Assembly: GCA_949292175.1 (NCBI GenBank)
Contig: CASEYJ010000003.1
Coordinates: 248,001-312,000, forward strand
Length of the DNA stretch: 64,000 nucleotides
Direction: 5' to 3'
From: an uncultured bacterium
GTDB taxonomy: Bacteria; Cyanobacteriota; Vampirovibrionia; Gastranaerophilales; Gastranaerophilaceae
Part shown: positions 1-64,000 of the stretch, in pieces
How the letters are laid out: every line of letters starts with the position of its first letter
How positions within the stretch are numbered: position 1 is the first letter of the stretch
The notes under the pieces: generated by a model
What the model was told of the DNA's origin: nothing
Database searches by the model: none
Seen by the model: the letters and a program-made list of their open reading frames with translations, nothing else
Position numbers and translations under genes: made by a program

Positions 1-969
1 ACAGAACCGATAAAACGTATCAAGCAAATTTCAAATAAAATATGCAAAGGAGAAAAGGTCGATGATGATATAAAAGAGTTTATTCAAAAATTCGGTAATC
101 GATGTATCGGAGAATTAAAACTTGAAACAATTACTTATAAACAAGACCCGTCACTTTTGCAATTCATTATTAATTCATACGTAAAACAGGGAATTATTGA
201 TATTGAAAAAGAATCCCAAAAGGAACAAGAAATTAGACGCAATGCAGAAAAAACCGTAAAAGAAAAAATTAAAAATCCGTTCTTTGGTTTTATATTAAAA
301 AATGCCCGTCTAAGGGTTAAAAACAGAGAAAATCTTCGTTTTGAACGTACAAGATTGTTTGGTTTAGTTAGGGAAATATTTTTAGAACTGGGTAAAAATT
401 TCGCATACGAAAATATTATTGAAACTCAGCGAGATATTTTCTACCTAACAAAAGAAGAAATTTTCAATTATGTATGCGGGACATCTGTTGATATTGATTT
501 AAAAACTATAATCAAAAATCGTAAAGAAGAATATGAAATTTTTAAGAAAAAGAATCTGCCAGACAGATTTACAACGTACGGAGCAGTATATAAGGCAAAT
601 CAATTCATTGTAAATAATATTGCTACTGATATAAAAGGAGATTTATCAGGAATCGGAGCTTGTGCAGGTATTGTCAGGGCAAAAGTTAAAATTGTTCACT
701 CTGTTGAAGAATCCGAAGGATTGGAAAATTGTATAATGGTTGCCGAGCGAACAGATCCTGGTTGGGTCCCATTATTCCCAATTAGTAAAGGGATTTTGGT
801 CGAGCGTGGCAGCATATTATCCCATAGTGCAATTGTGGCAAGAGAAATGGGAATTCCTGCAATAGTTGGGGTAAACAATCTTTTATCAACCTTAAAAGAC
901 GGAGATGAAGTTGAAATGGATGGTTCAACCGGGAAAATAAGGATAATCAGAAATGAGCAAAGGAATTGA
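1..969 (+). CDS. PEP-utilising enzyme (PEP synthase/PPDK-like), 3' part only
   Basis: The frame is open from base 1, so the gene starts left of the window and only its last 322 codons are seen. The C-terminal ~90 residues form the swivelling phosphohistidine domain of PEP synthase, pyruvate phosphate dikinase and rifampicin phosphotransferase: GSILSHSAIVARE carries the catalytic His, followed by GIPAIVGV and a DGDEVEMDGSTG end. In this family the domain carries phosphate between an ATP-grasp domain and a substrate. The N-terminal ATP-grasp half is not visible, so the acceptor (pyruvate or another molecule) cannot be read. The stop overlaps the next gene by 17 nt, and the four following lipid-type genes also overlap, so it is probably part of that pathway rather than a housekeeping PEP synthase. 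Family assignment is firm; the exact reaction is not. Confidence 0.85.
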   Translation, partial: TEPIKRIKQISNKICKGEKVDDDIKEFIQKFGNRCIGELKLETITYKQDPSLLQFIINSYVKQGIIDIEKESQKEQEIRRNAEKTVKEKIKNPFFGFILKNARLRVKNRENLRFERTRLFGLVREIFLELGKNFAYENIIETQRDIFYLTKEEIFNYVCGTSVDIDLKTIIKNRKEEYEIFKKKNLPDRFTTYGAVYKANQFIVNNIATDIKGDLSGIGACAGIVRAKVKIVHSVEESEGLENCIMVAERTDPGWVPLFPISKGILVERGSILSHSAIVAREMGIPAIVGVNNLLSTLKDGDEVEMDGSTGKIRIIRNEQRN

Positions 970-2053
970 AGCACGAGCAAAATTTAATAAAATAAGATAT
1001 GCAAACTGTTGGGAAGATCCTGAACTTTTACTTGAGGGATTTGATAATGGGAAAAAGTACATATCTATAGGTTCTGCAGGAGATAATTCACTATCATTGC
1101 TGATTAAAAATCCAGAAGTTGTCTATGCCGTTGATTTAAGTATTCCGCAAATTGCGTGTTGTGAACTAAAAAAAAATGCAATAAAATTTTTGGATTATGA
1201 AAACTTTTTGAAACTTTTAGGGTTTAAAGCCTGCGATAGTCGTCTTGAAATCTATACATCTATCAAAGAAAATTTGAGTTTACAAAGCAGATATTATTTT
1301 GAACACAATCCTGAGATAATCAAAGATGGAATTATCCAACAGGGGAAATTTGAACATTATTTTCAACTTTTTGCAAATAAAATTATGCCATTAGTTCATA
1401 ATCAGAAAAATTTAACAGAATTATTTTTACCAAAATCTATTCAAGCTCAAAGGATGTTTTATGACAGAACTTGGAATAACTGGAGATTTAAGGCTTTATT
1501 TAAAGTTTTCTTTAACAAATTTGTTATGGGACGTTTAGGCCGAGATAAGGAATTTTTTAAATATGTTGATACGGCAATGATTTCAAAAAACATCAAAGAA
1601 CGAGCAGATAGGGCTCTTCGAGATGTTCCGACTTGGAATAATCCGTACGTAAATTATATTTTATTAAACAATTTTGATTATGCTCTTCCTCATTACGCTA
1701 AAGAAGAAAATTTTGACATAATAAAACAAAATATTGATACTTTGGAAATTAGAACAGGTACAATAAATGAAGTTGCCACAAATTCCGGCATAAAGTTTGA
1801 CGGGTTTAATCTGTCTGATATCTTTGAATATATGGATAAGGACTTGTTTAAAGAAGTTTCTTCTCAATTATTATCGGTTTCAAATATAGGAGCAAAATAT
1901 TGCTATTGGAATATGATGGTAGACAGGCGAATTTCTGAAATTTTACCTGAAAACTTTGAGTATAAAAAAGAATTATCACAAAAACTTTATTTAAAAGACA
2001 AAGCATTCTTTTATAAAGATTTTATTATAGATGAGGTTATAAAAAATGACTGA
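953..2053 (+). CDS. btaA: BtaA-like (DUF3419) SAM:diacylglycerol 3-amino-3-carboxypropyl transferase
   Basis: This 366-aa protein belongs to the DUF3419/BtaA family. It has the family motif YANCWEDP at residues 16-23, a Rossmann-like SAM-binding stretch (YISIGSAGDNSLSLL, from residue 36) and the acidic YAVDLS strand end. BtaA enzymes move the 3-amino-3-carboxypropyl group of SAM onto the free hydroxyl of diacylglycerol, the first step to betaine lipid DGTS. The N-methyltransferase BtaB that finishes DGTS is not visible, so the product here may stop at the homoserine ether or be modified otherwise. The gene overlaps the upstream one by 17 nt and the downstream one by 8 nt, so it is translationally coupled. 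The symbol is used for the family; the true acceptor lipid is an inference. Confidence 0.8.
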   Translation: MSKGIEARAKFNKIRYANCWEDPELLLEGFDNGKKYISIGSAGDNSLSLLIKNPEVVYAVDLSIPQIACCELKKNAIKFLDYENFLKLLGFKACDSRLEIYTSIKENLSLQSRYYFEHNPEIIKDGIIQQGKFEHYFQLFANKIMPLVHNQKNLTELFLPKSIQAQRMFYDRTWNNWRFKALFKVFFNKFVMGRLGRDKEFFKYVDTAMISKNIKERADRALRDVPTWNNPYVNYILLNNFDYALPHYAKEENFDIIKQNIDTLEIRTGTINEVATNSGIKFDGFNLSDIFEYMDKDLFKEVSSQLLSVSNIGAKYCYWNMMVDRRISEILPENFEYKKELSQKLYLKDKAFFYKDFIIDEVIKND

Positions 2054-3170
2054 TTTAATTTGCGGAAGTATAATTTCTTTAATATTTTTATTATTTTTTA
2101 TTATTGCAGAGATTTGCTATAGAAAAGGATTAAATGTTGAAATAACGAGGAAATTTGTTCATTTTGCAGGAGCATTTGTTACTATAATTTTCCCATTTAT
2201 TTTCAAAACACATTGGGCAGTCTTAATTTTGGCAGTATTGTTTTGTGGAGTAATGTTAATAACCAAAAAAACAGGAACACTACAATCTGTACATGCCGTC
2301 GAACGCAAATCTTACGGAGCAATCTATCATCCTATTGCAATATATATCTGCTTTGTGTATTCACAGTTTTTACATCAACCTTGGTTTTATGTTATTTCAA
2401 TTTTAATTCTTGCAGTATCAGATGCTTTTGCGGCACTTGTTGGGAAAAATTACGGTATGAATGAATATATCGTAGAAGTTGGAAGTAAAAAAACGATGGA
2501 AGGTTCATTTACATTTTTTTTAACATCATTTTTAATAACTCATTTAATTTTACTTTTAACAACAACTGTCGGTAAAGTAGAATCCGTTCTGGTGGCACTT
2601 TTAATTGCAATAATTATAACTATATTTGAAAGTGTTAGTTTAAAAGGTGCAGATAATTTATTTATCCCGATTGGAACAATGTTTATTTTATCAAAAAATA
2701 TCCAACCTACAGTTGAAGGAATAACATTCCAGCTGGTGGTATTAATTGCATTTCTGATAAGTTATTTAGTTATAATGCTTCCATATAAACGAATAGGTTT
2801 TTCCGGTGTTGTGCTGCTGGGTTTGATAAATTATATTATCTGGACATTACTAGGTAATATTTACGCTGCAACGCTTGCAATATTTTCATTACTCTGCGCA
2901 AAAACTGATATTATACTGAATTATGATTGCGATGAGGCTGATGCTTATCGAGTAAGACCAATATTTTATATTTTGACGGTTCCAGTTGCTTGTGCATTCT
3001 TGGGAAATTTTATTGGCGCAAAAATAATTTATCCTTTTATAACTTCAATAATTTGTGAAGGTTTTATCATTAAAACAAAATTTTTTAACGGAAATTTAAA
3101 TAAAGGTTTATGGGTAACATCAGTAATTTCGTTAATAGTTTTAGGAGCAAGTTATGTATTTATCAGATAG
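2046..3170 (+). CDS. CTP-dependent lipid kinase-like membrane protein (dolichol/phytol kinase family)
   Basis: A 374-aa polytopic membrane protein, mostly hydrophobic helices. It shows the order of motifs of the dolichol kinase/phytol kinase/CTP-diacylglycerol kinase family: RKFVHFAGAF near the N-terminus, AVSDAFAALVGKNYG, GSKKTMEGS, then a KGADNLFIPIG segment. Members phosphorylate polyprenols, phytol or diacylglycerol with CTP, or resemble CDP-DAG synthases. About 130 extra hydrophobic residues follow the core domain. GAGG lies just upstream of the ATG. Overlaps of 8 nt (upstream) and 17 nt (downstream) place it within the lipid operon, where it could phosphorylate or cytidylylate the lipid used by its neighbours. 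The substrate is unknown. Confidence 0.75.
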   Translation: MTDLICGSIISLIFLLFFIIAEICYRKGLNVEITRKFVHFAGAFVTIIFPFIFKTHWAVLILAVLFCGVMLITKKTGTLQSVHAVERKSYGAIYHPIAIYICFVYSQFLHQPWFYVISILILAVSDAFAALVGKNYGMNEYIVEVGSKKTMEGSFTFFLTSFLITHLILLLTTTVGKVESVLVALLIAIIITIFESVSLKGADNLFIPIGTMFILSKNIQPTVEGITFQLVVLIAFLISYLVIMLPYKRIGFSGVVLLGLINYIIWTLLGNIYAATLAIFSLLCAKTDIILNYDCDEADAYRVRPIFYILTVPVACAFLGNFIGAKIIYPFITSIICEGFIIKTKFFNGNLNKGLWVTSVISLIVLGASYVFIR

Positions 3171-4095
3171 TAAAGATGAATTTTTGAAATTTCCGAAAGA
3201 TTTATACAGAAATGATCCGTTTTATACAACACAATCTGAGGATGTCTCGGATTGTGAAAAACTTTTTATAGTAAAAGAAAATGAAAAAGTTCTTTGTCGT
3301 TTAGGATTTTTTGCCAATGGACAGTTCGGATTTTTTGAGGCTGAAAACAATTTGGAAGCAGTTAAGTTTTTATTTAATCAAGTAAAAACTTACGCCAAAA
3401 CAAAAGGTTATGACTACTTAATCGGACCGATTAACGGTTCTACTTGGAAAAAATACCGAATTACGCTGCCATCAAACAATCCACCATTCTGGCTTGACAA
3501 TTATAACAAACCTTATTATGCGGAATTACTTGAAAATTGTGGATTTGAAACAATTGCAGATTACACATCTTCAATTTGTCGCGACTTAAACAAAGATTAC
3601 TCAAGACTTGAAAAATTTTCATCAATTTTTGAAAAAAAAGGTATAAAAATTCGCAAATTTAATCCTGAAAATTTTGAAGAAGATATCAGAAAAATTTACA
3701 ACATTTCTGTAGATAGTTTTGTGAACAATTTTCTTTATACACCAATAGAATTTGAAGATTTTTATAAAATGTATGAACCGGCAAAAAGCTTTTTAAATCC
3801 GGAGTGGGTTTTGCTTGCGGAAAATGTTGACAATGAAGCAATTGCTTTCATATTTGGTTTTGATAATTTATACAATAAAGATAATAAATCACTTGTAATA
3901 AAGACATTAGCACAAATTTCTGATTACAAATATCGTGGAATAGGATCATATCTGGTAGAATATTTACATCAAAAAGCTCAACTTGCAGGGTATAATAGTA
4001 TTATTCATGCACTTATGCATAAAAATAATGTATCAGCTAATATTCTGTCGGGCGAACTCTACCATAAATATAAACTTTATGGAGTTAAATTATGA
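3154..4095 (+). CDS. GNAT-family N-acyltransferase, lipid operon
   Basis: This 313-aa protein has a GNAT fold at its C-terminus: the acyl-CoA-binding loop reads YRGIGSYLVEYLHQKA, followed by a strand-helix end typical of the superfamily. The N-terminal half (RNDPFYTT, then FGFFEAENN and YDYLIGPINGSTWKK) resembles large two-part bacterial GNAT proteins of unknown substrate. AGGAG precedes the start, which lies within the end of the previous gene (17-nt overlap). The stop overlaps the next start by 4 nt. Beside a BtaA-type enzyme that creates a free amino group, N-acylation of that group is a possible role, but that is inference from position only. Confidence 0.7.
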   Translation: MYLSDSKDEFLKFPKDLYRNDPFYTTQSEDVSDCEKLFIVKENEKVLCRLGFFANGQFGFFEAENNLEAVKFLFNQVKTYAKTKGYDYLIGPINGSTWKKYRITLPSNNPPFWLDNYNKPYYAELLENCGFETIADYTSSICRDLNKDYSRLEKFSSIFEKKGIKIRKFNPENFEEDIRKIYNISVDSFVNNFLYTPIEFEDFYKMYEPAKSFLNPEWVLLAENVDNEAIAFIFGFDNLYNKDNKSLVIKTLAQISDYKYRGIGSYLVEYLHQKAQLAGYNSIIHALMHKNNVSANILSGELYHKYKLYGVKL

Positions 4096-5576
4096 TAAAT
4101 AATATTGTTGAAATTTTATTTAAAAATGCTGAGAAGCATCCTGATAAACTTGCTATTATCCATAAAAATAAAAAAATAACTTACGGGAAATTAGTGCAAG
4201 ATGTAAAAGATTATGCACAGTATTTTTTATCAAAAGGTATAAAAAAAGGTGATAATATATTAATTTTTGTTCCAATGTCGATTGAACTTTATAAAATTCT
4301 TTCCGCTGTTTTTTATGTCGGTGCAACAGCAGTTTTTGTAGATGCTTGGGCTGATAAAAATAGACTTAATCAAGCTTTAACGATTGTTCCCTGCGAAGCA
4401 TTCATTGCTTGTCCGAAAGCTTTTATATTGAAACTAATGAGCAAAAAAGTGCGTGAAGTAGGAATAAATATCATATCAGGAACTATTAAAAAATCAAAAA
4501 GCACCCACCCAATTGAAACAGTAACACCTGATTCAACTGCACTTATAACCTTTACATCAGGTTCAACAGGACTCCCAAAAGCAGCTAAAAGAACTCACAA
4601 ATTTTTGCTGGAACAGCACTATGTACTAAAAAAACACTTAGCACCTTCCTTTGATGATGTTGATTTAACAAGTCTACCTGTTTTTATTCTTCACAATCTT
4701 GCCTGTGGTACAACTTCTGTTATTCCTGATTTTAACCCCCAAAAACCATCGGATATTGACCCTGATAAAATTTTAAAAGATATAAAAAATAATAATGTTA
4801 CTACTTCTGTCGGCTCACCAAGATTTTATGAAAAACTTGCTGAATTTGGGAAAATCAAAGGTTTGAAAAGAATTTTCACTGGTGGAGCTCCTGTTTTCCC
4901 CAAGAACGCCAGACTTTTACAGGAAAATTTCAACGATTGTGATATAGAAATAGTTTACGGATCAACTGAAGCTGAACCGATTGCATCAATTTCAACAAAA
5001 GAATTATTACAGTGTGAAGGTAATGTTAAAGACGGTTTGTATGTTGGAAAACCAATTGAGGATATTAATGTAAAAATTATAAAGCCATCAGATGAACCTA
5101 TTGAAGATTTTGAAAGCACCTGGCTTAGTACAGGTGAAATTGGTGAAATTTGTGTTGAAGGAAAGCATGTCTTAAAAGAATATTATAATAGCGATGAAGC
5201 ACAAAAATTTGCAAAAATTAACTACCAAGGACAAGTTTGGCATAGAACAGGTGATGCCGGATATTTGGATAATGATGGCAGATTATTTCTTATGGGCAGA
5301 GTGAAAAATCGATTTGTCCATAATAATAAAGACGTTTATGTATTCCCGATAGAAAATGCTTTACTTGAGATTGAGGGTATTGAAATCGGAACAATTCTAA
5401 AAATTGATGAACAAATTATACTTGTTGTAGAAACAAAAATTCCACAGAAAAAACTTGAACGAGAACTTAAAAATTTTGGATTTAATTTTGACAAATTTAT
5501 AATCACAAAAATTCCTCGTGACCCGAGACATAATTCAAAAATTGATTATGATAAGTTAAGAAAAATCCTCTCATAA
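4092..5576 (+). CDS. AMP-forming acyl-CoA/acid ligase (ANL superfamily)
   Basis: A 494-aa adenylate-forming enzyme with all main ANL motifs: the P-loop TFTSGSTGLPKAAKRTH (about residue 153), VYGSTEAEP, WHRTGDAGYLDNDGR with the ribose-binding Asp, GRVKNRF at the hinge, and a C-terminal RHNSKIDYDKL holding the catalytic Lys. It should activate a carboxylic acid with ATP to an acyl-AMP, then pass it to CoA or another carrier. The substrate cannot be read from sequence. The start has a GGAG site and overlaps the GNAT gene by 4 nt. It is the last gene of the operon; its stop codon lies in the loop of a terminator hairpin. Together with the GNAT it could form an activate-and-transfer pair. Confidence 0.85.
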   Translation: MINNIVEILFKNAEKHPDKLAIIHKNKKITYGKLVQDVKDYAQYFLSKGIKKGDNILIFVPMSIELYKILSAVFYVGATAVFVDAWADKNRLNQALTIVPCEAFIACPKAFILKLMSKKVREVGINIISGTIKKSKSTHPIETVTPDSTALITFTSGSTGLPKAAKRTHKFLLEQHYVLKKHLAPSFDDVDLTSLPVFILHNLACGTTSVIPDFNPQKPSDIDPDKILKDIKNNNVTTSVGSPRFYEKLAEFGKIKGLKRIFTGGAPVFPKNARLLQENFNDCDIEIVYGSTEAEPIASISTKELLQCEGNVKDGLYVGKPIEDINVKIIKPSDEPIEDFESTWLSTGEIGEICVEGKHVLKEYYNSDEAQKFAKINYQGQVWHRTGDAGYLDNDGRLFLMGRVKNRFVHNNKDVYVFPIENALLEIEGIEIGTILKIDEQIILVVETKIPQKKLERELKNFGFNFDKFIITKIPRDPRHNSKIDYDKLRKILS

Positions 5577-5588
5577 AGAGAGGATTTT
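5562..5588. terminator. Bidirectional terminator between lipid operon and aas-like gene
   Basis: An 11-bp perfect stem (AAAATCCTCTC / GAGAGGATTTT) encloses a 5-nt loop. The arms begin with A and end with T, so either transcript ends in U residues. The TAA stop of the ligase gene is in the loop and the convergent gene stops 5 nt beyond. Confidence 0.8.
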
Positions 5589-5592
5589 AAAT

Positions 5593-8500
5593 TTATAAAC
5601 TCTCATACCATTCTTTTAAATCTTTTCTTTTAACTTTTCTTGTTGAAGTCTTTGGCAGCTCATCACGATGAAGCACCACAACAGTCGGAGTTTTATATGG
5701 TGCTAAGTTTGCTTCAGATAGGCGTTTCACTTCTGCTTCAAGCACCTCTTGAATTTCCTTGTCTGATTTTTTTGCAAGTTCATCAGATGGTGTTATAATT
5801 ACTCCGACTTCTTCTGTTCCTGCTTTATTTCCGGATTTTATCATTAAAGACATTACACAAAGTTCTTTAATAAGTTCTGAAGTTTCTAATACTGCTTCAA
5901 CTTCTTCCGGGAAGATTTTTTTGCCACCGCCAAGAACTATCATATTCTTAATTCGACCTGTAATTTTGATAAATCCTTGTTTGTCAATTTCGCCAATATC
6001 ACCTGTATGAAACCAACCGTCTTCATCAATAACTTCTTTAGTCATTTCTGGTTTACCGTAATATCCTTGCATAACGTTTGGTCCTGTTGCAAGAATTTCT
6101 CCGTTATCAGAAATTTTTACCATTACCGAAGGCAAAGGTTGACCAACTGTTCCTATTTTTGAATGCCCGTAACGATTAGTTGAAATTGTCGGAGAAGTTT
6201 CTGTTAAACCATACCCTTGAAATATAGGAATACCTATTCTGTCAAAAAATTCTGCGACATTATCCTCTAAAGGAGCACCACCACAGATAAAACACTCTAA
6301 TCTTCCTCCCAAACCATCAATTACCGATTTAAACATCAAACGACGAATCTTGCGTGGCATAAATTTTGCAAAAGAATAAAATATTTTAAACGCTTTTTGT
6401 GCAGTTTCAGGCTGCTTTTTTATCTGTTTATCAATACTGTTTTTAAACATTTTTGCAACAAGAGGAACCACAATCATATTTGTAATTCTTTTTTCTTTCA
6501 TTGTTGTTGCAAGTTCTTTGGGATTTAAAGATTTTATATAAACTATTTTTGCCCCCAAATAAAGCATTCCAAAAAATCCACAATCTAATTCCAGCAAATG
6601 ATTTAAAGGCAAAATTGAAAGCAGAGTATGCTCATGTGTAATTTTGAACATAGTTTCAAAATCACGAAGTTGAGAATATATATTCCCAAAACTAATCATA
6701 ACACCTTTTGGATTACCGGTTGTGCCTGATGTATAAACAATCAGGGCGGTTTCATCCAACGATCTTGGTCTTCCCAAATCTTTTTCTATATCCGTTCCTA
6801 AATCGGACACAGACGGTATTTCTTTATGTTCTCTTTCTTCGTTATCAAGAACAAATATCTGATCAATGGATTTTACATTGTTTTTAACTTCCAGAGCATG
6901 TTCTAGATAATGACTTGAACAAAACAAAATCCTAGGGTTGCAGTCGTTTAAGATATGCGTATGCTCCGGTACTGTAAGTTTTACATCTAAAGGAACCGTA
7001 ATTGCACCTGTTTGAATAGATGCAAACATTCCAATAGAAAATTCAGGTCTTGATTCACAAATTATGGCAATTCTTTCCCCACGTTGTATTTTTATTGTTT
7101 CAATAAGATAATTTGCAAATTTTTTAGCCCTTCTTGAAATTTCAAGATAACTTAATTCTTCATATCCGTCTTTTGTTTTTAAAGATAATGCCTTTACCTG
7201 ACCATAAATATCACCTTTTTCTTGCATTAAATCGAGGAAATTTGAATGCAACTTATGATCAATATTATAAAAAGCACGACGTTCGAGTGACTTTTTCATA
7301 AAGTTTATACGAATTTGCAATTCATGTGCAATTTCTTTTTCATCAGAATGAAAATCAGTTATAGGTTGACCAAATTGAATAACAATTGTATTAAATAACT
7401 TAGGGAATTTTCTGGTTTTGCCCCAAGTTTCAAAGCCTCCCTGTATGGCAAAAGGTATAATCGGAGCATTAGTTTCTTTTGCCATTATACCGACTCCTCT
7501 ATTAAATTTACAAATTTCACCGTCAGGCGTAAACTTGCCTTCAGGAAAAATTATTACAGCTTCTCCTGATTTTAATTTTTGATTGGCACTTTCAATTGCC
7601 TCTATGCCTTTACCAAATTTTAAAGGTAAAACATTAAAATATTTTAATAAATGTCTTACAACAGGAGTTTTAAATGCTGCCGGACCAGTCACAAACCACA
7701 ATTGACGATGTGTAGCCATTTGTACAATAAATGGATCTAAATGTCCTGTATGGTTACCGGCAAGGATTACTTTTCCTTTTTTTGGAATATTCTCAGCTCC
7801 TTCAATTCTGTATCTAAAAAGAAGCAAGAAAAGATGCCCCAATGTAGCTTTTAATAAGAAATATCTGAAACTTTTGTCAAAGACTAGCACCAATGCAGCA
7901 AGTACAAATGAAAATAATGCAATTCCTTTAAATACATTCAACGGATTTATAAAACCAATAATAGTTGCAACAATCACTGTTCCAATTAGAAAGCTTAAAG
8001 TACTGGCTGTTAATTGTAAACCAAATATTTTACCTCGGACTCTGTCTGGGGTAATTTTTTGTAAAATGGTATCAAGCATAACAATTATAACAGCATCGGC
8101 CATCCCGATTGGAATAAGCCACATCCAAGCGCTATTGATACTTTGACATAATGGGGCCGTAACAAGAGCAAGACATAGTATGATAAATCCGCTTGCAAAT
8201 AAATGCGGAATTCTCATTATTCTTGCAAAATATATTGTTGCTGCCATACCTGTAATAATACCGATACCTAAAATTGTTCTCAGATAAGTTAAATCACTGA
8301 AGGCTAAGCCATAATAATCAGTAATAAGAGCATTTAAACTATTTGAAAATACAGCAACAATAAATTGCAGACAAATAGCCAGTCCGACAAGATATAATAC
8401 TTTTTTATGTTTTTTTAAATAATTTAATGCCACAGCCATATCGTTTATTTTTTCTCTTGTGGTAAATATATTTTGTTTAATTGAGAATTTGATTAATGCA

Positions 8501-9063
8501 GTAAAAATTGCTCCAATTAAATACATACCACCAATTATTAAAAACGCCTTTTCATTTCCAAGAGTTATCAAATAATTTGCAGCAAAAGCTCCGAATAATA
8601 ACGCAATAACACCAAGTGAAGAAGTAAATGCATTTGCAAATTTTAATTGTTCATTTTTAACAATATTTGTAACAGCAGACATTTTAGCAGGGTAGAAAAA
8701 TGCTGCTCCAATCCCTAAACCAAAAGCAACAATGTAGATTAAATTCTGAGTTAATTGAGGAATAAAGAAAATCATTAAACAAATCGTTACAGCTCTAAAA
8801 AGACAACTTATTGAAAGGATTGCTTTTCTGGAAAATCTGTCACAAAGAACTCCCGAAAACGGACTAACTAGAAATTGCGGCAAAAGAAATATAAAAAACA
8901 TTATAGCAATAGATTTTCCTGTATTTCCCGACATTTGCAAAAGAATAGATACAAACAAAAATTGAACAATTGCATCTGCAAAATGGGAAAAAACTTGACC
9001 AAAAAATAATTTATCAAATTCGAAATTTGCGAATGGCCCAAACTTTTGCTTAATTCCGTTCAT
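5593..9063 (-). CDS. aas: MFS lysophospholipid transporter - PlsC acyltransferase - acyl-[ACP] synthetase fusion (LplT-Aas type)
   Basis: An 1156-aa three-part protein. Residues 1 to ~400 form a 12-helix MFS/LplT-like transporter (DRFSRKAILS loop). Residues ~415-600 are a PlsC-type acyltransferase with the HX4D motif in NHTGHLDP (about 434) and FPEGKFTPDG. The rest is an adenylate-forming ligase with YTSGTTGNPKG (about 777), GYGLTETSP, WFHTGDIGEIDKQG and the C-terminal KTSTRKVKR lysine. Such fusions import lysophospholipid, activate a fatty acid and reacylate the lipid at the inner membrane. GAGGAG precedes the ATG. It faces the lipid operon and shares its terminator, so both may serve membrane lipid remodelling. 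Confidence 0.9.
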   Translation of the reverse strand: MNGIKQKFGPFANFEFDKLFFGQVFSHFADAIVQFLFVSILLQMSGNTGKSIAIMFFIFLLPQFLVSPFSGVLCDRFSRKAILSISCLFRAVTICLMIFFIPQLTQNLIYIVAFGLGIGAAFFYPAKMSAVTNIVKNEQLKFANAFTSSLGVIALLFGAFAANYLITLGNEKAFLIIGGMYLIGAIFTALIKFSIKQNIFTTREKINDMAVALNYLKKHKKVLYLVGLAICLQFIVAVFSNSLNALITDYYGLAFSDLTYLRTILGIGIITGMAATIYFARIMRIPHLFASGFIILCLALVTAPLCQSINSAWMWLIPIGMADAVIIVMLDTILQKITPDRVRGKIFGLQLTASTLSFLIGTVIVATIIGFINPLNVFKGIALFSFVLAALVLVFDKSFRYFLLKATLGHLFLLLFRYRIEGAENIPKKGKVILAGNHTGHLDPFIVQMATHRQLWFVTGPAAFKTPVVRHLLKYFNVLPLKFGKGIEAIESANQKLKSGEAVIIFPEGKFTPDGEICKFNRGVGIMAKETNAPIIPFAIQGGFETWGKTRKFPKLFNTIVIQFGQPITDFHSDEKEIAHELQIRINFMKKSLERRAFYNIDHKLHSNFLDLMQEKGDIYGQVKALSLKTKDGYEELSYLEISRRAKKFANYLIETIKIQRGERIAIICESRPEFSIGMFASIQTGAITVPLDVKLTVPEHTHILNDCNPRILFCSSHYLEHALEVKNNVKSIDQIFVLDNEEREHKEIPSVSDLGTDIEKDLGRPRSLDETALIVYTSGTTGNPKGVMISFGNIYSQLRDFETMFKITHEHTLLSILPLNHLLELDCGFFGMLYLGAKIVYIKSLNPKELATTMKEKRITNMIVVPLVAKMFKNSIDKQIKKQPETAQKAFKIFYSFAKFMPRKIRRLMFKSVIDGLGGRLECFICGGAPLEDNVAEFFDRIGIPIFQGYGLTETSPTISTNRYGHSKIGTVGQPLPSVMVKISDNGEILATGPNVMQGYYGKPEMTKEVIDEDGWFHTGDIGEIDKQGFIKITGRIKNMIVLGGGKKIFPEEVEAVLETSELIKELCVMSLMIKSGNKAGTEEVGVIITPSDELAKKSDKEIQEVLEAEVKRLSEANLAPYKTPTVVVLHRDELPKTSTRKVKRKDLKEWYESL

Positions 9064-9098
9064 TTTATAACTCCTCTATGCCCCTACCAATCTGTATA

Positions 9099-9127
9099 AT
9101 CTTAACAATATTAACCCTAATGTGCAA
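9099..9127 (-). promoter_or_regulatory. Candidate sigma70 promoter of the aas-like gene
   Basis: Read on the minus strand there is TTGCAC, a 17-nt spacer, then TAAGAT, about 35 nt upstream of the ATG at 9063. The match is moderate and no other candidate in the gap is clearly better. Confidence 0.45.
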
Positions 9128-9304
9128 ATATGTAATGCATTTTCACAAGTACATCAGACTATCATACTAATCCAAACGCTAATGTTTAATGCTTATTGTA
9201 TTATATTAAATTCTGCTTTGGATTTTGTAAACTTTATATAAAACGGTGCATAACTAATTTTTATATTGTAAAATCAAATAAATTAATGAAGCAAGGATAT
9301 TTTT

Positions 9305-9697
9305 ATGAAATTTGAAATAAAAGACAAAAATTGGAAAAGATATCATTTATTTTGGCATTATATTAATAATTTGCGAAATGTTCTTAGTTTAACTTGCGAT
9401 ATTGATATAACTGAATTTCTACCTTATATAAAATCTAAAGGTTATAGGTTTTATCCTTCTTTTATGTGGGCAGTATGTAAAATTATTAATGCTCATGAAG
9501 AATTTAGATTAGGCTGGGATGAAAACAATCAAGTTGGAGTGTACGATGTGATTCATCCATATTTTACACATTTTTTTAAAGAAGATGAAATGTGTGCTTT
9601 ATTCGTTGCAGAATATAATGAAAATTTAGAAGTCTTTCATAGTAATTTTGTTGATATAATTGACAAACATAAAGATTGTAGTAAGTTTTTGAAATAA
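9305..9697 (+). pseudogene. Chloramphenicol acetyltransferase (CAT) fragment, C-terminus missing
   Basis: The 130-residue product aligns from memory with the first ~60% of classical CAT proteins (about 215-220 aa): YHLFWHYINN, LTCDIDITEFL, RFYPSFMWAVCKIINAHEEFR, then VIHPYFTHFF. It ends (CSKFLK) before the part that carries the catalytic HHAVCDG motif and the substrate pocket, so it should not acetylate chloramphenicol. No frame in the next 170 nt restores that part. AAGGAT precedes the ATG, so expression signals look intact. A short non-catalytic trimer-forming protein cannot be excluded, but decay is simpler. It sits beside an SMR exporter gene in the same direction. Confidence 0.75.
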
Positions 9698-9733
9698 TAT
9701 TTTTGATTTACAATCGGTGTAATGGAGGTATTT

Positions 9734-9775
9734 ATGCTTGAAGCTATTGATATTAATTTTGATATAACGTGTTGA
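9734..9775 (+). CDS. Possible 13-codon leader or remnant ORF
   Basis: ATG at 9734 follows GGAGG with 5-nt spacing, one of the best ribosome sites in the window, but the frame closes after 13 codons (MLEAIDINFDITC). No homolog is recognised. It may be a translated leader upstream of the SMR gene, the first codons of a deleted gene, or chance. The rest of 9698-9856 holds only a weak 6-bp inverted repeat (GAAATA/TATTTC) just after this ORF. Confidence 0.25.
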   Translation: MLEAIDINFDITC

Positions 9776-9840
9776 AATATCTCTAAGACGGTATTTCAGG
9801 ACTTGACTTCTGTCTCAAAACGAGTGATGAATGTGTTGCA

Positions 9841-9868
9841 TTAGATCTACACATATTTGAGGTATAAT
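9841..9868 (+). promoter_or_regulatory. Consensus -10 box abutting the SMR start
   Basis: TATAAT at 9863-9868 ends 6 nt before the ATG at 9875. Only a weak -35 (TTAGAT, 16-nt spacer) is seen. Transcription from here would start at or next to the ATG. Confidence 0.5.
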
Positions 9869-9874
9869 ATAACT

Positions 9875-10192
9875 ATGGATTGGATATATTTATTAATTGC
9901 AGCAATGTTTGAAGTTGGTTGGCCATTTGGTTTAAAAATGGCTTCTTTAGGTGCGTACAAATTTTTATGGATAGATTTCGCAATCATAGCTATGATATTA
10001 AGCGGAGTCTTCCTATTTCTTGCGCAAAAAACAATTCCTGTTGGCACCGCTTATGCCGTATGGACAGGAATCGGTGCAGCTTGCACTTTCCTTATCGGCG
10101 TACTTGTTTTTAATGATACACTCAATTTAATGCGCGCATTAGGTGTTATCTTGATTGTATCAGGCGTAATTCTATTAAAAATCGCACACTAA
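9875..10192 (+). CDS. gdx: SMR-family exporter, SugE/Gdx-like (guanidinium exporter type)
   Basis: A 105-aa, four-helix small multidrug resistance protein. It has the essential Glu13 in AAMFEVGW, the GLK motif at 19-21, and PVGTAYAVWTGIGA with Trp63, all characteristic of SMR dimers. The combination GLK plus AVWTGIGA and a C-terminal LLKIAH is closer to SugE/Gdx (guanidinium/H+ antiport) than to EmrE/QacE drug pumps. The ATG at 9875 is preferred to a TTG at 9857, because the family starts M-x-W-I/x-L. GAGG lies 12 nt upstream, but a perfect TATAAT ends 6 nt before the ATG, so the mRNA may be leaderless. No guanidine riboswitch was recognised upstream. Confidence 0.85.
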   Translation: MDWIYLLIAAMFEVGWPFGLKMASLGAYKFLWIDFAIIAMILSGVFLFLAQKTIPVGTAYAVWTGIGAACTFLIGVLVFNDTLNLMRALGVILIVSGVILLKIAH

Positions 10193-10518
10193 AACGGGAA
10201 TTTTGTGTATTTCATATTCTCTTTCATTAACTCTATAATCATAGAAATTCCCTCAGATAAAGACAAATTCTTCCTTGGAGCTTCCCCTACATGTAACACT
10301 TGAGGCCCATAAGTTTTTGCTAATCTGAACATTTCTCTTTCATATGAGTCCAATGCACTATTACTCATGTCTCTCAACATAAAAACTCGTCTATGATTTT
10401 GGCAAAAATCATAAACAAATCTTGAAAATCTATTTGGACGAGGCACTGCGCATCTGGAATCTAAAAGATAAATTTTGCCATTATATCTACCGATTTGCCT
10501 TGTTTTGTACTCATCCAT
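10189..10518 (-). CDS. Hypothetical protein
   Basis: A 109-aa soluble, basic protein that I do not recognise. It has no signal peptide or membrane segment; features are a Cys/Pro/Arg patch (SRCAVPRPNRFSR), FCQNHRRVFMLRD and a C-terminal helix. An in-frame TAG 14 codons upstream of the ATG and no other start codon between fix the start. Only AAGAG close to the ATG could serve as ribosome site. It overlaps the exporter gene tail-to-tail by 4 nt and lies 59 nt after the PHP gene, so it may end that transcript. Confidence 0.5.
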   Translation of the reverse strand: MDEYKTRQIGRYNGKIYLLDSRCAVPRPNRFSRFVYDFCQNHRRVFMLRDMSNSALDSYEREMFRLAKTYGPQVLHVGEAPRKNLSLSEGISMIIELMKENMKYTKFPF

Positions 10519-10577
10519 ATCTCTTGATAGTTCAAAACCAGCCTTCTTGATACTAAAACTCTAAAGATTTTTTTTTG

Positions 10578-11390
10578 CTAAAAATTAAATGATACCGGTA
10601 CATTTTGGGTATTTAATTTAGCCAATGGGATATCTTTGTTCGTTCCGTGATAGTCACTACCACCTGATGCAACAAGGTTATATTTCTTCGCACAACTTAG
10701 CAGAAAATCTATTTCTTCCATATCATATCGGGAGTAATAACATTCGAGTCCCTGAATTCCAAACTTAAGCATTTTTTCTAATCTTGGAATAAAATCTGCA
10801 AAACCAATATGTTTTTCGCCTTCTCCACCCAAAGGATGCGCCCAAACGGCAGTTCCTCCGGTAGACTTTATAGCATCAATAGCTTCCTTACAGTCAAATC
10901 TGGTATTACCGGTTTTACAGTTGTCCAAATATTTCTTCATTGCCTCTATATTATTCTCTGCAAGACCACGCTTAACCAATATACAAGCAAGATGGGTTTT
11001 AACAACACTCTTCCTTGAATATAACCAATCTAATTCATCTTTAGTAAACTCAAAATTCCAAACTTTTTTCAAATATTCTATTCGAGTTTCAAGCTTCTGT
11101 CTTCTCAGAATTTTTCCTTTAGCAATCAAATCTTTCAATTTCTGATTATCAGGATCAATATTATAGCCTAATATATGACACTTAATATCTTCAGCAAGAC
11201 AAGTTAGCTCAACACCTTTAATAAAACCTTTGTCAAACTTTTCAGCCATCAAACGACACCCTTCTGTTGTATCATGGTCTGTCAGCGCAAAAACTTCGAT
11301 GCCAGAGTCTTTTATCTTCTGTGCTAATTCATCGACAGAATCACTTCCATCTGAACAATTACTATGAATATGTAAATCTATTTTTGTCAT
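10578..11390 (-). CDS. PHP-domain metal-dependent phosphoesterase (TrpH/YciV-like)
   Basis: A 270-aa PHP-superfamily protein with the metal ligands in order: KIDLHIHSNCSDGS (HxH), ALTDHDTTEG, GVELTC, GGTAVWAHPLGG and a final GSDYHG. Family members of this size (YciV/RNase AM) hydrolyse 3'-phosphoadenosine 5'-phosphate or act as 5'-3' exonucleases on short RNA; which applies is open. The start at 11390 begins right at the family's usual N-terminus. A longer frame to 11435 would run into the SDR gene and has no ribosome site. It lies 16 nt after the SDR stop, so the two are co-transcribed. Confidence 0.8.
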   Translation of the reverse strand: MTKIDLHIHSNCSDGSDSVDELAQKIKDSGIEVFALTDHDTTEGCRLMAEKFDKGFIKGVELTCLAEDIKCHILGYNIDPDNQKLKDLIAKGKILRRQKLETRIEYLKKVWNFEFTKDELDWLYSRKSVVKTHLACILVKRGLAENNIEAMKKYLDNCKTGNTRFDCKEAIDAIKSTGGTAVWAHPLGGEGEKHIGFADFIPRLEKMLKFGIQGLECYYSRYDMEEIDFLLSCAKKYNLVASGGSDYHGTNKDIPLAKLNTQNVPVSFNF

Positions 11391-11406
11391 ATTATTATTT
11401 CTCACT

Positions 11407-12132
11407 TTATTCTGAATACTTCCAGCCTTCATCATTATGATAAATCATAAGCTTACTCATTCCGCCATCTATAACGATGTTTTCACCGGTTATGAATTTA
11501 GCATTTTCAGAGCATAAAAATAATACTGCATTTGCAATATCGATAGGTTCACCAACCCGATTTGCAGGATGTTGTTTAATATCTGAAGCTTCAAACTCAA
11601 AGTCAACAGTATCAATCCATCCTGGAGAAATTGAATTGACTCTCGCCTTCCCCTTTAACGTAACAGCCATTGAATGCGTCAAAGATATTATGCCACCCTT
11701 TGCAGCAGCATAACTTTCCCAATCTCGCTGAGATTGAAATGCTCTTGTAGATGAAATATTTATAATAACCGCATTTTCTCCAAAATTGTTAAGCAACAAT
11801 TTTACAAGTGCAAAAGGAGCAAATAAACTTAATTTTTGCACATACAAAAAGTCTTCCAAACTACAAGAAAACAACCCGCCTTTTGACAATCCCGCATTAT
11901 TTATCAGAAAATCAACTTTACCATATTTTGCAATAACTCTATTTGTAAAATCAACTAAAACATCTTTTTCGGTAATATCGCCCTGAAAAAAGAAATCGCA
12001 TTCTACATCAGCTCTGTTTTTATCAATAATAACGACTTTTGCACCAAGCTTATGAAATTCTTCACAGACAGATTTTCCAATACCCGAGGAACCACCTGTA
12101 ACTATTACCACTTTATCTTTAAACGTCTTCAT
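11407..12132 (-). CDS. Short-chain dehydrogenase/reductase (classical SDR)
   Basis: A 241-aa classical SDR with the NAD(P)-binding TGGSSGIG at residues 12-19, NNAG, the catalytic Ser in INISSTRA, SYAAAKGG (YxxxK), a PGWIDT turn and the C-terminal FITGENIVIDGG. It should oxidise an alcohol or reduce a carbonyl with NAD(P); substrate unknown. There is no Shine-Dalgarno sequence. Instead an extended -10 (TATGC-TAGATT, 12139-12149) ends 6 nt before the ATG, suggesting its own leaderless transcript although hemL ends only 41 nt upstream. The PHP gene follows. Confidence 0.85.
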   Translation of the reverse strand: MKTFKDKVVIVTGGSSGIGKSVCEEFHKLGAKVVIIDKNRADVECDFFFQGDITEKDVLVDFTNRVIAKYGKVDFLINNAGLSKGGLFSCSLEDFLYVQKLSLFAPFALVKLLLNNFGENAVIINISSTRAFQSQRDWESYAAAKGGIISLTHSMAVTLKGKARVNSISPGWIDTVDFEFEASDIKQHPANRVGEPIDIANAVLFLCSENAKFITGENIVIDGGMSKLMIYHNDEGWKYSE

Positions 12133-12138
12133 AATGAT

Positions 12139-12149
12139 AATCTAGCATA
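12139..12149 (-). promoter_or_regulatory. Extended -10 element abutting the SDR start
   Basis: On the minus strand TATGC-TAGATT ends 6 nt before the ATG at 12132. The same TATGCTA core stands before ribE and purB. No clear -35 is seen. Confidence 0.5.
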
Positions 12150-12173
12150 AAATCTTATTAAGAAAAACAATGA

Positions 12174-13436
12174 TTAAACATTCTTTCCATACTTAGCTAC
12201 TACATCAACAGTTTGCTCTATAACATCTGCCGAATGCGCAACAGACACAAACATCGCCTCAAATTGAGACGGAGCGACATAAATCCCATGAGTTAGCATA
12301 TGGTTAAAGTAAGCTGCAAATTTATCAGTATCACAAGTTGCAACTTCCTTATAACTATTAATTGGATTATCTGTAAAAAATACGGACATCAAAGACCCGA
12401 CTCTTTTTGTTTGTAATCCGATAGACTTATAAGCATCCTCAATAATCGCAGTATTCTTATCTATTTCAGAGTAAATTTCTTGATTTTCAATAAGAATTTT
12501 TAGAGTTTCTATCCCAGCAGTAACAGCGACAGGATTTCCAGAAAGTGTTCCTGCTTGATACACCGCACCAATAGGAGCCACGCAAGACATAACATCTTTT
12601 CTCCCGCCATAAACTGCAAGCGGCATTCCGCCGCCAACTATTTTACCAAAAGCAGACAAATCTGGTTTTATCCCATAATATTCCTGAGCTCCGCCTAATG
12701 ATAGCCTGAATCCTGTTATAACTTCATCGAATATTAACAAAGCCCCATATTGGTTTGTTATTTCTCTTAAAAACTTCAAAAATGTCGAAGTTGGAGGAAC
12801 TACACCCATATTTGCAGCCACAGGTTCTACAACTATGCAAGCGACTTCTTCTCCACATTGTTGCATCAGTTCTCTGACAGAATTTTCATCATTGTAATCT
12901 GCAAGAAGTGTATATTTTGCATAACCTTTTGGAACACCAGCGCTGTCAGGGATTGCTTCTGTCAAAACTCCAGAACCTGCCCTCATCAACAATCCGTCAG
13001 AATGCCCGTGATAACATCCGGTAAACTTTATTATTTTATCCCTTCCGGTAAATCCTCTTGCGACCCTCACAGCACTCATTACGGCCTCAGTTCCGGAACT
13101 TACAAGACGCATCATCTCCATAGATGGTACACATTTTCTTATAAGTTCATCTAATATTATTTCTTTTTCAGTAGGAGCTCCAAAAGTAAGCCCTTTTTCA
13201 CAAACTTTTTTGACAGCCTCGATAACTCTTGGATGAGCATGACCCAAAATCCCAGGTCCCCAAGAACACACATAGTCAATATACTTGTTTCCGTCAACAT
13301 CATAGATATAGGCACCTTTGGCACTATCTACAAAGAACGGAGTTCTTTTAACCGAATTAAAAGCTCTTACCGGGCTATTAACTCCTCCAGGCATTATATT
13401 TTGTGCCTTCTTAAACAATTCCTCAGATTTTGTCAT
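12174..13436 (-). CDS. hemL: Glutamate-1-semialdehyde 2,1-aminomutase
   Basis: A 420-aa PLP enzyme that converts glutamate-1-semialdehyde to 5-aminolevulinate, the second step of the C5 route. Hallmarks are MPGGVNSPVRAF near the N-terminus, LTFGAPTEKE, SSGTEAVMSAVRVARG, CYHGHSDG, FDEVITGFR and SAFGKIVGGGMPLAVYGG with the Schiff-base Lys (about 263). Length and motifs are those of HemL. AAGGAT precedes the ATG. It is the last tetrapyrrole gene of a run transcribed from the siroheme reductase; hemB ends 17 nt upstream. Confidence 0.95.
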   Translation of the reverse strand: MTKSEELFKKAQNIMPGGVNSPVRAFNSVKRTPFFVDSAKGAYIYDVDGNKYIDYVCSWGPGILGHAHPRVIEAVKKVCEKGLTFGAPTEKEIILDELIRKCVPSMEMMRLVSSGTEAVMSAVRVARGFTGRDKIIKFTGCYHGHSDGLLMRAGSGVLTEAIPDSAGVPKGYAKYTLLADYNDENSVRELMQQCGEEVACIVVEPVAANMGVVPPTSTFLKFLREITNQYGALLIFDEVITGFRLSLGGAQEYYGIKPDLSAFGKIVGGGMPLAVYGGRKDVMSCVAPIGAVYQAGTLSGNPVAVTAGIETLKILIENQEIYSEIDKNTAIIEDAYKSIGLQTKRVGSLMSVFFTDNPINSYKEVATCDTDKFAAYFNHMLTHGIYVAPSQFEAMFVSVAHSADVIEQTVDVVAKYGKNV

Positions 13437-13453
13437 ACCAATCCTTTTCTAAC

Positions 13454-14422
13454 TTACTCATTCAACCACTTTGCCATATCCAAAGCATGATAAGTAATTA
13501 TTATACTTGCTCCAGCCCTTTTCATAGCTATAAGGTTTTCTGTAACAATACGTTTCTCATCAATCCAACCTTGAATAGAAGCAGCTTTTACCATTGAATA
13601 TTCTCCACTAACATTATACACAGCTATCGGAGTACTAAATTTCTGAGCAGCTTCTTTTAAGATATCTAAATATGCTAACGCAGGTTTAACCATCACAATA
13701 TCAGCACCTTCATTAATATCAGTTTCAACTTCACTCAACGCCTCTTTAGGATTTGTAAAATCCATTTGATAACTTCTTCTATCACCGAAACAAGGTGCAG
13801 ATTGAGCAGCATCTCTAAACGGGCCGTAATACGCTGAAGCAAACTTTGCACTATATGCCATAATCGGAGTATTTTTAAATCCGTTATCATCAAGAGCCTG
13901 ACGAATTGCAGCCACTCTACCATCCATCATATCAGATGGAGCAACCATATCAGCTCCCGCCTTTACTAAACTTACTGCCATATTACATAGAAGCGGCAAT
14001 GTTTCGTCATTCAAAATTTCCCCACTCTGAACAACTCCACAATGCCCATGAGATGTATATTCACAAAGACAAACATCAACCACACACAAAATTTCCGGAT
14101 AATGTTTTTTTATATACCTAACAGCCCTTTGAGTTACACCATTTTCTGCATAAGCTTGAGTACCATATTCATCCTTATCCTCTTGCTTCGGAATACCAAA
14201 AAGCACTACACCTGAGATTTTACTCTCCCTAACTTCATCAAGAATTTCATGTAATCTGTCAATAGAATATTGATAAATATTCGGCATTGATTTAACCGGT
14301 ATTTTTATATTTTCTCCGTCTATTACAAAAATCGGATAAATAAAATCTTTGACACTAAGTCTTGTTTCTCTTACCAAATCCCTGATTACTTCATTTTGTC
14401 TTAGTCTTCTAAATCTTTTCAT
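13454..14422 (-). CDS. hemB: Porphobilinogen synthase (delta-aminolevulinate dehydratase)
   Basis: A 322-aa enzyme that condenses two 5-aminolevulinates to porphobilinogen. Visible are the three-cysteine zinc site DVCLCEYTSHGHCGV, the first active Lys in MAYSAKFASAYYGPFRDAA, and the Schiff-base Lys in IVMVKPALAYLD. The Cys site marks it as a Zn-dependent type rather than the Mg-only, Asp-rich type. AAGGG precedes the ATG. The gap to the upstream cobA-hemD gene is 2 nt. Confidence 0.95.
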   Translation of the reverse strand: MKRFRRLRQNEVIRDLVRETRLSVKDFIYPIFVIDGENIKIPVKSMPNIYQYSIDRLHEILDEVRESKISGVVLFGIPKQEDKDEYGTQAYAENGVTQRAVRYIKKHYPEILCVVDVCLCEYTSHGHCGVVQSGEILNDETLPLLCNMAVSLVKAGADMVAPSDMMDGRVAAIRQALDDNGFKNTPIMAYSAKFASAYYGPFRDAAQSAPCFGDRRSYQMDFTNPKEALSEVETDINEGADIVMVKPALAYLDILKEAAQKFSTPIAVYNVSGEYSMVKAASIQGWIDEKRIVTENLIAMKRAGASIIITYHALDMAKWLNE

Positions 14423-14424
14423 AC

Positions 14425-15951
14425 TCAGCCCTTATTATAATCTTTTTCTATGCAATCAATTATACCGTCGATATCGTATTTGTCTGCAACAAAAATTTCA
14501 CCGACATTATATTTATTTAAAGCCTGTGCGCATTTTTGACCGATACAAACAACTTTAATATTCTCATCAAAGCTTTTGCCAAAGCTATCAAAAAATGTCG
14601 TTACACCCTTTGCGCTTCCGAACACTAAATAATCTACATCAAAAGAATCTATCTTTAAAGCTGAAATAAGACTTTTTTTCTCTATATTCTCACGCAACTC
14701 ATAAATCTGAAAGTCTTTATAATCGTAACCGTCAATCTCCAATTTATTAACCAGCAGGTCACTACCTTCTTTTGCTCTGCAAATTAAAACTTTTTCATCC
14801 TCCTGAAGCTTAGACAACAATTCCTCTGTTAAAGTATCAGAATCAAAACGACTTGGAATCAGATCAGGATAAATCCCATATTCTGCAAGTTTTTCAGCTG
14901 TACCGGAACCTATTACGGCAATCTTAATTCCTGCCAGTAACCTTATATCCTTAGACTCTTTTTTCATTTTTAAGAAAAATTGTTCTATACCATTTTGGCT
15001 TGTAAAAACAATCCAGTCAAAATTTCTAACATCCGGAAGCGGTTCACTATTACAAATAATATCTAAAAAGCCACAATCAAGAACTTTTCCACCACCAGCT
15101 ACAATTTTATTACTCAATTTTCGAACAAAATTATCAGAACCGGTAACAGCTACTTTTACTCCGTTTAAACCCTCATTCTTTGAAGCTTTAATTTTTTCAA
15201 CAGAAGAAATTTTTCCTTTTAAATCTAAATTTACACATTCTCCAATCACGATTATTATAGGTGCCTCAAGGTGTTCTTGTTCGGCTTTCATCGCAATATC
15301 TTTTATATTTCCCCTAATAACTTTTTGTTCTCTGGTACACCCCTTTGAAATTATTGCACAAGGAGTCTTCTCATCCATGCCGGCATCCAAGAAATTCTCC
15401 ATTATTTCAAGCACATGATGATATCCCATTAAGAAAACGATAGTACCGCCAAGTTTAATTAAAGCCTTATAATCAATAGGAGTAATATCCTCACTCCGAT
15501 CTACCCCAACCGAAGACCCTGTCAACACCGTAAAATTTCTGCTTAATTGCCTATGAGTCACAGGAATTCCGGCAAGCTCAGGCACTGCAATGGCTGATGA
15601 GATCCCTGGGATAACTTCGTAAGGAATATTCTCTTCCTCAATTGCCAAAGCCTCTTCCGACCCTCTTCCAAAAACATAAGGGTCTCCACCCTTCAAACGA
15701 ACAACTACCTTGCCAGCTTTTGCATATTGTATAATTAACTCATTTATTTGCTCTTGAGGCATTGATTTTTGATGATAACGCTTACCTACATATATTTTCT
15801 CCACCCCGCCAGAGAGATTTTGAAGAAGGTTTTCATCAACCAGAGAATCATACAAAACGACATCAGCCTCTAAAAGTTTTTTCAAACCTTTTAATGTTAT
15901 TAAATCTGCCTCTCCGCAACCGGCACCAATTAAATATACTTTCCCTAACAT
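14425..15951 (-). CDS. cobA-hemD: Uroporphyrinogen-III C-methyltransferase / uroporphyrinogen-III synthase fusion
   Basis: A two-domain protein of about 508 aa. Residues 1-245 are a SUMT/CobA methyltransferase (VYLIGAGCGEADLITLKG, VRLKGGDPYVFGRG, PGISSAIAVPELAGIPVTHR), which methylates uroporphyrinogen III twice to precorrin-2. The rest (from about 260) is HemD-like, cyclising hydroxymethylbilane: FTSQNGIEQFF, AVIGSGTAEKL, VFGSAKGVTTFF. The fusion is common in anaerobes and channels the intermediate into siroheme or corrin. ATG at 15951 (second codon of the longer frame, which begins with GTG) has AGGGA at good spacing. It starts 10 nt after hemC. Confidence 0.93.
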   Translation of the reverse strand: MLGKVYLIGAGCGEADLITLKGLKKLLEADVVLYDSLVDENLLQNLSGGVEKIYVGKRYHQKSMPQEQINELIIQYAKAGKVVVRLKGGDPYVFGRGSEEALAIEEENIPYEVIPGISSAIAVPELAGIPVTHRQLSRNFTVLTGSSVGVDRSEDITPIDYKALIKLGGTIVFLMGYHHVLEIMENFLDAGMDEKTPCAIISKGCTREQKVIRGNIKDIAMKAEQEHLEAPIIIVIGECVNLDLKGKISSVEKIKASKNEGLNGVKVAVTGSDNFVRKLSNKIVAGGGKVLDCGFLDIICNSEPLPDVRNFDWIVFTSQNGIEQFFLKMKKESKDIRLLAGIKIAVIGSGTAEKLAEYGIYPDLIPSRFDSDTLTEELLSKLQEDEKVLICRAKEGSDLLVNKLEIDGYDYKDFQIYELRENIEKKSLISALKIDSFDVDYLVFGSAKGVTTFFDSFGKSFDENIKVVCIGQKCAQALNKYNVGEIFVADKYDIDGIIDCIEKDYNKG

Positions 15952-15961
15952 CACAATTTCC

Positions 15962-16828
15962 CTATGATTTTATTTGAGCCACTAATTGAGGAATTTCCAC
16001 AAACACTTTTGAATATTCTCCTAACGTTCTAACTTCCTTACCTCTATACATAAGTAAAATTTCAATAGTATTATCATCCAAAAATTTGCTGTAAACTCCA
16101 TTTATCTCACTACAACTAACCTGTAAATATTTTAAAGCTTCCCTTTCTATTTTGTATTGCCTATAAGTTCTATCATCATTAATTTTAGACATCTCATGTT
16201 TAAATTCAAAATCGTTCCGAGCTTCAACTGCAATAATCCCCTGACAAGCCGCTGGGACAAATTTATCAGCATCAAAAGCCCTAAATTCAAATATGTCACT
16301 ATCACCAAACTCTATCCCTAACCTGTCCAAGCCTGCCTTAGCCAAAACTATTGCATCATATTCTCCGTTTGCAAGTTTACTCAATCTTGTATCAATATTT
16401 CCCCTAATCATCTTTACTTCGGCCTCAGGAAAATATTTTTTAATATAAAACTCCCTTCTTGGACTGCTGGTTCCAACAACCAAAACCTTTCCCGAATTTT
16501 TTCTCACAACCAACACATCTCTTTCATCTGCCCGAGGCGGAGTACAAACAACTTCTAATCCACTTCTCAAATCCGAAGGCAAATCCTTTGCACTATGAAC
16601 AGCTATATCAATCTCACCACTCAAAAGAGCACTCTCAAATTCATTAACAAAAAGTCCCTTATCGCCAATTTCAGCCAGAGGTTTATCTAAAATTTTATCA
16701 CCCTGAGTTTTGATAACAACAATTTCAACCCCTACATCAGGAAAACTATTCTTTAATAATTCTTCTACTATCTTGGCCTGCGCAAGAGCTAATTTACTCC
16801 CTCTAGTTCCAATTTTTATTTTCTTCAT
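15962..16828 (-). CDS. hemC: Hydroxymethylbilane synthase (porphobilinogen deaminase)
   Basis: A 288-aa enzyme that polymerises four porphobilinogens. It shows IGTRGSKLALAQA at the N-terminus, HSAKDLPSDL, IRGNIDTRLSKL with the substrate-binding Arg residues, and PAACQGIIAVEAR. The loop that carries the dipyrromethane-binding Cys reads VSCSEINGVY instead of the usual GGCxxPIG; the Cys is kept but the flanking Gly-Gly and Pro are lost. It lies 20 nt after the sirC-like gene in the same operon. Identity is firm; the altered loop is odd. Confidence 0.93.
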   Translation of the reverse strand: MKKIKIGTRGSKLALAQAKIVEELLKNSFPDVGVEIVVIKTQGDKILDKPLAEIGDKGLFVNEFESALLSGEIDIAVHSAKDLPSDLRSGLEVVCTPPRADERDVLVVRKNSGKVLVVGTSSPRREFYIKKYFPEAEVKMIRGNIDTRLSKLANGEYDAIVLAKAGLDRLGIEFGDSDIFEFRAFDADKFVPAACQGIIAVEARNDFEFKHEMSKINDDRTYRQYKIEREALKYLQVSCSEINGVYSKFLDDNTIEILLMYRGKEVRTLGEYSKVFVEIPQLVAQIKS

Positions 16829-16848
16829 TAAACACCAATTCCATATTC

Positions 16849-17493
16849 TTAAATTTTTACACTTATATTATTTACCAAATTCTTCAATTCTTTTTGCAAA
16901 TCTTCATAAGAAAGTTCGAAATTATTATTACTATAATACCCTAAAAGAGAATGCATAATTTCAGCCCGAAATTTTTGTTCCGGTACAATAAGTTTCAAAT
17001 CTCGTCTTAAATTTCCAAGGTTTTCAATAATTTCATCCACCTTTTCCGGCAAAGCCTGCTCAACTAAATCCCTCAAAAAAGCAGCCCCATCCGGAGTTTT
17101 TCCGCTTGTTGAAATCCCGGCAACAAACGCTCCTTTCTTAATCAACGCAGGAAATATGAAAGAGCAATTTTCCATATCATCGACTGAATTTATCAAAATA
17201 TTATTTTTTCTGCATACCTCTGAAATCCAATTATTTACGGAACTGTTATTTGTCGCCGAAATCACAACAAAAGCACCTTTTATATCATCAACATCTACAT
17301 CCTTTTTTTTGTATACTAAATTCTTATTATTTTCCAAAAGAGTCTGAAGTTCCAAACATATTTCAGGTGAAACTATCGTAATTTTAGCTTCAAACGGAAG
17401 AAGCTTTATAACTTTCCTGTAAGCAACTTTGCCCCCTCCTACAATCAGGATATTTTTATTCTCTAAATCTACAAACAACGGGAAATAAGCCAT
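16849..17493 (-). CDS. Precorrin-2 dehydrogenase (SirC/CysG-N/Met8 family)
   Basis: A 214-aa protein with an N-terminal NAD-binding fold (NILIVGGGKVAYRKV) and the family's active-site segment SVDDMENCSFIFPALI, whose Asp is needed for dehydrogenation in CysG and Met8p, then FVAGISTSGKTPDGAAFLRD. It oxidises precorrin-2 to sirohydrochlorin and may also insert iron, since no separate SirB chelatase is in the window. ATG at 17493 is chosen: it overlaps the hemA stop by one base (TAATG) and has GGGAG upstream. A TTG at 17505 lies directly against that GGGAG. Confidence 0.88.
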   Translation of the reverse strand: MAYFPLFVDLENKNILIVGGGKVAYRKVIKLLPFEAKITIVSPEICLELQTLLENNKNLVYKKKDVDVDDIKGAFVVISATNNSSVNNWISEVCRKNNILINSVDDMENCSFIFPALIKKGAFVAGISTSGKTPDGAAFLRDLVEQALPEKVDEIIENLGNLRRDLKLIVPEQKFRAEIMHSLLGYYSNNNFELSYEDLQKELKNLVNNISVKI

Positions 17494-18644
17494 TATACGA
17501 TACAACTCCCTTCCTGTTCTATTGCATCTATCACATTTGCAAATGAATTTGCGTCCAATTTATCTTTCAAATGATATAAAAATTTTTCCAGAGAAAAATC
17601 TTTATACTTTTCATTTTGAATTTGAATTTTAGCCAAAGCGTTGTGATAAATTATATTTTTATAAATCTTTTGTAATTCTTGATTTAAAATATCGTGTGCA
17701 TCTTCTACGGCTTTTTCTCTTTTTAAATTATTGCTTCTCACAACTTCTTTAAAATAATCAATAGTAATCAGTTCACAATTTTCTATTTTAGAAATTTCCC
17801 TATCAATATCATAAGGAAGAGCTAAATCAATAAATAACACTTTTTTAGAAGACAAGTTTGAAATTGTATCTTCATAATTTATCGTATAATGAGGACTTTT
17901 CGTTGCAGAAACTACAATGTCCATATTTTTCAAATATTCAAATCTTCTTGTATAATCTAATACTTCAACTTTATCGGTAAAATCAATGGAATTTCCATGA
18001 ACCCTTTTTGTTGCATATATTTTAGCGTTGAAATCTTTATTTAAAATATTTCTTATAATCGTAGAACCAATCTTCCCGCTACCGCCAATTATCATAATCT
18101 TTGGAGATAATATGTTATTTTTTTGCATAAAATGTCTAATTTCGTTGCAAGCCAATGTTGCAAAAGATAATGCAGATTTTGAAATAGCAGTCTGCGTCTT
18201 GATTTTTTTTGCACAAGATAATGCACTCAAAAAAGTTGTATTCAATTCATACCCAGTTCTTTTCTCTCTCAATGAATCAAGATATGTCTGCTTAACCTGT
18301 GACAGAATTTCATTCTCTCCAACAATCATAGAATCCAGTCCGCAAGTGACTTTAAAAATATGCTCAATTGCACTTTGTTCTTCGTAATATCTGGCATATT
18401 TTCTTATTTCACTGACAGAAAGATTAGTCTTCTTTGCCAGCAAATCCTCTAAGATAGAAAACACACTACCCTTCGACTCAACATATATCTCTGTCCTGTT
18501 ACAAGTCGCCAGAATGATGCATTTTGCATCAGTTATAAATTCACTTAACTGAGATAAGAAATTTTCTCTTTCAGAATCCGTAAATGCAAATTTATTTCTA
18601 ATTTTTTCGGGAGCAGTTTTGAAACTTATACTTACACATTTCAA
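17493..18644 (-). CDS. hemA: Glutamyl-tRNA reductase
   Basis: A 383-aa enzyme that reduces glutamyl-tRNA to glutamate-1-semialdehyde, the committed step of the C5 pathway. Cys48 in ATCNRTEIYVE is the catalytic residue; GLDSMIVGENEILSQVKQTY and the NADPH-binding IGGSGKIGSTI follow. The start is TTG at 18644: AAGGAG sits 7 nt upstream, and the TTG overlaps the TGA of the reductase gene. A rare start within an overlap suggests translation coupled to the reductase. It is slightly shorter than typical HemA (about 420) but contains all domains. Confidence 0.93.
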   Translation of the reverse strand: MKCVSISFKTAPEKIRNKFAFTDSERENFLSQLSEFITDAKCIILATCNRTEIYVESKGSVFSILEDLLAKKTNLSVSEIRKYARYYEEQSAIEHIFKVTCGLDSMIVGENEILSQVKQTYLDSLREKRTGYELNTTFLSALSCAKKIKTQTAISKSALSFATLACNEIRHFMQKNNILSPKIMIIGGSGKIGSTIIRNILNKDFNAKIYATKRVHGNSIDFTDKVEVLDYTRRFEYLKNMDIVVSATKSPHYTINYEDTISNLSSKKVLFIDLALPYDIDREISKIENCELITIDYFKEVVRSNNLKREKAVEDAHDILNQELQKIYKNIIYHNALAKIQIQNEKYKDFSLEKFLYHLKDKLDANSFANVIDAIEQEGSCIV

Positions 18645-20200
18645 ATTGCAAACTCCTTGACGATTTCCATAAATCGTTCCGTATTATTATCAAGCCAACT
18701 ATCGAAATTAGAATTTGAAGCCTGAACTTCTCTACCTAATTTTCTGAACATTTCAGGAATATTATCGGCACTGATCGTTCCAAGAACTTCTCCAAAACGC
18801 TCACATCCTTGATATTCGTTGCCACCATAAAAAATATCAAATGCATCAACAAGCACACCATCTATTTTTTTCTTTCCGCCTTTAAAACCGATATTAGAAG
18901 TCTGGTGAACTCCACATGAAGACGGACAGCCAGAAATACATAACCTTGGCAATGTTCCATCAGTAAAATTTTCTTCCTTATCTACTTGAATAATTTTTCT
19001 TAAAAGCCCGCTTGAATCAGCCACCCCTTGCTGACATATTGTTGTTCCAACACAACTGACAGACTCTTGCAATTCAGTATCTGCGTTATCAGAACTCAAC
19101 AGGTCAAGCACCTTGTTTGCTTCACCGGTTGTCAAATTAGTAATATACATTTCTTCTTTTGTTGAAATTCTAATTCCAATATCCTCAAAATTAGAAACCA
19201 AATCATACAAGTCTTTTAAAACTTTAACTGAAGGATTACCCAACAAAGGATGATATTTAACTGCGTACAAACCATCTTGCTTTTGCTCTATTATATTCCT
19301 TGAAGGGTTTATTGCGACTCCATCACCTTGTTTTGAGATAGTTTTTTCATCAACAACGAAACTTAAATCCTCAGATTTCTTTAATTCTTCAAGGATACGC
19401 TTAAACTCTGATAAGTATAGCTCTTCCCCAATAGTTTTTGGAATATATCTTGTTCTAGCCTTTGCTCTGTTCTCATAATTACCATACTTCATAAACATTT
19501 GAACCATAGTCATCACATAATATAGAACATCTCCAGGTTCAATATCTTCAGCTGTTTTAATACCGAATTCAGGATTTACCCCAAGCCCGCCGGCAGTGTA
19601 TAAATCAAACTTCCCGTTTGCCTTTGCAACAAATCCCATATCTCTATAAGTTGCATGAACTATATTCTTTCGAGAATTTGAGAAGCCAACCTTCAACTTT
19701 CTTGGGAGTTTTATCTTGCCAATTAAATCTATTAGAAAATCTGAAACAACCTTAGCATAAGGACTTACATCAAAATATTCATCTTTTTCAACCCCTGACA
19801 AAGGAGAACACAAAACATTTCTCGGGTGATCACCGCCGCCACCACGCGTTACAATTCCGGCATCATAAGTTTCAAGCATCAAAGTCGGAATAACTTCAGG
19901 TTTTAAGTTATGAAATTGAATTGATTGGTTCGTTGTATAATGGACTTTCTCAACATTGTATTTCTCAATGCTGTCTAGAATAAACTTAAATTTATCAAAC
20001 TCTAAAATCCCTGCAGGAATTCTAAATCTGAGCATCCCTGTCTTATGCCCACGTTCAGAATATGTCCCGAAACCTCCGGATATAGATTTGTATTCTGACA
20101 TTGAAAGTTCACCGTTATAATAACTTTCACAAACTTTGCCAAAATCTTGAATTTCACGTCTAATACTTTTTTCATCAATCCTTCCGGATGTAATTGTCAT
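18641..20200 (-). CDS. Siroheme [4Fe-4S] sulfite/nitrite reductase
   Basis: About 519 aa, of the NirA/Sir family with two ferredoxin-like and two siroheme-binding halves. TGMLRFRIPAGIL, TTNQSIQFHNL and TRGGGGDHPRNVLCSPLSG are the first half. The cluster/siroheme ligands are CVGTTIC (Cx5C) and CISGCPSSCG (ending Cx3C). It reduces sulfite to sulfide or nitrite to ammonia with a small electron donor; sequence alone does not decide. ATG at 20200 is preferred because GGAG sits 9 nt upstream; an ATG at 20215 lacks a ribosome site. It is first in the operon that makes its own cofactor and lies beside an asrA remnant, which favours sulfite. Confidence 0.85.
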   Translation of the reverse strand: MTITSGRIDEKSIRREIQDFGKVCESYYNGELSMSEYKSISGGFGTYSERGHKTGMLRFRIPAGILEFDKFKFILDSIEKYNVEKVHYTTNQSIQFHNLKPEVIPTLMLETYDAGIVTRGGGGDHPRNVLCSPLSGVEKDEYFDVSPYAKVVSDFLIDLIGKIKLPRKLKVGFSNSRKNIVHATYRDMGFVAKANGKFDLYTAGGLGVNPEFGIKTAEDIEPGDVLYYVMTMVQMFMKYGNYENRAKARTRYIPKTIGEELYLSEFKRILEELKKSEDLSFVVDEKTISKQGDGVAINPSRNIIEQKQDGLYAVKYHPLLGNPSVKVLKDLYDLVSNFEDIGIRISTKEEMYITNLTTGEANKVLDLLSSDNADTELQESVSCVGTTICQQGVADSSGLLRKIIQVDKEENFTDGTLPRLCISGCPSSCGVHQTSNIGFKGGKKKIDGVLVDAFDIFYGGNEYQGCERFGEVLGTISADNIPEMFRKLGREVQASNSNFDSWLDNNTERFMEIVKEFAI

Positions 20201-20304
20201 AACTTTGTTCTCCATTTTGCTTTATTACATTTTACCTCAAAACAAGCCGTTTTACATTAAATATTTGTAAAGATTAGTCACCCCCACACTACAACATAAA
20301 AACT

Positions 20305-20333
20305 TTGACAAAATCTTAATTTGATATTAAAAT
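20305..20333 (+). promoter_or_regulatory. Strong sigma70 promoter of the asrA remnant
   Basis: TTGACA at 20305-20310, a 17-nt spacer, then TAAAAT at 20328-20333. This is a near-consensus promoter that now drives only the deleted asrA remnant. Confidence 0.75.
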
Positions 20334-20368
20334 CATATGATAATTTTCATCTTATTATGGAGTTTATT

Positions 20369-20831
20369 ATGGGTTATAAAACAAATTTCGCTGGAATCAA
20401 TGAATTATTCTGTAAAATTACAGAAAGCAATTGAAGTTCAGGCAAAAATTTATGAAGAAAATGGTGATTTTCAAGATTTTTACTTTTCGAGAATTAAAAA
20501 CAAATTAAAATTTGTATTAATGGACTGTAACGGCGGTGATGACACTTGCTTTTGCCTAAGCATGAATTCAAACGTTACGGATAATTGGTCAATCGCAATT
20601 AAACAACTTGAAAATGAATATTTATTATCGGTTAAAGACGAAGAGTTCACACAATATTTCGACAATTGCGAACAAGCTGAATATTCACCTGAATTTGTCA
20701 AAGAGAACTCTCTCACTGTAAAAATAAAAGATATCCCAAACAAAGACGTACTAAATAAACTTAAACAGCATCCATTCTGGCAAGAAACCGAATACCGTTC
20801 TAACTTTAATGTTAAACCACCAAAAATTTAG
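20369..20831 (+). pseudogene. asrA: Anaerobic sulfite reductase subunit A (asrA) remnant with internal and 3' deletions
   Basis: A gene start with GGAG and ATG at 20369 opens MGYKTNFAGINELFCKITES, an AsrA-like N-terminus, but stops at 20434. A second frame, open from before this point to 20831, then matches the AsrA middle: DFYFSRIKNKLKFVLMDC, DDTCFCLSMNSNVTDN, EYSPEFVKENSLTV and KQHPFWQETEYRS. By comparison with Salmonella AsrA as I remember it, about 85 codons are missing between the two parts. The sequence also ends just before the cysteine-rich ferredoxin motifs (CISCGRC onwards). Both Fe-S domains are therefore lost. Promoter and terminator remain. A long frame starting at 20337 exists but is only the fused remnant. 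Confidence 0.8.
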
Positions 20832-20850
20832 ACAATATCTTCTAAATTTT
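20823..20850. terminator. Terminator hairpin at the end of the asrA remnant
   Basis: A 10-bp perfect but AT-rich stem (AAAATTTAGA / TCTAAATTTT) with an 8-nt loop. The TAG stop of the remnant is within the left arm. It could serve both this gene and the convergent gene ending at 20854. Confidence 0.55.
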
Positions 20851-20853
20851 CTT

Positions 20854-22404
20854 CTAGGCAAGATTTTTCTTCTCTGCCTGCTGTTTTTTGGCTTTGTATC
20901 GTGTCATTTTATCATTAATCATAGGTAACACAAAGCCAAGTGTAATTGCAGAGTATGCAAGTCCTGCAATATGTGCAGCATTAAGTTTCCATATATTTTT
21001 CTTTGCAAAATTAGTGCCCTTTGATGCAATTTCAGCATGTGTTTTTAAGTTCAGGTCATTTAACCAATGTTTAAGCCCCTTTCCATCCTGCTTAATATTA
21101 AACAGATTTTTACAATCTTTGTCTAAAATATTAGCAACACCTTTAGCCGCAAATCCACCAAACACAAGCCAGTTTAAAAATCCAAAATAATCTCGGGTCA
21201 CAGATTCTCTCAATTCTGTATCATTGTCCGCTGCAAGAAAACGACCTACTATTGTTGAAGCATACACAGTTTTGATGGCATTTCCACTTGTAACAGGGCC
21301 GGTAAATTCTAATTTTTTAACAAAATCTTTCAAATTTTTAACTCGCATAACCGTAACTACCATTGCAATCATGCCGGCACTTGCTAATATTTTCTTCAAC
21401 CATAATTTTGGATCAAATTCCTGTTTTGTATTCTTGTTTGCTTTTGCTTTTTTAGCATAATCAACATCACCAACAAAACCCTTTTTACCTGTTCTCTTTT
21501 CGGTAATCTTTCTATTTATATATTGGTTAGTAAGCCCTAATGCAGAAGCTCCTGCTAAAGCCCCAAATATTTTGATATTATTAACTCTTGCAATCTTTTT
21601 CAATGCAAGATTCACATCAACACCACTATTTGCGAAAACTTTTTTACCCATATCATAAGTATCTCGAAGCACATTCTCAAGTGTTGCTGACAAATCATTT
21701 CCACCAATTTTTACATGAATATCTCTCTCAGCACCCAACGCATTTACAATTCTTGCCTGCATTATTTTCAACGCATTTTTTCTATCCTTGCTTGTTATAT
21801 TTTTAGAATTGATTAAGTCGGTCATAGTTGAAATCATACCGTCTTTTGTTTTCAATCTCTCAGCAAGCCCTGCGAAATTGGTATTATCCCAATTAATTTT
21901 TTCCCATCCTTTTGAATTTTGCCAATCTACATTGTCCCAATTAATATCTTTAAAATATTTTATATCTTTATAATCACGTCCACCTAAATTATCAAAAACA
22001 TTCCTTACATATTTTTCAACATTATTATCTGCATTATCCCAAGCTGCCTTCAAAACCCCAATAGAATCTTTTGAAAACCAAGTATTAGAATCAATCTTCA
22101 CATCAGGCATAACAAAATTATTCGCAATTTTGGCAATTCCAATACTCAACAACCCTGCAGATAAACAATTAATAAAAGTTCCGCTTAATTCTCTAAAAAA
22201 TGTTTCTGCACCTGCATCTTTATTTCTGGCCTTAGCATCATAATAAGTTCGGGGAGCTACCATTGCACCTACATCTATCAAAACAGCATTCGCCATTTCA
22301 TTAGTATCAAGAAGCTTTAAGCTACTTGTTAAAGCACCATCCAATGCGCCTTTAAAATTTTGTGGTCTACGTTTGACATCATAATTATCAATAGTTAATC
22401 TCAT
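20854..22404 (-). CDS. Lineage-specific membrane protein with N-terminal NFKG motif
   Basis: A 516-aa protein of unknown function. After a short basic N-terminus comes NFKG (residues 16-19). Residues ~70-95 are a hydrophobic helix; a Trp/Asp/Asn-rich patch (INWDNVDWQN, then EKINWDNTNF) follows. Several further hydrophobic helices occupy 270-500 (IFGALAGASALGLTNQYI, LASAGMIAMVVTVMRV, FLNWLVFGGFAAKGVANI, IAGLAYSAITLGFVLPMI). The end is Lys/Gln-rich. AAGGGGA precedes the ATG. Length, motif and helices resemble families I associate with Gastranaerophilales; no enzyme motif is seen. It is a single gene between the asrA remnant and the small peptide gene. Confidence 0.7.
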   Translation of the reverse strand: MRLTIDNYDVKRRPQNFKGALDGALTSSLKLLDTNEMANAVLIDVGAMVAPRTYYDAKARNKDAGAETFFRELSGTFINCLSAGLLSIGIAKIANNFVMPDVKIDSNTWFSKDSIGVLKAAWDNADNNVEKYVRNVFDNLGGRDYKDIKYFKDINWDNVDWQNSKGWEKINWDNTNFAGLAERLKTKDGMISTMTDLINSKNITSKDRKNALKIMQARIVNALGAERDIHVKIGGNDLSATLENVLRDTYDMGKKVFANSGVDVNLALKKIARVNNIKIFGALAGASALGLTNQYINRKITEKRTGKKGFVGDVDYAKKAKANKNTKQEFDPKLWLKKILASAGMIAMVVTVMRVKNLKDFVKKLEFTGPVTSGNAIKTVYASTIVGRFLAADNDTELRESVTRDYFGFLNWLVFGGFAAKGVANILDKDCKNLFNIKQDGKGLKHWLNDLNLKTHAEIASKGTNFAKKNIWKLNAAHIAGLAYSAITLGFVLPMINDKMTRYKAKKQQAEKKNLA

Positions 22405-22430
22405 GTGTTCCCCTTATATTTTTACATACT

Positions 22431-22463
22431 AAAAAATCCCGCCTAAACTACAATAGCGGGACC
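22431..22463 (-). terminator. Rho-independent terminator of the small peptide gene
   Basis: On the minus strand TCCCGC pairs with GCGGGA across a 13-nt loop and is followed by six T. It is the most GC-rich hairpin in the area and lies 36 nt after the peptide stop. Confidence 0.8.
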
Positions 22464-22498
22464 TAAATATTTATCACAAATTTCACTGCTTAAAAAAT

Positions 22499-22582
22499 CT
22501 AAACGCCAAAATTCATACAAGTCCCGGAGCACTTGGATGAGGAGGAGGAGTTATTAGATTTTACAGTAAATAAATTCATCAT
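22499..22582 (-). CDS. 27-residue Ser-rich, two-cysteine peptide
   Basis: A tiny gene with all signals: a promoter (22600-22629), AGGA 5-6 nt before ATG-ATG (22582 or 22579), 27 codons, stop, and a strong terminator. The product starts MMNLFTVKSNN, has five consecutive Ser coded by a near-perfect TCC repeat, then KCSGTC and ends MNFGV. There is no hydrophobic signal sequence. The Cx3C pair and Ser run recall modified-peptide (RiPP) precursors or small secreted signals, but no modifying enzyme is adjacent and I recognise no family. Together with its spacers it explains the 360-nt gap between the FKG gene and the CoA-disulfide reductase. Confidence 0.55.
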   Translation of the reverse strand: MMNLFTVKSNNSSSSSKCSGTCMNFGV

Positions 22583-22599
22583 ATTTTTCCTATGCTTGT

Positions 22600-22629
22600 A
22601 GTATAAATCAAAACTAAAATTTTTGTCAA
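22600..22629 (-). promoter_or_regulatory. Sigma70 promoter of the small peptide gene
   Basis: On the minus strand TTGACA (22624-22629) is followed by 18 nt and TATACT (22600-22605), 18 nt before the first ATG. Confidence 0.7.
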
Positions 22630-22764
22630 TAACCAAAATTGATAATTTAATTCTTAAAATAAAATTAAAATTTGCATATTGATTGTTCACAAGTTGCTAT
22701 AATATAGACAAATTTGATAATATAAACATATTGTACGAACATACTAATAAAATGCGAGGTTAAT

Positions 22765-24390
22765 ATGAAAGTAGTTATAATTGGCGGTGGAGCTTGTGGT
22801 GCGAGTTGTGCAGCCCGCCTAAGAAGATTAGATGAAAATTGTGAAATCACTATCCTTGAAAGAACTGACGAAGTTTCTATTGCAAATTGTGGCTTACCAT
22901 ATTATTGCTCCGGAGTGATTAAAGATAGAGAAAATATTCTGGTTTCGACTCCTGCACGCTTTAAAAATATGTTTAATATTAACGTACACCTAAATAGTGA
23001 AGTTGTCGAAATTAACAAAAAAGAAAAATTTGTACTTACACAAACAAATGTGAAATTTTATTACGATAAATTAGTCTTGGCACAAGGTGCAAATCCTATT
23101 AAACCAAACTTAGATGGAATAAATAATAAAAATATTTTTTCAGTAAGAACATTAAACGATGCTGATAATATCAAAAATTACATAGCACAGAATAATGTTA
23201 AAAATGCTGTCGTAATCGGCGGAGGTTTCATTGGTGTGGAAATGGCTGAAAACCTAGCACATTTAAACATCGATACAAAACTTATAGAATTATCCGACCA
23301 AATTCTAACACCTGTTGATAAAGAAATTGCAAGTTTTGCTCAAAATGAAATGAGAGCAAATGGTATAGAATTAATATTATCAGATGGTGTAAAATCTTTC
23401 AGCCACAATGAAATTGAATTATCATCAGGAAGAAAAATTCCATATAACATTGCAATCCTATCAATAGGAGTAAAACCGGAAATAACTCTTGCGCAAAATG
23501 CAGGATTAGAAGTAAACAGAGGCATCAAAGTTAATGATAACTTGCAAACTTCGGACTCTGACATCTATGCCGGAGGCGACAGCATCGAAGTTAAAAGTTT
23601 TATTTCAGATGAAGATGTTTTAATCCCGCTTGCAGGACCTGCAAACCGACAGGGACGAATTATTGCAGACAACATTTGCGGAATAAATTCTACTTACAAA
23701 AAATCACAAGGCACTTCAGTTCTAAAAGTTTTTGACTACACCGTTGCAACAACAGGCTACAATGAAAAACTTTTACAAAAAGAACAAATACCTTATTGGA
23801 AAGTATTAACAGTTGGGAATTCCCATGCCGGATACTATCCTGATGCAACTCCAAGTTTATTTAAACTTCTTTTTAATACCGAAGGAGAAATTCTTGGCGC
23901 ACAAGCGGTAGGCCAAAAGGGAGTTGAAAAAAGAATAGATGTTATAGCTTCTGTTATGAGAAATAATGGTAAAATTCAAGAACTACTTGATAGCGAACTT
24001 TGTTACGCACCACCATATTCTTCAGCAAAAGATCCGGTTAATATCCTAGGAATGTGTGCAGATAATGTTTTGAGAGGATTTGTAAAACCTGCATATTATG
24101 AAGATATTCAAGACGCAGTCCTTATTGATGTAAGAATTCCTGAAAGCTACAAAGCTAAAACTATTGCAGGAGCAATTAATATTCCAATAGGTGAATTAAG
24201 AAACAGAATTGACGAAATTCCAAAAGACAAAAAAGTAATTTTATTCTGTAACACAGGCTACACAAGCTATCTTGCATCAAGAATATTAGTTCAACACGGT
24301 TTTAACAATGTATATTCGTTGATGGCAGGAATAAAATTATATAATGAAATTCAAAGAGATAAGGAAGCAAAAGTAAAAAATCTTATATAA
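22765..24390 (+). CDS. cdr: CoA-disulfide reductase with C-terminal rhodanese domain
   Basis: A 541-aa flavoprotein. Residues 1-440 are a pyridine-nucleotide-disulfide oxidoreductase: FAD-binding VVIIGGGACGAS, the single active Cys42 in SIANCGLPYY, NAD-binding VVIGGGFIGVEMAE, and DSDIYAGGDSIEV. Residues ~455-540 are a rhodanese domain with CNTGYTSY as active loop. CoADR-RHD proteins reduce CoA disulfide or persulfides with NAD(P)H, linking thiol redox and sulfane sulfur. CGAGG precedes the ATG; a TATAAT at 22698-22703 is the likely -10. It stands alone, between sulfur-reduction genes and Hcp, which fits a role in reactive-sulfur or oxygen stress. Confidence 0.87.
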   Translation: MKVVIIGGGACGASCAARLRRLDENCEITILERTDEVSIANCGLPYYCSGVIKDRENILVSTPARFKNMFNINVHLNSEVVEINKKEKFVLTQTNVKFYYDKLVLAQGANPIKPNLDGINNKNIFSVRTLNDADNIKNYIAQNNVKNAVVIGGGFIGVEMAENLAHLNIDTKLIELSDQILTPVDKEIASFAQNEMRANGIELILSDGVKSFSHNEIELSSGRKIPYNIAILSIGVKPEITLAQNAGLEVNRGIKVNDNLQTSDSDIYAGGDSIEVKSFISDEDVLIPLAGPANRQGRIIADNICGINSTYKKSQGTSVLKVFDYTVATTGYNEKLLQKEQIPYWKVLTVGNSHAGYYPDATPSLFKLLFNTEGEILGAQAVGQKGVEKRIDVIASVMRNNGKIQELLDSELCYAPPYSSAKDPVNILGMCADNVLRGFVKPAYYEDIQDAVLIDVRIPESYKAKTIAGAINIPIGELRNRIDEIPKDKKVILFCNTGYTSYLASRILVQHGFNNVYSLMAGIKLYNEIQRDKEAKVKNLI

Positions 24391-24517
24391 TCTAATTTAT
24401 TTACATAATATTCATAACTTTTTTCATAGACTGCAGAAAAAAATATAGCTAAAAGAATTATATAGTTTTATCAAGACATATAATTGTTGTTGCTATATTA
24501 TTTGAGTGCGTATTCAC

Positions 24518-24550
24518 TAGTTAAAAATTTTTATAAAGAACGTTTAACTA
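24518..24550. promoter_or_regulatory. 8-bp inverted repeat in the hcp leader
   Basis: TAGTTAAA (24518-24525) and TTTAACTA (24543-24550) form a perfect inverted repeat with a 17-nt AT-rich spacer, 24 nt before the hcp ATG. It could be an operator for a dimeric regulator or a hairpin over the leader. No recognised Fnr/NsrR consensus was seen. Confidence 0.4.
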
Positions 24551-24574
24551 ATATGTATAACGAAGGAGAAAATT

Positions 24575-26107
24575 ATGAGTATGTTTTGTTTTCAATGTGA
24601 ACAGACTGCGCAAGGGAAAGGCTGTACGGTGCAGGGCATATGTGGCAAAAAAGCTGATACGGCAAATCTTCAAGATGATTTGACAAGCAAATTAATTGAG
24701 TTAGCAAATTGCGGACAGAAAAATGATGCTAATACAAAACTAATTATTGACGGGCTTTTTACTACCATTACTAATGTGAATTTTGATGATAAATCCATAA
24801 AAGATTTTATTCAAAAAGTACAAGATAGTATTAGCTGTGAGTCAAAATTCGATATAAAAACCGTATGGAATTGTAATGAAGATATGAGAAGCCTAAAGTC
24901 TTTAGTTTTGTTTGGCCTAAAGGGAATGGCAGCTTACGCCCATCACGCGAGAGTTTTAGGTTATAAAGATCCAGAAGTGGATGATTTCTTTTATGAAGCA
25001 TTGCAGGGAGTCTCTAAGGAGCTTTCTGCGGATGAGTTATTAAAACTGGTCTTAAAGACTGGGGAAATAAATTTGAAGTGTATGGAACTTTTGGACAAGG
25101 CAAATACTCAGACTTATGGTATTCCTTCTCCCCAAAAAGTCACTACAAATATCGAAAAAGGTCCGTTTATAATCGTGACGGGTCATGATTTGAGGGATTT
25201 AAGTCTGCTTTTAGAACAAACAAAGGATAAGGGTATAAATATTTATACTCATGGTGAAATGTTACCTTGTCATGCTTATCCGGAATTGAATAAGTACCCT
25301 CATTTGAAAGGAAATTTTGGGACAGCTTGGCAAAATCAACAAAAAGAATTTGATAATGTTCCTGCAGCAATTCTGTTTACGACAAATTGTATTATGCCTG
25401 TAAAAAATAGTTATAAGGACAGGGTATTTACAACTTCAGTAGTAGAATATCCTGAAATTGTTCATATTGGTGAAGATAAAGACTTTACTTCAGTGATTAA
25501 AAAAGCTCTGGAACTTGGCGGATACGATGAAGATAAAAAGATGACCGGAATAAATGGCGGAGATATTTTGACGGTTGGCTTTGGACATAATACAGTTTTG
25601 TCTGTTGCTGATAGAGTTATTGATGCTGTAAAATCCGGCGATATAAAGCACATCTTTTTAGTAGGAGGTTGCGATGGTGCAAAGCCTGGTAGAAATTATT
25701 ATACAGAGTTTGTAAAACTACTTCCAAAAGATACAATTGTTTTGACTCTTGCTTGCGGCAAGTATCGATTTAACGATTTGGATTTGGGCGAAATTAACGG
25801 AATTCCGAGATTACTTGATATGGGACAGTGTAACGATGCGTATTCTGCAATAAAAGTTGCAGTCGAACTTTCAAAAGCATTTAATTGTTCGGTTAATAAG
25901 CTTCCTTTGTCTCTTGTATTATCTTGGTACGAGCAAAAAGCGGTGTGTATATTATTAACACTCCTATATTTGGGTATTGAAAATATAAAACTCGGTCCGA
26001 CACTGCCTGCTTTTGTGTCACCAAATGTGTTGAATATTTTGGTAGATAAATATAAAATAAAACCAATCACAACTCCAGAACAAGATATCAAGGAGATATT
26101 GAACTAA
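24575..26107 (+). CDS. hcp: Hybrid-cluster protein (hydroxylamine reductase / NO-stress enzyme)
   Basis: A 510-aa Hcp. The N-terminal cluster ligands are C5, C8, C17 and C23 (Cx2Cx8Cx5C), the spacing of Hcp from strict anaerobes. Further ligands lie in YTHGEMLPCHAYPEL, TTNCIMP, GGCDGAKPGRNYY and LACGKYRFN, which hold the [4Fe-2O-2S] hybrid cluster. Hcp reduces NO to N2O, or hydroxylamine to ammonia in vitro, and in some bacteria drives protein S-nitrosylation. GAAGGAG precedes the ATG. A single-gene unit with an inverted repeat in its leader and a strong terminator behind it; no hcr reductase gene is adjacent. Confidence 0.95.
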   Translation: MSMFCFQCEQTAQGKGCTVQGICGKKADTANLQDDLTSKLIELANCGQKNDANTKLIIDGLFTTITNVNFDDKSIKDFIQKVQDSISCESKFDIKTVWNCNEDMRSLKSLVLFGLKGMAAYAHHARVLGYKDPEVDDFFYEALQGVSKELSADELLKLVLKTGEINLKCMELLDKANTQTYGIPSPQKVTTNIEKGPFIIVTGHDLRDLSLLLEQTKDKGINIYTHGEMLPCHAYPELNKYPHLKGNFGTAWQNQQKEFDNVPAAILFTTNCIMPVKNSYKDRVFTTSVVEYPEIVHIGEDKDFTSVIKKALELGGYDEDKKMTGINGGDILTVGFGHNTVLSVADRVIDAVKSGDIKHIFLVGGCDGAKPGRNYYTEFVKLLPKDTIVLTLACGKYRFNDLDLGEINGIPRLLDMGQCNDAYSAIKVAVELSKAFNCSVNKLPLSLVLSWYEQKAVCILLTLLYLGIENIKLGPTLPAFVSPNVLNILVDKYKIKPITTPEQDIKEILN

Positions 26108-26118
26108 TAATGTATAAA

Positions 26119-26162
26119 ACAAATAAGTCCATAACATTATCAAATGTTATGGACTTATTTGT
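26119..26162. terminator. Bidirectional terminator between hcp and wzz
   Basis: A perfect 19-bp stem beginning ACAAATAAGTCC with a 6-nt loop lies between the convergent hcp and polysaccharide operons. It is the longest perfect hairpin seen in the window. Confidence 0.85.
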
Positions 26163-26179
26163 GTATAATTATTTTTGAA

Positions 26180-27541
26180 CTATTTTATTAAAGCTTCTGC
26201 GATTATATTTTTGTGCATTTCATCAAGCATAGATTTGATTTGCTTATAGAATTTTGAATTAGTCTTCCCAACAGAAGCTAAAAGCACTAATTTGTCAGCA
26301 ACACCAATACTATTAACAAATTCGCTTGAGATATCTGCATTCACAATATTGATATTTCTAACATTTTCTAAATTAGCCAATACACTATTTGGAATATTTT
26401 CAAATGATACCATTGTAATACGTTTATCAGAATTTGCGAGTAACAACAGTTTTAAATCTGAAAAATCGTCTTCAATGTCGTAAATAATGTTATCACCAAG
26501 CATTGAATAAGCAAGTTTTTTGTCTATATTTTCAGCCAAAATTAACGCAAATAATGCGGCAATACCTCCAAAAATAATACCTAATATAATATTGATTAAT
26601 AATTTTGGTGAAGAATATTCAAAATCTCTTAATTTTTGAGGTTCTTTAAGAACTAAAACATTTGAAGAATCTGACATTTCATCAACCAACTTTGCCCACT
26701 CTAACTTTGATGATAAAGTCGCAACTTTTGAAGCATCTTCAGTTACAGCAATCCTTGAGCGCTCTCCAGCTTTTATTTGTCCAGCAAGATTTGACATAGC
26801 TTGTTGTGCAGATTTTGAAAATGCACTCATAGCTGAAAGTCCGCTAGCTCCGGACATTGCTTGCTCCGGCAAACCTGTTGCGCTATTAAGTTTTGCATTT
26901 AATGCACTCTTAGCTTTGTTATATTCAGCTTCAATTACCTTTTTATCAGATTTTGATTTTTCAGTATTTAATTGCTTATGCAATTCAATATAATTATTGA
27001 TAATTGAGTTTACAACTCCATATGCAACTTCAGGTTTTTTATGTTTATACACAATAGAAATTACATTAGTACCTTTTTTGTTTTCAAAAGAAATACCTTT
27101 TTTCAAAAAATCTTTTGTAGATAGTAATTCACCTTCTTTTTTGTTTGGGAATATACCAAATATCTTCTTATATACCAAATGATTTTCTTTTATAACTTTA
27201 TCAATAACTAAAGGGGACTGAATTAATTCTAACTCATTTATAACCGCAGCATTCACTCCAGACACAATTGCGGCCATACCTCCGCCACCACCCAATTCTT
27301 CGATAGCATACGGATTGATTTCCATCATGTTAGAATTGTTTGCTTTGTTAATGTACAAATCACTCTCTACAGCATACTTTTTAGGCAAAACAAATGCCAA
27401 TAAAACAAAAAAGCATACTACGCAAGCGAAAGTTTTAATAAGTAAAAATTTACGATTCCATAATACAAAAAATATCTTTTTGAAATTTATTACTACTTCG
27501 TCATCAAGCTCTTCTCTTTGAATACAAGTTGTCTGTTGCAT
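26180..27541 (-). CDS. wzz: Wzz-type chain-length determinant with degenerate kinase-like C-terminus
   Basis: A 453-aa polysaccharide co-polymerase. One TM helix (about 33-52) follows an N-terminal cytoplasmic part (NFKKIFFVLWNRKF); the periplasmic domain runs to about 320 and includes an Ala/Ser/Gly-rich helix; TM2 (LLINIILGIIFGGIAALFALI) precedes a cytoplasmic tail. The tail of ~110 aa (KRITMVSFENIP, ADKLVLLASVGKTNSKFYKQI) looks like a BY-kinase fold that lacks Walker A and the Tyr cluster. The protein sets polymer length with the Wzy polymerase encoded upstream. AAGGAG precedes the ATG. It is the last gene of the polysaccharide operon. Confidence 0.82.
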   Translation of the reverse strand: MQQTTCIQREELDDEVVINFKKIFFVLWNRKFLLIKTFACVVCFFVLLAFVLPKKYAVESDLYINKANNSNMMEINPYAIEELGGGGGMAAIVSGVNAAVINELELIQSPLVIDKVIKENHLVYKKIFGIFPNKKEGELLSTKDFLKKGISFENKKGTNVISIVYKHKKPEVAYGVVNSIINNYIELHKQLNTEKSKSDKKVIEAEYNKAKSALNAKLNSATGLPEQAMSGASGLSAMSAFSKSAQQAMSNLAGQIKAGERSRIAVTEDASKVATLSSKLEWAKLVDEMSDSSNVLVLKEPQKLRDFEYSSPKLLINIILGIIFGGIAALFALILAENIDKKLAYSMLGDNIIYDIEDDFSDLKLLLLANSDKRITMVSFENIPNSVLANLENVRNINIVNADISSEFVNSIGVADKLVLLASVGKTNSKFYKQIKSMLDEMHKNIIAEALIK

Positions 27542-27579
27542 AAAATCTCCTTATATATTTTAATTGTAAAATAAAAATA

Positions 27580-28818
27580 CTAACTACGCAATTTCAGATT
27601 CTCATCATTACATTTCGTATTTAACAACTTTATCGTAAAAGTTGTATACTTATACGACAAATAAATTCCAGCGATTAAAAAGGATAAAGCTGCCCCATAT
27701 ATTCCGAATCGATGTAATACTGCAAGACCAATAATAGTTAACAGTGTTGCTTCCAACTGCATAGGAATTTTACATTTTTGATTGCCACTTGCAGTTATGT
27801 ATGCTCCATACACAGCTGCCTCAGCAACACAAATATTTCCAGCCATCAACATTATAAGCACCCAATATGCACTTGCATAATAACTTTGGCCATACAACAG
27901 CAACAATAGTAATTTGCCAAATATCAACATAAATATTAACAACCCTACCGTAATTATCAACATTACTTTTAAATTCTTTTTTAGAATTTTTTCAACATTT
28001 TCCTTAGTATTATTTATTAAATCAGGCATCATTTTTTGTACTTGCGCAGCTATAAGTAATCCAATTACTGAAGCAATAGTAAACGCTGAAAAATATAACG
28101 CTGCTTGCTCTTTGGGCAAAAATGTTGACACATATAATGATGAAAGTTGTGAATATAAAAAGCTTGCAATGCTTACCCCAATATATGCCCAAATACTCTT
28201 ATCAATCATTTCACAAAAACGTTTTAGATGATTAAACACCATGAAATAATTAATTTTTGCAAAATATGAACACTGAATAAAATTGATTAATCCTAAGCAA
28301 ATATTCAGCATAAGGAACTTATACAGTGATAATTTGAATATATATGAAAACACTGCAATTAAAGAAATACATGCTGCATATACAATATTGATTTTTGCAA
28401 TTGAATTAAATGTTTTAGTCGCTTGAAAATATGGTAATATTAACAAAAAGAATGTCCCATCAAAGAATGTTCTTATCACAACCATACAAAATAAAATATG
28501 ACTGTCTAACTTGAAAAAGCTGGAGCCAATTGCAATTAATATTCCAACAATAATAGCATTTAACAGAAATAATGATATCTTTAATTTTACTTGTTTTACA
28601 TTCGCCTTAGACGATACCAGAATATAATTATGAAAATCTAAGTTTGCAAACATAAAACAAAATGTTGCAATATTTTTGTAACTTGAAAATAATCCAAAGT
28701 CGTAAACCGGCAAATATCTTGCTATGATAAACAGGATTAGTGTACCAGCGATCTGTCTTGCATACAAAGAAATTGGATATAGATTTTTAGAAATTAAATT
28801 TTTTATTTTACCCAGCAT
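27580..28818 (-). CDS. Polysaccharide flippase (Wzx/PST family)
   Basis: A 412-aa, roughly 12-helix membrane protein of the MATE-like polysaccharide transporter family (AGTLILFIIARYLPVYDFGLFSSYKNIATF is its opening, in two helices). Wzx proteins turn undecaprenyl-PP-linked repeat units across the inner membrane. ATG at 28818 is chosen, one base after the stop of the upstream gene; the longer frame begins with TTG within that gene. Located between the FrhB-like gene and wzz, with the polymerase and transferases upstream, as expected in a Wzx/Wzy locus. Confidence 0.82.
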   Translation of the reverse strand: MLGKIKNLISKNLYPISLYARQIAGTLILFIIARYLPVYDFGLFSSYKNIATFCFMFANLDFHNYILVSSKANVKQVKLKISLFLLNAIIVGILIAIGSSFFKLDSHILFCMVVIRTFFDGTFFLLILPYFQATKTFNSIAKINIVYAACISLIAVFSYIFKLSLYKFLMLNICLGLINFIQCSYFAKINYFMVFNHLKRFCEMIDKSIWAYIGVSIASFLYSQLSSLYVSTFLPKEQAALYFSAFTIASVIGLLIAAQVQKMMPDLINNTKENVEKILKKNLKVMLIITVGLLIFMLIFGKLLLLLLYGQSYYASAYWVLIMLMAGNICVAEAAVYGAYITASGNQKCKIPMQLEATLLTIIGLAVLHRFGIYGAALSFLIAGIYLSYKYTTFTIKLLNTKCNDENLKLRS

Positions 28819-28819
28819 T

Positions 28820-29998
28820 TTATTTTCCAATCTTTAAGATTTTATATTTTATAAAATTCTTGAAAAACTTTGGTAATAATCGATAAAGTGTAATATAAAT
28901 AGGCGTTTTAATATATTTTTTTACGCACGATTTGATGGATTTGTTTTGCACACACAATTCTTCCAAGAATTCAGTCCTATTTTTATGAGCCTTTGAGGAA
29001 GAATGAATATTAGGATTTCCTTTGATTACGACATCTAACGGAACTTCTGTTATTTTTATATAATTATCAGCAAGCTTTAAAAATTCATGTCCTGTTTCGC
29101 TGTTAACTAATATAATCGAAAGTCCCTTTTGATCATTTAACGTTTTATCGTAATCGTCTACTCCCCAAAAGTCACCTATCGTGATGTCGGCAATTCTTGG
29201 AATTTTATTGAATTGACAATCTAAACAAGAGGCGTTAATGGCTATATTACATAAGAAAGACTTCATAAAAGGATCTTTATAGGCTTTTATAAAATATTGT
29301 TTATTATTTGTTGTTATATTGGTATAAATATTATTACTCCAACCTTTAATTTTAGATCTAAAATTAATATTTATCAGTTTTTCATTTGGTTTGTTTTGCA
29401 TAAATTCTTTTTTGTACTTTTCAAATAATATAGTACTAGGAACACCATGGCAAATTAAATCAACAGTAATTAAATTATCATACGTTTTTCTTAAATATGA
29501 TTTAAAACCTGCAATTTGACAAGGAGTACCAGAAAATAAAACATATTTTCCATCTTCCAGATCTTTTTTTGCTTGTTTAAATGTATCACGAGTATTTGAT
29601 TGTACATACTTAGATGAATACATTTTTTCAACTTCTTGCAAAGTTGTAGCTCTGGAGTGGATAACTTGCATATTTTCATCATAAATTACGCCATATACAA
29701 CACCGTTTTGTTCCAAAACATATTTGGCAAATGCTGAGAATGCCCCTCCGGAAGCACATTTTAATCTGATATTTTCATCTTTATTAATAAGAGAGAATGC
29801 CTTTGGTGGATTATTTTTTGAGGCATAATTGTCTAGTGGACAAGTTTTTTCGCACAATCCGCAATTTGTGCATTTCTGTTCATCAATTACTGGTTTATAG
29901 AAGCCATATCTATCTTCTTTGATTGATATTGCTTCCATTGGACAAACGTTATAACAAGCTCCGCAACCTGTACAAGCTTCTTTATTTTCTATTGTCAT
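28820..29998 (-). CDS. FrhB-like (coenzyme F420 hydrogenase beta) iron-sulfur protein of polysaccharide locus
   Basis: A 392-aa protein with two N-terminal [4Fe-4S] motifs (CTGCGACYNVCP and CTNCGLCEKTCP, residues ~9-55), followed by the FrhB N and C domains (CASGGAFSAFAKYVL, LFSGTPCQIAGFKSYL, DLICHGVPS, DITIGDFWG). FrhB itself binds FAD and passes electrons to F420; relatives in sugar loci are commonly paired with pyruvyl transferases, and their reaction is not settled. AAGGGA precedes the ATG. It lies 13 nt after the pyruvyl transferase gene, so they likely act together on the glycan. Confidence 0.85.
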   Translation of the reverse strand: MTIENKEACTGCGACYNVCPMEAISIKEDRYGFYKPVIDEQKCTNCGLCEKTCPLDNYASKNNPPKAFSLINKDENIRLKCASGGAFSAFAKYVLEQNGVVYGVIYDENMQVIHSRATTLQEVEKMYSSKYVQSNTRDTFKQAKKDLEDGKYVLFSGTPCQIAGFKSYLRKTYDNLITVDLICHGVPSTILFEKYKKEFMQNKPNEKLININFRSKIKGWSNNIYTNITTNNKQYFIKAYKDPFMKSFLCNIAINASCLDCQFNKIPRIADITIGDFWGVDDYDKTLNDQKGLSIILVNSETGHEFLKLADNYIKITEVPLDVVIKGNPNIHSSSKAHKNRTEFLEELCVQNKSIKSCVKKYIKTPIYITLYRLLPKFFKNFIKYKILKIGK

Positions 29999-30011
29999 TT
30001 TTTAGTCCCTT

Positions 30012-31220
30012 TTACTTTTTCCAAAAACATTTTATTATATTTTTTACTTCATTTGGTAATATTCTATGATATATAACTCTCCAGATATTCCACAATTTAA
30101 ATTTTATTTGGTTTGATATTGTTAATGAAGTTTCCAATTCACAAATTCTTTCTTCTAATATTTCTGTTTTAATTTTCATTTTTTCCGGAGTAATCTCGAC
30201 AGGAGCTGCCAATGCTTTTTCTAAAAAATCAATTCCTTTTTTTGCTTCCTGTTCAATTTTTTGATTTACAATATCATAATCAGGTTTGAATATACAATCT
30301 TTATCATAAATTTCGTTAATCTTACTTATACATAAATTTTCAATGCCTAACAGTTCTAATACGGATTCAAATCTTGTTGCTCCACGCTTTTTATTTGATA
30401 GACATATAAAAGGTTTGTTGAATATTATTGCAAAACACATTCCATGAAAGGAATCTGTAATCAAAAACTTGCAGTTTTTTATAGCGGATAACCAATTCTC
30501 AATTGTGAGATCCGAATTAGCAGTTTTGATAACTTGCGTATTGTACTTTTGCTCAAAATGTTTATATGCATTATCGTATTCCTTACTGGTATCTAACACA
30601 TAGCTTACAATTTTCTCCGCATAATCTTCCGTTGCCTTCGTGGTTAACTCTTCGTACTTTGATTTATCAATGATAAATACAGGATCAATAATCCATTCAG
30701 CTTTTACATTAAACACATCTCTGCAAATCTCAACCCCGGAATTTTCTCTTACAGAAACGAAATCAAACAATTGCAATGAGCGTTTTACTTTTTCAATAAC
30801 ATGCTTTGGTGTCTCTTTTAAAAATTGCTCTTTATCAACTCCAAAACTCGCCGAAAAAGATATTTTTTTCTTATCTAGATCCACAAAATCCAAATAATAT
30901 TGATATAGGTATTTCCCAAGACATCCTGCACGAAAGATTTGATCTGAACCTACAATAAAAGTATTAAAAACATTATTTAAGTTTTTAAAATCTACGTATT
31001 TTGAACAAAAATCGGTGAAATTTATATATTTGTCCTTAAATGGTGTAATATTTTTAATGTTTTTTTGAGTATTCAAATATTCAATATTTTTGTTATTTAA
31101 ATTTATCCCCTGTAAATTAAACTTATCTTTTAATAATTCAACTAGTGCATAAGCAGTCAACACCGCACCATAATTATTTTGAACCCAAGCATAATTTAAA
31201 ATACAAGCTTTATTATCCAT
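30012..31220 (-). CDS. Polysaccharide pyruvyl transferase (CsaB family)
   Basis: A 402-aa enzyme of the PS_pyruv_trans family: N-terminal ILNYAWVQNNYGAVLTAYAL, the FIVGSDQIFRA strand-loop, and C-terminal FLITDSFHGMCFAIIFNKPFI with the conserved His/Gly. Such enzymes move pyruvate from PEP onto a sugar as a ketal, adding a negative charge to the glycan. GAGGAGG precedes the ATG, which overlaps the end of the polymerase gene by 8 nt. The FrhB-like partner follows directly. Confidence 0.87.
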   Translation of the reverse strand: MDNKACILNYAWVQNNYGAVLTAYALVELLKDKFNLQGINLNNKNIEYLNTQKNIKNITPFKDKYINFTDFCSKYVDFKNLNNVFNTFIVGSDQIFRAGCLGKYLYQYYLDFVDLDKKKISFSASFGVDKEQFLKETPKHVIEKVKRSLQLFDFVSVRENSGVEICRDVFNVKAEWIIDPVFIIDKSKYEELTTKATEDYAEKIVSYVLDTSKEYDNAYKHFEQKYNTQVIKTANSDLTIENWLSAIKNCKFLITDSFHGMCFAIIFNKPFICLSNKKRGATRFESVLELLGIENLCISKINEIYDKDCIFKPDYDIVNQKIEQEAKKGIDFLEKALAAPVEITPEKMKIKTEILEERICELETSLTISNQIKFKLWNIWRVIYHRILPNEVKNIIKCFWKK

Positions 31221-32682
31221 TTAATTTACCTCCTCTAGGTTTTTCTATTAATAAATATAGAATTGGGATAACGATGAAAAACTTAATTAATAAACTAAAT
31301 ATAACTTCAGAATTAATAAATCCGGTATAAAAATACATTATCGGAATATCCAAAAATATTAGTAAATATATGAGCAAAAACAAATCATATTGAATTAAGT
31401 ATTTAAAAGAAAATTCCATTATTGCCAAAAATAACCCGAACAACAATGCATCTATCACAACATAACCAACACCACCGGTATGGAACAGATTTGTTAACCC
31501 ACCAAAAATCAAATTAACATTTCCTCTAAATGCTTCAGGATATATCAATTTTGTAAGTTCACCACTTATCGGATAACCCTTATCTGGGATTACTGATCTT
31601 GGAATAAACATTTGAAATTGTGAAACAAACTGTTTCTTTAAATGAAAATTATTAAAATTGAACAAATCCGAATTCCTATTAACATGAACAAAATACATTA
31701 CACTGTTCGCAAAATTATCTATTCTCTCAATCGAAGAATATACAACATTAACTTCCTTAGTTAATTTTTGAACTTTTCCACTTTGAACATTTTGCATATA
31801 ATTTCTGTACATGAAATATCCTGCGGCAAACAATAGCGTAAACGCAACCGAAAATATAAGAATCAATATTTGCTTCAAATTAATCTTCAAATTTTTAATA
31901 AAAGATAAGCAATATGCAGAATATATTAACGGAATTACAATATAAGATCTTGCCCCGGATATAATCGTCCAAAACAAATAAAATCCCAAAAAAGCATAAT
32001 TTAATAGCTTGATTTTTTTAACTCTTATTTTATCTATAAGAAGATTTTTCAATACAATTAACAAATTTAAACAAGTCAAAACATTAAATAATCTATAAAA
32101 TGCGTTTGCAATTCCATGAGAATATCCATATCGAAATTCAGAAGGGTTTAATAGTGCACTAATAGGATTATAACCTGTTGATATAAAAATTAGCCCTAAT
32201 AGTACAATCAAAACTAATAGCGAAATTTTCAAATATCTTTCTAATTTTACTAACGAAAAATTATACTTTAATACTTTGAAATTTATTCGTGGTTTAAAAT
32301 TAAACAACAAACAAATCACATACGGTGCAAAAATAGCACTTAAAAAAATGAAATAAATAACAGATATTTGAAACAAAAGCCCAGAATCTGATGTGGGTAA
32401 TCTAAAAAATTCAATAAAATTATATTTACTAAAATAAAATAATCCGATTAACAAACAATAAAACAAAGAACAATACATCGTTTGAAAAATTGGAGAAAAG
32501 AAATAAATATTAGAAGATTTATGAGTATAATATGTTGCATATCCCCATTCAAACAATACAAATAAAAATAATAAAACACTTGAAAAAATATAATTTGTTC
32601 CAACAAATAAAAATGCAGCTAATAATAGAATACCTGCCCAAATTATATATGACAATAATTGTTTAGTAGTTAATCTTAGCAT
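31213..32682 (-). CDS. Wzy-like polysaccharide polymerase (O-antigen polymerase family)
   Basis: A 489-aa protein with about 12 membrane helices and one large loop in the second half (about residues 300-380, NSVMYFVHVNRNS, FIPRSVIPDKGYPISGELTK). The FIPR..PDKGYP-type loop is common in O-antigen polymerases, which link repeat units in the periplasm. Sequence in this family is poorly conserved, so the call rests on topology, loop and neighbours. GAGG precedes the ATG. Overlaps: 7 nt with the upstream GT gene, 8 nt with the pyruvyl transferase gene. Confidence 0.75.
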   Translation of the reverse strand: MLRLTTKQLLSYIIWAGILLLAAFLFVGTNYIFSSVLLFLFVLFEWGYATYYTHKSSNIYFFSPIFQTMYCSLFYCLLIGLFYFSKYNFIEFFRLPTSDSGLLFQISVIYFIFLSAIFAPYVICLLFNFKPRINFKVLKYNFSLVKLERYLKISLLVLIVLLGLIFISTGYNPISALLNPSEFRYGYSHGIANAFYRLFNVLTCLNLLIVLKNLLIDKIRVKKIKLLNYAFLGFYLFWTIISGARSYIVIPLIYSAYCLSFIKNLKINLKQILILIFSVAFTLLFAAGYFMYRNYMQNVQSGKVQKLTKEVNVVYSSIERIDNFANSVMYFVHVNRNSDLFNFNNFHLKKQFVSQFQMFIPRSVIPDKGYPISGELTKLIYPEAFRGNVNLIFGGLTNLFHTGGVGYVVIDALLFGLFLAIMEFSFKYLIQYDLFLLIYLLIFLDIPIMYFYTGFINSEVIFSLLIKFFIVIPILYLLIEKPRGGKLNG

Positions 32683-33731
32683 ACAACCTCAGTAAGCATA
32701 TTCTTTATAATTCCAATATTAAACCTTTTTATATTTTCCTGATCTTTTAATAAATTCTCCGCATATTGAGTTTGCCCAAGTGTATTTTCAAGTTTTTCTT
32801 GCAGATCATCGCAACTTTTATGGTTAAAAAATATTGCACCTTCCCCAGCAACTTCTCTGAAAACAGGAATATCCGAACAAATTACCGGAATACCAAAAGC
32901 TTGTGCATCTATTATCGGAATTCCAAACCCCTCATACAAAGAAGGGAATACATATAAAAGTGCATTTTTGTACAATACTTTTAAGGTTTCATCGTCTACA
33001 TAGCCTGTAAAAATTATATTTTGGACATCCACATCCTTAAAACTTTCAGTACTTGCACCCCCAACCAATACTAATTTTACATCTTTATTATCCAATTTGT
33101 TGTATGCATCAATTAACATTGGTATATTTTTTCTCTTGTTCAATGTCGCAACAGACAAAATATATTTCTTAGATTCAATTCCAAATTCAGACAATATAGA
33201 CTTTTGTCTTTCCTCTGAAACTGATACCGTTGGGTTTTCACCAAAGCTGAAAGTGTTATATACAACACACACTTCATCTGGTGAACATTTAAAGAAATCT
33301 ACAATTTCATTTTTTACTGTATCCGAAACTGTAACAATCTTCTTGTAAGCATGTCTTATCGAAAAAATCACAAATTTTACATAAAGACTCTGAGCGAAAG
33401 AAGCGGTATCCGGAGATTTATAAACCCACAAATCATGCAATACCGGATAATAATTCTTGAAAGGAATTTTAAAAATAGGAGTAATAGTATTCGTAAATAT
33501 TATTTTATCTGAGCCCTTAAAAATTAATGACATAGGAAATACTATGTTAAGCCATAATATGTATAAAATTCTTTTAAGAGTAGAATTTTTTATTTTTTCC
33601 AAGAAATGTTTTCTCTTCATTTCTACTTCATACCCCATTTCAACAAGGACGTCATATATGTTTTGAGTATATTGTCCAATTCCAGTTTTTTTATATAGGC
33701 TCAACCCATCTTCTATAATTATTTTTTTCAA
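32676..33731 (-). CDS. Glycosyltransferase family 4
   Basis: A 351-aa GT-B fold retaining glycosyltransferase. The C-terminal half has the family-4 nucleotide-sugar signature: SVATLNKRKNIPMLIDAY, VLVGGAS, IIFTGYVDDETLKVLYKNA, and YVFPSLYEGFGIPIIDAQAFGIPVICSD with the EX7E motif. The donor and acceptor sugars are unknown. The start is TTG at 33731 with GAGG 8 nt upstream. It lies 2 nt after another GT4 gene and overlaps the polymerase gene. Confidence 0.87.
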   Translation of the reverse strand: MKKIIIEDGLSLYKKTGIGQYTQNIYDVLVEMGYEVEMKRKHFLEKIKNSTLKRILYILWLNIVFPMSLIFKGSDKIIFTNTITPIFKIPFKNYYPVLHDLWVYKSPDTASFAQSLYVKFVIFSIRHAYKKIVTVSDTVKNEIVDFFKCSPDEVCVVYNTFSFGENPTVSVSEERQKSILSEFGIESKKYILSVATLNKRKNIPMLIDAYNKLDNKDVKLVLVGGASTESFKDVDVQNIIFTGYVDDETLKVLYKNALLYVFPSLYEGFGIPIIDAQAFGIPVICSDIPVFREVAGEGAIFFNHKSCDDLQEKLENTLGQTQYAENLLKDQENIKRFNIGIIKNMLTEVVC

Positions 33732-33733
33732 GT

Positions 33734-34834
33734 CTATACCTCAGATAATTCCCTGTATTTCGTTTTATTTTGTTCAAGATTAAATATTGCTTTTACTCTA
33801 TTATAAGCGTTATTGCCAAACTCTTTTCTCAAATTATCATCCTTTAATAATTTGTTTATTGCATTTGCTAATTCTTCAGAATTCTTTGGCTCAACTGTAA
33901 ATCCGGTTTCATTGTCAATTGAAACATAATTTACCCCAGTCCCAAGATTCGTATTTATAACAGGCTTACCATATTTCATAGCTTCTAATTGCACAATTCC
34001 AAAAGCTTCACTTTGCATAATTGAAGGAAACAAATACATATCGCAAGCTTTATAATAATTATCAAGATCATTATCCTCAATGCGTCCTAATAATTTAACT
34101 TTATCCTCTAAGTGATTTTCTTTTATGTAATTTTCAAATTCTTCTTTTAATGGTCCGCTACCTCCTATCAAATATACAGCCTGTTCAACTTTTTTCATAG
34201 CATCAATACCATAAATAAAACCTTTGTATTTGACTAATCTTCCAAGAGAAAATATAATTTTTTTATCTTTATATTTTTCTTTTATTTTCAGCACTTTATC
34301 TTGAGAACTATTATCTTGTAAAGAAATACCTTGTGGAATAACAACACATTTTTCTTTGTAAGGACTTATTATTTTTGAAGACTCAATTATATTGGGAGAT
34401 AAAACATGAATTTTATCAACTTGTTCAATAAATTTTTTATATATAAACCAAAAAGGTTTCATTATCTTATCATAACCAATAATATCACTATGGTATGTGA
34501 TGTATAACTTTTTATATTTAGGTCTTGCAATAAAGTGGGCAATTACTGCAAAAATAAATGGCATATGGTAATGAAGAATATCTGTGTTAACCCTTGATAA
34601 TTTCCAAATGAATTCTGGCGAAATCGTATTTGCAGCAAACTCAAATAAAAATTTACAACGATCATAATTTACACCGTTTTCAAATGAAGATTCTTCAGTG
34701 TTTGAACAACACAACACTTCTTTTTCAAAATCTTCATTTGGTAAACTGTCATTAATTTGAGATATTACAGCTTCGATTCCTCCAATATGAGGATATGCAT
34801 ATCTTGTCACGTGTGTGAACTTAGTCTTACCCAT
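33734..34834 (-). CDS. Glycosyltransferase family 4
   Basis: A 366-aa GT4 enzyme: N-terminal YAYPHIGGIEAVISQI (donor-side Gly loop), IIFSLGRLVKYKGFIYGIDAM, KLLGRIEDNDLDNYYKACDMYLFPSIMQSEAFGI carrying the EX7E-type Glu, then LEAMKYGKPVI. It should add a sugar to the lipid-linked unit in the cytoplasm. ATG at 34834 is chosen: GGAGG lies 5 nt upstream, whereas the longer frame begins with a TTG inside that site. The start overlaps the sugar transferase stop by 8 nt. Confidence 0.87.
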   Translation of the reverse strand: MGKTKFTHVTRYAYPHIGGIEAVISQINDSLPNEDFEKEVLCCSNTEESSFENGVNYDRCKFLFEFAANTISPEFIWKLSRVNTDILHYHMPFIFAVIAHFIARPKYKKLYITYHSDIIGYDKIMKPFWFIYKKFIEQVDKIHVLSPNIIESSKIISPYKEKCVVIPQGISLQDNSSQDKVLKIKEKYKDKKIIFSLGRLVKYKGFIYGIDAMKKVEQAVYLIGGSGPLKEEFENYIKENHLEDKVKLLGRIEDNDLDNYYKACDMYLFPSIMQSEAFGIVQLEAMKYGKPVINTNLGTGVNYVSIDNETGFTVEPKNSEELANAINKLLKDDNLRKEFGNNAYNRVKAIFNLEQNKTKYRELSEV

Positions 34835-36200
34835 GTCTTCCTCCAAGTGCCAGAAATACTGCTTTTACAAGAATTCCAATCTCCCACAATATATTTCTAT
34901 GTTTCAAATAATATAAGTCATACTGCAATTTTTCTGCGATATCATCATTCAAAACACAGTGACCTTGATTGATTTGTGCCCAACCGGTCCAACCTGTTTT
35001 TACCCACTGACGGCATTTGTAGTATGGTATTTCATCTGAATAAATATTTACCAAATTTTCCCATTCCGTACGAGGCCCAACTATTGACATCTCACCTTTT
35101 AAAATATTTATCATCTGAGGAATTTCGTCAAACCTTGCTTTTCTTACAAATTTACAGAATGGAATGACTCTATTATCTTCATCTTGTGGTTCTGTATGAC
35201 CTATATTACCGGCTTTTGGAACATAATCATTCTGATACATAGTTCTAAGCTTGTATGCTTTAAAAACTTTCCCGTCCTTACCGACTCTGTTTTGAGTATA
35301 TATTGCTTTCCCGCCATCAGTTAGTTTTACTCTAATACCTATATATAAAAGTATAGGGAAAGTCACTGTTAAAATAATCAGCGCTGCAATTATGTCATAT
35401 GCTCGTTTACAAAAATCATACAGCTTTGAGCGATTATTCATATAATCATAAAATAACCAATTTATTGACATCCTGTCTACAAAATATTTTCCTGTTACCA
35501 TTTCGTAAAATTCAGGCATTTTATAAACTTTCACACTTTTAGGAATACAATTCACCATCTTGGTCAGGAAATCTTCTTCCATACGGCGTTTTATTGCCAC
35601 TATTACAATATCAACCTTTTTGTCATTTATGATTTCATCTAATTCATAAACTTTTGGGAAAACAGTTATATTTGAATCGTTAATTATGTTCTCATCTTCA
35701 CTATCTTCTACAAAACCAACCACATTCATTCTCAAAGCTTTCTTCCCGATAATTTCATCAGCAATAAGCTTTGCATTTGAGTTAGAACCTATAATTAGAA
35801 CATTCTTTATCTTTTTGATATTAAACAAATAATAGTGAAAGCATCTTCTATACAGAAACAATGCAACATAAATAGTAAGCAAGTTAATAAGCACAAACTC
35901 AAAGGATTTCACCTCTGATTCAAACATCAATAACAATATTGTTGCCGGAATTTGTGAAAAAACTATTCCCTCAAAAAGAAGATATGAATTTTTCAATGTT
36001 GAATTAAATTCACGAATCTTATAATTGTCTTTTAAGAATAAAACAACAACTCCTGTTAAAGCAGTCAGAAAAACTGTTATATCCATATGTTCATTAGACA
36101 AACCAAAAGAGCTGTACCAATAAACCGTAGACAAAACTATTATTGTTAAATCAAACAAAAACATTATTAATGTTGATTTAGATAATGCATTATTAAACAT
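34827..36200 (-). CDS. Polyprenyl glycosylphosphotransferase (WbaP/WcaJ type), initiating enzyme
   Basis: A 457-aa enzyme that moves a sugar-1-phosphate onto undecaprenyl phosphate, the first step of repeat-unit synthesis. There are four N-terminal TM helices, a CoA-binding-like domain (NVLIIGSNSNAKLIADEI), one re-entrant helix (DIIAALIILTVTFPILLYIGI) and the catalytic block: TQNRVGKDGKVFKAYKLRTM, ARFDEIPQMINILKGEMSIVGPRTEW. GGAG precedes the ATG. First gene of the glycan operon, as usual. Which sugar (hexose or HexNAc) is not clear from sequence. Confidence 0.9.
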   Translation of the reverse strand: MFNNALSKSTLIMFLFDLTIIVLSTVYWYSSFGLSNEHMDITVFLTALTGVVVLFLKDNYKIREFNSTLKNSYLLFEGIVFSQIPATILLLMFESEVKSFEFVLINLLTIYVALFLYRRCFHYYLFNIKKIKNVLIIGSNSNAKLIADEIIGKKALRMNVVGFVEDSEDENIINDSNITVFPKVYELDEIINDKKVDIVIVAIKRRMEEDFLTKMVNCIPKSVKVYKMPEFYEMVTGKYFVDRMSINWLFYDYMNNRSKLYDFCKRAYDIIAALIILTVTFPILLYIGIRVKLTDGGKAIYTQNRVGKDGKVFKAYKLRTMYQNDYVPKAGNIGHTEPQDEDNRVIPFCKFVRKARFDEIPQMINILKGEMSIVGPRTEWENLVNIYSDEIPYYKCRQWVKTGWTGWAQINQGHCVLNDDIAEKLQYDLYYLKHRNILWEIGILVKAVFLALGGRHG

Positions 36201-36271
36201 TGCTTCTCCAAACTTTTTTCAATTATTATACAATAAATACACCACAAAGTCATAGCCACCCGATCATATTT

Positions 36272-36916
36272 TCAATCTTTCTTCAAATATGAATACCAAT
36301 TATCAAAATACTTTGGCAAATTCTTAATCAAAAAGATATACAGAGAAAGTAAAATACCTCCGAGAAGATAAGCTCCAAGGACATCTGAAGGATTATGGAC
36401 TCCGATCCAAACTCTACTTACTCCGACAAATAGAATCCAAATGATTGATACAATCGTACCAAAAATTTTCACTATATTATTTTTACAAAACTTATTAATG
36501 TACCAAATCACAACACCCCAAAGACAGAACGTAACCAAGCTATGACTTGATACATAACTAAAACTATCCGGATGGATTGATGTAATCTGAAGTTCAAAAG
36601 GAGGTCTATCACGTTTTACGATGGGTTTAATTATGCAGTTCAAAAGGAACGTCACGAGCGGAACCGAATATACGCAAATAAGATCCACCCATAGTTTTCT
36701 TCTCACAAAAAATATTCCAAATCCAAGCAATGGAATAACAATCATTGCGGAATAAAGAACGCAATCAGGCAGCATTGGTATCCACAATGGAATTGATGAT
36801 AAACTTCCCTGAAGAAACATAATAAAACCCCTGTCCCATTGAGTTATAATGGGACAAGAGATTATTAAAGCCGTTAATATCAAAAATATAATTAATAGTA
36901 TAACTACTTTTTTCAT
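36272..36916 (-). CDS. PAP2-family membrane phosphatase
   Basis: A 214-aa polytopic acid phosphatase. The three PAP2 motifs are present: KPIVKRDRPPF (KX6RP-like), YVSSHSLVTF (the PSGH site, here SSHS with the His kept) and SRVWIGVHNPSDVLGAYL (SRX5HX3D). It dephosphorylates a lipid such as undecaprenyl pyrophosphate or phosphatidate in the membrane. The radical SAM gene ends 5 nt upstream and they are surely co-transcribed. With DagK divergent from the same promoter region, a role in lipid phosphate cycling is likely. Confidence 0.85.
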   Translation of the reverse strand: MKKVVILLIIFLILTALIISCPIITQWDRGFIMFLQGSLSSIPLWIPMLPDCVLYSAMIVIPLLGFGIFFVRRKLWVDLICVYSVPLVTFLLNCIIKPIVKRDRPPFELQITSIHPDSFSYVSSHSLVTFCLWGVVIWYINKFCKNNIVKIFGTIVSIIWILFVGVSRVWIGVHNPSDVLGAYLLGGILLSLYIFLIKNLPKYFDNWYSYLKKD

Positions 36917-36921
36917 AACAA

Positions 36922-38448
36922 TTATTTACCGCAGCAAGCACAATTTCCACTACATTTATGCTCGGCATTCGGTTGAGGTTTTTCCTTAGAACAGAAATGA
37001 TCTCTGTCAATATAATATTCACCTTCAAGCGGGAATATAGTCATCCAAAGGTTTTCTCTCCAATCCTTATCCAAAATTTCTTTCACATCTTTCGAATATT
37101 TATCAATCTTCGATGTAATTTCAGGATTAGTCAAATAAGCTGCAGCATTTTCATGAGTTTCGTAAGGCTTAAACTCTTGATAATATTTTCTCAAAACCTC
37201 AGGTCTATCAACAATCATACAAGGTCTGAGCATATTACCATCTTCATAAGGGATACCCTCTCTTATAGCACGCATAAACGGTGCAGCAAGAGCTTCCGTA
37301 AGAGTACAATCCTTAAGATTATGAGTTGCCAAGTGAACGAAAGTACAAGGTTCAACGTCACCTCTTGGGTTTACGTGAATATATTGTCTACCACCGGCAA
37401 TACAACCCATCATTTCAGGGCCGTCACCCCAGAAGTCAACCGTCATCATAGGCAATGTATTTCTTGCGTTATAAACAGCTTTCAAAATTTGTTGTCTTTG
37501 TTGAGCATTCGGAACCATACTCACATCAGGACTATCCCCAACTGGTACGTAATGGAAGAACCAAGCCCACAAAACACCTTTATCAGACAACATCTTCATA
37601 AACTCATCTGATGTTACTTCATCACAATTTTGGCTTGTTGCAGTGATGCTGGCACCGAAGAAAATTCCTGCTTTTTTAAGCATATCCATCTTTTCCATAA
37701 CCATATCAAAGCAGCCTTCACCTCTTATGGCATCAGTATTCTCTTTCAATCCGCCGATAGAGAACATCGGTTGAACATTCCCTAATTTCTTAAGCTTTTC
37801 AACAGTTTTTTCAGTAATCAACGAACCGTTTGTAAATGTTATAAATGTACAATCGTTAAATTCTTCCGCCAATTCCAAAAATTCTTTTCTTGCAAAAGGT
37901 TCACCCCCAACGACAGGGAATATGTGAATACCCATAACATCACGAGCTTCAGTAAAGATTTCTCTCCATTTTTCCTTGGTCAAATCCTCTTTAACGTCAT
38001 ATTCATGAGCCCAACAGCCTTTGCAATTAAAATTACAACGCTTAGTTATACTTGCAAGCAAAACTGTTGGTGGGAAAAATCCGTTCTTTTCATTAAATTC
38101 AGAACGTTTTCTCAAGTTATCACCATAATAACCGTTTACGAAAAAGTTCTTGATCCATTTATTTCTGCAATTTGGATGTAATTCTGTCAATATCTTCTTC
38201 CACCAGTACAAGTGAGGATGTTCTGATTTAAACAACCATTGCATTCTTCTTGCGTGGTTTATACCACCCTTTGAACCGGAAATCTTTTCAAAAATCTTAG
38301 CTAAATTTATTAATTTTTCTTTGCTAAAATTATGACCTAAATAATTCAACAACATATCAATTGCAAAATCATTCATCTTCAGTTTTAGCTTATCAAATTT
38401 CCCCATTGAATTTGATTGCCAAACAGTTGATTCTTTTTCTACTCTCAT
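36922..38448 (-). CDS. Radical SAM protein with cysteine-rich C-terminus
   Basis: A 508-aa radical SAM enzyme. The [4Fe-4S]/SAM motif is SITKRCNFNCKGCWAHE (Cx3Cx2C, about residue 133); VVGGEPFARKEFLEL is the GGE strand. An auxiliary-cluster (SPASM-like) region follows with CIAGGRQYIHVNPRGDVEPC and LRPCMI. The last 20 residues hold five Cys (HKCSGNCACCGK). Related proteins are widespread in anaerobes and unassigned. The substrate is unknown; the coupled PAP2 gene hints at a lipid or lipid-linked substrate, by position only. AAGGAG precedes the ATG. Confidence 0.83.
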   Translation of the reverse strand: MRVEKESTVWQSNSMGKFDKLKLKMNDFAIDMLLNYLGHNFSKEKLINLAKIFEKISGSKGGINHARRMQWLFKSEHPHLYWWKKILTELHPNCRNKWIKNFFVNGYYGDNLRKRSEFNEKNGFFPPTVLLASITKRCNFNCKGCWAHEYDVKEDLTKEKWREIFTEARDVMGIHIFPVVGGEPFARKEFLELAEEFNDCTFITFTNGSLITEKTVEKLKKLGNVQPMFSIGGLKENTDAIRGEGCFDMVMEKMDMLKKAGIFFGASITATSQNCDEVTSDEFMKMLSDKGVLWAWFFHYVPVGDSPDVSMVPNAQQRQQILKAVYNARNTLPMMTVDFWGDGPEMMGCIAGGRQYIHVNPRGDVEPCTFVHLATHNLKDCTLTEALAAPFMRAIREGIPYEDGNMLRPCMIVDRPEVLRKYYQEFKPYETHENAAAYLTNPEITSKIDKYSKDVKEILDKDWRENLWMTIFPLEGEYYIDRDHFCSKEKPQPNAEHKCSGNCACCGK

Positions 38449-38472
38449 TTAAATACTCCTTATTATGCACTA

Positions 38473-38502
38473 ATTATACCCCAAACATAAGATTTAACAC
38501 AA
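38473..38502 (-). promoter_or_regulatory. Promoter of the radical SAM-PAP2 unit
   Basis: On the minus strand TTGTGT, 18 nt, then TATAAT (38473-38478), 24 nt before the ATG at 38448 which has its own AAGGAG. Confidence 0.65.
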
Positions 38503-38515
38503 AATCATAACCATA

Positions 38516-38544
38516 TTGCGAACTTATATTAAATATGTAATAAT
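38516..38544 (+). promoter_or_regulatory. Promoter abutting the dagK start
   Basis: TTGCGA (38516-38521), 17 nt, then AATAAT (38539-38544) inside TATGTAATAAT. The hexamer ends 6 nt before the ATG at 38551, so transcript and reading frame would start together. Confidence 0.5.
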
Positions 38545-38550
38545 CTGGAT

Positions 38551-39408
38551 ATGAAAAATGTGCTGGTAATAAACAATCAAAATGCCGGAAGAAAAAAGGC
38601 CATAAAATATAAAAAATTGGTTCTACAATTTTTGTTGAGAAAAAATTGTTCTGTTAAAACTATTGAAATCAATGATTTTCAACATACCTCTCTCGACAAT
38701 TTTGATACCATAATTGCAATAGGCGGGGATGGAACTATCAACAGCATAATTCCAAGAATTATCAACACAGACAAAACTTTAGGCATAATTCCGTGCGGCA
38801 CAGCCAACCTCTTGGCAGCTAAGTTGAAAATTCCAATGGATCCGAAAAAAGCCATCAAAATTTTGGACGATACAAATATCAAAACAATTGATACACTAAA
38901 AGTTCAAGATAATTTCTCTGTTTTAAGATTTGGACTTGGCTACGACTCTGATATTATAAACAAAACGCCACAATCACTTAAGAATAAATTCGGATATTTT
39001 GCCTACGTTCTTATTGGAATTTTGTTTGCACTAAGGTTAAAACAAAAAAGTTACACGATATACTTTAACAACAAAAAACTTTCAATTCTTGCCACCTGCA
39101 TAATAGTTGCAAATGCAGGAAATATGTACAAAAATTTGATTTCAATTTCTAATAACTGCAATCTTGAAGATGGAAAATTTGACGTATTTATTTTAAAGGT
39201 TAAAAACCCGATAACCTTTTTTATAGAATTCTTAGAAATAATTTTCAATTATAAAAACTCGAATTCTAAAGCTATGTATTTTCAAACAGAAGAATTGCTT
39301 ATAAAAAATGATTTTTCAACAGGTCACATAGACGGAGAAAAACAAAAATTTAAGGACGATATTAAAATTAACATCGTCCCTAAATCTGTCAAAATATTTG
39401 GTAAATAA
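38551..39408 (+). CDS. Diacylglycerol/lipid kinase (DagK/YegS family)
   Basis: A 285-aa soluble kinase with the DAGK catalytic domain: the phosphate-binding INNQNAGRKKA at the N-terminus, IIAIGGDGTINSII (GGDGT), GIIPCGTANLLAAKL, and LEDGKFDVFI with the metal-linked Asp. It phosphorylates diacylglycerol or a related lipid with ATP. There is no Shine-Dalgarno sequence; the -10 lies 6 nt upstream, so the mRNA is probably leaderless. It is divergent from the radical SAM-PAP2 unit and ends 2 nt before the convergent export gene. Confidence 0.88.
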   Translation: MKNVLVINNQNAGRKKAIKYKKLVLQFLLRKNCSVKTIEINDFQHTSLDNFDTIIAIGGDGTINSIIPRIINTDKTLGIIPCGTANLLAAKLKIPMDPKKAIKILDDTNIKTIDTLKVQDNFSVLRFGLGYDSDIINKTPQSLKNKFGYFAYVLIGILFALRLKQKSYTIYFNNKKLSILATCIIVANAGNMYKNLISISNNCNLEDGKFDVFILKVKNPITFFIEFLEIIFNYKNSNSKAMYFQTEELLIKNDFSTGHIDGEKQKFKDDIKINIVPKSVKIFGK

Positions 39409-39409
39409 A

Positions 39410-41854
39410 TTACCATTTATTAATTGCAAATGCCATAACTATAATAGAAGCAATACCCTTCAAAGTATCACAAATTGGTGTAATCCAATCATTACCGGCA
39501 ATTCTTCTTGGAACTACGATTGTATCTCCAGGTTCAATATTACTACAACTTGAAATTTTTTCAGCACGACCATTTACTGAAACCTTATACAATCTGAATT
39601 TGTTAGCATTAGGTGTATAACCTCCAACCTCTTTAATATAATATCTGGCATTAGAACCTTTTTTATATACGAAAGATTGTTCATTATATACTTCACCAAT
39701 TACACTTACGTGATTTGAAACTCTTGGAATATAAATATCATCTCCATCTTGAACTTCGATATTATCTATATCTTTTACCTTACTCAAATCATTATTTTTG
39801 ATATTAAGAGCAATCTGCCCATTATACTTACGTGCAATAGTATGGTTATCTTCCTTTAACATTTCAAGCATCTGCATCTTAGCCTGCTGATCGCCCTCAG
39901 AAGGTTTATATGCGCTTGCCATTCTACCCTCTAACAATTTAATATCACGTTCGTTATTTTTATGAGCCAACTCAACTTGCTTACCTTGAAGGTTTGTTCT
40001 CTTGAATACAACACCTCTCAAATCAGCCTCAGGAGTTAAACCTCCAGCCAATTCAATCATATCAACAAGTCTCTTGCCTTCAACAAACGTGTATGTACCA
40101 GGCTTTTTAACAAATCCTGAAACTTTTACAGTCTTCATAACTTCGTTTCCACGCAAGGTTCTAAAGAATATTTTATCATCAGGTGCAATTGGAATTGTCT
40201 TAATTCTATCTGAATTAATCATAATATCGTACAAGTAGTAAACTCTAGTTGCACCGCTTGCACTTGTAATTTCGACAGCAACATTTTCAGCCGGAAGTAA
40301 CTTGTTAGAGTTTGCAGTACCCGCAGTCAATTGAACTTCATTTTCCTCAACTGAACCTTTGTATGAAACTTCAGCTTCATTAGAATCCGCATTATCTTTT
40401 ACTTCAACATCTGATTCCAAGAATTGAATATCTGTCATAACATCATTCAATGTCATATTTGAAGTGTATGTGAGATGTTTTGGAGTATTTATACAACCAT
40501 AAACATCAACAAACATAGAATTTGTATTTCTGTAAACGTTGATAATATCTCTAGGCTTTAAAACAGGGTCATTCATGCCTGCGAAAAATTCTTTCAAGAA
40601 TACAGGAATAGTTTCGATTGAATTATCTTTCCCTGAAATTCTTCTGATTACCGCCTGATTTATGAAAGTTTCTTCCAACAATTCATCTTCACTTTTCAAA
40701 ATATCAGACAACCTCATACCCTCTTTATAAGCATAAGTTGTCGGATGTTTAACGTTACCTTGAATTGTTACAATATTTTCTGCCATATTATACAATTCTC
40801 TAAATTCGACAGAATCACCACTTTTAAGCTTAGTAGTTTTTGCTTCATTCCAAGCAACATTTTCAGCAGTACGCTGTTTTGAAGCTGTATCGTAACCTGT
40901 TAATGTAACTTCTGTAACTTGAGTTGCAGGAAGAATTCCGCCAGCAAAAGTTACAATTGACTGCAAGTCTTCTCCGGATTTGATTTCATAAATACCCGGA
41001 ACTGTAACGCCATTTTTAATCGCAACAACACTTCCAACCTTATCTACAAATATTTTGTCATTAGGTCTTAAAATAATTCCGTCATCATTACCTGAGAACA
41101 AAGCTTTATAAAGGTCAACTCCTCGGGTTTTTCCATTTGATGAATAAGTGATATTTCTCAGTGTACCTGTCTTTTTAACACCACCGGCAGCATTCAATGC
41201 ATCAAGAATAGAAGAATTGTTTCCGACAAGAATTCTACCAGGTCTATTTACTTGACCATAAACAAACACTGAAAACTCTTGACCGGTCGCAACAGTCAAT
41301 TTTACTTTCAAGCTTTTAAACTTCTGAGAAGCCATTCTGTTAACTTCACCTTCAACTTCAGCAATTGAACGGTTTTCAGCTTTTACAAGGCCAATACCTT
41401 GTACAAAGATGTAACCTTTAGAATCCACTTCAGTTCTTGTTGTAGGGTGTAACAAATTTGTACCGGAAATTGCCATAACATCGATAGAATCTCCGTACAA
41501 ATATACATTAACCTTTTCTCCAATACTTAACCTATAATTGCCATCAAATTTTCCAGCAGTTCCGTTTACTGAAGAACTCGTAGATGTGAACAAATCATAA
41601 CCAATTTGTCTTAAAGGAGTTCCTGTAACTTCGCTTTCTTTCCCATTGAACAATTTTTCAATCGGACTCAAATTATGAGGTTCCATAGCTGTTTGTACAG
41701 ATGGTTGATAATTATCACTAAAAGCATCTGCATTAAGCTCAATGTCTTCTTCTTGAACATCTCTTAACCTTGCAGATACTCCCGCAGCAGAAGCAAACGC
41801 TGTCAATTCTGTACTAAATGTTAATATTAGTAATAGTGCAATTATTTTTTTCAT
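39410..41854 (-). CDS. SLBB-domain polysaccharide export protein (Wza-related)
   Basis: An 814-aa exported protein. The start at 41854 (AGGG upstream) gives a normal signal peptide, KKIIALLLILTFS. An ~80-aa N-terminal Poly_export domain (LSIGEKVNVYLYGDSIDVMA) is followed by repeated SLBB domains, each with a Gly-rich start like VYGQVNRPGRILV, VPGIYEIKSGEDLQSIV, VKVSGFVKKPGTYTFVEGKRL, and VIGEVYNEQSFVYKKG. A C-terminal TM helix (GIASIIVMAFAINKW) ends it. Such proteins form the outer-membrane or periplasmic channel for capsule export. It is much longer than Wza (about 380 aa). Apart from the glycan operon by a few genes but probably serves it. Confidence 0.87.
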   Translation of the reverse strand: MKKIIALLLILTFSTELTAFASAAGVSARLRDVQEEDIELNADAFSDNYQPSVQTAMEPHNLSPIEKLFNGKESEVTGTPLRQIGYDLFTSTSSSVNGTAGKFDGNYRLSIGEKVNVYLYGDSIDVMAISGTNLLHPTTRTEVDSKGYIFVQGIGLVKAENRSIAEVEGEVNRMASQKFKSLKVKLTVATGQEFSVFVYGQVNRPGRILVGNNSSILDALNAAGGVKKTGTLRNITYSSNGKTRGVDLYKALFSGNDDGIILRPNDKIFVDKVGSVVAIKNGVTVPGIYEIKSGEDLQSIVTFAGGILPATQVTEVTLTGYDTASKQRTAENVAWNEAKTTKLKSGDSVEFRELYNMAENIVTIQGNVKHPTTYAYKEGMRLSDILKSEDELLEETFINQAVIRRISGKDNSIETIPVFLKEFFAGMNDPVLKPRDIINVYRNTNSMFVDVYGCINTPKHLTYTSNMTLNDVMTDIQFLESDVEVKDNADSNEAEVSYKGSVEENEVQLTAGTANSNKLLPAENVAVEITSASGATRVYYLYDIMINSDRIKTIPIAPDDKIFFRTLRGNEVMKTVKVSGFVKKPGTYTFVEGKRLVDMIELAGGLTPEADLRGVVFKRTNLQGKQVELAHKNNERDIKLLEGRMASAYKPSEGDQQAKMQMLEMLKEDNHTIARKYNGQIALNIKNNDLSKVKDIDNIEVQDGDDIYIPRVSNHVSVIGEVYNEQSFVYKKGSNARYYIKEVGGYTPNANKFRLYKVSVNGRAEKISSCSNIEPGDTIVVPRRIAGNDWITPICDTLKGIASIIVMAFAINKW

Positions 41855-41905
41855 ATCATCCCTTTTAATTTTAAGTTTCACATCAAATACTTTGTAATCA
41901 AAATA

Positions 41906-42964
41906 TTATGTAATAGCAATTTCCATCAAAGACTTAATTGCCGGCCACTCAAGCTTCCATAACCCAGAAGCATCAAGTGCATAATTTCCAACACATGCTA
42001 ATTTGCAATCCTTACATTTATTAACCGTTTCAATGAATAAAGGATCTTTAATAACATCTTTTAATGATCTGTTTCTAACGCTGATAAACGGTTTTCTATC
42101 ATAGCAACGTAACATATCACCATTTGAATATATTACTGTCGCTATACGAGGCCAGTGGCATTCGTAATAAGTTTTCTTATTGATAATATAGTCCATAAAG
42201 TAATATGAATTTCTTATCGGATAACCGTTTTTCTTTAATTCCTTAATCTTTATGAACATATCAGCCAACTGCTCGTTTTCAAGTTCAGTTTCAACAACGT
42301 TTTGAGCTTCTTCAGGTCTTGAAGCGGCCTTGTTAACAGTAAAGTACAACAAAATATCCGCATCTTTACAATACTGAGCAACTTCTTTTATCTGTTCAAA
42401 ATTTGTTTGAGTTGACACTGTACAACAAACATAAATTCTCATCTTTGGAGAATGAATTTTGTGATATTCAACACCTGACATAACCTTATCGCAAATACCA
42501 GGCATGTGGCGAATATCATCGTGAGCTTTACCAATAGCATCCAAAGACACAAACATTAAATCTGTATATTTTGCAAAATCAGGATTTGATTCCAAATACC
42601 AACCGTTAGTTGCAATCTTTGTATATAAACCTGCATCGTGTGAAGCCTTACAAATTTCCGCGAAATCTTCTCTCAAAAGAGGTTCACCACCCCATAAGAT
42701 ACTATCCATATAACCAATTTGACCTGCTTCTGTCAACAATCTTACGATTTCTTCAGTAGGCATGTCATCAGTACCTTTTTTAGACTTCCAAAAACAAAAA
42801 TCGCAGTCACAGTTACATCTGCTCGTAACCATCAATGAAAAACACAATGGTTTAGGAGTCTTTGACAATCTGCTCGCAATACATTCCAAAGCTCCACCTG
42901 CAAGATGTCTATAATACTTCAAACGTTCAAAAGTCATCTCATTTCTAGATTTTGTAATCATCAC
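41906..42964 (-). CDS. Radical SAM/SPASM-like protein
   Basis: A 352-aa radical SAM enzyme: MVTSRCNCDCDFCFWKSK (Cx3Cx2C, about residue 48), DSILWGGEPLLREDF, YTKIATNGWYLE, and FVSLDAIGKAHD. Late Cys residues (ECHWPR, RCYDRKP, NKCKDCKLACVGNY) suggest an auxiliary cluster. There is no obvious peptide substrate next to it. GAGGGGAT precedes the ATG. Upstream on the same strand are the DUF2229/PHP genes and downstream the export protein, with gaps of about 90 and 51 nt; these may be one or two units. Confidence 0.82.
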   Translation of the reverse strand: MMITKSRNEMTFERLKYYRHLAGGALECIASRLSKTPKPLCFSLMVTSRCNCDCDFCFWKSKKGTDDMPTEEIVRLLTEAGQIGYMDSILWGGEPLLREDFAEICKASHDAGLYTKIATNGWYLESNPDFAKYTDLMFVSLDAIGKAHDDIRHMPGICDKVMSGVEYHKIHSPKMRIYVCCTVSTQTNFEQIKEVAQYCKDADILLYFTVNKAASRPEEAQNVVETELENEQLADMFIKIKELKKNGYPIRNSYYFMDYIINKKTYYECHWPRIATVIYSNGDMLRCYDRKPFISVRNRSLKDVIKDPLFIETVNKCKDCKLACVGNYALDASGLWKLEWPAIKSLMEIAIT

Positions 42965-43054
42965 ACATCCCCTCTCAGCTATTTATAACCTCAAGGGTAT
43001 CATAAACAAAGAATAGGGACAATTAATATTCCCCACATAGGCAATAAATTTACA

Positions 43055-44212
43055 TTAGTTATTATTTCTTTTTTGTTGCTTCCTTTTTACAAGGTCTACA
43101 AATGCCTCAATTCTTGTAATATAACCAGCTTTCCCTGTTTGTTCATCGAGCACCAAAGACATCACAGGAATATCTTCTTCCTTACTTACTTTCGGCAGTA
43201 TATTTTGCGCAACAATCTCGGGCATACAAGAAAATGGTGAAATATGTATAATTCCGTCTACACCGTGCCTTGCAGCATAAACAGTGTCACCTATTGTCTC
43301 AATACATTCACCGCCAATAGCTCTTTTCATATATTTTTCTGCATAACGAACAGAACGCTCACGGTGCGATTCCTTATGGTAGAAAAGCGAAGGTTTAAGA
43401 ACGTGTTCAAGCCAATCCCCAAACATTATCTGTCGTTGAACTTCAACACCCATTTCTCCCAATTCTTTTTCAATATTTTGATTTGTGTAAGGATCAAGAA
43501 GAACAAAAAATTCACCGATCAGATAAATTATTGGAACTTTTTTATTCTTATCAATAGGAATTTTCTTGAAATCATTTATAATCTGTTTTTTCAACCTCTT
43601 AGCACCTATTACGGAATTAGTTTCATCCGTAATTTTCAGCCATTTTTCGTAGCATCTTTCCGCATCTCCTCTATGCAACTCTCTTGGACGAGTGTAGAAA
43701 AGAAGTCTTTCTGCGGTATCGATTGCAAAGAACTTATTAAAACCCAAACTAAAACCTTTATAATATCTCCAAGGGTTTATACAATGAGTTACATGCCAGA
43801 AAGCCTGAAGCGTCTGCTTCATTTTACTTTTATACATATCAAAAATGACCATATCAAACTTATATCCCATTGACTTGAGAGTTTTTTGAGCCATTTTTGT
43901 GTAATTACCCAACCTGCAAGAACCAGGAGCCTGAAACATCATTAATGTATTTGCACCTTTTTCAAGTGCCATTATGTAATTTGCCAAATTTAACTTGTAA
44001 GGTAAACATATACCCTCAATACTATTTCTAACACCGATTTCCAAAGCTTCATTGCTATTAGCAGGTGGTATAACGATTTTTGCACCTAACGACAAAAGTA
44101 GGGCCTTAAGAGGGATATCTATTCTACCCATTCTTGGCCAAGCAATTATACGATCTTTTGTAGGAATCGTATTTTCCATCTTCGATTTTTCTAACTTTTC
44201 TGCCGTATTCAT
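43055..44212 (-). CDS. DUF2229 / 2-hydroxyacyl-CoA dehydratase D-component-like protein (first copy)
   Basis: About 385 aa, of the family annotated as acyl-CoA dehydratase activase-related (HgdB/DUF2229-like). Cys residues in GICLPYKLNLANYI, PGSCRLGNY and HISPFSCMPE fit the Fe-S ligands of the family, and it ends in the hallmark SLVLDEQTGKAGYITRIEAFVD. Real dehydratases need an ASKHA-type ATPase activator (BadF/HgdC) nearby; none is in the window. The start at 44212 has AGGA 9 nt upstream; an ATG at 44221 sits against it. It is downstream of the PHP gene and upstream of the radical SAM gene. Function unknown. Confidence 0.75.
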   Translation of the reverse strand: MNTAEKLEKSKMENTIPTKDRIIAWPRMGRIDIPLKALLLSLGAKIVIPPANSNEALEIGVRNSIEGICLPYKLNLANYIMALEKGANTLMMFQAPGSCRLGNYTKMAQKTLKSMGYKFDMVIFDMYKSKMKQTLQAFWHVTHCINPWRYYKGFSLGFNKFFAIDTAERLLFYTRPRELHRGDAERCYEKWLKITDETNSVIGAKRLKKQIINDFKKIPIDKNKKVPIIYLIGEFFVLLDPYTNQNIEKELGEMGVEVQRQIMFGDWLEHVLKPSLFYHKESHRERSVRYAEKYMKRAIGGECIETIGDTVYAARHGVDGIIHISPFSCMPEIVAQNILPKVSKEEDIPVMSLVLDEQTGKAGYITRIEAFVDLVKRKQQKRNNN

Positions 44213-44233
44213 AAGTTTCATCCTACCACAAAA

Positions 44234-45220
44234 TCACAAAAGCATAATTGGGTTTGAAAAAATCCAAGGTTTACCCTTCAAATATACTTCCACTCTGTAC
44301 TTGCATTTTTCTTCAATTTTAAACTCTAAAACATCTGAACATTCTTCACAGATTAACTCCCCATTTTTAAAGAGTTTTATTGATGCTTTTTTCGCAAGCT
44401 CTACAACCAATAATCTACCTGAAACATAAATTGATGGGATACTATTATCAACATACCTGTTGACCATTATATTGTTCCCAATCTTAAGAGATTCAAGAAT
44501 TATATTCTTCTGCTCCTCAAAACTTTCAGGCATTTTATGTTCCAATGGAATAACATTAGTCAAAGTTTTAAAACAAGTCTTATATGGGAAAATCGTTACA
44601 GGAATAACGTACTTTGAAATTTTCAAAGCATGAGCATCTACTCCAAAAATTGCCGGAACAACCTTTTCAGAAGAATTATTCAAATCATCCCACCACTTTA
44701 AAGTTTCACAATGAGGCCCTTTTAGCAGGGTATGACGAAATAAATATCCGTAAGCGATTTTAAAAATATTTGTATCATCGTAACCGTCTGCCCAATTTGA
44801 AAACCAATTCCAAATCTCAACGCCATCAGGGATAATAGCTTTGTTAGTCCAACGAATAGGATTAGCCTTATTTTTTCTATTTTCATCCTCATCAGGATGT
44901 GCTGCAAAGCCAAATCCGCCCTGTGCTCTTACTTCATCCACAAATTTTTGAACATCACAACCCTCAGGAGTAATCAGACTTTTTATCCCCAACGCAAGAT
45001 AATGATCAGACGCCTTTGGAGAAATTTCCTCTCCTCTTATTACGCACACACCGTTATAAAAGCCTTCTTCTATATCGAAATTGTTATGATCTGTTATAAT
45101 AATCCAACTTAAACCTGCATCTTTTGCGGCTTTTGATATAGAATGCACATCTCCTGTTCCATCTGACAATTTTGAATGAATGTGAATTGCACCTAAATAG
45201 TTAAAAAAGTTTCTCTTCAT
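44234..45220 (-). CDS. PHP-domain protein with C-terminal beta domain
   Basis: A 328-aa protein. Residues 1-230 form a PHP hydrolase domain: GAIHIHSKLSDGTGDV (HxH), IIITDHNNFDIEEG, VIRGEEIS, FGFAAHPDED and VDAHALKIS supply metal ligands. The last ~80 residues (VNRYVDNSIPSIYV to the end) look like a small beta-sandwich. Proteins of this shape are distant relatives of polymerase PHP domains and phosphoesterases; substrate unknown. It begins 2 nt after one DUF2229 gene and ends 21 nt before the other, so the three are one unit. No clear ribosome site, consistent with coupled translation. Confidence 0.78.
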   Translation of the reverse strand: MKRNFFNYLGAIHIHSKLSDGTGDVHSISKAAKDAGLSWIIITDHNNFDIEEGFYNGVCVIRGEEISPKASDHYLALGIKSLITPEGCDVQKFVDEVRAQGGFGFAAHPDEDENRKNKANPIRWTNKAIIPDGVEIWNWFSNWADGYDDTNIFKIAYGYLFRHTLLKGPHCETLKWWDDLNNSSEKVVPAIFGVDAHALKISKYVIPVTIFPYKTCFKTLTNVIPLEHKMPESFEEQKNIILESLKIGNNIMVNRYVDNSIPSIYVSGRLLVVELAKKASIKLFKNGELICEECSDVLEFKIEEKCKYRVEVYLKGKPWIFSNPIMLL

Positions 45221-45222
45221 CT

Positions 45223-46308
45223 TTATTTTACTGAACTTGCAAGCACTTTTGTTTCTTCGAATTTACCAACATTCGAAACTTTCACAGTTTTCTGTTTTTG
45301 AGCAGAAGGTTTTGCAAGGACACTACGTTTTTTACGCATAAGCATATCTACAAAAGCTTCTATACGAGTAACAAAACCGGCCTCTCCGGTATGCTCATCA
45401 ATTGTTAAATGAATTAAAGGCATGCCAACTTCCTTACAGTGATATGAAATTTCATCCACCATCAAAGAATCAGGACCGCAACCAAAAGCAGAAAGAGCAA
45501 TAATTCCGTCAACCTTCTTATTCAACAAGTAATATGCGGCAGTACCTGTCAACTCTAATTCGTTTGCCCAGTATTGAATTTCACCAATCTGATCAATAGC
45601 TGCAAGCGAATCCTCTCTTGTAACATTTAGCGATGTATAAACCCTAACATCCATTTTTTCAAGTTTTTTAATCAGATTAAGCGAAATTCTATCATCAAAA
45701 AGGTTATACCCGTGAGCCATTATTGCAACGGACAAAGGTTTAACTATTCCAACTGTTTTTCTTACAAACTTACCTTGTATAGCATTTTCAAGAGCCTCAG
45801 TATAACTTACACCTGATTTTGTCATCTCGAAAAATGCATTATAAACCTTCCAACCATCACTTATCGCTTTTTCTATTTCGTCAGAATCTGTAATTCCAAG
45901 TGCATTCGCCGTCTGGAAACAGAAATCTTTAAAACTGATATTTTCTGTCTTATCCAAGGTTGGCTCGATCATAGTAAAAGGTTTATCAATAACATTCCTG
46001 ATAATTTCAGGCAAACCTCTAATCTTACTACAATTATTTATCTTATATCCGGTAGATTGAATTGACGGAACAAAAATTGCATCGCAACCCTTATTAATAA
46101 GATTAACAACGTGACCGGTATAAACCTTTATAGGCAAACAAGTATCTGAAACCACATATTTCGTCCCTTCGTTAATAGTTTTGGTAGTAGTTTTATCGGA
46201 TAAAACAACTTCTAAACCCAAAGAGGTGAAAAAGCCATAATAAAAAGGGTAATTGTTGTAATAAGAAATTGCCCTTGGTATACCAATTTGTTTATACTTT
46301 TTATACAT
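45223..46308 (-). CDS. DUF2229 / 2-hydroxyacyl-CoA dehydratase D-component-like protein (second copy)
   Basis: About 361 aa, same family as 43055-44212 but clearly diverged. It opens KKYKQIGIPRAISYYNNYPF, has VVSDTCLPIKVYTGHV, INNCSKIRGLP, IIALSAFGCGPDSLMVDE, and the family end LTIDEHTGEAGFVTRIEAFVD, then a Lys/Ser-rich tail of ~40 residues. The Cys positions match Fe-S ligands of the D-component. The start at 46308 is a guess: upstream in-frame ATG codons at 46314 and earlier exist, and no strong ribosome site decides. A TATACT about 30 nt upstream may be the -10. First gene of the DUF2229-PHP-DUF2229 unit. Confidence 0.72.
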   Translation of the reverse strand: MYKKYKQIGIPRAISYYNNYPFYYGFFTSLGLEVVLSDKTTTKTINEGTKYVVSDTCLPIKVYTGHVVNLINKGCDAIFVPSIQSTGYKINNCSKIRGLPEIIRNVIDKPFTMIEPTLDKTENISFKDFCFQTANALGITDSDEIEKAISDGWKVYNAFFEMTKSGVSYTEALENAIQGKFVRKTVGIVKPLSVAIMAHGYNLFDDRISLNLIKKLEKMDVRVYTSLNVTREDSLAAIDQIGEIQYWANELELTGTAAYYLLNKKVDGIIALSAFGCGPDSLMVDEISYHCKEVGMPLIHLTIDEHTGEAGFVTRIEAFVDMLMRKKRSVLAKPSAQKQKTVKVSNVGKFEETKVLASSVK

Positions 46309-46401
46309 AGTCATCACGTTGTTCAAATTTACTATGCAAAAAGTATACAACAACTACACTTTATAAATCAAATTTTTACGCATATATTAATTTTTTATTA
46401 C

Positions 46402-46457
46402 AAAAAAAATTCCAATCCTACCCTTAAGGAAATAATCTGACGGATAAAATTGGAATT
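46402..46457 (-). terminator. Terminator of hsp20
   Basis: On the minus strand AATTCCAAT and ATTGGAATT pair (9 bp, 32-nt loop) and are followed by eight T in all. A smaller TCCTTAAGGG-type palindrome lies in the loop. Confidence 0.6.
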
Positions 46458-46505
46458 AATTTTTAGGATTCATAACATAGCTTTAAGTTATATTTAAGAA
46501 AGACA

Positions 46506-46961
46506 TTATTTAACAATTAATTTCTTTTTAGCTTCCTTTTCCGAATATTTTTTAGGGGCATCTATTTTCAAAATACCATGTTCAAGTTTTGCTTCAGTCT
46601 TCTCAACATTAATTTCTTCAGGGAAATATACAGTTCTTGAAAATTCACCATATCTAAATTCTGATTTTTTATATGAATTTTCATCAACTTTGTTTTCTTC
46701 AACTTTTTTAGCATTAATTGTCAAATAATTTTTATCAATATCAATATCAAGGTCTTCTTTTTTTACACCCGGCAACTCTGCACGGATTTCGTAATCTCTG
46801 CCTTTATCTACAATTTCTACCGGCATTGAAAATTTATCTTCGTCATTCCAATAGGCAGCTTCAGGAAAATAACTGTCAAAATGTCTGTTTAAAAGAGAAC
46901 TAATTTCATCATTAACTGTTCTTATAAAACTTTCCGGTGCCTTTCTAACTAAAAATTTCAT
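46506..46961 (-). CDS. Small heat-shock protein, Hsp20/alpha-crystallin family
   Basis: A 151-aa Hsp20. The alpha-crystallin domain spans about residues 45-140: VDKGRDYEIRAELPGVKKEDLDIDI, YLTINAKK, EFRYGEFSRTVYFPEEI and the closing HGILKIDAPK (variant of the GVLTI strand), then a short basic tail. It binds unfolding proteins without ATP. The start at 46961 has AAGGAG 9 nt upstream; a TTG at 46979 would overlap that site. A single gene with its own terminator. No CIRCE element was seen in the 176 nt upstream. Confidence 0.92.
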   Translation of the reverse strand: MKFLVRKAPESFIRTVNDEISSLLNRHFDSYFPEAAYWNDEDKFSMPVEIVDKGRDYEIRAELPGVKKEDLDIDIDKNYLTINAKKVEENKVDENSYKKSEFRYGEFSRTVYFPEEINVEKTEAKLEHGILKIDAPKKYSEKEAKKKLIVK

Positions 46962-47137
46962 AATCAACACTCCTTTCAAATAACTTATTACCTTTCATAC
47001 CTACGTTATAACTCCGAATTACATAAAACCTTAATTCCTTAACCAAAATTTAACAATTAAAAATTGTAAAAATTTTTAACTAAATACTAAAGTTTTCTAA
47101 AATTTGAACCGTAATCCAAATTGTAGAAAGGTAAACT

Positions 47138-47845
47138 ATGACAGATCCAAAAATATCAATTTATGGAGTAGGCGGAAACACGCAACCAACAAGAAGTTCA
47201 GGCTCAACGAACACAAACTCAATAGGGTTTGAGCCAAGTCTTTTTATGGAAAAGCCACAACCTACGGAAGCAACTAGTGCAGCACCTCAAAAGTCTGATA
47301 TAGATGCACAAGTTCAAAAAATTCAAAAGAAATTAAAACCCGGCACCCCTAAGCTATCAAATCAATTCATAAAAAAAGTTATTCTGGTAGCAAAAGACAT
47401 AAAATGCAATCCGGAAGATTTGCTTGCCATTATGTATCACGAATCAAGAGGCTGGAATCCGGCAGAAGCAAACAAAAAAGCAAACGGAGAAATTCTATAT
47501 GGCGGTCTTATACAAATGAACCCCAAAGCCCTGAAATTAGTTTCACAAAGATATGCAAAAGAACTCAAACTCAAAAAAAATATCACAATGAATGAATATC
47601 TTAAGTTACCAAGAGAAAAGCAAATTGACTATGCACAAGGCTATATGAGACTCTTCAAAGAAGAGTGTCAGATAAAAAAGAATGCTCGCCTTACCACCGG
47701 AGAAACCTGGGGAATAATAAAATCACCAAGACAAACAAAAGCACGCAATAAAGCCTTTTTAAGCAAACAAGAACGACTGATAAGAAAAATACAAAAGGAA
47801 ATTTTTGTAACTTCAAACGGCAACAAATTGGATGTTAAGGATTAA
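47138..47845 (+). CDS. Lytic transglycosylase-like (SLT fold) protein without signal peptide
   Basis: A 235-aa protein. Residues 1-60 are Ser/Thr/Pro/Gln-rich and unstructured, with no hydrophobic signal. The rest has the SLT/lysozyme-like core: DLLAIMYHESRGWNPAE with the likely catalytic Glu, GGLIQMNPKAL, then YMRLFKEE; the C-terminus is very basic. In this family the Glu cleaves peptidoglycan; without a signal it may be exported by another route (a flagellar, holin or type-III-like path) or act in the cell. AAAGG precedes the ATG. It overlaps the convergent TPR gene by 11 nt. Confidence 0.72.
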   Translation: MTDPKISIYGVGGNTQPTRSSGSTNTNSIGFEPSLFMEKPQPTEATSAAPQKSDIDAQVQKIQKKLKPGTPKLSNQFIKKVILVAKDIKCNPEDLLAIMYHESRGWNPAEANKKANGEILYGGLIQMNPKALKLVSQRYAKELKLKKNITMNEYLKLPREKQIDYAQGYMRLFKEECQIKKNARLTTGETWGIIKSPRQTKARNKAFLSKQERLIRKIQKEIFVTSNGNKLDVKD

Positions 47846-49304
47846 TATCCTTGATAACCCTTTCCATAACATCATTCCAGCTTTCATCCTTGTCAGCAGG
47901 GTATAACTTTACACTTTTGTACCAATCACAATAAGTTAAATCCGTATGCCATCTCCAATTGTAATTGTAAGGCAACAGCACAGCACAAGGCTTATTCATC
48001 GCACCTGCAAGATGAGCAAGTGAAGTATCATTACAAATTACATAATCCAAATTTTCAATTGCAGCAGCAGTATAAGAAAAATCCTTAAAACTTTTACTCA
48101 AATCTACAATATCATATTTAGAAGCAAGTTTCTCAAATTCTTCCGCCCCCTCAAACGTTTGAGCGGAATACACTTGCACATTCTTAATACCAAACAAACC
48201 TGAGAAGGCATCTACATTGATAACTCTCCCTGTTTCATAATAAGTATTGCCCTGCCATTTGATACCGATTTTAAACTTATCATTATTAAAGAATTCTTTT
48301 TTGTAAAACTTACATTTTTCACTATCTGCTTTCAAATAACCGTCACGCCCTGTGAACATCTCATCTGTATTAAGTCCCAAAGCATAAGGCACACTCAAAA
48401 ACGGAATATGAACATCAAAAGAAAACTCATTCTGTTCATAGAAATAATCCATCACATCAACTTGCGGAAAATTTTCTCTAAACAATTGACTCAATTCAAC
48501 TTGAGGTTTGAGAACAAGCTTTTTACAACGTTTCAGGAGCATCGGAATATATCTGGCAAACATAATCATATCACCAAATCCTGCTTCATAATAAGTGTAT
48601 AAAACTTTGTCAGAAATATCCTCCCCTCTCCAAATTTTAGATTCCGGAATTAACTTTGGATAAGTAACGATTTCCGTATTTATAGCAGTTTCACGACACA
48701 ATCTTGTCTCAAAATAAGGAAGCCCCTTCTCATAATCTTTAAGCCTGAAATAAGTCAACCCAAGAAAATATTTTGCCTCTCTATCCTCAGGATTAAGCTC
48801 AATACACTTAATATAATGATCTTTGGCAAGCTCCGGTTTATGGAATAAAGTATATAGATTTGCAAGATTGTAATAAGTATCACGTGACAACGGATTAAGC
48901 TTCAAAGCCTCTAAATAATATTTTTCAGAGTTTTCAAAATCCAAAAGATTTTTATAAATAAGCCCTAAACCAAAAGCTAACTCAAAATTCAACCCAAAGA
49001 TTTTTTCTTCCTCTAACCTTGTATCTAAAGCCTTCTTATAAAGTTTCTGCTCATAGTAAATATTTGCCAAAATCTCATAAAAATAACGGACATTCTTGAC
49101 AGAAATAGCTTTTAAAACATATTTTTCAGCCTCATCATAATTTCTCTGCTGCATATTGCTTATACCAACAAGATTAAGAATTTCGCAATCATCCGGATTT
49201 TCTTTTAAAATCTTGCCATAAAAATTCAACGCCTCAGGAATCTTCCCCGCATTGTGAAGCTTGAAAGCCTTTTCAAAATACTCTTTTCTCAACTCTTCTT
49301 TCAT
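47835..49304 (-). CDS. TPR protein with glycosyltransferase-9-like C-terminal domain
   Basis: A 489-aa protein. Residues ~1-215 are about six tetratricopeptide repeats (for example ALNFYGKILKENPDDCEIL, AEKYVLKAISVK, SEKYYLEALKLNPLSRDTYY). From ~230 to the end is a GT9/heptosyltransferase-like domain: YTYYEAGFGDMIMFARYIPM, IGIKWQGN, and DYVICNDTSLAHLAGAMNKPC, the nucleotide-sugar site. TPR-GT9 proteins are common in bacteria making glycans or glycoproteins; acceptor unknown. There is no ribosome site; TATAAT within TATGTTATAAT ends 7 nt before the ATG, so a leaderless mRNA is likely. Confidence 0.8.
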   Translation of the reverse strand: MKEELRKEYFEKAFKLHNAGKIPEALNFYGKILKENPDDCEILNLVGISNMQQRNYDEAEKYVLKAISVKNVRYFYEILANIYYEQKLYKKALDTRLEEEKIFGLNFELAFGLGLIYKNLLDFENSEKYYLEALKLNPLSRDTYYNLANLYTLFHKPELAKDHYIKCIELNPEDREAKYFLGLTYFRLKDYEKGLPYFETRLCRETAINTEIVTYPKLIPESKIWRGEDISDKVLYTYYEAGFGDMIMFARYIPMLLKRCKKLVLKPQVELSQLFRENFPQVDVMDYFYEQNEFSFDVHIPFLSVPYALGLNTDEMFTGRDGYLKADSEKCKFYKKEFFNNDKFKIGIKWQGNTYYETGRVINVDAFSGLFGIKNVQVYSAQTFEGAEEFEKLASKYDIVDLSKSFKDFSYTAAAIENLDYVICNDTSLAHLAGAMNKPCAVLLPYNYNWRWHTDLTYCDWYKSVKLYPADKDESWNDVMERVIKDINP

Positions 49305-49343
49305 AGGAATGATTATAACATATTTTTATGCTAAAATGTGGAT
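49305..49343. promoter_or_regulatory. Face-to-face overlapping promoters of the TPR-GT9 gene and ribE
   Basis: Only 39 nt separate the two start codons. Plus strand: TATGC-TAAAAT (hexamer 49332-49337), 6 nt before the ribE ATG. Minus strand: TATGT-TATAAT (hexamer 49312-49317), 7 nt before the TPR-GT9 ATG. Each -35 region falls on or beyond the other -10. Confidence 0.6.
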
Positions 49344-49985
49344 ATGTTTACAGGGATTGTGGAAGAAATCGGACAAATAAAGGAATTTTCAAGGCATAGT
49401 AACGGAGCTAAAATAACCGTTGAGTGCAAAAAAGTTCTGGAAAATTCTAAACTTGGCGACAGTATTGCAATAAACGGTTGCTGTCAAACAATAACACATT
49501 TGAACAACACATCATTTTCTGCTGACGTTAGCAAGGAAACATTAAGTATAACAAACTTTTGCACTTTTAAAGCAGGCAATAAAGTAAACCTTGAAAGAGC
49601 CCTAACTCCGTCATCAAGACTTGGCGGACATATTGTACAAGGACACATCGACTGTGTCGGCAAATTTGTTGGAGTTGAGAAACTTTCAGATTTTTACAAC
49701 TTAACATTCGAAATCCCTGACTCTGAGATTAAATATGTCGTAAAAAAAGGGTCTATTGCAATTAATGGAATAAGCTTGACAGTGGCATCCGTCAGCGGAA
49801 ACATTATAAAAACTGCGATTATTCCTCATACCTATTCAAATACAACCCTAAAAGATTTATCTCTGGGCGACTCTGTGAACGTAGAAACCGACATATTAGG
49901 TCGATACATTGAAAAATTTTTATCAGTAAATAATAATAGTAGAGCAATAGATGAAAATTTCTTAATTGAAAATGGATTTGTGTAA
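49344..49985 (+). CDS. ribE: Riboflavin synthase, alpha chain
   Basis: A 213-aa enzyme that dismutates two 6,7-dimethyl-8-ribityllumazine to riboflavin. It has two homologous lumazine-binding halves: MFTGIVEEIGQI starts the first, with DSIAINGCCQTI and GGHIVQGHIDC; the second has KKGSIAINGISLTV and IPHTYSNTT. ATG at 49344 gives the standard MFTGI start; a GTG at 49338 in the same frame is rejected. No ribosome site; the extended -10 6 nt upstream suggests a leaderless transcript. The stop overlaps the ribBA start by one base (TAATG). ribD and ribH are not in the window. Confidence 0.93.
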   Translation: MFTGIVEEIGQIKEFSRHSNGAKITVECKKVLENSKLGDSIAINGCCQTITHLNNTSFSADVSKETLSITNFCTFKAGNKVNLERALTPSSRLGGHIVQGHIDCVGKFVGVEKLSDFYNLTFEIPDSEIKYVVKKGSIAINGISLTVASVSGNIIKTAIIPHTYSNTTLKDLSLGDSVNVETDILGRYIEKFLSVNNNSRAIDENFLIENGFV

Positions 49986-51193
49986 TGGATAATTTTAGAT
50001 TTGATGATATAGAAGAAGCAATTGAAGATTTTAAAAACGGGAAAATGCTCATTGTAGCAGATGATGAAGACCGTGAAAATGAAGGAGACTTGATTTGTTC
50101 AGGTCAAATGGTTACTCCCGATATCATAAACTTTATGGCAAGAGAAGCGGGAGGACTTGTATGTCTTGCAATATCAAACGAAATTGCAGAAAAGCTTGAA
50201 CTGCCACAAATGGTAGAACAAAATAATGAAAGTATGAAAACTGCTTTCACGGTAAGTATTGACGCAGATGAAAAATTTGGTGTTACAACCGGAATTTCAG
50301 CTTACGACAGAGCAAAAACCATCGAAGTTGCACTGGCTCCGGATGCTGTACCTTCAGATTTAAGACGTCCCGGACACTTATTTCCTTGTGTAGCAAGAAA
50401 GGGCGGAGTTTTACAAAGAACAGGACATACTGAGGCTGTTGTTGACTTAGCAAGATTGTGCGGACACATCCAAGCTGGGCCGATGTGCGAAATAATGACC
50501 GAAGACGGACATATGGCAAGAAGAGATTATCTTCGAGAATTTGCCGACAAACACGGCATCAAATTCATATCAGTTGCCGAATTAATCGCTTACCGCCTAA
50601 AATCAGAAAAACTTGTATCTCGTGAAGCCGAGGCTGATTTACCGACAAAATACGGTCATTTCAAGATATACGGATATGTGAACAAACTTACAGGACAAGA
50701 ACACGTTGCTCTTGTAAAAGATGACGGTTCTGACAAGATTCCGTTAGTAAGAGTTCACAGTGAATGTCTTACAGGAGATATATTCCACAGCTTAAAATGC
50801 GACTGCAACTCGCAACTGCACGGTGCTTTACGTATGATAGAAAAATACGGAAAAGGTGCTGTCGTATATATGAGAGGTCACGAAGGAAGAGGTATCGGAC
50901 TTGTAAATAAAATTAAAGCTTATAAGTTGCAAGAACAAGGACAAGATACAATTGAAGCTAACATCTCATTAGGTTTTAAGGCTGACTTGAGAGACTATGG
51001 CATAGGTGCTCAAATCATAAGAGATATAGGCTTTACAACATTCAATTTGATAACTAACAACCCGAAAAAAATCGTAGGTTTGAAGGGTTACGGATTAACT
51101 GTTAATGATATAGTAAAAGTAGAATCCGAAATTACGACTTACAACAAGCATTATCTTGATACTAAAAAAGAAAAAATGCACCATATGCTATAA
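49985..51193 (+). CDS. ribBA: Bifunctional DHBP synthase / GTP cyclohydrolase II
   Basis: A 402-aa fusion. Residues 1-200 (RibB) have ADDEDRENEGDLICSG, with the acidic metal loop, and RPGHLFPCVARKGG plus GHTEAVVDLA; the domain forms 3,4-dihydroxybutanone phosphate from ribulose phosphate. Residues ~205-400 (RibA) have RVHSECLTGDIFHSLKCDC with the zinc Cys residues, and YMRGHEGRGIGLVNKI; it opens GTP to the riboflavin precursor. Both active sites look complete. It is translationally coupled to ribE and followed 30 nt later by a GNAT gene. Confidence 0.96.
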   Translation: MDNFRFDDIEEAIEDFKNGKMLIVADDEDRENEGDLICSGQMVTPDIINFMAREAGGLVCLAISNEIAEKLELPQMVEQNNESMKTAFTVSIDADEKFGVTTGISAYDRAKTIEVALAPDAVPSDLRRPGHLFPCVARKGGVLQRTGHTEAVVDLARLCGHIQAGPMCEIMTEDGHMARRDYLREFADKHGIKFISVAELIAYRLKSEKLVSREAEADLPTKYGHFKIYGYVNKLTGQEHVALVKDDGSDKIPLVRVHSECLTGDIFHSLKCDCNSQLHGALRMIEKYGKGAVVYMRGHEGRGIGLVNKIKAYKLQEQGQDTIEANISLGFKADLRDYGIGAQIIRDIGFTTFNLITNNPKKIVGLKGYGLTVNDIVKVESEITTYNKHYLDTKKEKMHHML

Positions 51194-51223
51194 AAATGGA
51201 ACAAGAATAAGGAACTATGAAAT

Positions 51224-52210
51224 ATGAAAACTGTATTTGAGGCAAGGTTAATACAAAAAGAAGATTACTCAGCTTTTGAAGCAATATACAATGACTTCAA
51301 AGATAGAGCCTTCGAAGAATACAAGTTTGAATTGACACCTTTAGAATACAAAGATTTTATAAACGCTGTTGAAAAAGACTTGATCAAATGTATCGTTTTA
51401 TTTGAAAACAGCTTGCCTACGGCATTTTTAATATATACAACATCAATTTCAGAAGCAGTAGAGTTAAATATTATACACTCTTATAATATGGAAAATACTC
51501 AAGAAAGAAGCCGCTACCTAATAGATGAATTTATGGAAGAAACCCGCCAAGAAAGACAAAATATGGTAGTCTGCTATCCGATGTTAGGTTCACAAAAGGT
51601 TTTAATTAATGAAATTGCACAGTTCGGCTTCAAATTTGTCGGTATTGTTGTATTGAGATTTATGCTTGATGGTACAAACTCAAGAGAACTATTAGATATG
51701 TGCCAGTTAGACCCACTACCTGAGGGTTACAGTATGGTTGAGTGGAGAGACGAATTCTATGGAGAATCTGTCCAGATTATTAAGGAAGCTTTCCATAACA
51801 GTGCAGATGCCCTGTTTGACCCACGCTTCAACACAGATGAAGGAGTCCGTGATATTTTAACTAAGATAACTAATGATGTATATGCAAAATTCCTTCCTGA
51901 AGCAACAACCGTACTTTTATACGACGAAGAACCTGTTGGATTATGTTTCATGAATTTGACAGGCGGAAGCATTGCAAACATTCCTATCTTCGGGCTTACA
52001 AGAGAACATCAGGGAAAGGGGTTATCAAAACATTTGCTTAAAAAATCAGTAGAAAAACTCATCGAAATGAGAGAGAATAACGTTTACCCTATTACCGAAG
52101 TTAACACAACAACAGAAACAAATAACTTCCAAGCCCTCAAAATGTATAGACACGTTGGGTTTAAGGAAGACTACAATTACCCGCAATCATATCTTCCAAT
52201 TAAACGATAG
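51224..52210 (+). CDS. GNAT-family acetyltransferase (two-domain)
   Basis: A 328-aa protein with GNAT features: the C-terminal half (about 170-328) has the acyl-CoA loop EHQGKGLSKHLLKKSVEKL, and an end MYRHVGFKEDYNY typical of N-acetyltransferases that act on small molecules or peptides. The N-terminal half seems a degenerate GNAT copy without the CoA loop. The substrate is unknown. AAGGA lies about 14 nt upstream. It follows ribBA by 30 nt, so it may be read through from the riboflavin unit, though no link to flavins is evident. Confidence 0.75.
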   Translation: MKTVFEARLIQKEDYSAFEAIYNDFKDRAFEEYKFELTPLEYKDFINAVEKDLIKCIVLFENSLPTAFLIYTTSISEAVELNIIHSYNMENTQERSRYLIDEFMEETRQERQNMVVCYPMLGSQKVLINEIAQFGFKFVGIVVLRFMLDGTNSRELLDMCQLDPLPEGYSMVEWRDEFYGESVQIIKEAFHNSADALFDPRFNTDEGVRDILTKITNDVYAKFLPEATTVLLYDEEPVGLCFMNLTGGSIANIPIFGLTREHQGKGLSKHLLKKSVEKLIEMRENNVYPITEVNTTTETNNFQALKMYRHVGFKEDYNYPQSYLPIKR

Positions 52211-52293
52211 CTTTGTAAAGTTTTGTAAAAAGAATTAAAGAAAATAATCTCTAATGCCGATATTCAAAGAGAAAGAAAGGAAAATCGGTCGAA

Positions 52294-54090
52294 ATGGGAT
52301 TATCAGCATCACAAGCAAAATTGTTAAGCATAACATCCAGATTATCTGATAATGAATTGCGCTCTCAAACAATTACAAGTGCGAAGATGGCTCTTGCTAA
52401 CAAAACAACCGCAGCAAGCCGTAAATATATTGATGCTCTAAACTCAACAAATTTAATATATTCAACATACGATTTAGACGGTAATAAGACTTATGTTGAT
52501 TTGACCGGTTCACAATTATCACAATATGCACCTTTAAAGAACCAGTATGGTTTAATCAATAATAAAGGTCAAATATTGGTATCAGAAGTTGACGCTAAAA
52601 ATTATGAAAATAGCGCAAATATTAATGAGTTTTTGGATAAATACGGTGTCAAAGCAATCGACTCAGGTAAAGTAGAAACAGTTGACAACCCTGAATATAA
52701 GATTGCATACGAAGAATGGCAAAAGAAATACGAAGAGTGGTACAGCCGAAAACCGGATCCAACACAAGATATATATTGGAAAGAATTAAGTGGCACAGAC
52801 AGTGAATTATATGACAAATTTAAGGTAGCCTCTGAACAATGCTTCAATAGTGCAACTGGCGGAGATGCAGGCTGTTATCTTCACGTTTTGGCACACATGC
52901 TTGACCTAGAACCTGGAATGGAAGGCTATAATTTTATGGATGGCGATAATGTTGGAGGTTATCCAAAGACATTCAGCACAACAACAGGTAATACTATTAC
53001 AATCGGAGCCCAACGAATTACAGGCTCATTTATCCATAACAGCACAAATGTCGGTGGTGTATCTGGTACCGAAGCAATGCTTCCTGTATCAGATGCTATT
53101 CGTGATGGCTGGAATGGCGAGACCGTTATGGCGGCCCCACACCCTTCTGAAGCCATAGATGAACATTCTTCAGAAGCTGAAAAAATAATAAGTGATTATT
53201 ACCTACAAGAAGCCATAAAAAATGGAACAATGCCTACTGAAGCTCAATTATTATTGAGTAACTACAAATTCACCTATGACTCAAAAGGTAATATTATAGG
53301 AACAGAATTAAAAACCTTGAGTGAAAAATGTGCTGATTTGTACTACGCGGTAGAAAAACGTAGTGCTTTGGGAATTAGCTACAGAGACATTCTAGTTCCA
53401 GCAATTAAAACTTTCCAAGAAGATATGAGCATTGCGTTCACAAAGCGTATCTTCCAAAACGAAGTCTACACAAAAGATGTGGAAGACTGGCTAATTGAAA
53501 AGCCTAAAATGGAGGACATTCCGGCAACCATAGATAAGATTATTTATGAATATGACGACAAAGACAAAGCACAATGGTACGTAAACTTGTGGCACAGAAT
53601 GAATGGTCCAAGTGATGAAAAAGACGGTACCCAAACAGAGTCTGAAATTACAACAACAAAAGACGAAAACGGAAATATCGTTGTAAATAAAGAAGATACA
53701 ACATCAATGAGATATGAAATTCTTGAAGATGGACTTATGAACAGTGCAGAATGGCTAAAATATGCCTTAGAAAGCGGAACAATTACTCTTGAAAGAGTAA
53801 ACTATGAAAATCCGACAGAACAAGGCACAGGCTTGAAAAATGCCGCTTGGACATCAATAATCTATACAAATGCCCTAGACATATCAACTCAAACAGATGA
53901 GGCTGCAATAGCAAAAGCTGAAGCTGAATATGAAGCTACAACAAAAGATATTGAGTCAAAAGATAAACAATACGATAGTATGTTGAAACTTTTGGATACA
54001 GAACACAGCGCACTACAAACCGAATATGATACAGTTAAATCCGTAATTTCTAAAAATATGGAAAGAACATTAAAGATGTATTCAGCTTAA
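52294..54090 (+). CDS. Lineage-specific protein with helical ends (flagellar/secreted-filament-like architecture)
   Basis: A 598-aa protein I cannot assign to a function. It starts MGLSASQAKLLSITSRLSDN, which I associate with Gastranaerophilales proteins. N-terminal (1-65) and C-terminal (about 535-598; AKAEAEYEATTKDIESKDKQY, then LDTEHSALQTEYDTVKSVIS) segments are predicted long helices; the C-terminal one recalls axial flagellar or type-III translocator proteins. The middle is hydrophilic, rich in Tyr/Asp/Thr, with a patch GGDAGCYLHVLAHMLDLEPG. No signal peptide or TM. AAAGGA lies about 12 nt upstream of the ATG. A single gene between GNAT and purB. Confidence 0.6.
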   Translation: MGLSASQAKLLSITSRLSDNELRSQTITSAKMALANKTTAASRKYIDALNSTNLIYSTYDLDGNKTYVDLTGSQLSQYAPLKNQYGLINNKGQILVSEVDAKNYENSANINEFLDKYGVKAIDSGKVETVDNPEYKIAYEEWQKKYEEWYSRKPDPTQDIYWKELSGTDSELYDKFKVASEQCFNSATGGDAGCYLHVLAHMLDLEPGMEGYNFMDGDNVGGYPKTFSTTTGNTITIGAQRITGSFIHNSTNVGGVSGTEAMLPVSDAIRDGWNGETVMAAPHPSEAIDEHSSEAEKIISDYYLQEAIKNGTMPTEAQLLLSNYKFTYDSKGNIIGTELKTLSEKCADLYYAVEKRSALGISYRDILVPAIKTFQEDMSIAFTKRIFQNEVYTKDVEDWLIEKPKMEDIPATIDKIIYEYDDKDKAQWYVNLWHRMNGPSDEKDGTQTESEITTTKDENGNIVVNKEDTTSMRYEILEDGLMNSAEWLKYALESGTITLERVNYENPTEQGTGLKNAAWTSIIYTNALDISTQTDEAAIAKAEAEYEATTKDIESKDKQYDSMLKLLDTEHSALQTEYDTVKSVISKNMERTLKMYSA

Positions 54091-54152
54091 CATTATGACA
54101 AATGGCTATAATCAAATAATAGCAGCATAATTACACACGAAGAAAATCCATC

Positions 54153-54181
54153 TTTACCTGATAGCATTTTTATGCTATAAT
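54153..54181 (+). promoter_or_regulatory. purB: purB promoter with inverted repeat in its spacer
   Basis: TTTACC (54153-54158), 17 nt, then TATAAT (54176-54181) within TATGCTATAAT, ending 6 nt before the ATG. A perfect 7-bp inverted repeat, ATAGCAT / ATGCTAT with a TTTT loop (54161-54178), fills the spacer and overlaps the -10. It could be an operator or coincidence. Confidence 0.6.
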
Positions 54182-54187
54182 CGAACT

Positions 54188-55480
54188 ATGATTGATAGAT
54201 ATTCTCGTGATGAAATAAAAAACATCTGGTCACTGCAATCTAAATTTAACTATTATTTAAATGTAGAACTTGCAGTTTGTGAAGCATATGCAAAGCTTGG
54301 AATTTTTCCTTCCGACGAAATTAGAACGCTGAGAGATACCGCAACATTTGATCTTAAGCGCATCGAAGATGTCGAACGTGAAGTTAAGCACGACGTTATC
54401 GCATTTTTGACAAGCGTAAACGAGAGCGTGGGCGACCTCGCAAAGTACTTGCATGTTGGAATGACCAGTTCGGATGTAATAGACACGGCATTTTCTCTTC
54501 AAATCCAAGATAGCGGAAAAATCATTATGAATGATTTAAATGCGGTCATCAGCACTTTAAGAAAACTTGCAATAAAGCATAAAGATACCATTTGCATAGG
54601 TCGTTCTCACGGTGTTCACGCTGAAGTTATGACTTTTGGTATAAAATTGTGTTCGTGGATTGATATTTTAAAAAGACAGAGAATAAATTTTGCAAATGCA
54701 CTTGAACAAATTAGAGTTGGCCAAGTTTCAGGACCTGTTGGAACTTATAGCAATATACCGCCTGAAGTAGAAGAAATTACTTGTGAAAACTTAGGGCTAA
54801 AACCTGTTAAAATTTCAACTCAAGTTATAGCGAGAGATTATCACGCATACTTTATGCAATCACTGGCGTTAATAGCTAGTGTTATTGAACAATTTGCAAC
54901 AGAAATCAGACATTTGCAAAGAACAGAAGTTTTAGAAGTTGAAGAAGGGTTTGGACAAGCTCAAAAAGGTTCTTCAGCTATGCCACATAAGAAAAATCCG
55001 GTATTAAGCGAAAACTTATGCGGTTTAGCCAGAGTTGTACGCGCAAACTCTTTTGCAGCACTTGAAGACATTCCTCTTTGGCATGAAAGAGATATTTCTC
55101 ATAGTTCGACAGAGAGAATTATTTTCCCGGATAGTTTAATCTTAGTAGACTTTATGCTTGCTAGGTTCAACAATATTTTGGAAAATCTTGTCGTTCATAA
55201 AGATAATATGCTAAAAAATACTGACAGATTTGGTGGAATAATTTTCTCACAAAAAGTCCTGTTAAAATTGATTGAAAAAGGATTAACAAGAGAAGAAGCG
55301 TATCGCATAGTTCAACGAAATGCTATTGAAGCTTTTGAACACGAAGGTGATTTTAAAGCGAACTTACTTGAAGATAGCGATGTAAATTCAAGATTAACTA
55401 AGAAAGAAATTGAAGAAATATTTGATAAGAGAGCTTTCTTACAAAATATTGACGTTATATACTCAAGAGTACTTGAATAA
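54188..55480 (+). CDS. purB: Adenylosuccinate lyase
   Basis: A 430-aa fumarase/aspartase-superfamily enzyme that cleaves SAICAR and adenylosuccinate to release fumarate in purine synthesis. Hallmarks: SRDEIKNIWSLQSKFNYYL near the start, VGMTSSDVIDTAFSLQ, GRSHGVHAEVMTFG with the general-acid His, and the signature GSSAMPHKKNPVLSENL with the flexible-loop Ser. Its length is standard. No ribosome site; the -10 lies 6 nt before the ATG, so it is probably leaderless. No other purine gene is adjacent. Confidence 0.96.
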   Translation: MIDRYSRDEIKNIWSLQSKFNYYLNVELAVCEAYAKLGIFPSDEIRTLRDTATFDLKRIEDVEREVKHDVIAFLTSVNESVGDLAKYLHVGMTSSDVIDTAFSLQIQDSGKIIMNDLNAVISTLRKLAIKHKDTICIGRSHGVHAEVMTFGIKLCSWIDILKRQRINFANALEQIRVGQVSGPVGTYSNIPPEVEEITCENLGLKPVKISTQVIARDYHAYFMQSLALIASVIEQFATEIRHLQRTEVLEVEEGFGQAQKGSSAMPHKKNPVLSENLCGLARVVRANSFAALEDIPLWHERDISHSSTERIIFPDSLILVDFMLARFNNILENLVVHKDNMLKNTDRFGGIIFSQKVLLKLIEKGLTREEAYRIVQRNAIEAFEHEGDFKANLLEDSDVNSRLTKKEIEEIFDKRAFLQNIDVIYSRVLE

Positions 55481-55509
55481 TCATTTTCGAAAATTGTGTG
55501 TAGGATAAA

Positions 55510-55550
55510 GCATAAAATATGCGAAACTATTTTTCGCTATAGTTTTATGC
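55510..55550. terminator. Imperfect terminator hairpin between purB and the STAND gene
   Basis: GCATAAAA (55510-55517) pairs with TTTTATGC (55543-55550), with a second CGAAA/TTTCG pair inside. The right arm covers the last codons of the convergent gene. Confidence 0.5.
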
Positions 55551-58515
55551 CATTAATTTCCAGAAAGGAATTTAATACATTTTTAGCTTTTTCAATTTCC
55601 ACATGAACAAAATTATTTCTTGTTTGTTTTACAAGATTAGAAGCAAGCTCATACATTTTAGAAGCACCTTCCAAATAATCTTTTTGCTCAGGAGATTTTA
55701 CAAGCCCGATTTCATGGAAATATCTTCCGTACAACAAGTATAAACGTGATAACAAATCATTCATATTGTATTTTTTAGCAATCTCAATAGCTTGTTCAAT
55801 ATGAATTTTAGCGGAATCATAATCAGAAGTCGTCATAAATGATTTTGCCATAACAATTTCAAGTAAAACAGTAAAGAAATAGTTATCAATTTTCGGATTT
55901 TGCGCAACCTTTATAGCTTGGGAAGCAATTTCTTGTGCCTCATAAGGTCCTTCAGTTGCAATTGTAGCCTCTGCAATTAAATACCAAGTAAGCAAAGCAC
56001 CCATTGCCATCTTTTCTTTAGAAAAGTAAGTAATCTGTTCCTGATAAATATTCATTGCCTGCTTTATCTTGTCTTCATCCTGGAAAATCTTACCCAGCAT
56101 TGTTTTCATGATATTTTTAGTAAAATTATCACCGCAATTGTTTGCAAATGTGACAATCTGGAACAAATCATCTTGCATATCTTTATACTTTTTACGCATA
56201 AAATTATTGATGATATTTATAAAGTTCCATTTAATCACAGATTCATCATCGAGATTTTTATCTCCATACTGCTTCATGATATCTTCCAGAAGCTTTTCAG
56301 AAGTTGTAAAATCACCCTTCATAGTATTTGCCTGTGCCAAAACAAGTTTACACTTGCAAATATATGAAATATCACTAATTTGATTTCTCTCCAAGATTTC
56401 AAACAATATTGTTAAAATTTCAAAAGAACGGTCATTACCTTGCATTACAAGAGCTTGAGCCAAAATCAAATAAGCATTCAACCAGGTTTCAATCACCAAA
56501 CTTGAAGGAATATCCGTTCTAGTGTAAGGTTGTTTCAAAACCTCATCCAAAACAGGCATAATTTCATTATCAATCATATTGATAACCTGTCCGCAATTAC
56601 CTATCGCAATAAGAGATTTCAACTTGGCACATTTAATAAGTGCAATCTCAAGTTTCTTTTCTTCATCTATTTTACCAAGGACAGTATCAACACACTCAAC
56701 ACTTCCAAAATAAGTTCCTGTCTTTTCACAACAATAAGTCATATAGGCAAGCAGTTCAATTTCTTTTGGAAGATTTTCTAAAGTCTCAGCCTGAGCAATG
56801 GCATCAGGCAAGTAATCCATAGCCTCCTTAGGATTATATCCGCTCAAAAGTTTACCAAGGCGTTCAGAAATATTATATCTGATTTGCAGTGTGGTAGTTT
56901 CATCAAGCTCATTTATGAGTGCAAGACATTGCTTTTGCGAAATTGAATATAAGCTTATATCACCAATGTAAGAAGCAAGTCTTGTGTTCCTTGTCCAAAT
57001 ATCAAGCGCAAGTTGAGGATTTTTAATGTTCTGTGCAATAATTCCAAATATTGCATTAGAATTAGGTGTAAAATTAACGAGAGCATTACAAACCTTCGTA
57101 TTAAGCGCAATATACTGCTCATCAGCTTTTGCAACATTAAGAATAGTTTCCCAAAGAAGCAAATCTTTAAACTGATAGAAAATGTCATTAAGCGGTACAA
57201 TAAAACCCATTCTGTTCAAATACGTAATTATATCTGAAAAAGTCTTTTCATCATACCCAAAAATCTGACGAATAAGGTTAAGATTAATCTTATCCCCCAA
57301 AATTGCAGATCCCATAAGCAAAGTATAAGCATCTTTGTTAATTTCGCTCAAAATGCAAATTCTTTTTGCAACCAAGTCTGCATACTTTTCAGGCAAATCA
57401 AATTCACAATCCGCAACCTGAGAGTCAATTCTTAATCCCAAAGCCTGTTCAATATAAGCAGGAATACCCTTACTTTGTTCCAAAATCAATGTTTTTTCGT
57501 GATCGCTAAGCGTAGGAAATTCTGAATATTTTTCCTCTTTTTTAGCAAGAAAACTAATCATCGAATCGTCATCAAATTTTGAAAGAGTCAAATCAAAATA
57601 AATATCTTCATCATCTTCCAAAACAAGATCAAAATACCCCTTACAAGGTTTTGACTCAGTGTACAAAAGGAGCAATTTTAAATCCTTATATACCGACTCT
57701 TTTTTAATATAATTATGCAAAAACTCGTAAGAAAAACCATCTATCGCATCAAAATTATCCACAACAAAAATAAATTCTGAATACATAACAATTTTATCAA
57801 AAATTTTATTCAGCAAATCAAAAGTTTTTGTTTTATTTCTGTTCAAATCTTCAAAAACACCAAATTCAGCAGGGTATAAAAAGTTCAAAAAATCTGCAAT
57901 TTCTTTATTATTAAGATATGGGAATTTATTCTGAAACAATTTAGTTGCATCTTTTTTAAATTTCAAACTATTAATGCAAAAATTTGGTAAATTGAACAAA
58001 TTAAACAGAACATCCTGCAAGAAACCTCCAGGAGTAAGTTGAGTTATAGGAGTACATTTCCCATAGAACCAAACAAAAGACTTGTCCTGCAAACTTTGAA
58101 TAGTTTTCGCCAAAACATAACTTTTACCAATTCCGCGAGAACCGCTCAGGGAAATAATTTTTTTATCCTCTGATAACAAAGCTTTTTCTAACAACTGCTG
58201 AGCTAAATCTTGATCAACAATTCTTTTGTTTAGTTCATTTAAGTCAGCAATCTTAGTCTTTGGCTTAATACTGTTCATCGAAATAGGCTCTTTGAATTCA
58301 AAGCCGCATTTTCTGCAAATCCTTGCATTAGGGAAATTAACACAATTACATTCGGGGCAAAGCCTTAAAATTTCCTCGCCACATTTCTTACAAATTATAT
58401 CGGAAATCGAATTAACCGTATGACAACTCTTACAGATCAACCCCGTTCGGGTTTTACAATAGGGACATTTAAGAGAGTCGTCCGGTATTGTTTTTTTGCA
58501 AATTGGACACTTCAT
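55537..58515 (-). CDS. Zinc-ribbon, STAND/AAA-type NTPase and TPR regulatory protein
   Basis: A 992-aa cytosolic protein. Residues 1-75 hold three zinc ribbons (CPICKK..CPYC, CKSCHT..CKKC, CPECNC..CRKC). A P-loop NTPase follows: Walker A SGSRGIGKSYVL near residue 125 and Walker B EFIFVVDNFDAIDG near 255, then a winged-helix-like region to ~470. The rest (about 480-992) is TPR-like helical repeat (for example AKIHIEQAIEIAKKYNMNDL). This resembles STAND regulators such as MalT-type or cyclase-linked proteins, which oligomerise on binding a signal, but no effector domain is fused. It lies 14 nt after the sigma factor gene, so it may control that factor or its targets. Confidence 0.78.
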   Translation of the reverse strand: MKCPICKKTIPDDSLKCPYCKTRTGLICKSCHTVNSISDIICKKCGEEILRLCPECNCVNFPNARICRKCGFEFKEPISMNSIKPKTKIADLNELNKRIVDQDLAQQLLEKALLSEDKKIISLSGSRGIGKSYVLAKTIQSLQDKSFVWFYGKCTPITQLTPGGFLQDVLFNLFNLPNFCINSLKFKKDATKLFQNKFPYLNNKEIADFLNFLYPAEFGVFEDLNRNKTKTFDLLNKIFDKIVMYSEFIFVVDNFDAIDGFSYEFLHNYIKKESVYKDLKLLLLYTESKPCKGYFDLVLEDDEDIYFDLTLSKFDDDSMISFLAKKEEKYSEFPTLSDHEKTLILEQSKGIPAYIEQALGLRIDSQVADCEFDLPEKYADLVAKRICILSEINKDAYTLLMGSAILGDKINLNLIRQIFGYDEKTFSDIITYLNRMGFIVPLNDIFYQFKDLLLWETILNVAKADEQYIALNTKVCNALVNFTPNSNAIFGIIAQNIKNPQLALDIWTRNTRLASYIGDISLYSISQKQCLALINELDETTTLQIRYNISERLGKLLSGYNPKEAMDYLPDAIAQAETLENLPKEIELLAYMTYCCEKTGTYFGSVECVDTVLGKIDEEKKLEIALIKCAKLKSLIAIGNCGQVINMIDNEIMPVLDEVLKQPYTRTDIPSSLVIETWLNAYLILAQALVMQGNDRSFEILTILFEILERNQISDISYICKCKLVLAQANTMKGDFTTSEKLLEDIMKQYGDKNLDDESVIKWNFINIINNFMRKKYKDMQDDLFQIVTFANNCGDNFTKNIMKTMLGKIFQDEDKIKQAMNIYQEQITYFSKEKMAMGALLTWYLIAEATIATEGPYEAQEIASQAIKVAQNPKIDNYFFTVLLEIVMAKSFMTTSDYDSAKIHIEQAIEIAKKYNMNDLLSRLYLLYGRYFHEIGLVKSPEQKDYLEGASKMYELASNLVKQTRNNFVHVEIEKAKNVLNSFLEINGIKL

Positions 58516-58529
58516 AATATAAATCCAAA

Positions 58530-59096
58530 TTAATTAAACGCTCGTTTAACCATTTTCATCAGTTTTAATAATCTTTTTGAAACTTCTGACTGTGACAAAT
58601 TAAGCTCATGAGCGATTTCACTTTGAGTCATGCCCTCCTGATATCTTAACTTATACAAATCAAGATATTGTTTTTCAGGCTCAGCATTATTTATCTGATG
58701 GATAGAATCAATAACAATTTGAAGCACTTCATTCTTAATCGCTACGTCTTCCGGGCCATTATCGAAATCGATAGGTTCATACTCAATGTTAATATTAGCG
58801 TAAACATTTGAATATGAATTAGGGTCACTTAAAGGAACCTCCTGAACAGGAGTGTAACTTTCCCTCGTTCTACGTAATCTGCCTGAGTCCTTCAATACAT
58901 TTAATATACTTGAAGTTGCAACTTTACGTAGATAAACTTCCAAAGTAGCATCCGACGTAATAGTACTTATAATCGGTAATGAACGTTTGCAAGTCTCATT
59001 AAAAAAGTCATCATACAAATCTTCATTATTAATAAATTTTCTATTACTCTTAATTAATCTCTCAATTAGATTTATTTTATCTTGTGCTAGTTCCAC
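58530..59096 (-). CDS. ECF-like RNA polymerase sigma factor
   Basis: A 188-aa sigma-70-family protein. Region 2 is recognisable but diverged (NNEDLYDDFFNETC, then LEVYLRKVATSSILNVLKDS). Region 4 is clear at 135-188: YLDLYKLRYQEGMTQSEIAH and NLSQSEVSKRLLKLM, a helix-turn-helix for the -35 box. Between is an acidic linker (NIEYEPIDFDNGPEDV). The start is GTG at 59096 with AGGGGA upstream; no ATG is suitable. It lies between the giant TonB-like gene (34 nt upstream) and the STAND gene (14 nt downstream). No anti-sigma protein of a known type is encoded nearby. Confidence 0.82.
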   Translation of the reverse strand: MELAQDKINLIERLIKSNRKFINNEDLYDDFFNETCKRSLPIISTITSDATLEVYLRKVATSSILNVLKDSGRLRRTRESYTPVQEVPLSDPNSYSNVYANINIEYEPIDFDNGPEDVAIKNEVLQIVIDSIHQINNAEPEKQYLDLYKLRYQEGMTQSEIAHELNLSQSEVSKRLLKLMKMVKRAFN

Positions 59097-59130
59097 TTAA
59101 ATTCCCCTACTTTATATCAGTATAACACAA

Positions 59131-62100
59131 TTATAGATAAATGATAAGTGCTAAATTATAATTTGGCGTAGGAACCTCGCCACTAGCAGGTTTCACGACA
59201 TTTAGTGTATCTTTAACAGTTCGTAACACAATTTTATCTACCTGCTCAGAACCGCTTGATCTTGAGATTCTTGCACTCTCGATATCGCCGTTTTTACTAA
59301 GTTTCAGGTCAACCTTCACTTGATTTGAATATATATATTCATTTGTCAACAGCAAGTCACTAGATAGTGTAAGTTTGATACTTTTTCCTGCAGTTTGTAA
59401 ATATTTTTTAATATTTTCACTGTAAGAAAGATAATCAGGAACTTCCCAAGACAATTTTTTCAAAGTAATAGTCTTACTTCCGTTGATAGGCTTTGAAGGT
59501 GCGATAGGCTTAACAGCAGCCGGCTTTTGAACAGCTGGCTTAACTTCTTTTTTCTCAGGCTGCACTGGTGCAGGAGTAGAAGGCGCTGCTGCCGGTGCAT
59601 TTGGAGAAACATCCTCTGCATCTTGCGGTAGAGTTGGCAGAGTTGTTTCACCTGTATTAGCCAATATATTAGAGTTATCAGCTTCAGGAGTTGCCAAAAT
59701 TTCGTTCTCTGGAGTTGTTTGAATAAGTGTATCTGCATCAATACTATTCTTACTCTTCATAAGGAAGCCTACAACTGAACCTGCAATTATGATAGCTGCC
59801 AATATTGCAAACACTGGCATTAGCTTGCTCATTTTTCTCTCTGGTCTGAAATCATATGACTCTTGCTCTCCAGCTTCGGCTTCAGCTGATTCTAATTCAG
59901 GTTCAAGTTCTAAAGAATTTAACTCAACATTCTTAGAACCGTCATAAAGTACTTGTAACTTGCTTGCATCCTGGACTTCATCATTTTCAGCATTTACAGG
60001 AGTTTCACAGATTTCAACATTTTCATTACTTAAATTCTCATCAGAAGAAGCCTGAGAAGCACCTTGAAGTCTTTCAGGATCTAATTCTCCGAGGCTTAAT
60101 GCATCCAAGCCTTCAAGCAAAGAAAGATCACCTTCCTCAAATTCATTCACGGAAGCCTCTTCAGGAGCACTTCCGACTTCAGCAACCGGTGCAGCAGGTG
60201 CAACAGGAGTTGCTGGGGCAGCCGGAGTTGCTGGAGCTGCTTCTGTTTGCGGTGTTGCAGATGCAACAGGAGTTGCTGGGGCAGCCGGAGTTGCTGGAGC
60301 TGCTTCTGTTTGCGGTGTTGCAGATGCAACAGGAGTGCTTGGAGCCTCAGCAACAGTTTGAGGTTCGTTTGCGCTTGGAGCTTCTGCCGTAGTATCTGCT
60401 TCAACATTTAGACCAAGAACATCTTCTACAAAATTATCTGAAGTCAATTCCCCAGGACGTTCCATTGATGGTAATTCCGGAATTTCATCCGGCATGTCTT
60501 CTACGAAATTGTCTGAAGTTAATTCTCCTGGGCGTTCCATTGACGGTAATTCTGGAATTTCGTCCGGCATGTCTTCTACGAAATTATCTGAAGTTAATTC
60601 TCCTGGACGCTCCATTGATGGTAACTCTGGAATTTCGTCTGGCATGTCTTCTACGAAATTATCTGAAGTCAATTCCCCAGGGCGTTCCATTGATGGCAAT
60701 TCCGGAATTTCATCTGGCATGTCTTCTACAAAATTATCTGAAGTTAACTCTCCAGGACGTTCCATTGACGGCAATTCTGGAATTTCATCTGGCAAATCTT
60801 CTACATACGCATCAGATTCTACGTGCACAGGAGCTGCAGGTGCAGCTTTTTTAGCACTCTCTGGGGTATCAGAAATTGAATTCATATCTGAAAGCTCTTT
60901 ATGAGCTTCATCATCAGAGTTTTTATTAGCATTTATGGGAAGCGCAGAAGAATCACCAAGGTTATCAAAACCAATAGTTTCAGATTCATCTTTAATTTCT
61001 TGCGGCACATAATTTCTCACAAGTCTATGAAATTCTTCCATCTCCATAGTTTCCATCGGATCTCCAACAGGAGGTGGTGTAACTTGCTTAGGAAGATTAC
61101 CCATCTGAATATCTTCAATAGAAGTTAACTCAGTAGCTTCACTAATAGGAGTATGGAACCCATGTGCCAACGGATTAACAGGTCTGCTTCTTCTAGGGCT
61201 ATTGTCAAAAGAATCATCAAAACCACCATCTGAAGATTCAAAAACCAAATCGTCGCCATAACCGCTATCATAACTGCTATCATTTGAATATGTTATATCA
61301 TCACCGCTATCTGAATTTTCAAATACTAAATCATCAGAATTTGAAAAAACTAATTCATCATCATTATTTTCAACATTACTTAATTCATCACTTGAATCAC
61401 TACCAAAGTCACTAATCAAGTCATCACTCAATTCATTATTTGAATCGTCACCTGAATCGCTACCTAAATCATTAATCAAGTCATCGCTTAATTCATTATT
61501 AGAATCATCACTTAATTCACTGCCTAAATCATCGATTGAAGCATCACCCAAATCATTGTTTGAATCATCACTTGAGTCACTATCTAAATCATCGATTGAG
61601 GCATCACTCAAATCACCGATTGAATCCTCATTTGAATCACTATCTAAATCATCGATTGAGGCATCACTCAAATCACCGATTGAATCCTCATTTGAATCAC
61701 TTGTTACATCAGCGCTAAAATCACTATTTTCATCACTGTTTTCGTCATCATTTTCATCACTGTACTCAGAAGCATCGAAATCTGCAAACAATTCATCCAA
61801 TGTACTGTTCATATTTTCTTGTGGAGAGTGAAGCGGTTCTGATAAATTATCATCCGGCATTTCATCAATTCCACTTTGATCGTTCTGTTCAACAGGTTCA
61901 GAAGCTTCAACAGCATCTTGTGATTGTTCAACTTGTTGCTCTGTTTGTTCCTCAGAATTATCAGGTTCAGAAGCAGCTTCTGCTTGTTCCTCTATTCCAA
62001 CTTCAGCATCAAAATCATCTAAAGATAAATCTTCTTCACTTAAATTTTGCAACATGTCTTCAGAAACTTCAGCCAACTCTGGTGACTCGCCCAATTCAGG

Positions 62101-63438
62101 AAGCTCATCTATTTCGCCAACACCACCATCATCAGAAACTAAATCAGCATTAGAATCTGCTTGTTCTTCCACTGCACTTTCCTGTACACTTTCCTGAACG
62201 GCTGAATTTTCTTCATTTACAAGCTCTTCAGCGCCAACTTCAGGAAGTTCCGCACCTTCAAGGCTTGCAGCTTGAGACAATTCTGCATTAAAATCGTCAA
62301 TATTAAGATTACCAATAGCAGGCATTTCTGAAATTTCAGGTAATTCAGCAACTTCAACATGCTCATTCACCACATTATTTTCGTCTGAAAATACTTGTTC
62401 TGCCATATTCTTAATACTTGATGCCATATCAATAGCATCAGCTTCGATATTTGCAACATTAGCAGCTGCATTTATAATATTAGCTGCGCTATCCGCAGTT
62501 TCTGCAATTCCAGAAAGTGCAGCACTTGCCATTGCAGTACCTGCAATTTCAGCACCCAACACAGCAGCACCCTTAACAAAACCTGAAGCAGCATCACCTG
62601 ATTTGTTATCTTGTTCTTCGACAATATCATCTTCAGTTAATGCTTCTATTTCTGATGCCGTAAGCATTTCTTCCGCAATATCAGAAGGCATCTCATCTGC
62701 AGGAATATCAGCAACATTCATCTCACTAGTGTTAACCGGAACTTCAAGCCCAACAACACTTGCCGCTTGATATGAAATCATCTCGAAATTTTCATATTCA
62801 ATAAATTCATCTCTTAATTCAGAACTGTTTATCAAATAATTTAATAATGTTCTTTTATCTTCTTCACTAACATCATGGTCTGTCATTGATACCATCAAAA
62901 ATTCGGCATGACTAATATCTTCTTCAGAATATTTTACGTCTTTTCCTCTATTAAAGTTTTCAATAAAGTTACGTAGGTCAACCGGGGAAGATAATTTTTC
63001 TTTTTCCATGAAATAATACTTATCATTAGCATTATTCTTATTAATCAACTTAGGTTCAAAGAAGCCTAAAAATTCGGTCTTACTATGGTCTTTCGCCAAC
63101 TTTAAAACCACATAAATATCAGGAAGGAGGTTATATTCAAAATGAGTCTTAGGGATAAAAATCTGATTTTCATTAAAGACAACTCTAACATCAATGTGAA
63201 TGTTAGAAAGCTTGATGTCAGAAATATCAAATTCTTCTAAAATTTTTCTAATATTATGCAGGTTATAAGTACGTTCTTTTGAAATATTTTGTTCTTCAAA
63301 ATATTTTAAAAATACCTCAGCACCTAACGCGTTAATATAAGCACGACTCTTTACATCACCCCTTGCAAAACTTTGCGTAAGTGCTCTTGCATCCTCTTTT
63401 TCCTGTTCTTCAATTGTAATAATATTAGTATTTTCCAT
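59131..63438 (-). CDS. Giant acidic repeat protein with one membrane helix and TonB-like C-terminal domain
   Basis: A 1435-aa protein. Residues 1-230 are globular (ILEEFDISDIKLSNIHIDVR, IYVVLKLAKDHSKTEFLGFF), perhaps related to the cyanobacterial DUF1822 family; this is tentative. An Ala-rich helix lies near 275-340. From 340 to 1190 it is very acidic and repetitive: Ser/Asp repeats, five 25-aa repeats and an Ala/Pro/Thr stretch. One TM helix (LMPVFAILAAIIIAGSVVGF, about 1205-1224) is followed by a Pro-rich linker and a TonB-like domain (VDLKLSKNGDIESARISRSS, SEQVDKIVLRTV). Most of the protein should be cytoplasmic. ATG at 63438 has AAGGAG and AGGGAT upstream; a longer frame to 63546 has no site. 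First gene of a unit with the sigma factor. Confidence 0.75.
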   Translation of the reverse strand: MENTNIITIEEQEKEDARALTQSFARGDVKSRAYINALGAEVFLKYFEEQNISKERTYNLHNIRKILEEFDISDIKLSNIHIDVRVVFNENQIFIPKTHFEYNLLPDIYVVLKLAKDHSKTEFLGFFEPKLINKNNANDKYYFMEKEKLSSPVDLRNFIENFNRGKDVKYSEEDISHAEFLMVSMTDHDVSEEDKRTLLNYLINSSELRDEFIEYENFEMISYQAASVVGLEVPVNTSEMNVADIPADEMPSDIAEEMLTASEIEALTEDDIVEEQDNKSGDAASGFVKGAAVLGAEIAGTAMASAALSGIAETADSAANIINAAANVANIEADAIDMASSIKNMAEQVFSDENNVVNEHVEVAELPEISEMPAIGNLNIDDFNAELSQAASLEGAELPEVGAEELVNEENSAVQESVQESAVEEQADSNADLVSDDGGVGEIDELPELGESPELAEVSEDMLQNLSEEDLSLDDFDAEVGIEEQAEAASEPDNSEEQTEQQVEQSQDAVEASEPVEQNDQSGIDEMPDDNLSEPLHSPQENMNSTLDELFADFDASEYSDENDDENSDENSDFSADVTSDSNEDSIGDLSDASIDDLDSDSNEDSIGDLSDASIDDLDSDSSDDSNNDLGDASIDDLGSELSDDSNNELSDDLINDLGSDSGDDSNNELSDDLISDFGSDSSDELSNVENNDDELVFSNSDDLVFENSDSGDDITYSNDSSYDSGYGDDLVFESSDGGFDDSFDNSPRRSRPVNPLAHGFHTPISEATELTSIEDIQMGNLPKQVTPPPVGDPMETMEMEEFHRLVRNYVPQEIKDESETIGFDNLGDSSALPINANKNSDDEAHKELSDMNSISDTPESAKKAAPAAPVHVESDAYVEDLPDEIPELPSMERPGELTSDNFVEDMPDEIPELPSMERPGELTSDNFVEDMPDEIPELPSMERPGELTSDNFVEDMPDEIPELPSMERPGELTSDNFVEDMPDEIPELPSMERPGELTSDNFVEDVLGLNVEADTTAEAPSANEPQTVAEAPSTPVASATPQTEAAPATPAAPATPVASATPQTEAAPATPAAPATPVAPAAPVAEVGSAPEEASVNEFEEGDLSLLEGLDALSLGELDPERLQGASQASSDENLSNENVEICETPVNAENDEVQDASKLQVLYDGSKNVELNSLELEPELESAEAEAGEQESYDFRPERKMSKLMPVFAILAAIIIAGSVVGFLMKSKNSIDADTLIQTTPENEILATPEADNSNILANTGETTLPTLPQDAEDVSPNAPAAAPSTPAPVQPEKKEVKPAVQKPAAVKPIAPSKPINGSKTITLKKLSWEVPDYLSYSENIKKYLQTAGKSIKLTLSSDLLLTNEYIYSNQVKVDLKLSKNGDIESARISRSSGSEQVDKIVLRTVKDTLNVVKPASGEVPTPNYNLALIIYL
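60201..60340 (-). repeat. 63-bp in-frame tandem repeat (Ala/Pro/Thr)
   Basis: Two 63-bp copies (from 60201 and 60264) and a partial third encode ATPQTEAAPATPAAPATPVA-type units of the giant protein. They lie between the 25-aa repeats and the membrane segment and look like a flexible linker. Confidence 0.75.
60420..60806 (-). repeat. 75-bp tandem repeat array, five copies
   Basis: Copies recur with exact 75-bp spacing (boundaries at 60481, 60556, 60631, 60706, 60781). Each encodes a 25-aa unit containing VEDMPDEIPELPSMERPG and ELTSDNF; the first unit differs (DAYVEDLP) and a sixth is partial. Copies differ mostly at synonymous sites, so the protein sequence seems selected. Confidence 0.88.
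61381..61710 (-). repeat. Ser/Asp repeat region with near-identical 60-bp units
   Basis: Two nearly identical 60-bp units (about 61588-61707) and several decayed ones encode DSNEDSIGDLSDASIDDL-type acidic repeats. Overlapping plus-strand open frames here are artefacts of the repeat. Confidence 0.75.
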
Positions 63439-63609
63439 ATCCCTTTTTCTCCTTCTAATAATATAGAGTACACAAGCTTTAAAATTATTCCAAAAAATAT
63501 GTAAATTTTTGTAACAAATATTGTAATTTACTCTTATTTTAGACAAAATAATAGTGTGAGTCGTTTTTGATTAGGTACATAGTGTGTAATTTATAAAGGA
63601 GGTTTTCCT

Positions 63610-64000
63610 ATGAGTTTAAGTCCTATTTCATTTAGCAGTCCAAGAGTGTCGTTCCGTGGAGAAACAGAAAACAAGGCTGATATTTTTGGAGCACCTGGCA
63701 AATTTGCCGCTGCAGAAGAAGGCGATAAGGTAGATATAAAAAAAGAAGATTTAGTTGCAGACGAACCTAAGAAAAACAACGTTATAAAAACTATCGGAAA
63801 AGTTTTGGGCGGTGTAGTAGTTCTTCTTGGTGCATCATTCGGACTATATAAATGGAAAGGTGATAAATGGCTTCTTCCTGAAGCAAAAGGATTTATGGCA
63901 GGAATCAAAAAAGCCCTTGTTAAACCTGGCGAATTCATCGATCAAAAAATCGTTGCCAGATTCTCAGGAAAAGGTGCTAAAGCCGCTTCAGAAGGTACAG
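63610..64000 (+). CDS. FRG-motif membrane protein, 5' part only
   Basis: The frame is open to the right edge (130 codons seen). AAAGGAGG, an ideal ribosome site, precedes the ATG at 63610. The product starts MSLSPISFSSPRVSFRG (SFRG at 14-17), a hydrophilic acidic stretch follows, then a hydrophobic helix (IGKVLGGVVVLLGASFGLYKW, about 60-80) and a Lys/Gly/Ala-rich part. Apart from the N-terminal motif it shares nothing obvious with the NFKG protein at 20854-22404. No function is recognised. It is divergent from the giant TonB-like gene, with 171 nt between their starts that show no clear promoter. Confidence 0.7.
   Translation, partial: MSLSPISFSSPRVSFRGETENKADIFGAPGKFAAAEEGDKVDIKKEDLVADEPKKNNVIKTIGKVLGGVVVLLGASFGLYKWKGDKWLLPEAKGFMAGIKKALVKPGEFIDQKIVARFSGKGAKAASEGT

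Follow-up and report, generated by a model that had tools for sequence, protein, structure and literature searches.

What does a bacterial operon make when it carries a homologue of the lipid enzyme BtaA and no BtaB? Among lipids, the aminocarboxypropyl group of S-adenosylmethionine (SAM) is best known from those of the betaine type. The operon considered here lies at the start of a 64,000-nucleotide stretch of DNA (the window) from an uncultured bacterium of the Gastranaerophilaceae. With a probability of about one in two, we propose that it encodes a self-contained pathway to an N-acylated, probably lipid, product which contains a SAM-derived 3-amino-3-carboxypropyl (homoserine-ether) unit and is no betaine lipid. 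No published description of a DUF3419/UbiA operon was found in the open-access literature searched. The features in this part of the window are as follows.

1..969, plus strand: PEPS, C-terminal part (322 of 792 aa) of a protein that resembles PEP synthase and rifampin phosphotransferase (PEP-utilizers Pfam, RPH PDB match, phospho-His motif).
953..2053, plus strand: BtaA-like DUF3419 protein, predicted SAM-dependent 3-amino-3-carboxypropyl transferase (PF11899, BtaA family, 204.8 bits).
2046..3170, plus strand: CTPK, membrane protein of the CTP_transf_1 / dolichol-phytol-kinase type, a weak assignment (PF01148, 24.9 bits against a cut-off of 24).
3154..4095, plus strand: GNAT, predicted tandem-GNAT N-acyltransferase (weak match to Acetyltransf_1, PF00583, 22.3 bits; fold search; homology to an SPT-linked GNAT).
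4092..5576, plus strand: AMPL, AMP-forming ligase closest to PRK09274 / OleC-type enzymes (AMP-binding, PF00501, 178 bits).
5562..5588, no strand: hairpin resembling a bidirectional terminator, with the stop codon of AMPL inside it (inverted repeat, folding energy).
5593..9063, minus strand: convergent LplT-PlsC-Aas-type (MFS-PlsC-Aas) fusion of 1156 aa, a neighbour outside the pathway (ORF, Pfam/NCBIfam).

The preliminary description had read five genes with overlaps of 4-17 nt as one operon, and the coordinates agree with this: from PEPS to AMPL consecutive genes overlap by 17, 8, 17 and 4 nt. Its five genes were correct, but the set was incomplete. The PEPS gene is truncated by the window edge and starts at G000:C3:246591, which completes the protein to its full length. 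Immediately 5' of it, with zero gap, is a 310-aa UbiA-family gene (L002:9658-10590, the same as G000:C3:245658-246590), the operon therefore comprises at least six genes. The full order is UbiA, PEPS, DUF3419, CTPK, GNAT, AMPL, and in many lineages a homologue of HMG-CoA reductase (HMGR) joins the set. Farther upstream are homoserine dehydrogenase, threonine synthase, an LpxA-like protein and an M29-like aminopeptidase, then UbiA; all of these names except UbiA were judged by eye from the sequence. At the other end the inverted repeat has A/T-rich flanks and a fold of -14.8 kcal/mol (z -4.1). This is what a terminator common to AMPL and the convergent MFS-PlsC-Aas gene would be expected to show. 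The fusion was rejected as a pathway member because it adjoins the operon only in Gastranaerophilales.

The six families co-occur in 62 loci, with the same order in 55/62 and a rearranged one in 7/62. Hosts of these loci are Vampirovibrionia, Bacteroidota, Kiritimatiellota, Lentisphaerota and one Roseinatronobacter plasmid, which bears the whole gene set. By habitat the carriers are gut, water and soil bacteria of several phyla, including gut Gastranaerophilales, rumen bacteria and cultured Sphingobacterium. The operon is both multi-phylum and mobile on a plasmid. This conservation far exceeds chance, and the search for co-occurrence that had been suggested earlier reveals a set conserved far beyond close relatives. 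In one genus PEPS and DUF3419 are fused in a protein of about 1340 aa (L087 and L092), a clue to the chemistry that favours the proposed pathway.

As in the BtaA-BtaB (DGTS) pathway, the operon DUF3419 protein is predicted to move 3-amino-3-carboxypropyl from SAM. It has W20, E21, D22, G43, N45 and D61 in common with BtaB-linked BtaA. The operon proteins form their own clade (support 99/97), apart from the BtaB-linked BtaA of L099 and L101, and their SAM loop reads GDN where the latter have GCN. Since the clade is separate, aminocarboxypropyl transfer is predicted from homology, and together with the GDN loop this means that the group moved by the enzyme could differ. The structure model of the protein has a pLDDT of 93.5. 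Neither DUF3419 nor UbiA has a sequence match among solved structures. The DUF3419 fold search gave only SAM-methyltransferase-like matches, including nicotianamine synthase (E 0.013), and these folds were rejected as a guide to the transferred group because the matches are too weak.

Membership of the BtaA family and the common core residues would suit an ordinary betaine lipid, made by DUF3419 acting as BtaA on diacylglycerol while an unlinked methyltransferase substitutes for BtaB. Several observations make this very improbable. No BtaB adjoins the operon; the genes upstream are unrelated, which rules out a btaB just beyond the window edge. No close BtaB was found in the genome of the window, the best match being 29% over part (E 1e-6) compared with 50% for a true BtaB, and an unlinked BtaB elsewhere in the genome was rejected on these grounds. 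The claim of a BtaA-type enzyme without BtaB therefore stands. The separate clade also argues against DGTS, as does the genuine BtaA-BtaB pair found elsewhere in Bacteroidota (L142). In contrast to the BtaA-BtaB pathway, the operon adds five other conserved enzymes and a predicted amine-acylating step, and that step, by GNAT or in two loci by a formyltransferase, would cap the amine which trimethylation requires free. The absence of btaB upstream and the wide conservation of the gene set are thus the reverse of the outcomes that the preliminary description had named as telling against it.

The amine-acylating step is assigned to GNAT, which by sequence gives only chance-level matches to solved structures. 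It is homologous to a Sphingobacterium GNAT encoded between SPT-like and epimerase-like genes (23% identity, E 2e-25). In L034 and L088 GNAT is absent and the cluster contains a formyltransferase instead; none was found in the other loci searched. This replacement in two lineages suggests N-acylation of an amine, in support of the N-acylated product proposed earlier, and it weakens long-chain N-acylation as the sole option for GNAT. The amine acted on could be another than the aminocarboxypropyl amine. Bacterial ceramide synthesis in Caulobacter involves Spt, CerR and an N-acyltransferase (PMC11324152). The operon has a homologous GNAT and would likewise yield an N-acylated amine, but neither a linked serine palmitoyltransferase nor CerR was found in it, and its carbon unit would derive from SAM, not from serine.

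PEPS has the ATP-grasp and phospho-His swivel domains found in RPH and PEP synthase. Over its full length it is similar to the RPH structures 5fbs and 5hv2, with the PDB match in two stretches, and its phospho-His motif is SHSAIVARE. The C-terminal 322 aa, the part that was scored, fall far under the NCBIfam cut-offs for RPH, PEP synthase and PigC. PEPS differs from the RPH / PEP synthase family in its biosynthetic operon and, in one genus, in its fusion to DUF3419. UbiA-like and CTPK are membrane proteins. The UbiA-like protein scores 51 bits above the family cut-off and retains the first Asp motif as DExKDxxxD; unlike in UbiA prenyltransferases, the second Asp-rich motif is replaced by a conserved E..RK...E, a point against the proposed pathway. 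In the CTPK family RKxxH is present in 79/79 members and KxxEGS/T in 50/79, and neither DUF92 nor another domain was found in the C-terminal part of the long forms scanned. AMPL contains the motif RHNxKI and scores 387.7 bits against NF006754, under the cut-off of 478. It is closest to the OleC-type beta-lactone synthetases but misses both of their equivalog cut-offs (234 and 214 bits against 900 and 850).

The OleC likeness could instead point to a small metabolite that is soluble or secreted, for example a signal or metallophore. In that case aminocarboxypropyl would be placed on a non-lipid acceptor and the ligase would form an amide, ester or lactone. PEPS also gives scores, under cut-off, against the prodigiosin ligases PigC/RedH, DUF3419 is found alongside ligases in clusters unrelated to this one, as well as in a variant cluster of Ruminococcus (L038, L040), and the complete set can be plasmid-borne. 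Against such a product are the membrane location of two of the proteins, the kinship of GNAT with a member of a ceramide-type gene set, and the cluster comparison, in which no conserved exporter accompanies the set. The Sphingobacterium cluster gains CdsA-like and CDP-alcohol transferase genes, which indicates a lipid product. We regard the small metabolite as unlikely.

In the preferred pathway to an N-acylated product, probably a lipid, the UbiA-like enzyme would prepare a hydroxylated acceptor, which would be phosphorylated by PEPS and/or CTPK. The DUF3419 enzyme would then move 3-amino-3-carboxypropyl from SAM onto the acceptor. The tandem GNAT would acylate the new amine, a formyl group apparently being used in two lineages, and AMPL would activate the carboxylate. 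If this is true, an N-acylated use of SAM aminocarboxypropyl chemistry would add a lipid or metabolite class, with the gut, rumen and cultured bacteria listed above as its carriers. Sphingobacterium strains are in culture, so the question is open to direct test.

HMG-CoA reductase is the statin target, and many clusters carry an extra homologue of it, encoded outside the window. None was found in the window's genome or in most of its class, which counts against the proposed pathway. The homologue scores 400 bits to PF00368 and, like class I HMG-CoA reductase, retains the catalytic Glu559, Lys691, Asp767 and His866. It differs in that Ser684 is changed to Glu and Lys735 is lost in 32/32 readable cluster homologues; Ser684 and Lys735 are HMG contacts in HMG-CoA reductase (PMC9500038). 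HMG-CoA synthase is present in 2/18 genomes overall and in 0 Sphingobacteriaceae genomes among those tested, and the hosts of the homologue include MEP-pathway genomes without it.

Together with the UbiA and dolichol/phytol-kinase-like families, this homologue hints at isoprenoid chemistry. The homologue would supply mevalonate, CTPK and PEPS would phosphorylate a prenol, UbiA would prenylate, and DUF3419 would modify the prenylated product. We think this improbable. The missing HMG-carboxylate contacts and the MEP hosts without HMG-CoA synthase mean that the homologue is very probably no mevalonate supplier, and UbiA motif 2 is lost. Prenylation without mevalonate may still be part of the pathway.

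This subfamily of homologues probably acts on a substrate other than HMG-CoA. In the preferred pathway the enzyme with its re-tuned pocket would, where the gene is present, convert a thioester into an alcohol by reduction; the outcome might be an N-acyl homoserinol ether similar to the head of a ceramide. We tentatively suggest a new bacterial lipid class, with an N-acylated homoserine- or homoserinol-ether backbone from SAM, which would be a serine-free look-alike of ceramide; in some lineages a descendant of HMG-CoA reductase would act on a different acyl thioester. The pocket may perhaps be too small for a bulky lipid. Members of the subfamily are likely annotated as mevalonate enzymes.

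The window (G000:C3:248001-312000, on contig G000:C3 of a 1.63-Mb Gastranaerophilaceae genome) begins inside the first of what were described from it as five overlapping genes. The gene set and its overlaps of 17, 8, 17 and 4 nt stand, the number of genes does not. A 310-aa UbiA-family gene (PF01040 at 51 bits) ends one base before the start of the PEP-synthase/rifampin-phosphotransferase-like gene (PEPS), which from the sequence upstream of the window is 792 aa long. The operon therefore comprises six genes, UbiA-PEPS-DUF3419-CTPK-GNAT-AMPL, where DUF3419 is the family of BtaA, CTPK a CTP-kinase-like membrane protein and AMPL an AMP-forming ligase. The DUF3419 protein has a 100% identical counterpart in a Candidatus Gastranaerophilales MAG. 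The terminator thought to be common to the operon and a convergent LplT-PlsC-Aas fusion is present as a hairpin:

5562-5588, terminal hairpin common to the operon end and the convergent MFS-PlsC-Aas fusion (z -4.1)

At 9305-9697 a 130-aa frame resembles, by eye only, the N-terminal region of a protein of the chloramphenicol-acetyltransferase type, and is perhaps a remnant.

The DUF3419 protein, used as query against a genome contig collection, gave 48 loci. The same cluster was found (tblastn, six families) in Sphingobacterium, Parapedobacter, Saprospiraceae, Flavobacteriales, Cytophagaceae, Kiritimatiellota, Lentisphaerota and Melainabacteria. The co-occurrence raised in the preliminary description is borne out by all loci kept, 62 of which, perhaps including a few near-identical genomes, hold the complete core of six families: 35 have the six alone, 20 have an HMG-CoA-reductase homolog (HMGR) ahead of them and seven are rearranged. 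DUF3419 is present in 40 of 289 sampled genomes of the host's class, where the strong matches read lie in the operon; the exceptions are loci at a contig edge, the variant with a formyltransferase and a single gene standing alone. Strong matches occur in 12 of 395 sampled Bacteroidota genomes; the ten of these that were newly read comprise six full clusters with HMGR (four rearranged), two partial clusters, one of PEMT type and one solitary gene. A 137-kb plasmid of Roseinatronobacter sp. S2 carries the six-gene set as well; HMGR spans the record start there, and the genes are annotated by domain names only. PEPS and DUF3419 form a single open frame of about 1340 aa at two loci (L087 and L092). 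The operon is real, functionally coherent, and ancient or repeatedly transferred.

Rumen Ruminococcus MAGs (L038:3014-12891, L040) carry a variant cluster of PEPS, DUF3419, two AMP-forming ligases, GNAT and an APH-type kinase. A Lentisphaerae MAG (L021:272-7663) has an unusual combination, three radical SAM genes (two B12-binding) and a GH3-family gene upstream of HMGR-DUF3419.

BtaA transfers the 3-amino-3-carboxypropyl group of SAM (PMC10491745), and by family membership the operon DUF3419 protein is a putative aminocarboxypropyl transferase. Its AlphaFold model is of high confidence (pLDDT 93.5) and matches generic SAM-dependent enzymes only. In an IQ-TREE tree of 87 proteins the operon members form a 76-row clade (support 99/97), separate from Rhizobium/Sinorhizobium BtaA, PEMT-fused DUF3419 and two further groups. 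The core residues W20, E21, D22, G43, N45 and D61 are common to operon members and BtaB-linked BtaA. Operon members have Asp44 where the BtaB-linked and PEMT-fused groups have Cys. At locus L099 a gene annotated as a methyltransferase adjoins a Rhizobium/Sinorhizobium-type BtaA. Membership of the BtaA-BtaB pathway fails on two of the features tested, clade placement and BtaB presence.

At four loci (L043:8248-11201, L045:8248-10086, L046:3159-4987, L138:8006-10929) a PEMT-type membrane methyltransferase is fused to or precedes DUF3419, followed by GNAT and, in L043, a PLP decarboxylase; this is possibly another BtaA pathway, with PEMT in place of BtaB. On a Rhizobium plasmid (L098:858-6176) a distant DUF3419 is clustered with ketoacyl-ACP synthase III, oxidoreductase and CoF synthetase genes, which has the look of a further natural-product role for the family. 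In some Vampirovibrionia a second DUF3419 paralog, highly divergent, lies away from the operon (L095:8930-12460, L096:1978-3604).

GNAT is modelled with a tandem-GNAT fold close to those of glucosamine N-acetyltransferase and mycothiol synthase. A Sphingobacterium homolog is flanked by a serine-palmitoyltransferase-like aminotransferase on one side and an epimerase-like reductase on the other, a set resembling bacterial ceramide genes; a ceramide-type N-acyltransferase is described in Caulobacter (PMC11324152). Two loci, L034 (Verrucomicrobia) and L088 (Vampirovibrionia), have the five other core families and, in place of GNAT, a formyltransferase-domain protein (PF00551) inside the cluster, which was found in none of the other loci searched, later additions included. 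No GNAT of this kind occurs in the L088 genome, and the L034 genome has only a distant one away from the cluster. This apparent swap of one N-acylating enzyme for another is the strongest pointer obtained to what the GNAT step does chemically. It gives a hint of a small acyl group and speaks against N-methylation; the amine is probably acylated. The best-supported reading of the operon product is an N-acylated aminocarboxypropyl lipid, to which we give a probability of about one half. No description of the operon was found in the open-access papers searched, which is no proof of novelty.

The remaining core proteins allow several roles. PEPS is rifampin phosphotransferase-like with the phospho-His motif retained, and may phosphorylate a hydroxyl or perform a ligation. 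The UbiA-like protein retains the first Asp motif; at the expected position of the second it has a conserved E..RK...E, and a prenyl diphosphate may therefore not be its substrate. CTPK is weakly similar to CTP-dependent membrane kinases. AMPL belongs to the OleC-like branch and could activate the new carboxylate or an acyl donor. Sphingobacterium clusters also contain a CDP-alcohol phosphotransferase and a CdsA-like gene, which points to a lipid product there.

The HMGR added in many clusters is a class I homolog (PF00368 at 400 bits; 6hr7, E 1e-88) retaining the catalytic Glu559, Lys691, Asp767 and His866 (human numbering). Ser684, in the cis loop touching the HMG moiety (PMC9500038), is Glu in all 32 readable sequences. 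Lys735, which forms a salt bridge to the HMG carboxylate (PMC9500038), is never Lys in them, the exact letter being alignment-dependent. In six Sphingobacteriaceae genomes IspH is present, HMG-CoA synthase is missing, and every HMGR gene is of the cluster (Glu684) type. An extra HMGR occurs in four genomes that have the cluster and lack IspH; the copy read, from L053, retains Ser684 and Lys735. The pocket changes, together with MEP-type hosts lacking HMG-CoA synthase, make it very unlikely that the cluster enzyme makes mevalonate. Its step is accessory, since the window's genome lacks HMGR and only three of the 289 class members carry it. The homolog also occurs outside the operon, at L107 and at L108 (8663-10931), where a Glu684-type gene with no DUF3419 nearby lies directly 5' of a sulfotransferase gene, which suggests sulfation as a possible fate of its alcohol product.

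Follow-up and report, generated by a model that had tools for sequence, protein, structure and literature searches.

A putative serine-sensing transcription attenuator upstream of an orphan protein gene in Gastranaerophilales

We found that the unit at positions 22431–22629 of a 64,000-nucleotide stretch of Gastranaerophilales DNA (the window) lies on the minus strand, where it forms the leader of the gene at 22404–20854, and is not the stand-alone mini-gene that a first-pass annotation had described. On comparative grounds this candidate unit is most probably a ribosome-mediated transcription attenuator of the trp, his and leu type in which serine is sensed, and we put the probability of this reading at roughly 0.86. 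The assembly from which the window was taken comprised 1.63 Mb in 17 contigs and was 90.25% complete.

The anatomy of the element emerged from comparative sequence analysis together with folding. All parts that the first-pass annotation had named, a TTGACA-18-TATACT promoter, an AGGA site, 27 codons and a GC-rich terminator with six T, were recovered on the minus strand. The −35 box TTGACA (22624–22629) and the −10 box TATACT (22600–22605), separated by 18 nt, are conserved in the window and in its two nearest copies, G009 and G021. This promoter matched the consensus at 11 of 12 positions and was the best of nine promoter-like sites in 22300–22900, a region in which shuffled sequences gave 3.1. 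The Shine-Dalgarno-like AGGA site (22588–22591) precedes, by a few nucleotides, the ATG of the leader open reading frame (ORF) MMNLFTVKSNNSSSSSKCSGTCMNFGV, which has 27 codons and a stop (27 amino acids; 22499–22582), and comparable leader ORFs precede the orthologs of the downstream gene. Within it the codon run UCC UCC UCC UCA UCC encodes five serines (22535–22549). TCC accounts for 62 of the 1231 serine codons in the 44 long ORFs of the window.

Four pairing regions accompany the run. Folding placed region 1 (CAAGU, 22531–22535) in a UNCG-type hairpin with region 2, the anti-antiterminator. Folding and covariation together defined region 2 (CGGGACUUG, 22518–22526), whose partner is either region 1 or region 3; region 3 (AGGUCCCGC, 22456–22464), which pairs with region 2 as the antiterminator or with region 4 as the terminator; and region 4 (GGCGGGAUU, 22435–22443), the 3′ arm of the terminator. 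The terminator stem, GGUCCCGC...GCGGGAUU, is a GC-rich hairpin followed by six U (22431–22436). It was missed by a consensus scan because the scan allows loops of 3–8 nt and the actual loop is longer. The six U end at 22431 and the ATG of the downstream gene lies on the same strand at 22404, leaving a gap of 27 nt. This gene (20854–22404) encodes a mostly helical orphan protein of 516 amino acids, without a family or fold match, and has its own purine-rich site before the ATG. No Rfam family reached its gathering score in the 64-kb window, and no T-box was detected at E ≤ 10 in 22400–22660; weak Rfam matches at E 2–10 (eukaryotic snoRNAs and others) were rejected as chance. When the rest of the window genome was searched, the inspected five-TCN matches (30 of 31) held no second run in a leader setting, and the inspected four-TGY matches (30 of 32) held no leader.

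The proposed switch would operate as follows. Transcription would begin some 10 nt before the leader ORF, which a ribosome would translate behind the RNA polymerase. With charged tRNA-Ser plentiful, the ribosome would pass the UCC/UCA run, region 1:2 would form or region 2 would be covered, and regions 3 and 4 would then form the terminator, halting transcription 27 nt before the 516-aa gene. With charged tRNA-Ser scarce, the ribosome would stall in the run and cover region 1; region 2 would then pair with region 3, the terminator would be blocked and the gene transcribed. The run consists of cysteine codons in paralogs and in the ancestral version, where this switch would sense cysteine, and one lineage was recoded to serine a single time. 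Sequence comparison and folding establish the anatomy, the covariation, the linkage to one gene, the codon run and the single switch; translation, stalling, the direction of the response and seryl-tRNA as the signal are what we infer.

A homolog search in related genomes, which the first-pass annotation had advised, was productive. Among 57 genomes, near copies were present in G009 (92% identical) and G021 (88%), and leaders upstream of orthologs were then found in a wider set. Both near copies retained the leader ORF, and in both the first Cys is replaced by Tyr, which removes the Cx3C pair singled out by that annotation as a feature of the peptide. Two of four changed leader codons in G009 and all four in G021 altered the residue, so that a mostly synonymous pattern was absent, and in these three sequences the stretch 3′ of the leader stop codon was as conserved as the ORF itself. 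At that stage a trans-acting small RNA, whose CUCCUCC stretch would pair with Shine-Dalgarno sites, seemed likely; the element has the C-rich stretch, its own promoter and terminator, and a strong fold, better than 200 of 200 shuffles (z = −3.13). The wider set, with its gene linkage and kept frame, turned the argument. The same gene family was directly downstream in 30 of the 30 best loci of a covariance model built from the three sequences (window, G009, G021); relatives show UCAUCAUCC or a UGU/UGC run in place of the C-rich stretch, with the frame unchanged; and region 2 stays complementary to region 3 through covariation. We therefore regard a small RNA as very unlikely. Of 383 family genomes, 78 had a match to the covariance model at E ≤ 1, but this is no count of leaders, because ten of the weak places inspected in other genera (L185–L194) lacked a Ser or Cys leader ORF.

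The linkage of the attenuator-like leader to one gene was examined further by scanning named genomes with the downstream protein, and the best 80 of 98 loci were studied. A leader ORF with at least three consecutive Ser preceded the gene in 67 of the 80 loci, and a Cys-run leader in 11 (CCCC in ten, CCC in L164; an example is MTNKINAKLTNCCCCKFKGGTY). One locus had a broken Ser run (L137, NTSSNCSK) and one, L121, had no run. The L121 gene belongs to the Ser clade, and its leader has apparently been lost: upstream of position 3001 of that locus a promoter-like sequence is still present, and the Ser run and terminator were not found. A Ser or Cys run of at least three in a short upstream ORF was present at 78/80 family genes versus 4/316 neighbour genes at the same loci, and a run of at least four at 62/80 versus 0/316. 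The unit described in the first pass thus recurs upstream of orthologs beyond chance. The genes around these loci differ across the set, with no conserved neighbour, so it is the leader and the gene that travel together. The 80 loci are not independent: some nearly duplicate one another, a single assembly contributed both L112 and L160, a second one L085 and L103, and the contig of L153 seems to be that of the G021 locus. The last of these pairs, L085 (CASELF010000021.1) and L103 (CASELF010000060.1), represents two orthologs in one metagenome assembly, one of which encodes a protein identical to that of the window; the L085 contig may be mis-binned. The closest named protein relatives, among the matches listed, were Candidatus Gastranaerophilales and Candidatus Scatousia records; in the NCBI taxonomy, Candidatus Gastranaerophilales belongs to Candidatus Melainabacteria. 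The source is thus very probably a Melainabacterium of the gut.

Comparison of the 67 Ser leaders revealed what is kept and what is free to change. The Ser run varied in length from 3 to 10, bearing out the suggestion of the first-pass annotation that it could differ between strains. TCC made up 216 of 456 serine codons (47%) in these leaders versus 64 of 1384 (5%) in the downstream genes. These features bear on a second possibility, that the element is an attenuator whose signal is not charged tRNA-Ser, with the run or the nascent peptide stalling ribosomes under general translation stress or a drug. The anatomy would look alike, as in drug-sensing leaders, and the downstream gene, which does not belong to serine biosynthesis, has no known link to serine. 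The N-terminal part of the peptide varies freely, however, and the homopolymer run alone is kept; moreover, the run is either Ser or Cys and uses the rare UCC for Ser, which suggests a sensor of tRNA charging. A signal of this other kind therefore seems improbable to us, though it deserves some weight.

The reading frame was kept from the start codon through the Ser run and was lost after it, and since the frame is kept over that part the leader ORF looks to be translated. A conserved block after the run, CGGGACUU and its variants, forms the core of region 2. Seven of the 67 Ser leaders were dropped, as no terminator was found or the wrong hairpin was picked. In the 60 that had a usable one, this block was read in three frames relative to the run, in 39, 12 and 9 leaders, and is thus kept as RNA and not as amino acids. 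It was complementary to the 5′ arm of the terminator (region 2:3) in 60 of 60 leaders, with p ≤ 0.05 against shuffles in 57. Furthermore, at five of the eight core positions both sides changed in a pair-keeping way and region 4 changed in step; position 4 went from G-C to A-U nine times and position 5 from A-U to G-C six times, where the tallies count sequences and not independent events. Such covariation of three strands is expected if two rival hairpins share one arm.

The first-pass annotation had proposed to decide between a peptide and a small RNA by asking whether the frame or the RNA structure is conserved. The outcome was divided: up to the run it is the frame that is kept, and after the run the RNA, as expected of an attenuator. 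The same data weigh against a functional small peptide, be it a signal, a RiPP precursor or a metal binder. The full gene anatomy and a similar peptide in the two nearest relatives would suit such a gene, but the C-terminal part follows the RNA pairing and occurs in three frames, the nearest relatives have lost the Cys pair, other relatives have Cys in place of the Ser run, and the next gene comes directly after the terminator. As to a linked RiPP-modifying enzyme, no neighbouring gene was conserved across the loci, and four larger window proteins from the vicinity were searched in Pfam. The signalling, modified-peptide and metal-binding roles offered in the first pass are accordingly hardly credible.

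Folding of the window leader was consistent with the attenuator, within limits. Without a ribosome, region 1:2 and the terminator formed. When transcription had just passed region 3 and the A site was placed on any one of Ser codons 1–4, 6.9–7.9 pairs of region 2:3 formed within a long hairpin; with the ribosome on Ser codon 5, region 2:3 did not form in the model, which assumes a ribosome edge 15 nt beyond the point where the A codon starts. A ribosome at the stop codon allowed the terminator to form. At equilibrium with region 4 present, stalling of the ribosome did not keep the terminator from winning; the switch must therefore be kinetic, depending on the order of synthesis. Across the 60 leaders, region 2:3 formed on stalling in 59 (each value being the best of several codons), and the free, full-length RNA formed the terminator in 57. 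Without a ribosome and before region 4 was synthesized, region 2:3 stayed below 0.2 in just 31 of 60; the remaining 29 depart from the simplest model, in which the ground state is fully closed.

We also found Cys leaders upstream of more distant relatives of the gene, most of which are about 46% identical over residues 175–510. A script detected a Cys run of at least three at 15 of 20 such loci. In the remaining five, L182 is cut off by a contig end so that it begins within a Cys4 run, L167 (CRCC), L171 (CCAC) and L178 (CC) are degenerate, and the stretch taken for L170 fell short of the gene start, the correct stretch (L225) showing CCCH. The 1-2-3-4 layout was present in 17 of 28 Cys leaders at p ≤ 0.05; 11 failed the pairing test, and in several of these (L173, L174, L180 and L199, by eye) the script had picked the wrong hairpin. 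In L181, counted as Cys, a clear terminator was not seen. Ser and Cys leaders occur together in the genomes G308 (L047, L176), G283 (L040, L238), G372 (L034, L237) and G253 (L050, L239), the run of L238 being CCSC. The distant paralogs in the window genome (L081, L082) had no such leader by eye, and neither did five of five distant paralogs of other genomes (L240–L244) by script. At L165, L169, L175 and L179 the Cys leader is closely preceded by a short ORF rich in Cys, for example MEQCSCKEPKWVNSCKSTLETGELSAKCKSCSGGCCCSNKQ, and the product of this ORF could be a metal-binding or sulfur-storage protein.

In FastTree gene trees of 100 and then 104 genes, one change between Ser and Cys leaders sufficed. 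The Ser-leader genes grouped in a single clade (support 99) surrounded by Cys leaders. Because this clade is nested in Cys leaders and given the chosen outgroup, the trees indicate a one-time switch of the regulatory codons from Cys to Ser, with Cys ancestral. The change from UGY to UCN takes one base per codon.

We then compared leader type with the capacity for serine synthesis in 30 draft genomes, 20 with Ser leaders (of the 68 Ser loci) and 11 with Cys leaders, G508 having both. SerA exceeded the cut-off in 9 of 10 Cys-only genomes and 9 of 19 Ser-only genomes but stayed below it in G508; the tenth Cys-only genome, G507, had a 419.5-bit serA piece at a contig end. The same nine Ser genomes also passed the cut-off for serB, as did 6 of the 10 with only Cys leaders. 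The association of serA with leader type (Fisher p = 0.004 with the G507 piece counted as present and G508 placed with Ser; 0.024 with the piece counted as absent) amounts to a single event, as there is one switch on the tree, and is no test of cause. In the draft window genome neither serA nor serB exceeded the cut-off (best 59.7 and 23.7 bits) and cysE was present, and the relative G512 was the same for all three. Since serA and serB were not recognised and cysE was, the organism is probably auxotrophic for serine, from which it makes its cysteine.

The 516-aa protein gave a confident, mostly helical model (pLDDT 85.6, pTM 0.83). It had no Pfam match above cut-off, no NCBIfam match, no PHROG match (best E 0.043) and no sequence relative in the PDB (best E 0.092); an alignment of 58 family members gave a best listed family match of only E 0.015. 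Foldseek returned no PDB chain or viral model at E ≤ 0.001, either with the whole model or with the C-terminal 277 residues, a poorer model (pLDDT 77.8). Two structural candidates were set aside: the best VIA row, a Na+-pyrophosphatase (Z 5.8, rmsd 5.3, 165 aligned), fell within the chance range for helical models, and GltPh bound to serine (Foldseek E 0.17, probability 0.06) was not accepted as evidence. Four hydropathy segments exceeded 1.2, and judged by its sequence a membrane location is only possible. Our guess is that this helical protein, which may be bound to the membrane, contributes to obtaining serine, ancestrally cysteine; the guess is the simplest one from the regulation and does not derive from features of the protein. 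A broader scenario, which we offer tentatively and consider rather doubtful, is that a lineage-specific helical protein family in Gastranaerophilales obtains serine or cysteine, each under an attenuator with matching codons, and that one branch, after the loss of serine synthesis, recoded its sensor from Cys to Ser, in which case the codons would announce the substrate of a transport or salvage family.

Attenuation is a textbook mechanism, and its classical ribosome-mediated forms are the trp, his, leu, ilv and thr leaders of Proteobacteria, the leu leader using rare synonymous codons. The window leader shares with them a Shine-Dalgarno-led short ORF, a regulatory codon run, rare synonymous codons, mutually exclusive 1:2, 2:3 and 3:4 pairings and an intrinsic terminator before the structural gene. 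It differs from them in its serine codons, the orphan regulated gene, the Gastranaerophilales lineage and the evolutionary change from Cys to Ser. The leaderless polycysteine ORFs of mycobacteria, in work attributed to Canestrari in 2020, reportedly respond to cysteine. They resemble the ancestral leaders described here in being short upstream ORFs with a Cys run, which in mycobacteria is near the stop; the window ORF, in contrast, is Shine-Dalgarno-led and has a Ser run, an intrinsic terminator with an antiterminator, and an orphan gene downstream. The serine T-box riboswitch senses seryl-tRNA charging and controls a terminator by reading uncharged tRNA directly, without a leader peptide. Both it and the window element would thus sense seryl-tRNA charging at a terminator, but the latter has a leader ORF and no T-box match.

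Among published systems, one study describes trp attenuators in Corynebacterium and Streptomyces, and poly-Cys leaders predicted in Actinobacteria before cys operons, where obvious terminators were absent (PMC1262725). In Bacillus subtilis, according to another paper, UCN codons slow most on serine depletion, and slow translation at the UCN serine codons of sinR is the signal; there the codons lie within the regulated protein itself and there is no RNA switch, an arrangement that the paper contrasts with attenuation (PMC3862929). According to a 2010 survey, Proteobacteria and Actinobacteria were until then the only groups in which leader-peptide systems were known; the survey added Firmicutes, and the word serine does not occur in it (PMC2965389). 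Among the matches listed in the open-licence literature we found neither a leader-peptide attenuator that reads serine nor an attenuator in Melainabacteria. If the attenuator reading is true, serine would join the amino acids read by attenuators, Melainabacteria would have a full terminator/antiterminator attenuator, and the UGY-to-UCN change would be a natural one-step change of the sensed amino acid. It would also offer a first functional handle on an orphan protein family of many gut bacteria.

Two minor observations concern the regulated gene. In the window it is set among sulfur and haem genes (16849–20215 on the minus strand; 20337–20831 and 22765–26107 on the plus strand), a setting not common to the 80 loci. 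Among them are a protein with a nitrite/sulfite reductase domain and a rhodanese-domain pyridine nucleotide-disulphide oxidoreductase, and an AsrA-like piece scored 91.9 bits, below the cut-off of 323; we take further nearby ORFs to be HemA-like, siroheme-synthase-like and hybrid-cluster-like. In addition, many family members start (22404–22340, minus strand, in the window) with a segment of low model confidence that ends in F-K/R/N-G (NFKG, FRGP, FNG) ahead of the first helix; this segment may be a lineage-specific sorting or processing signal.
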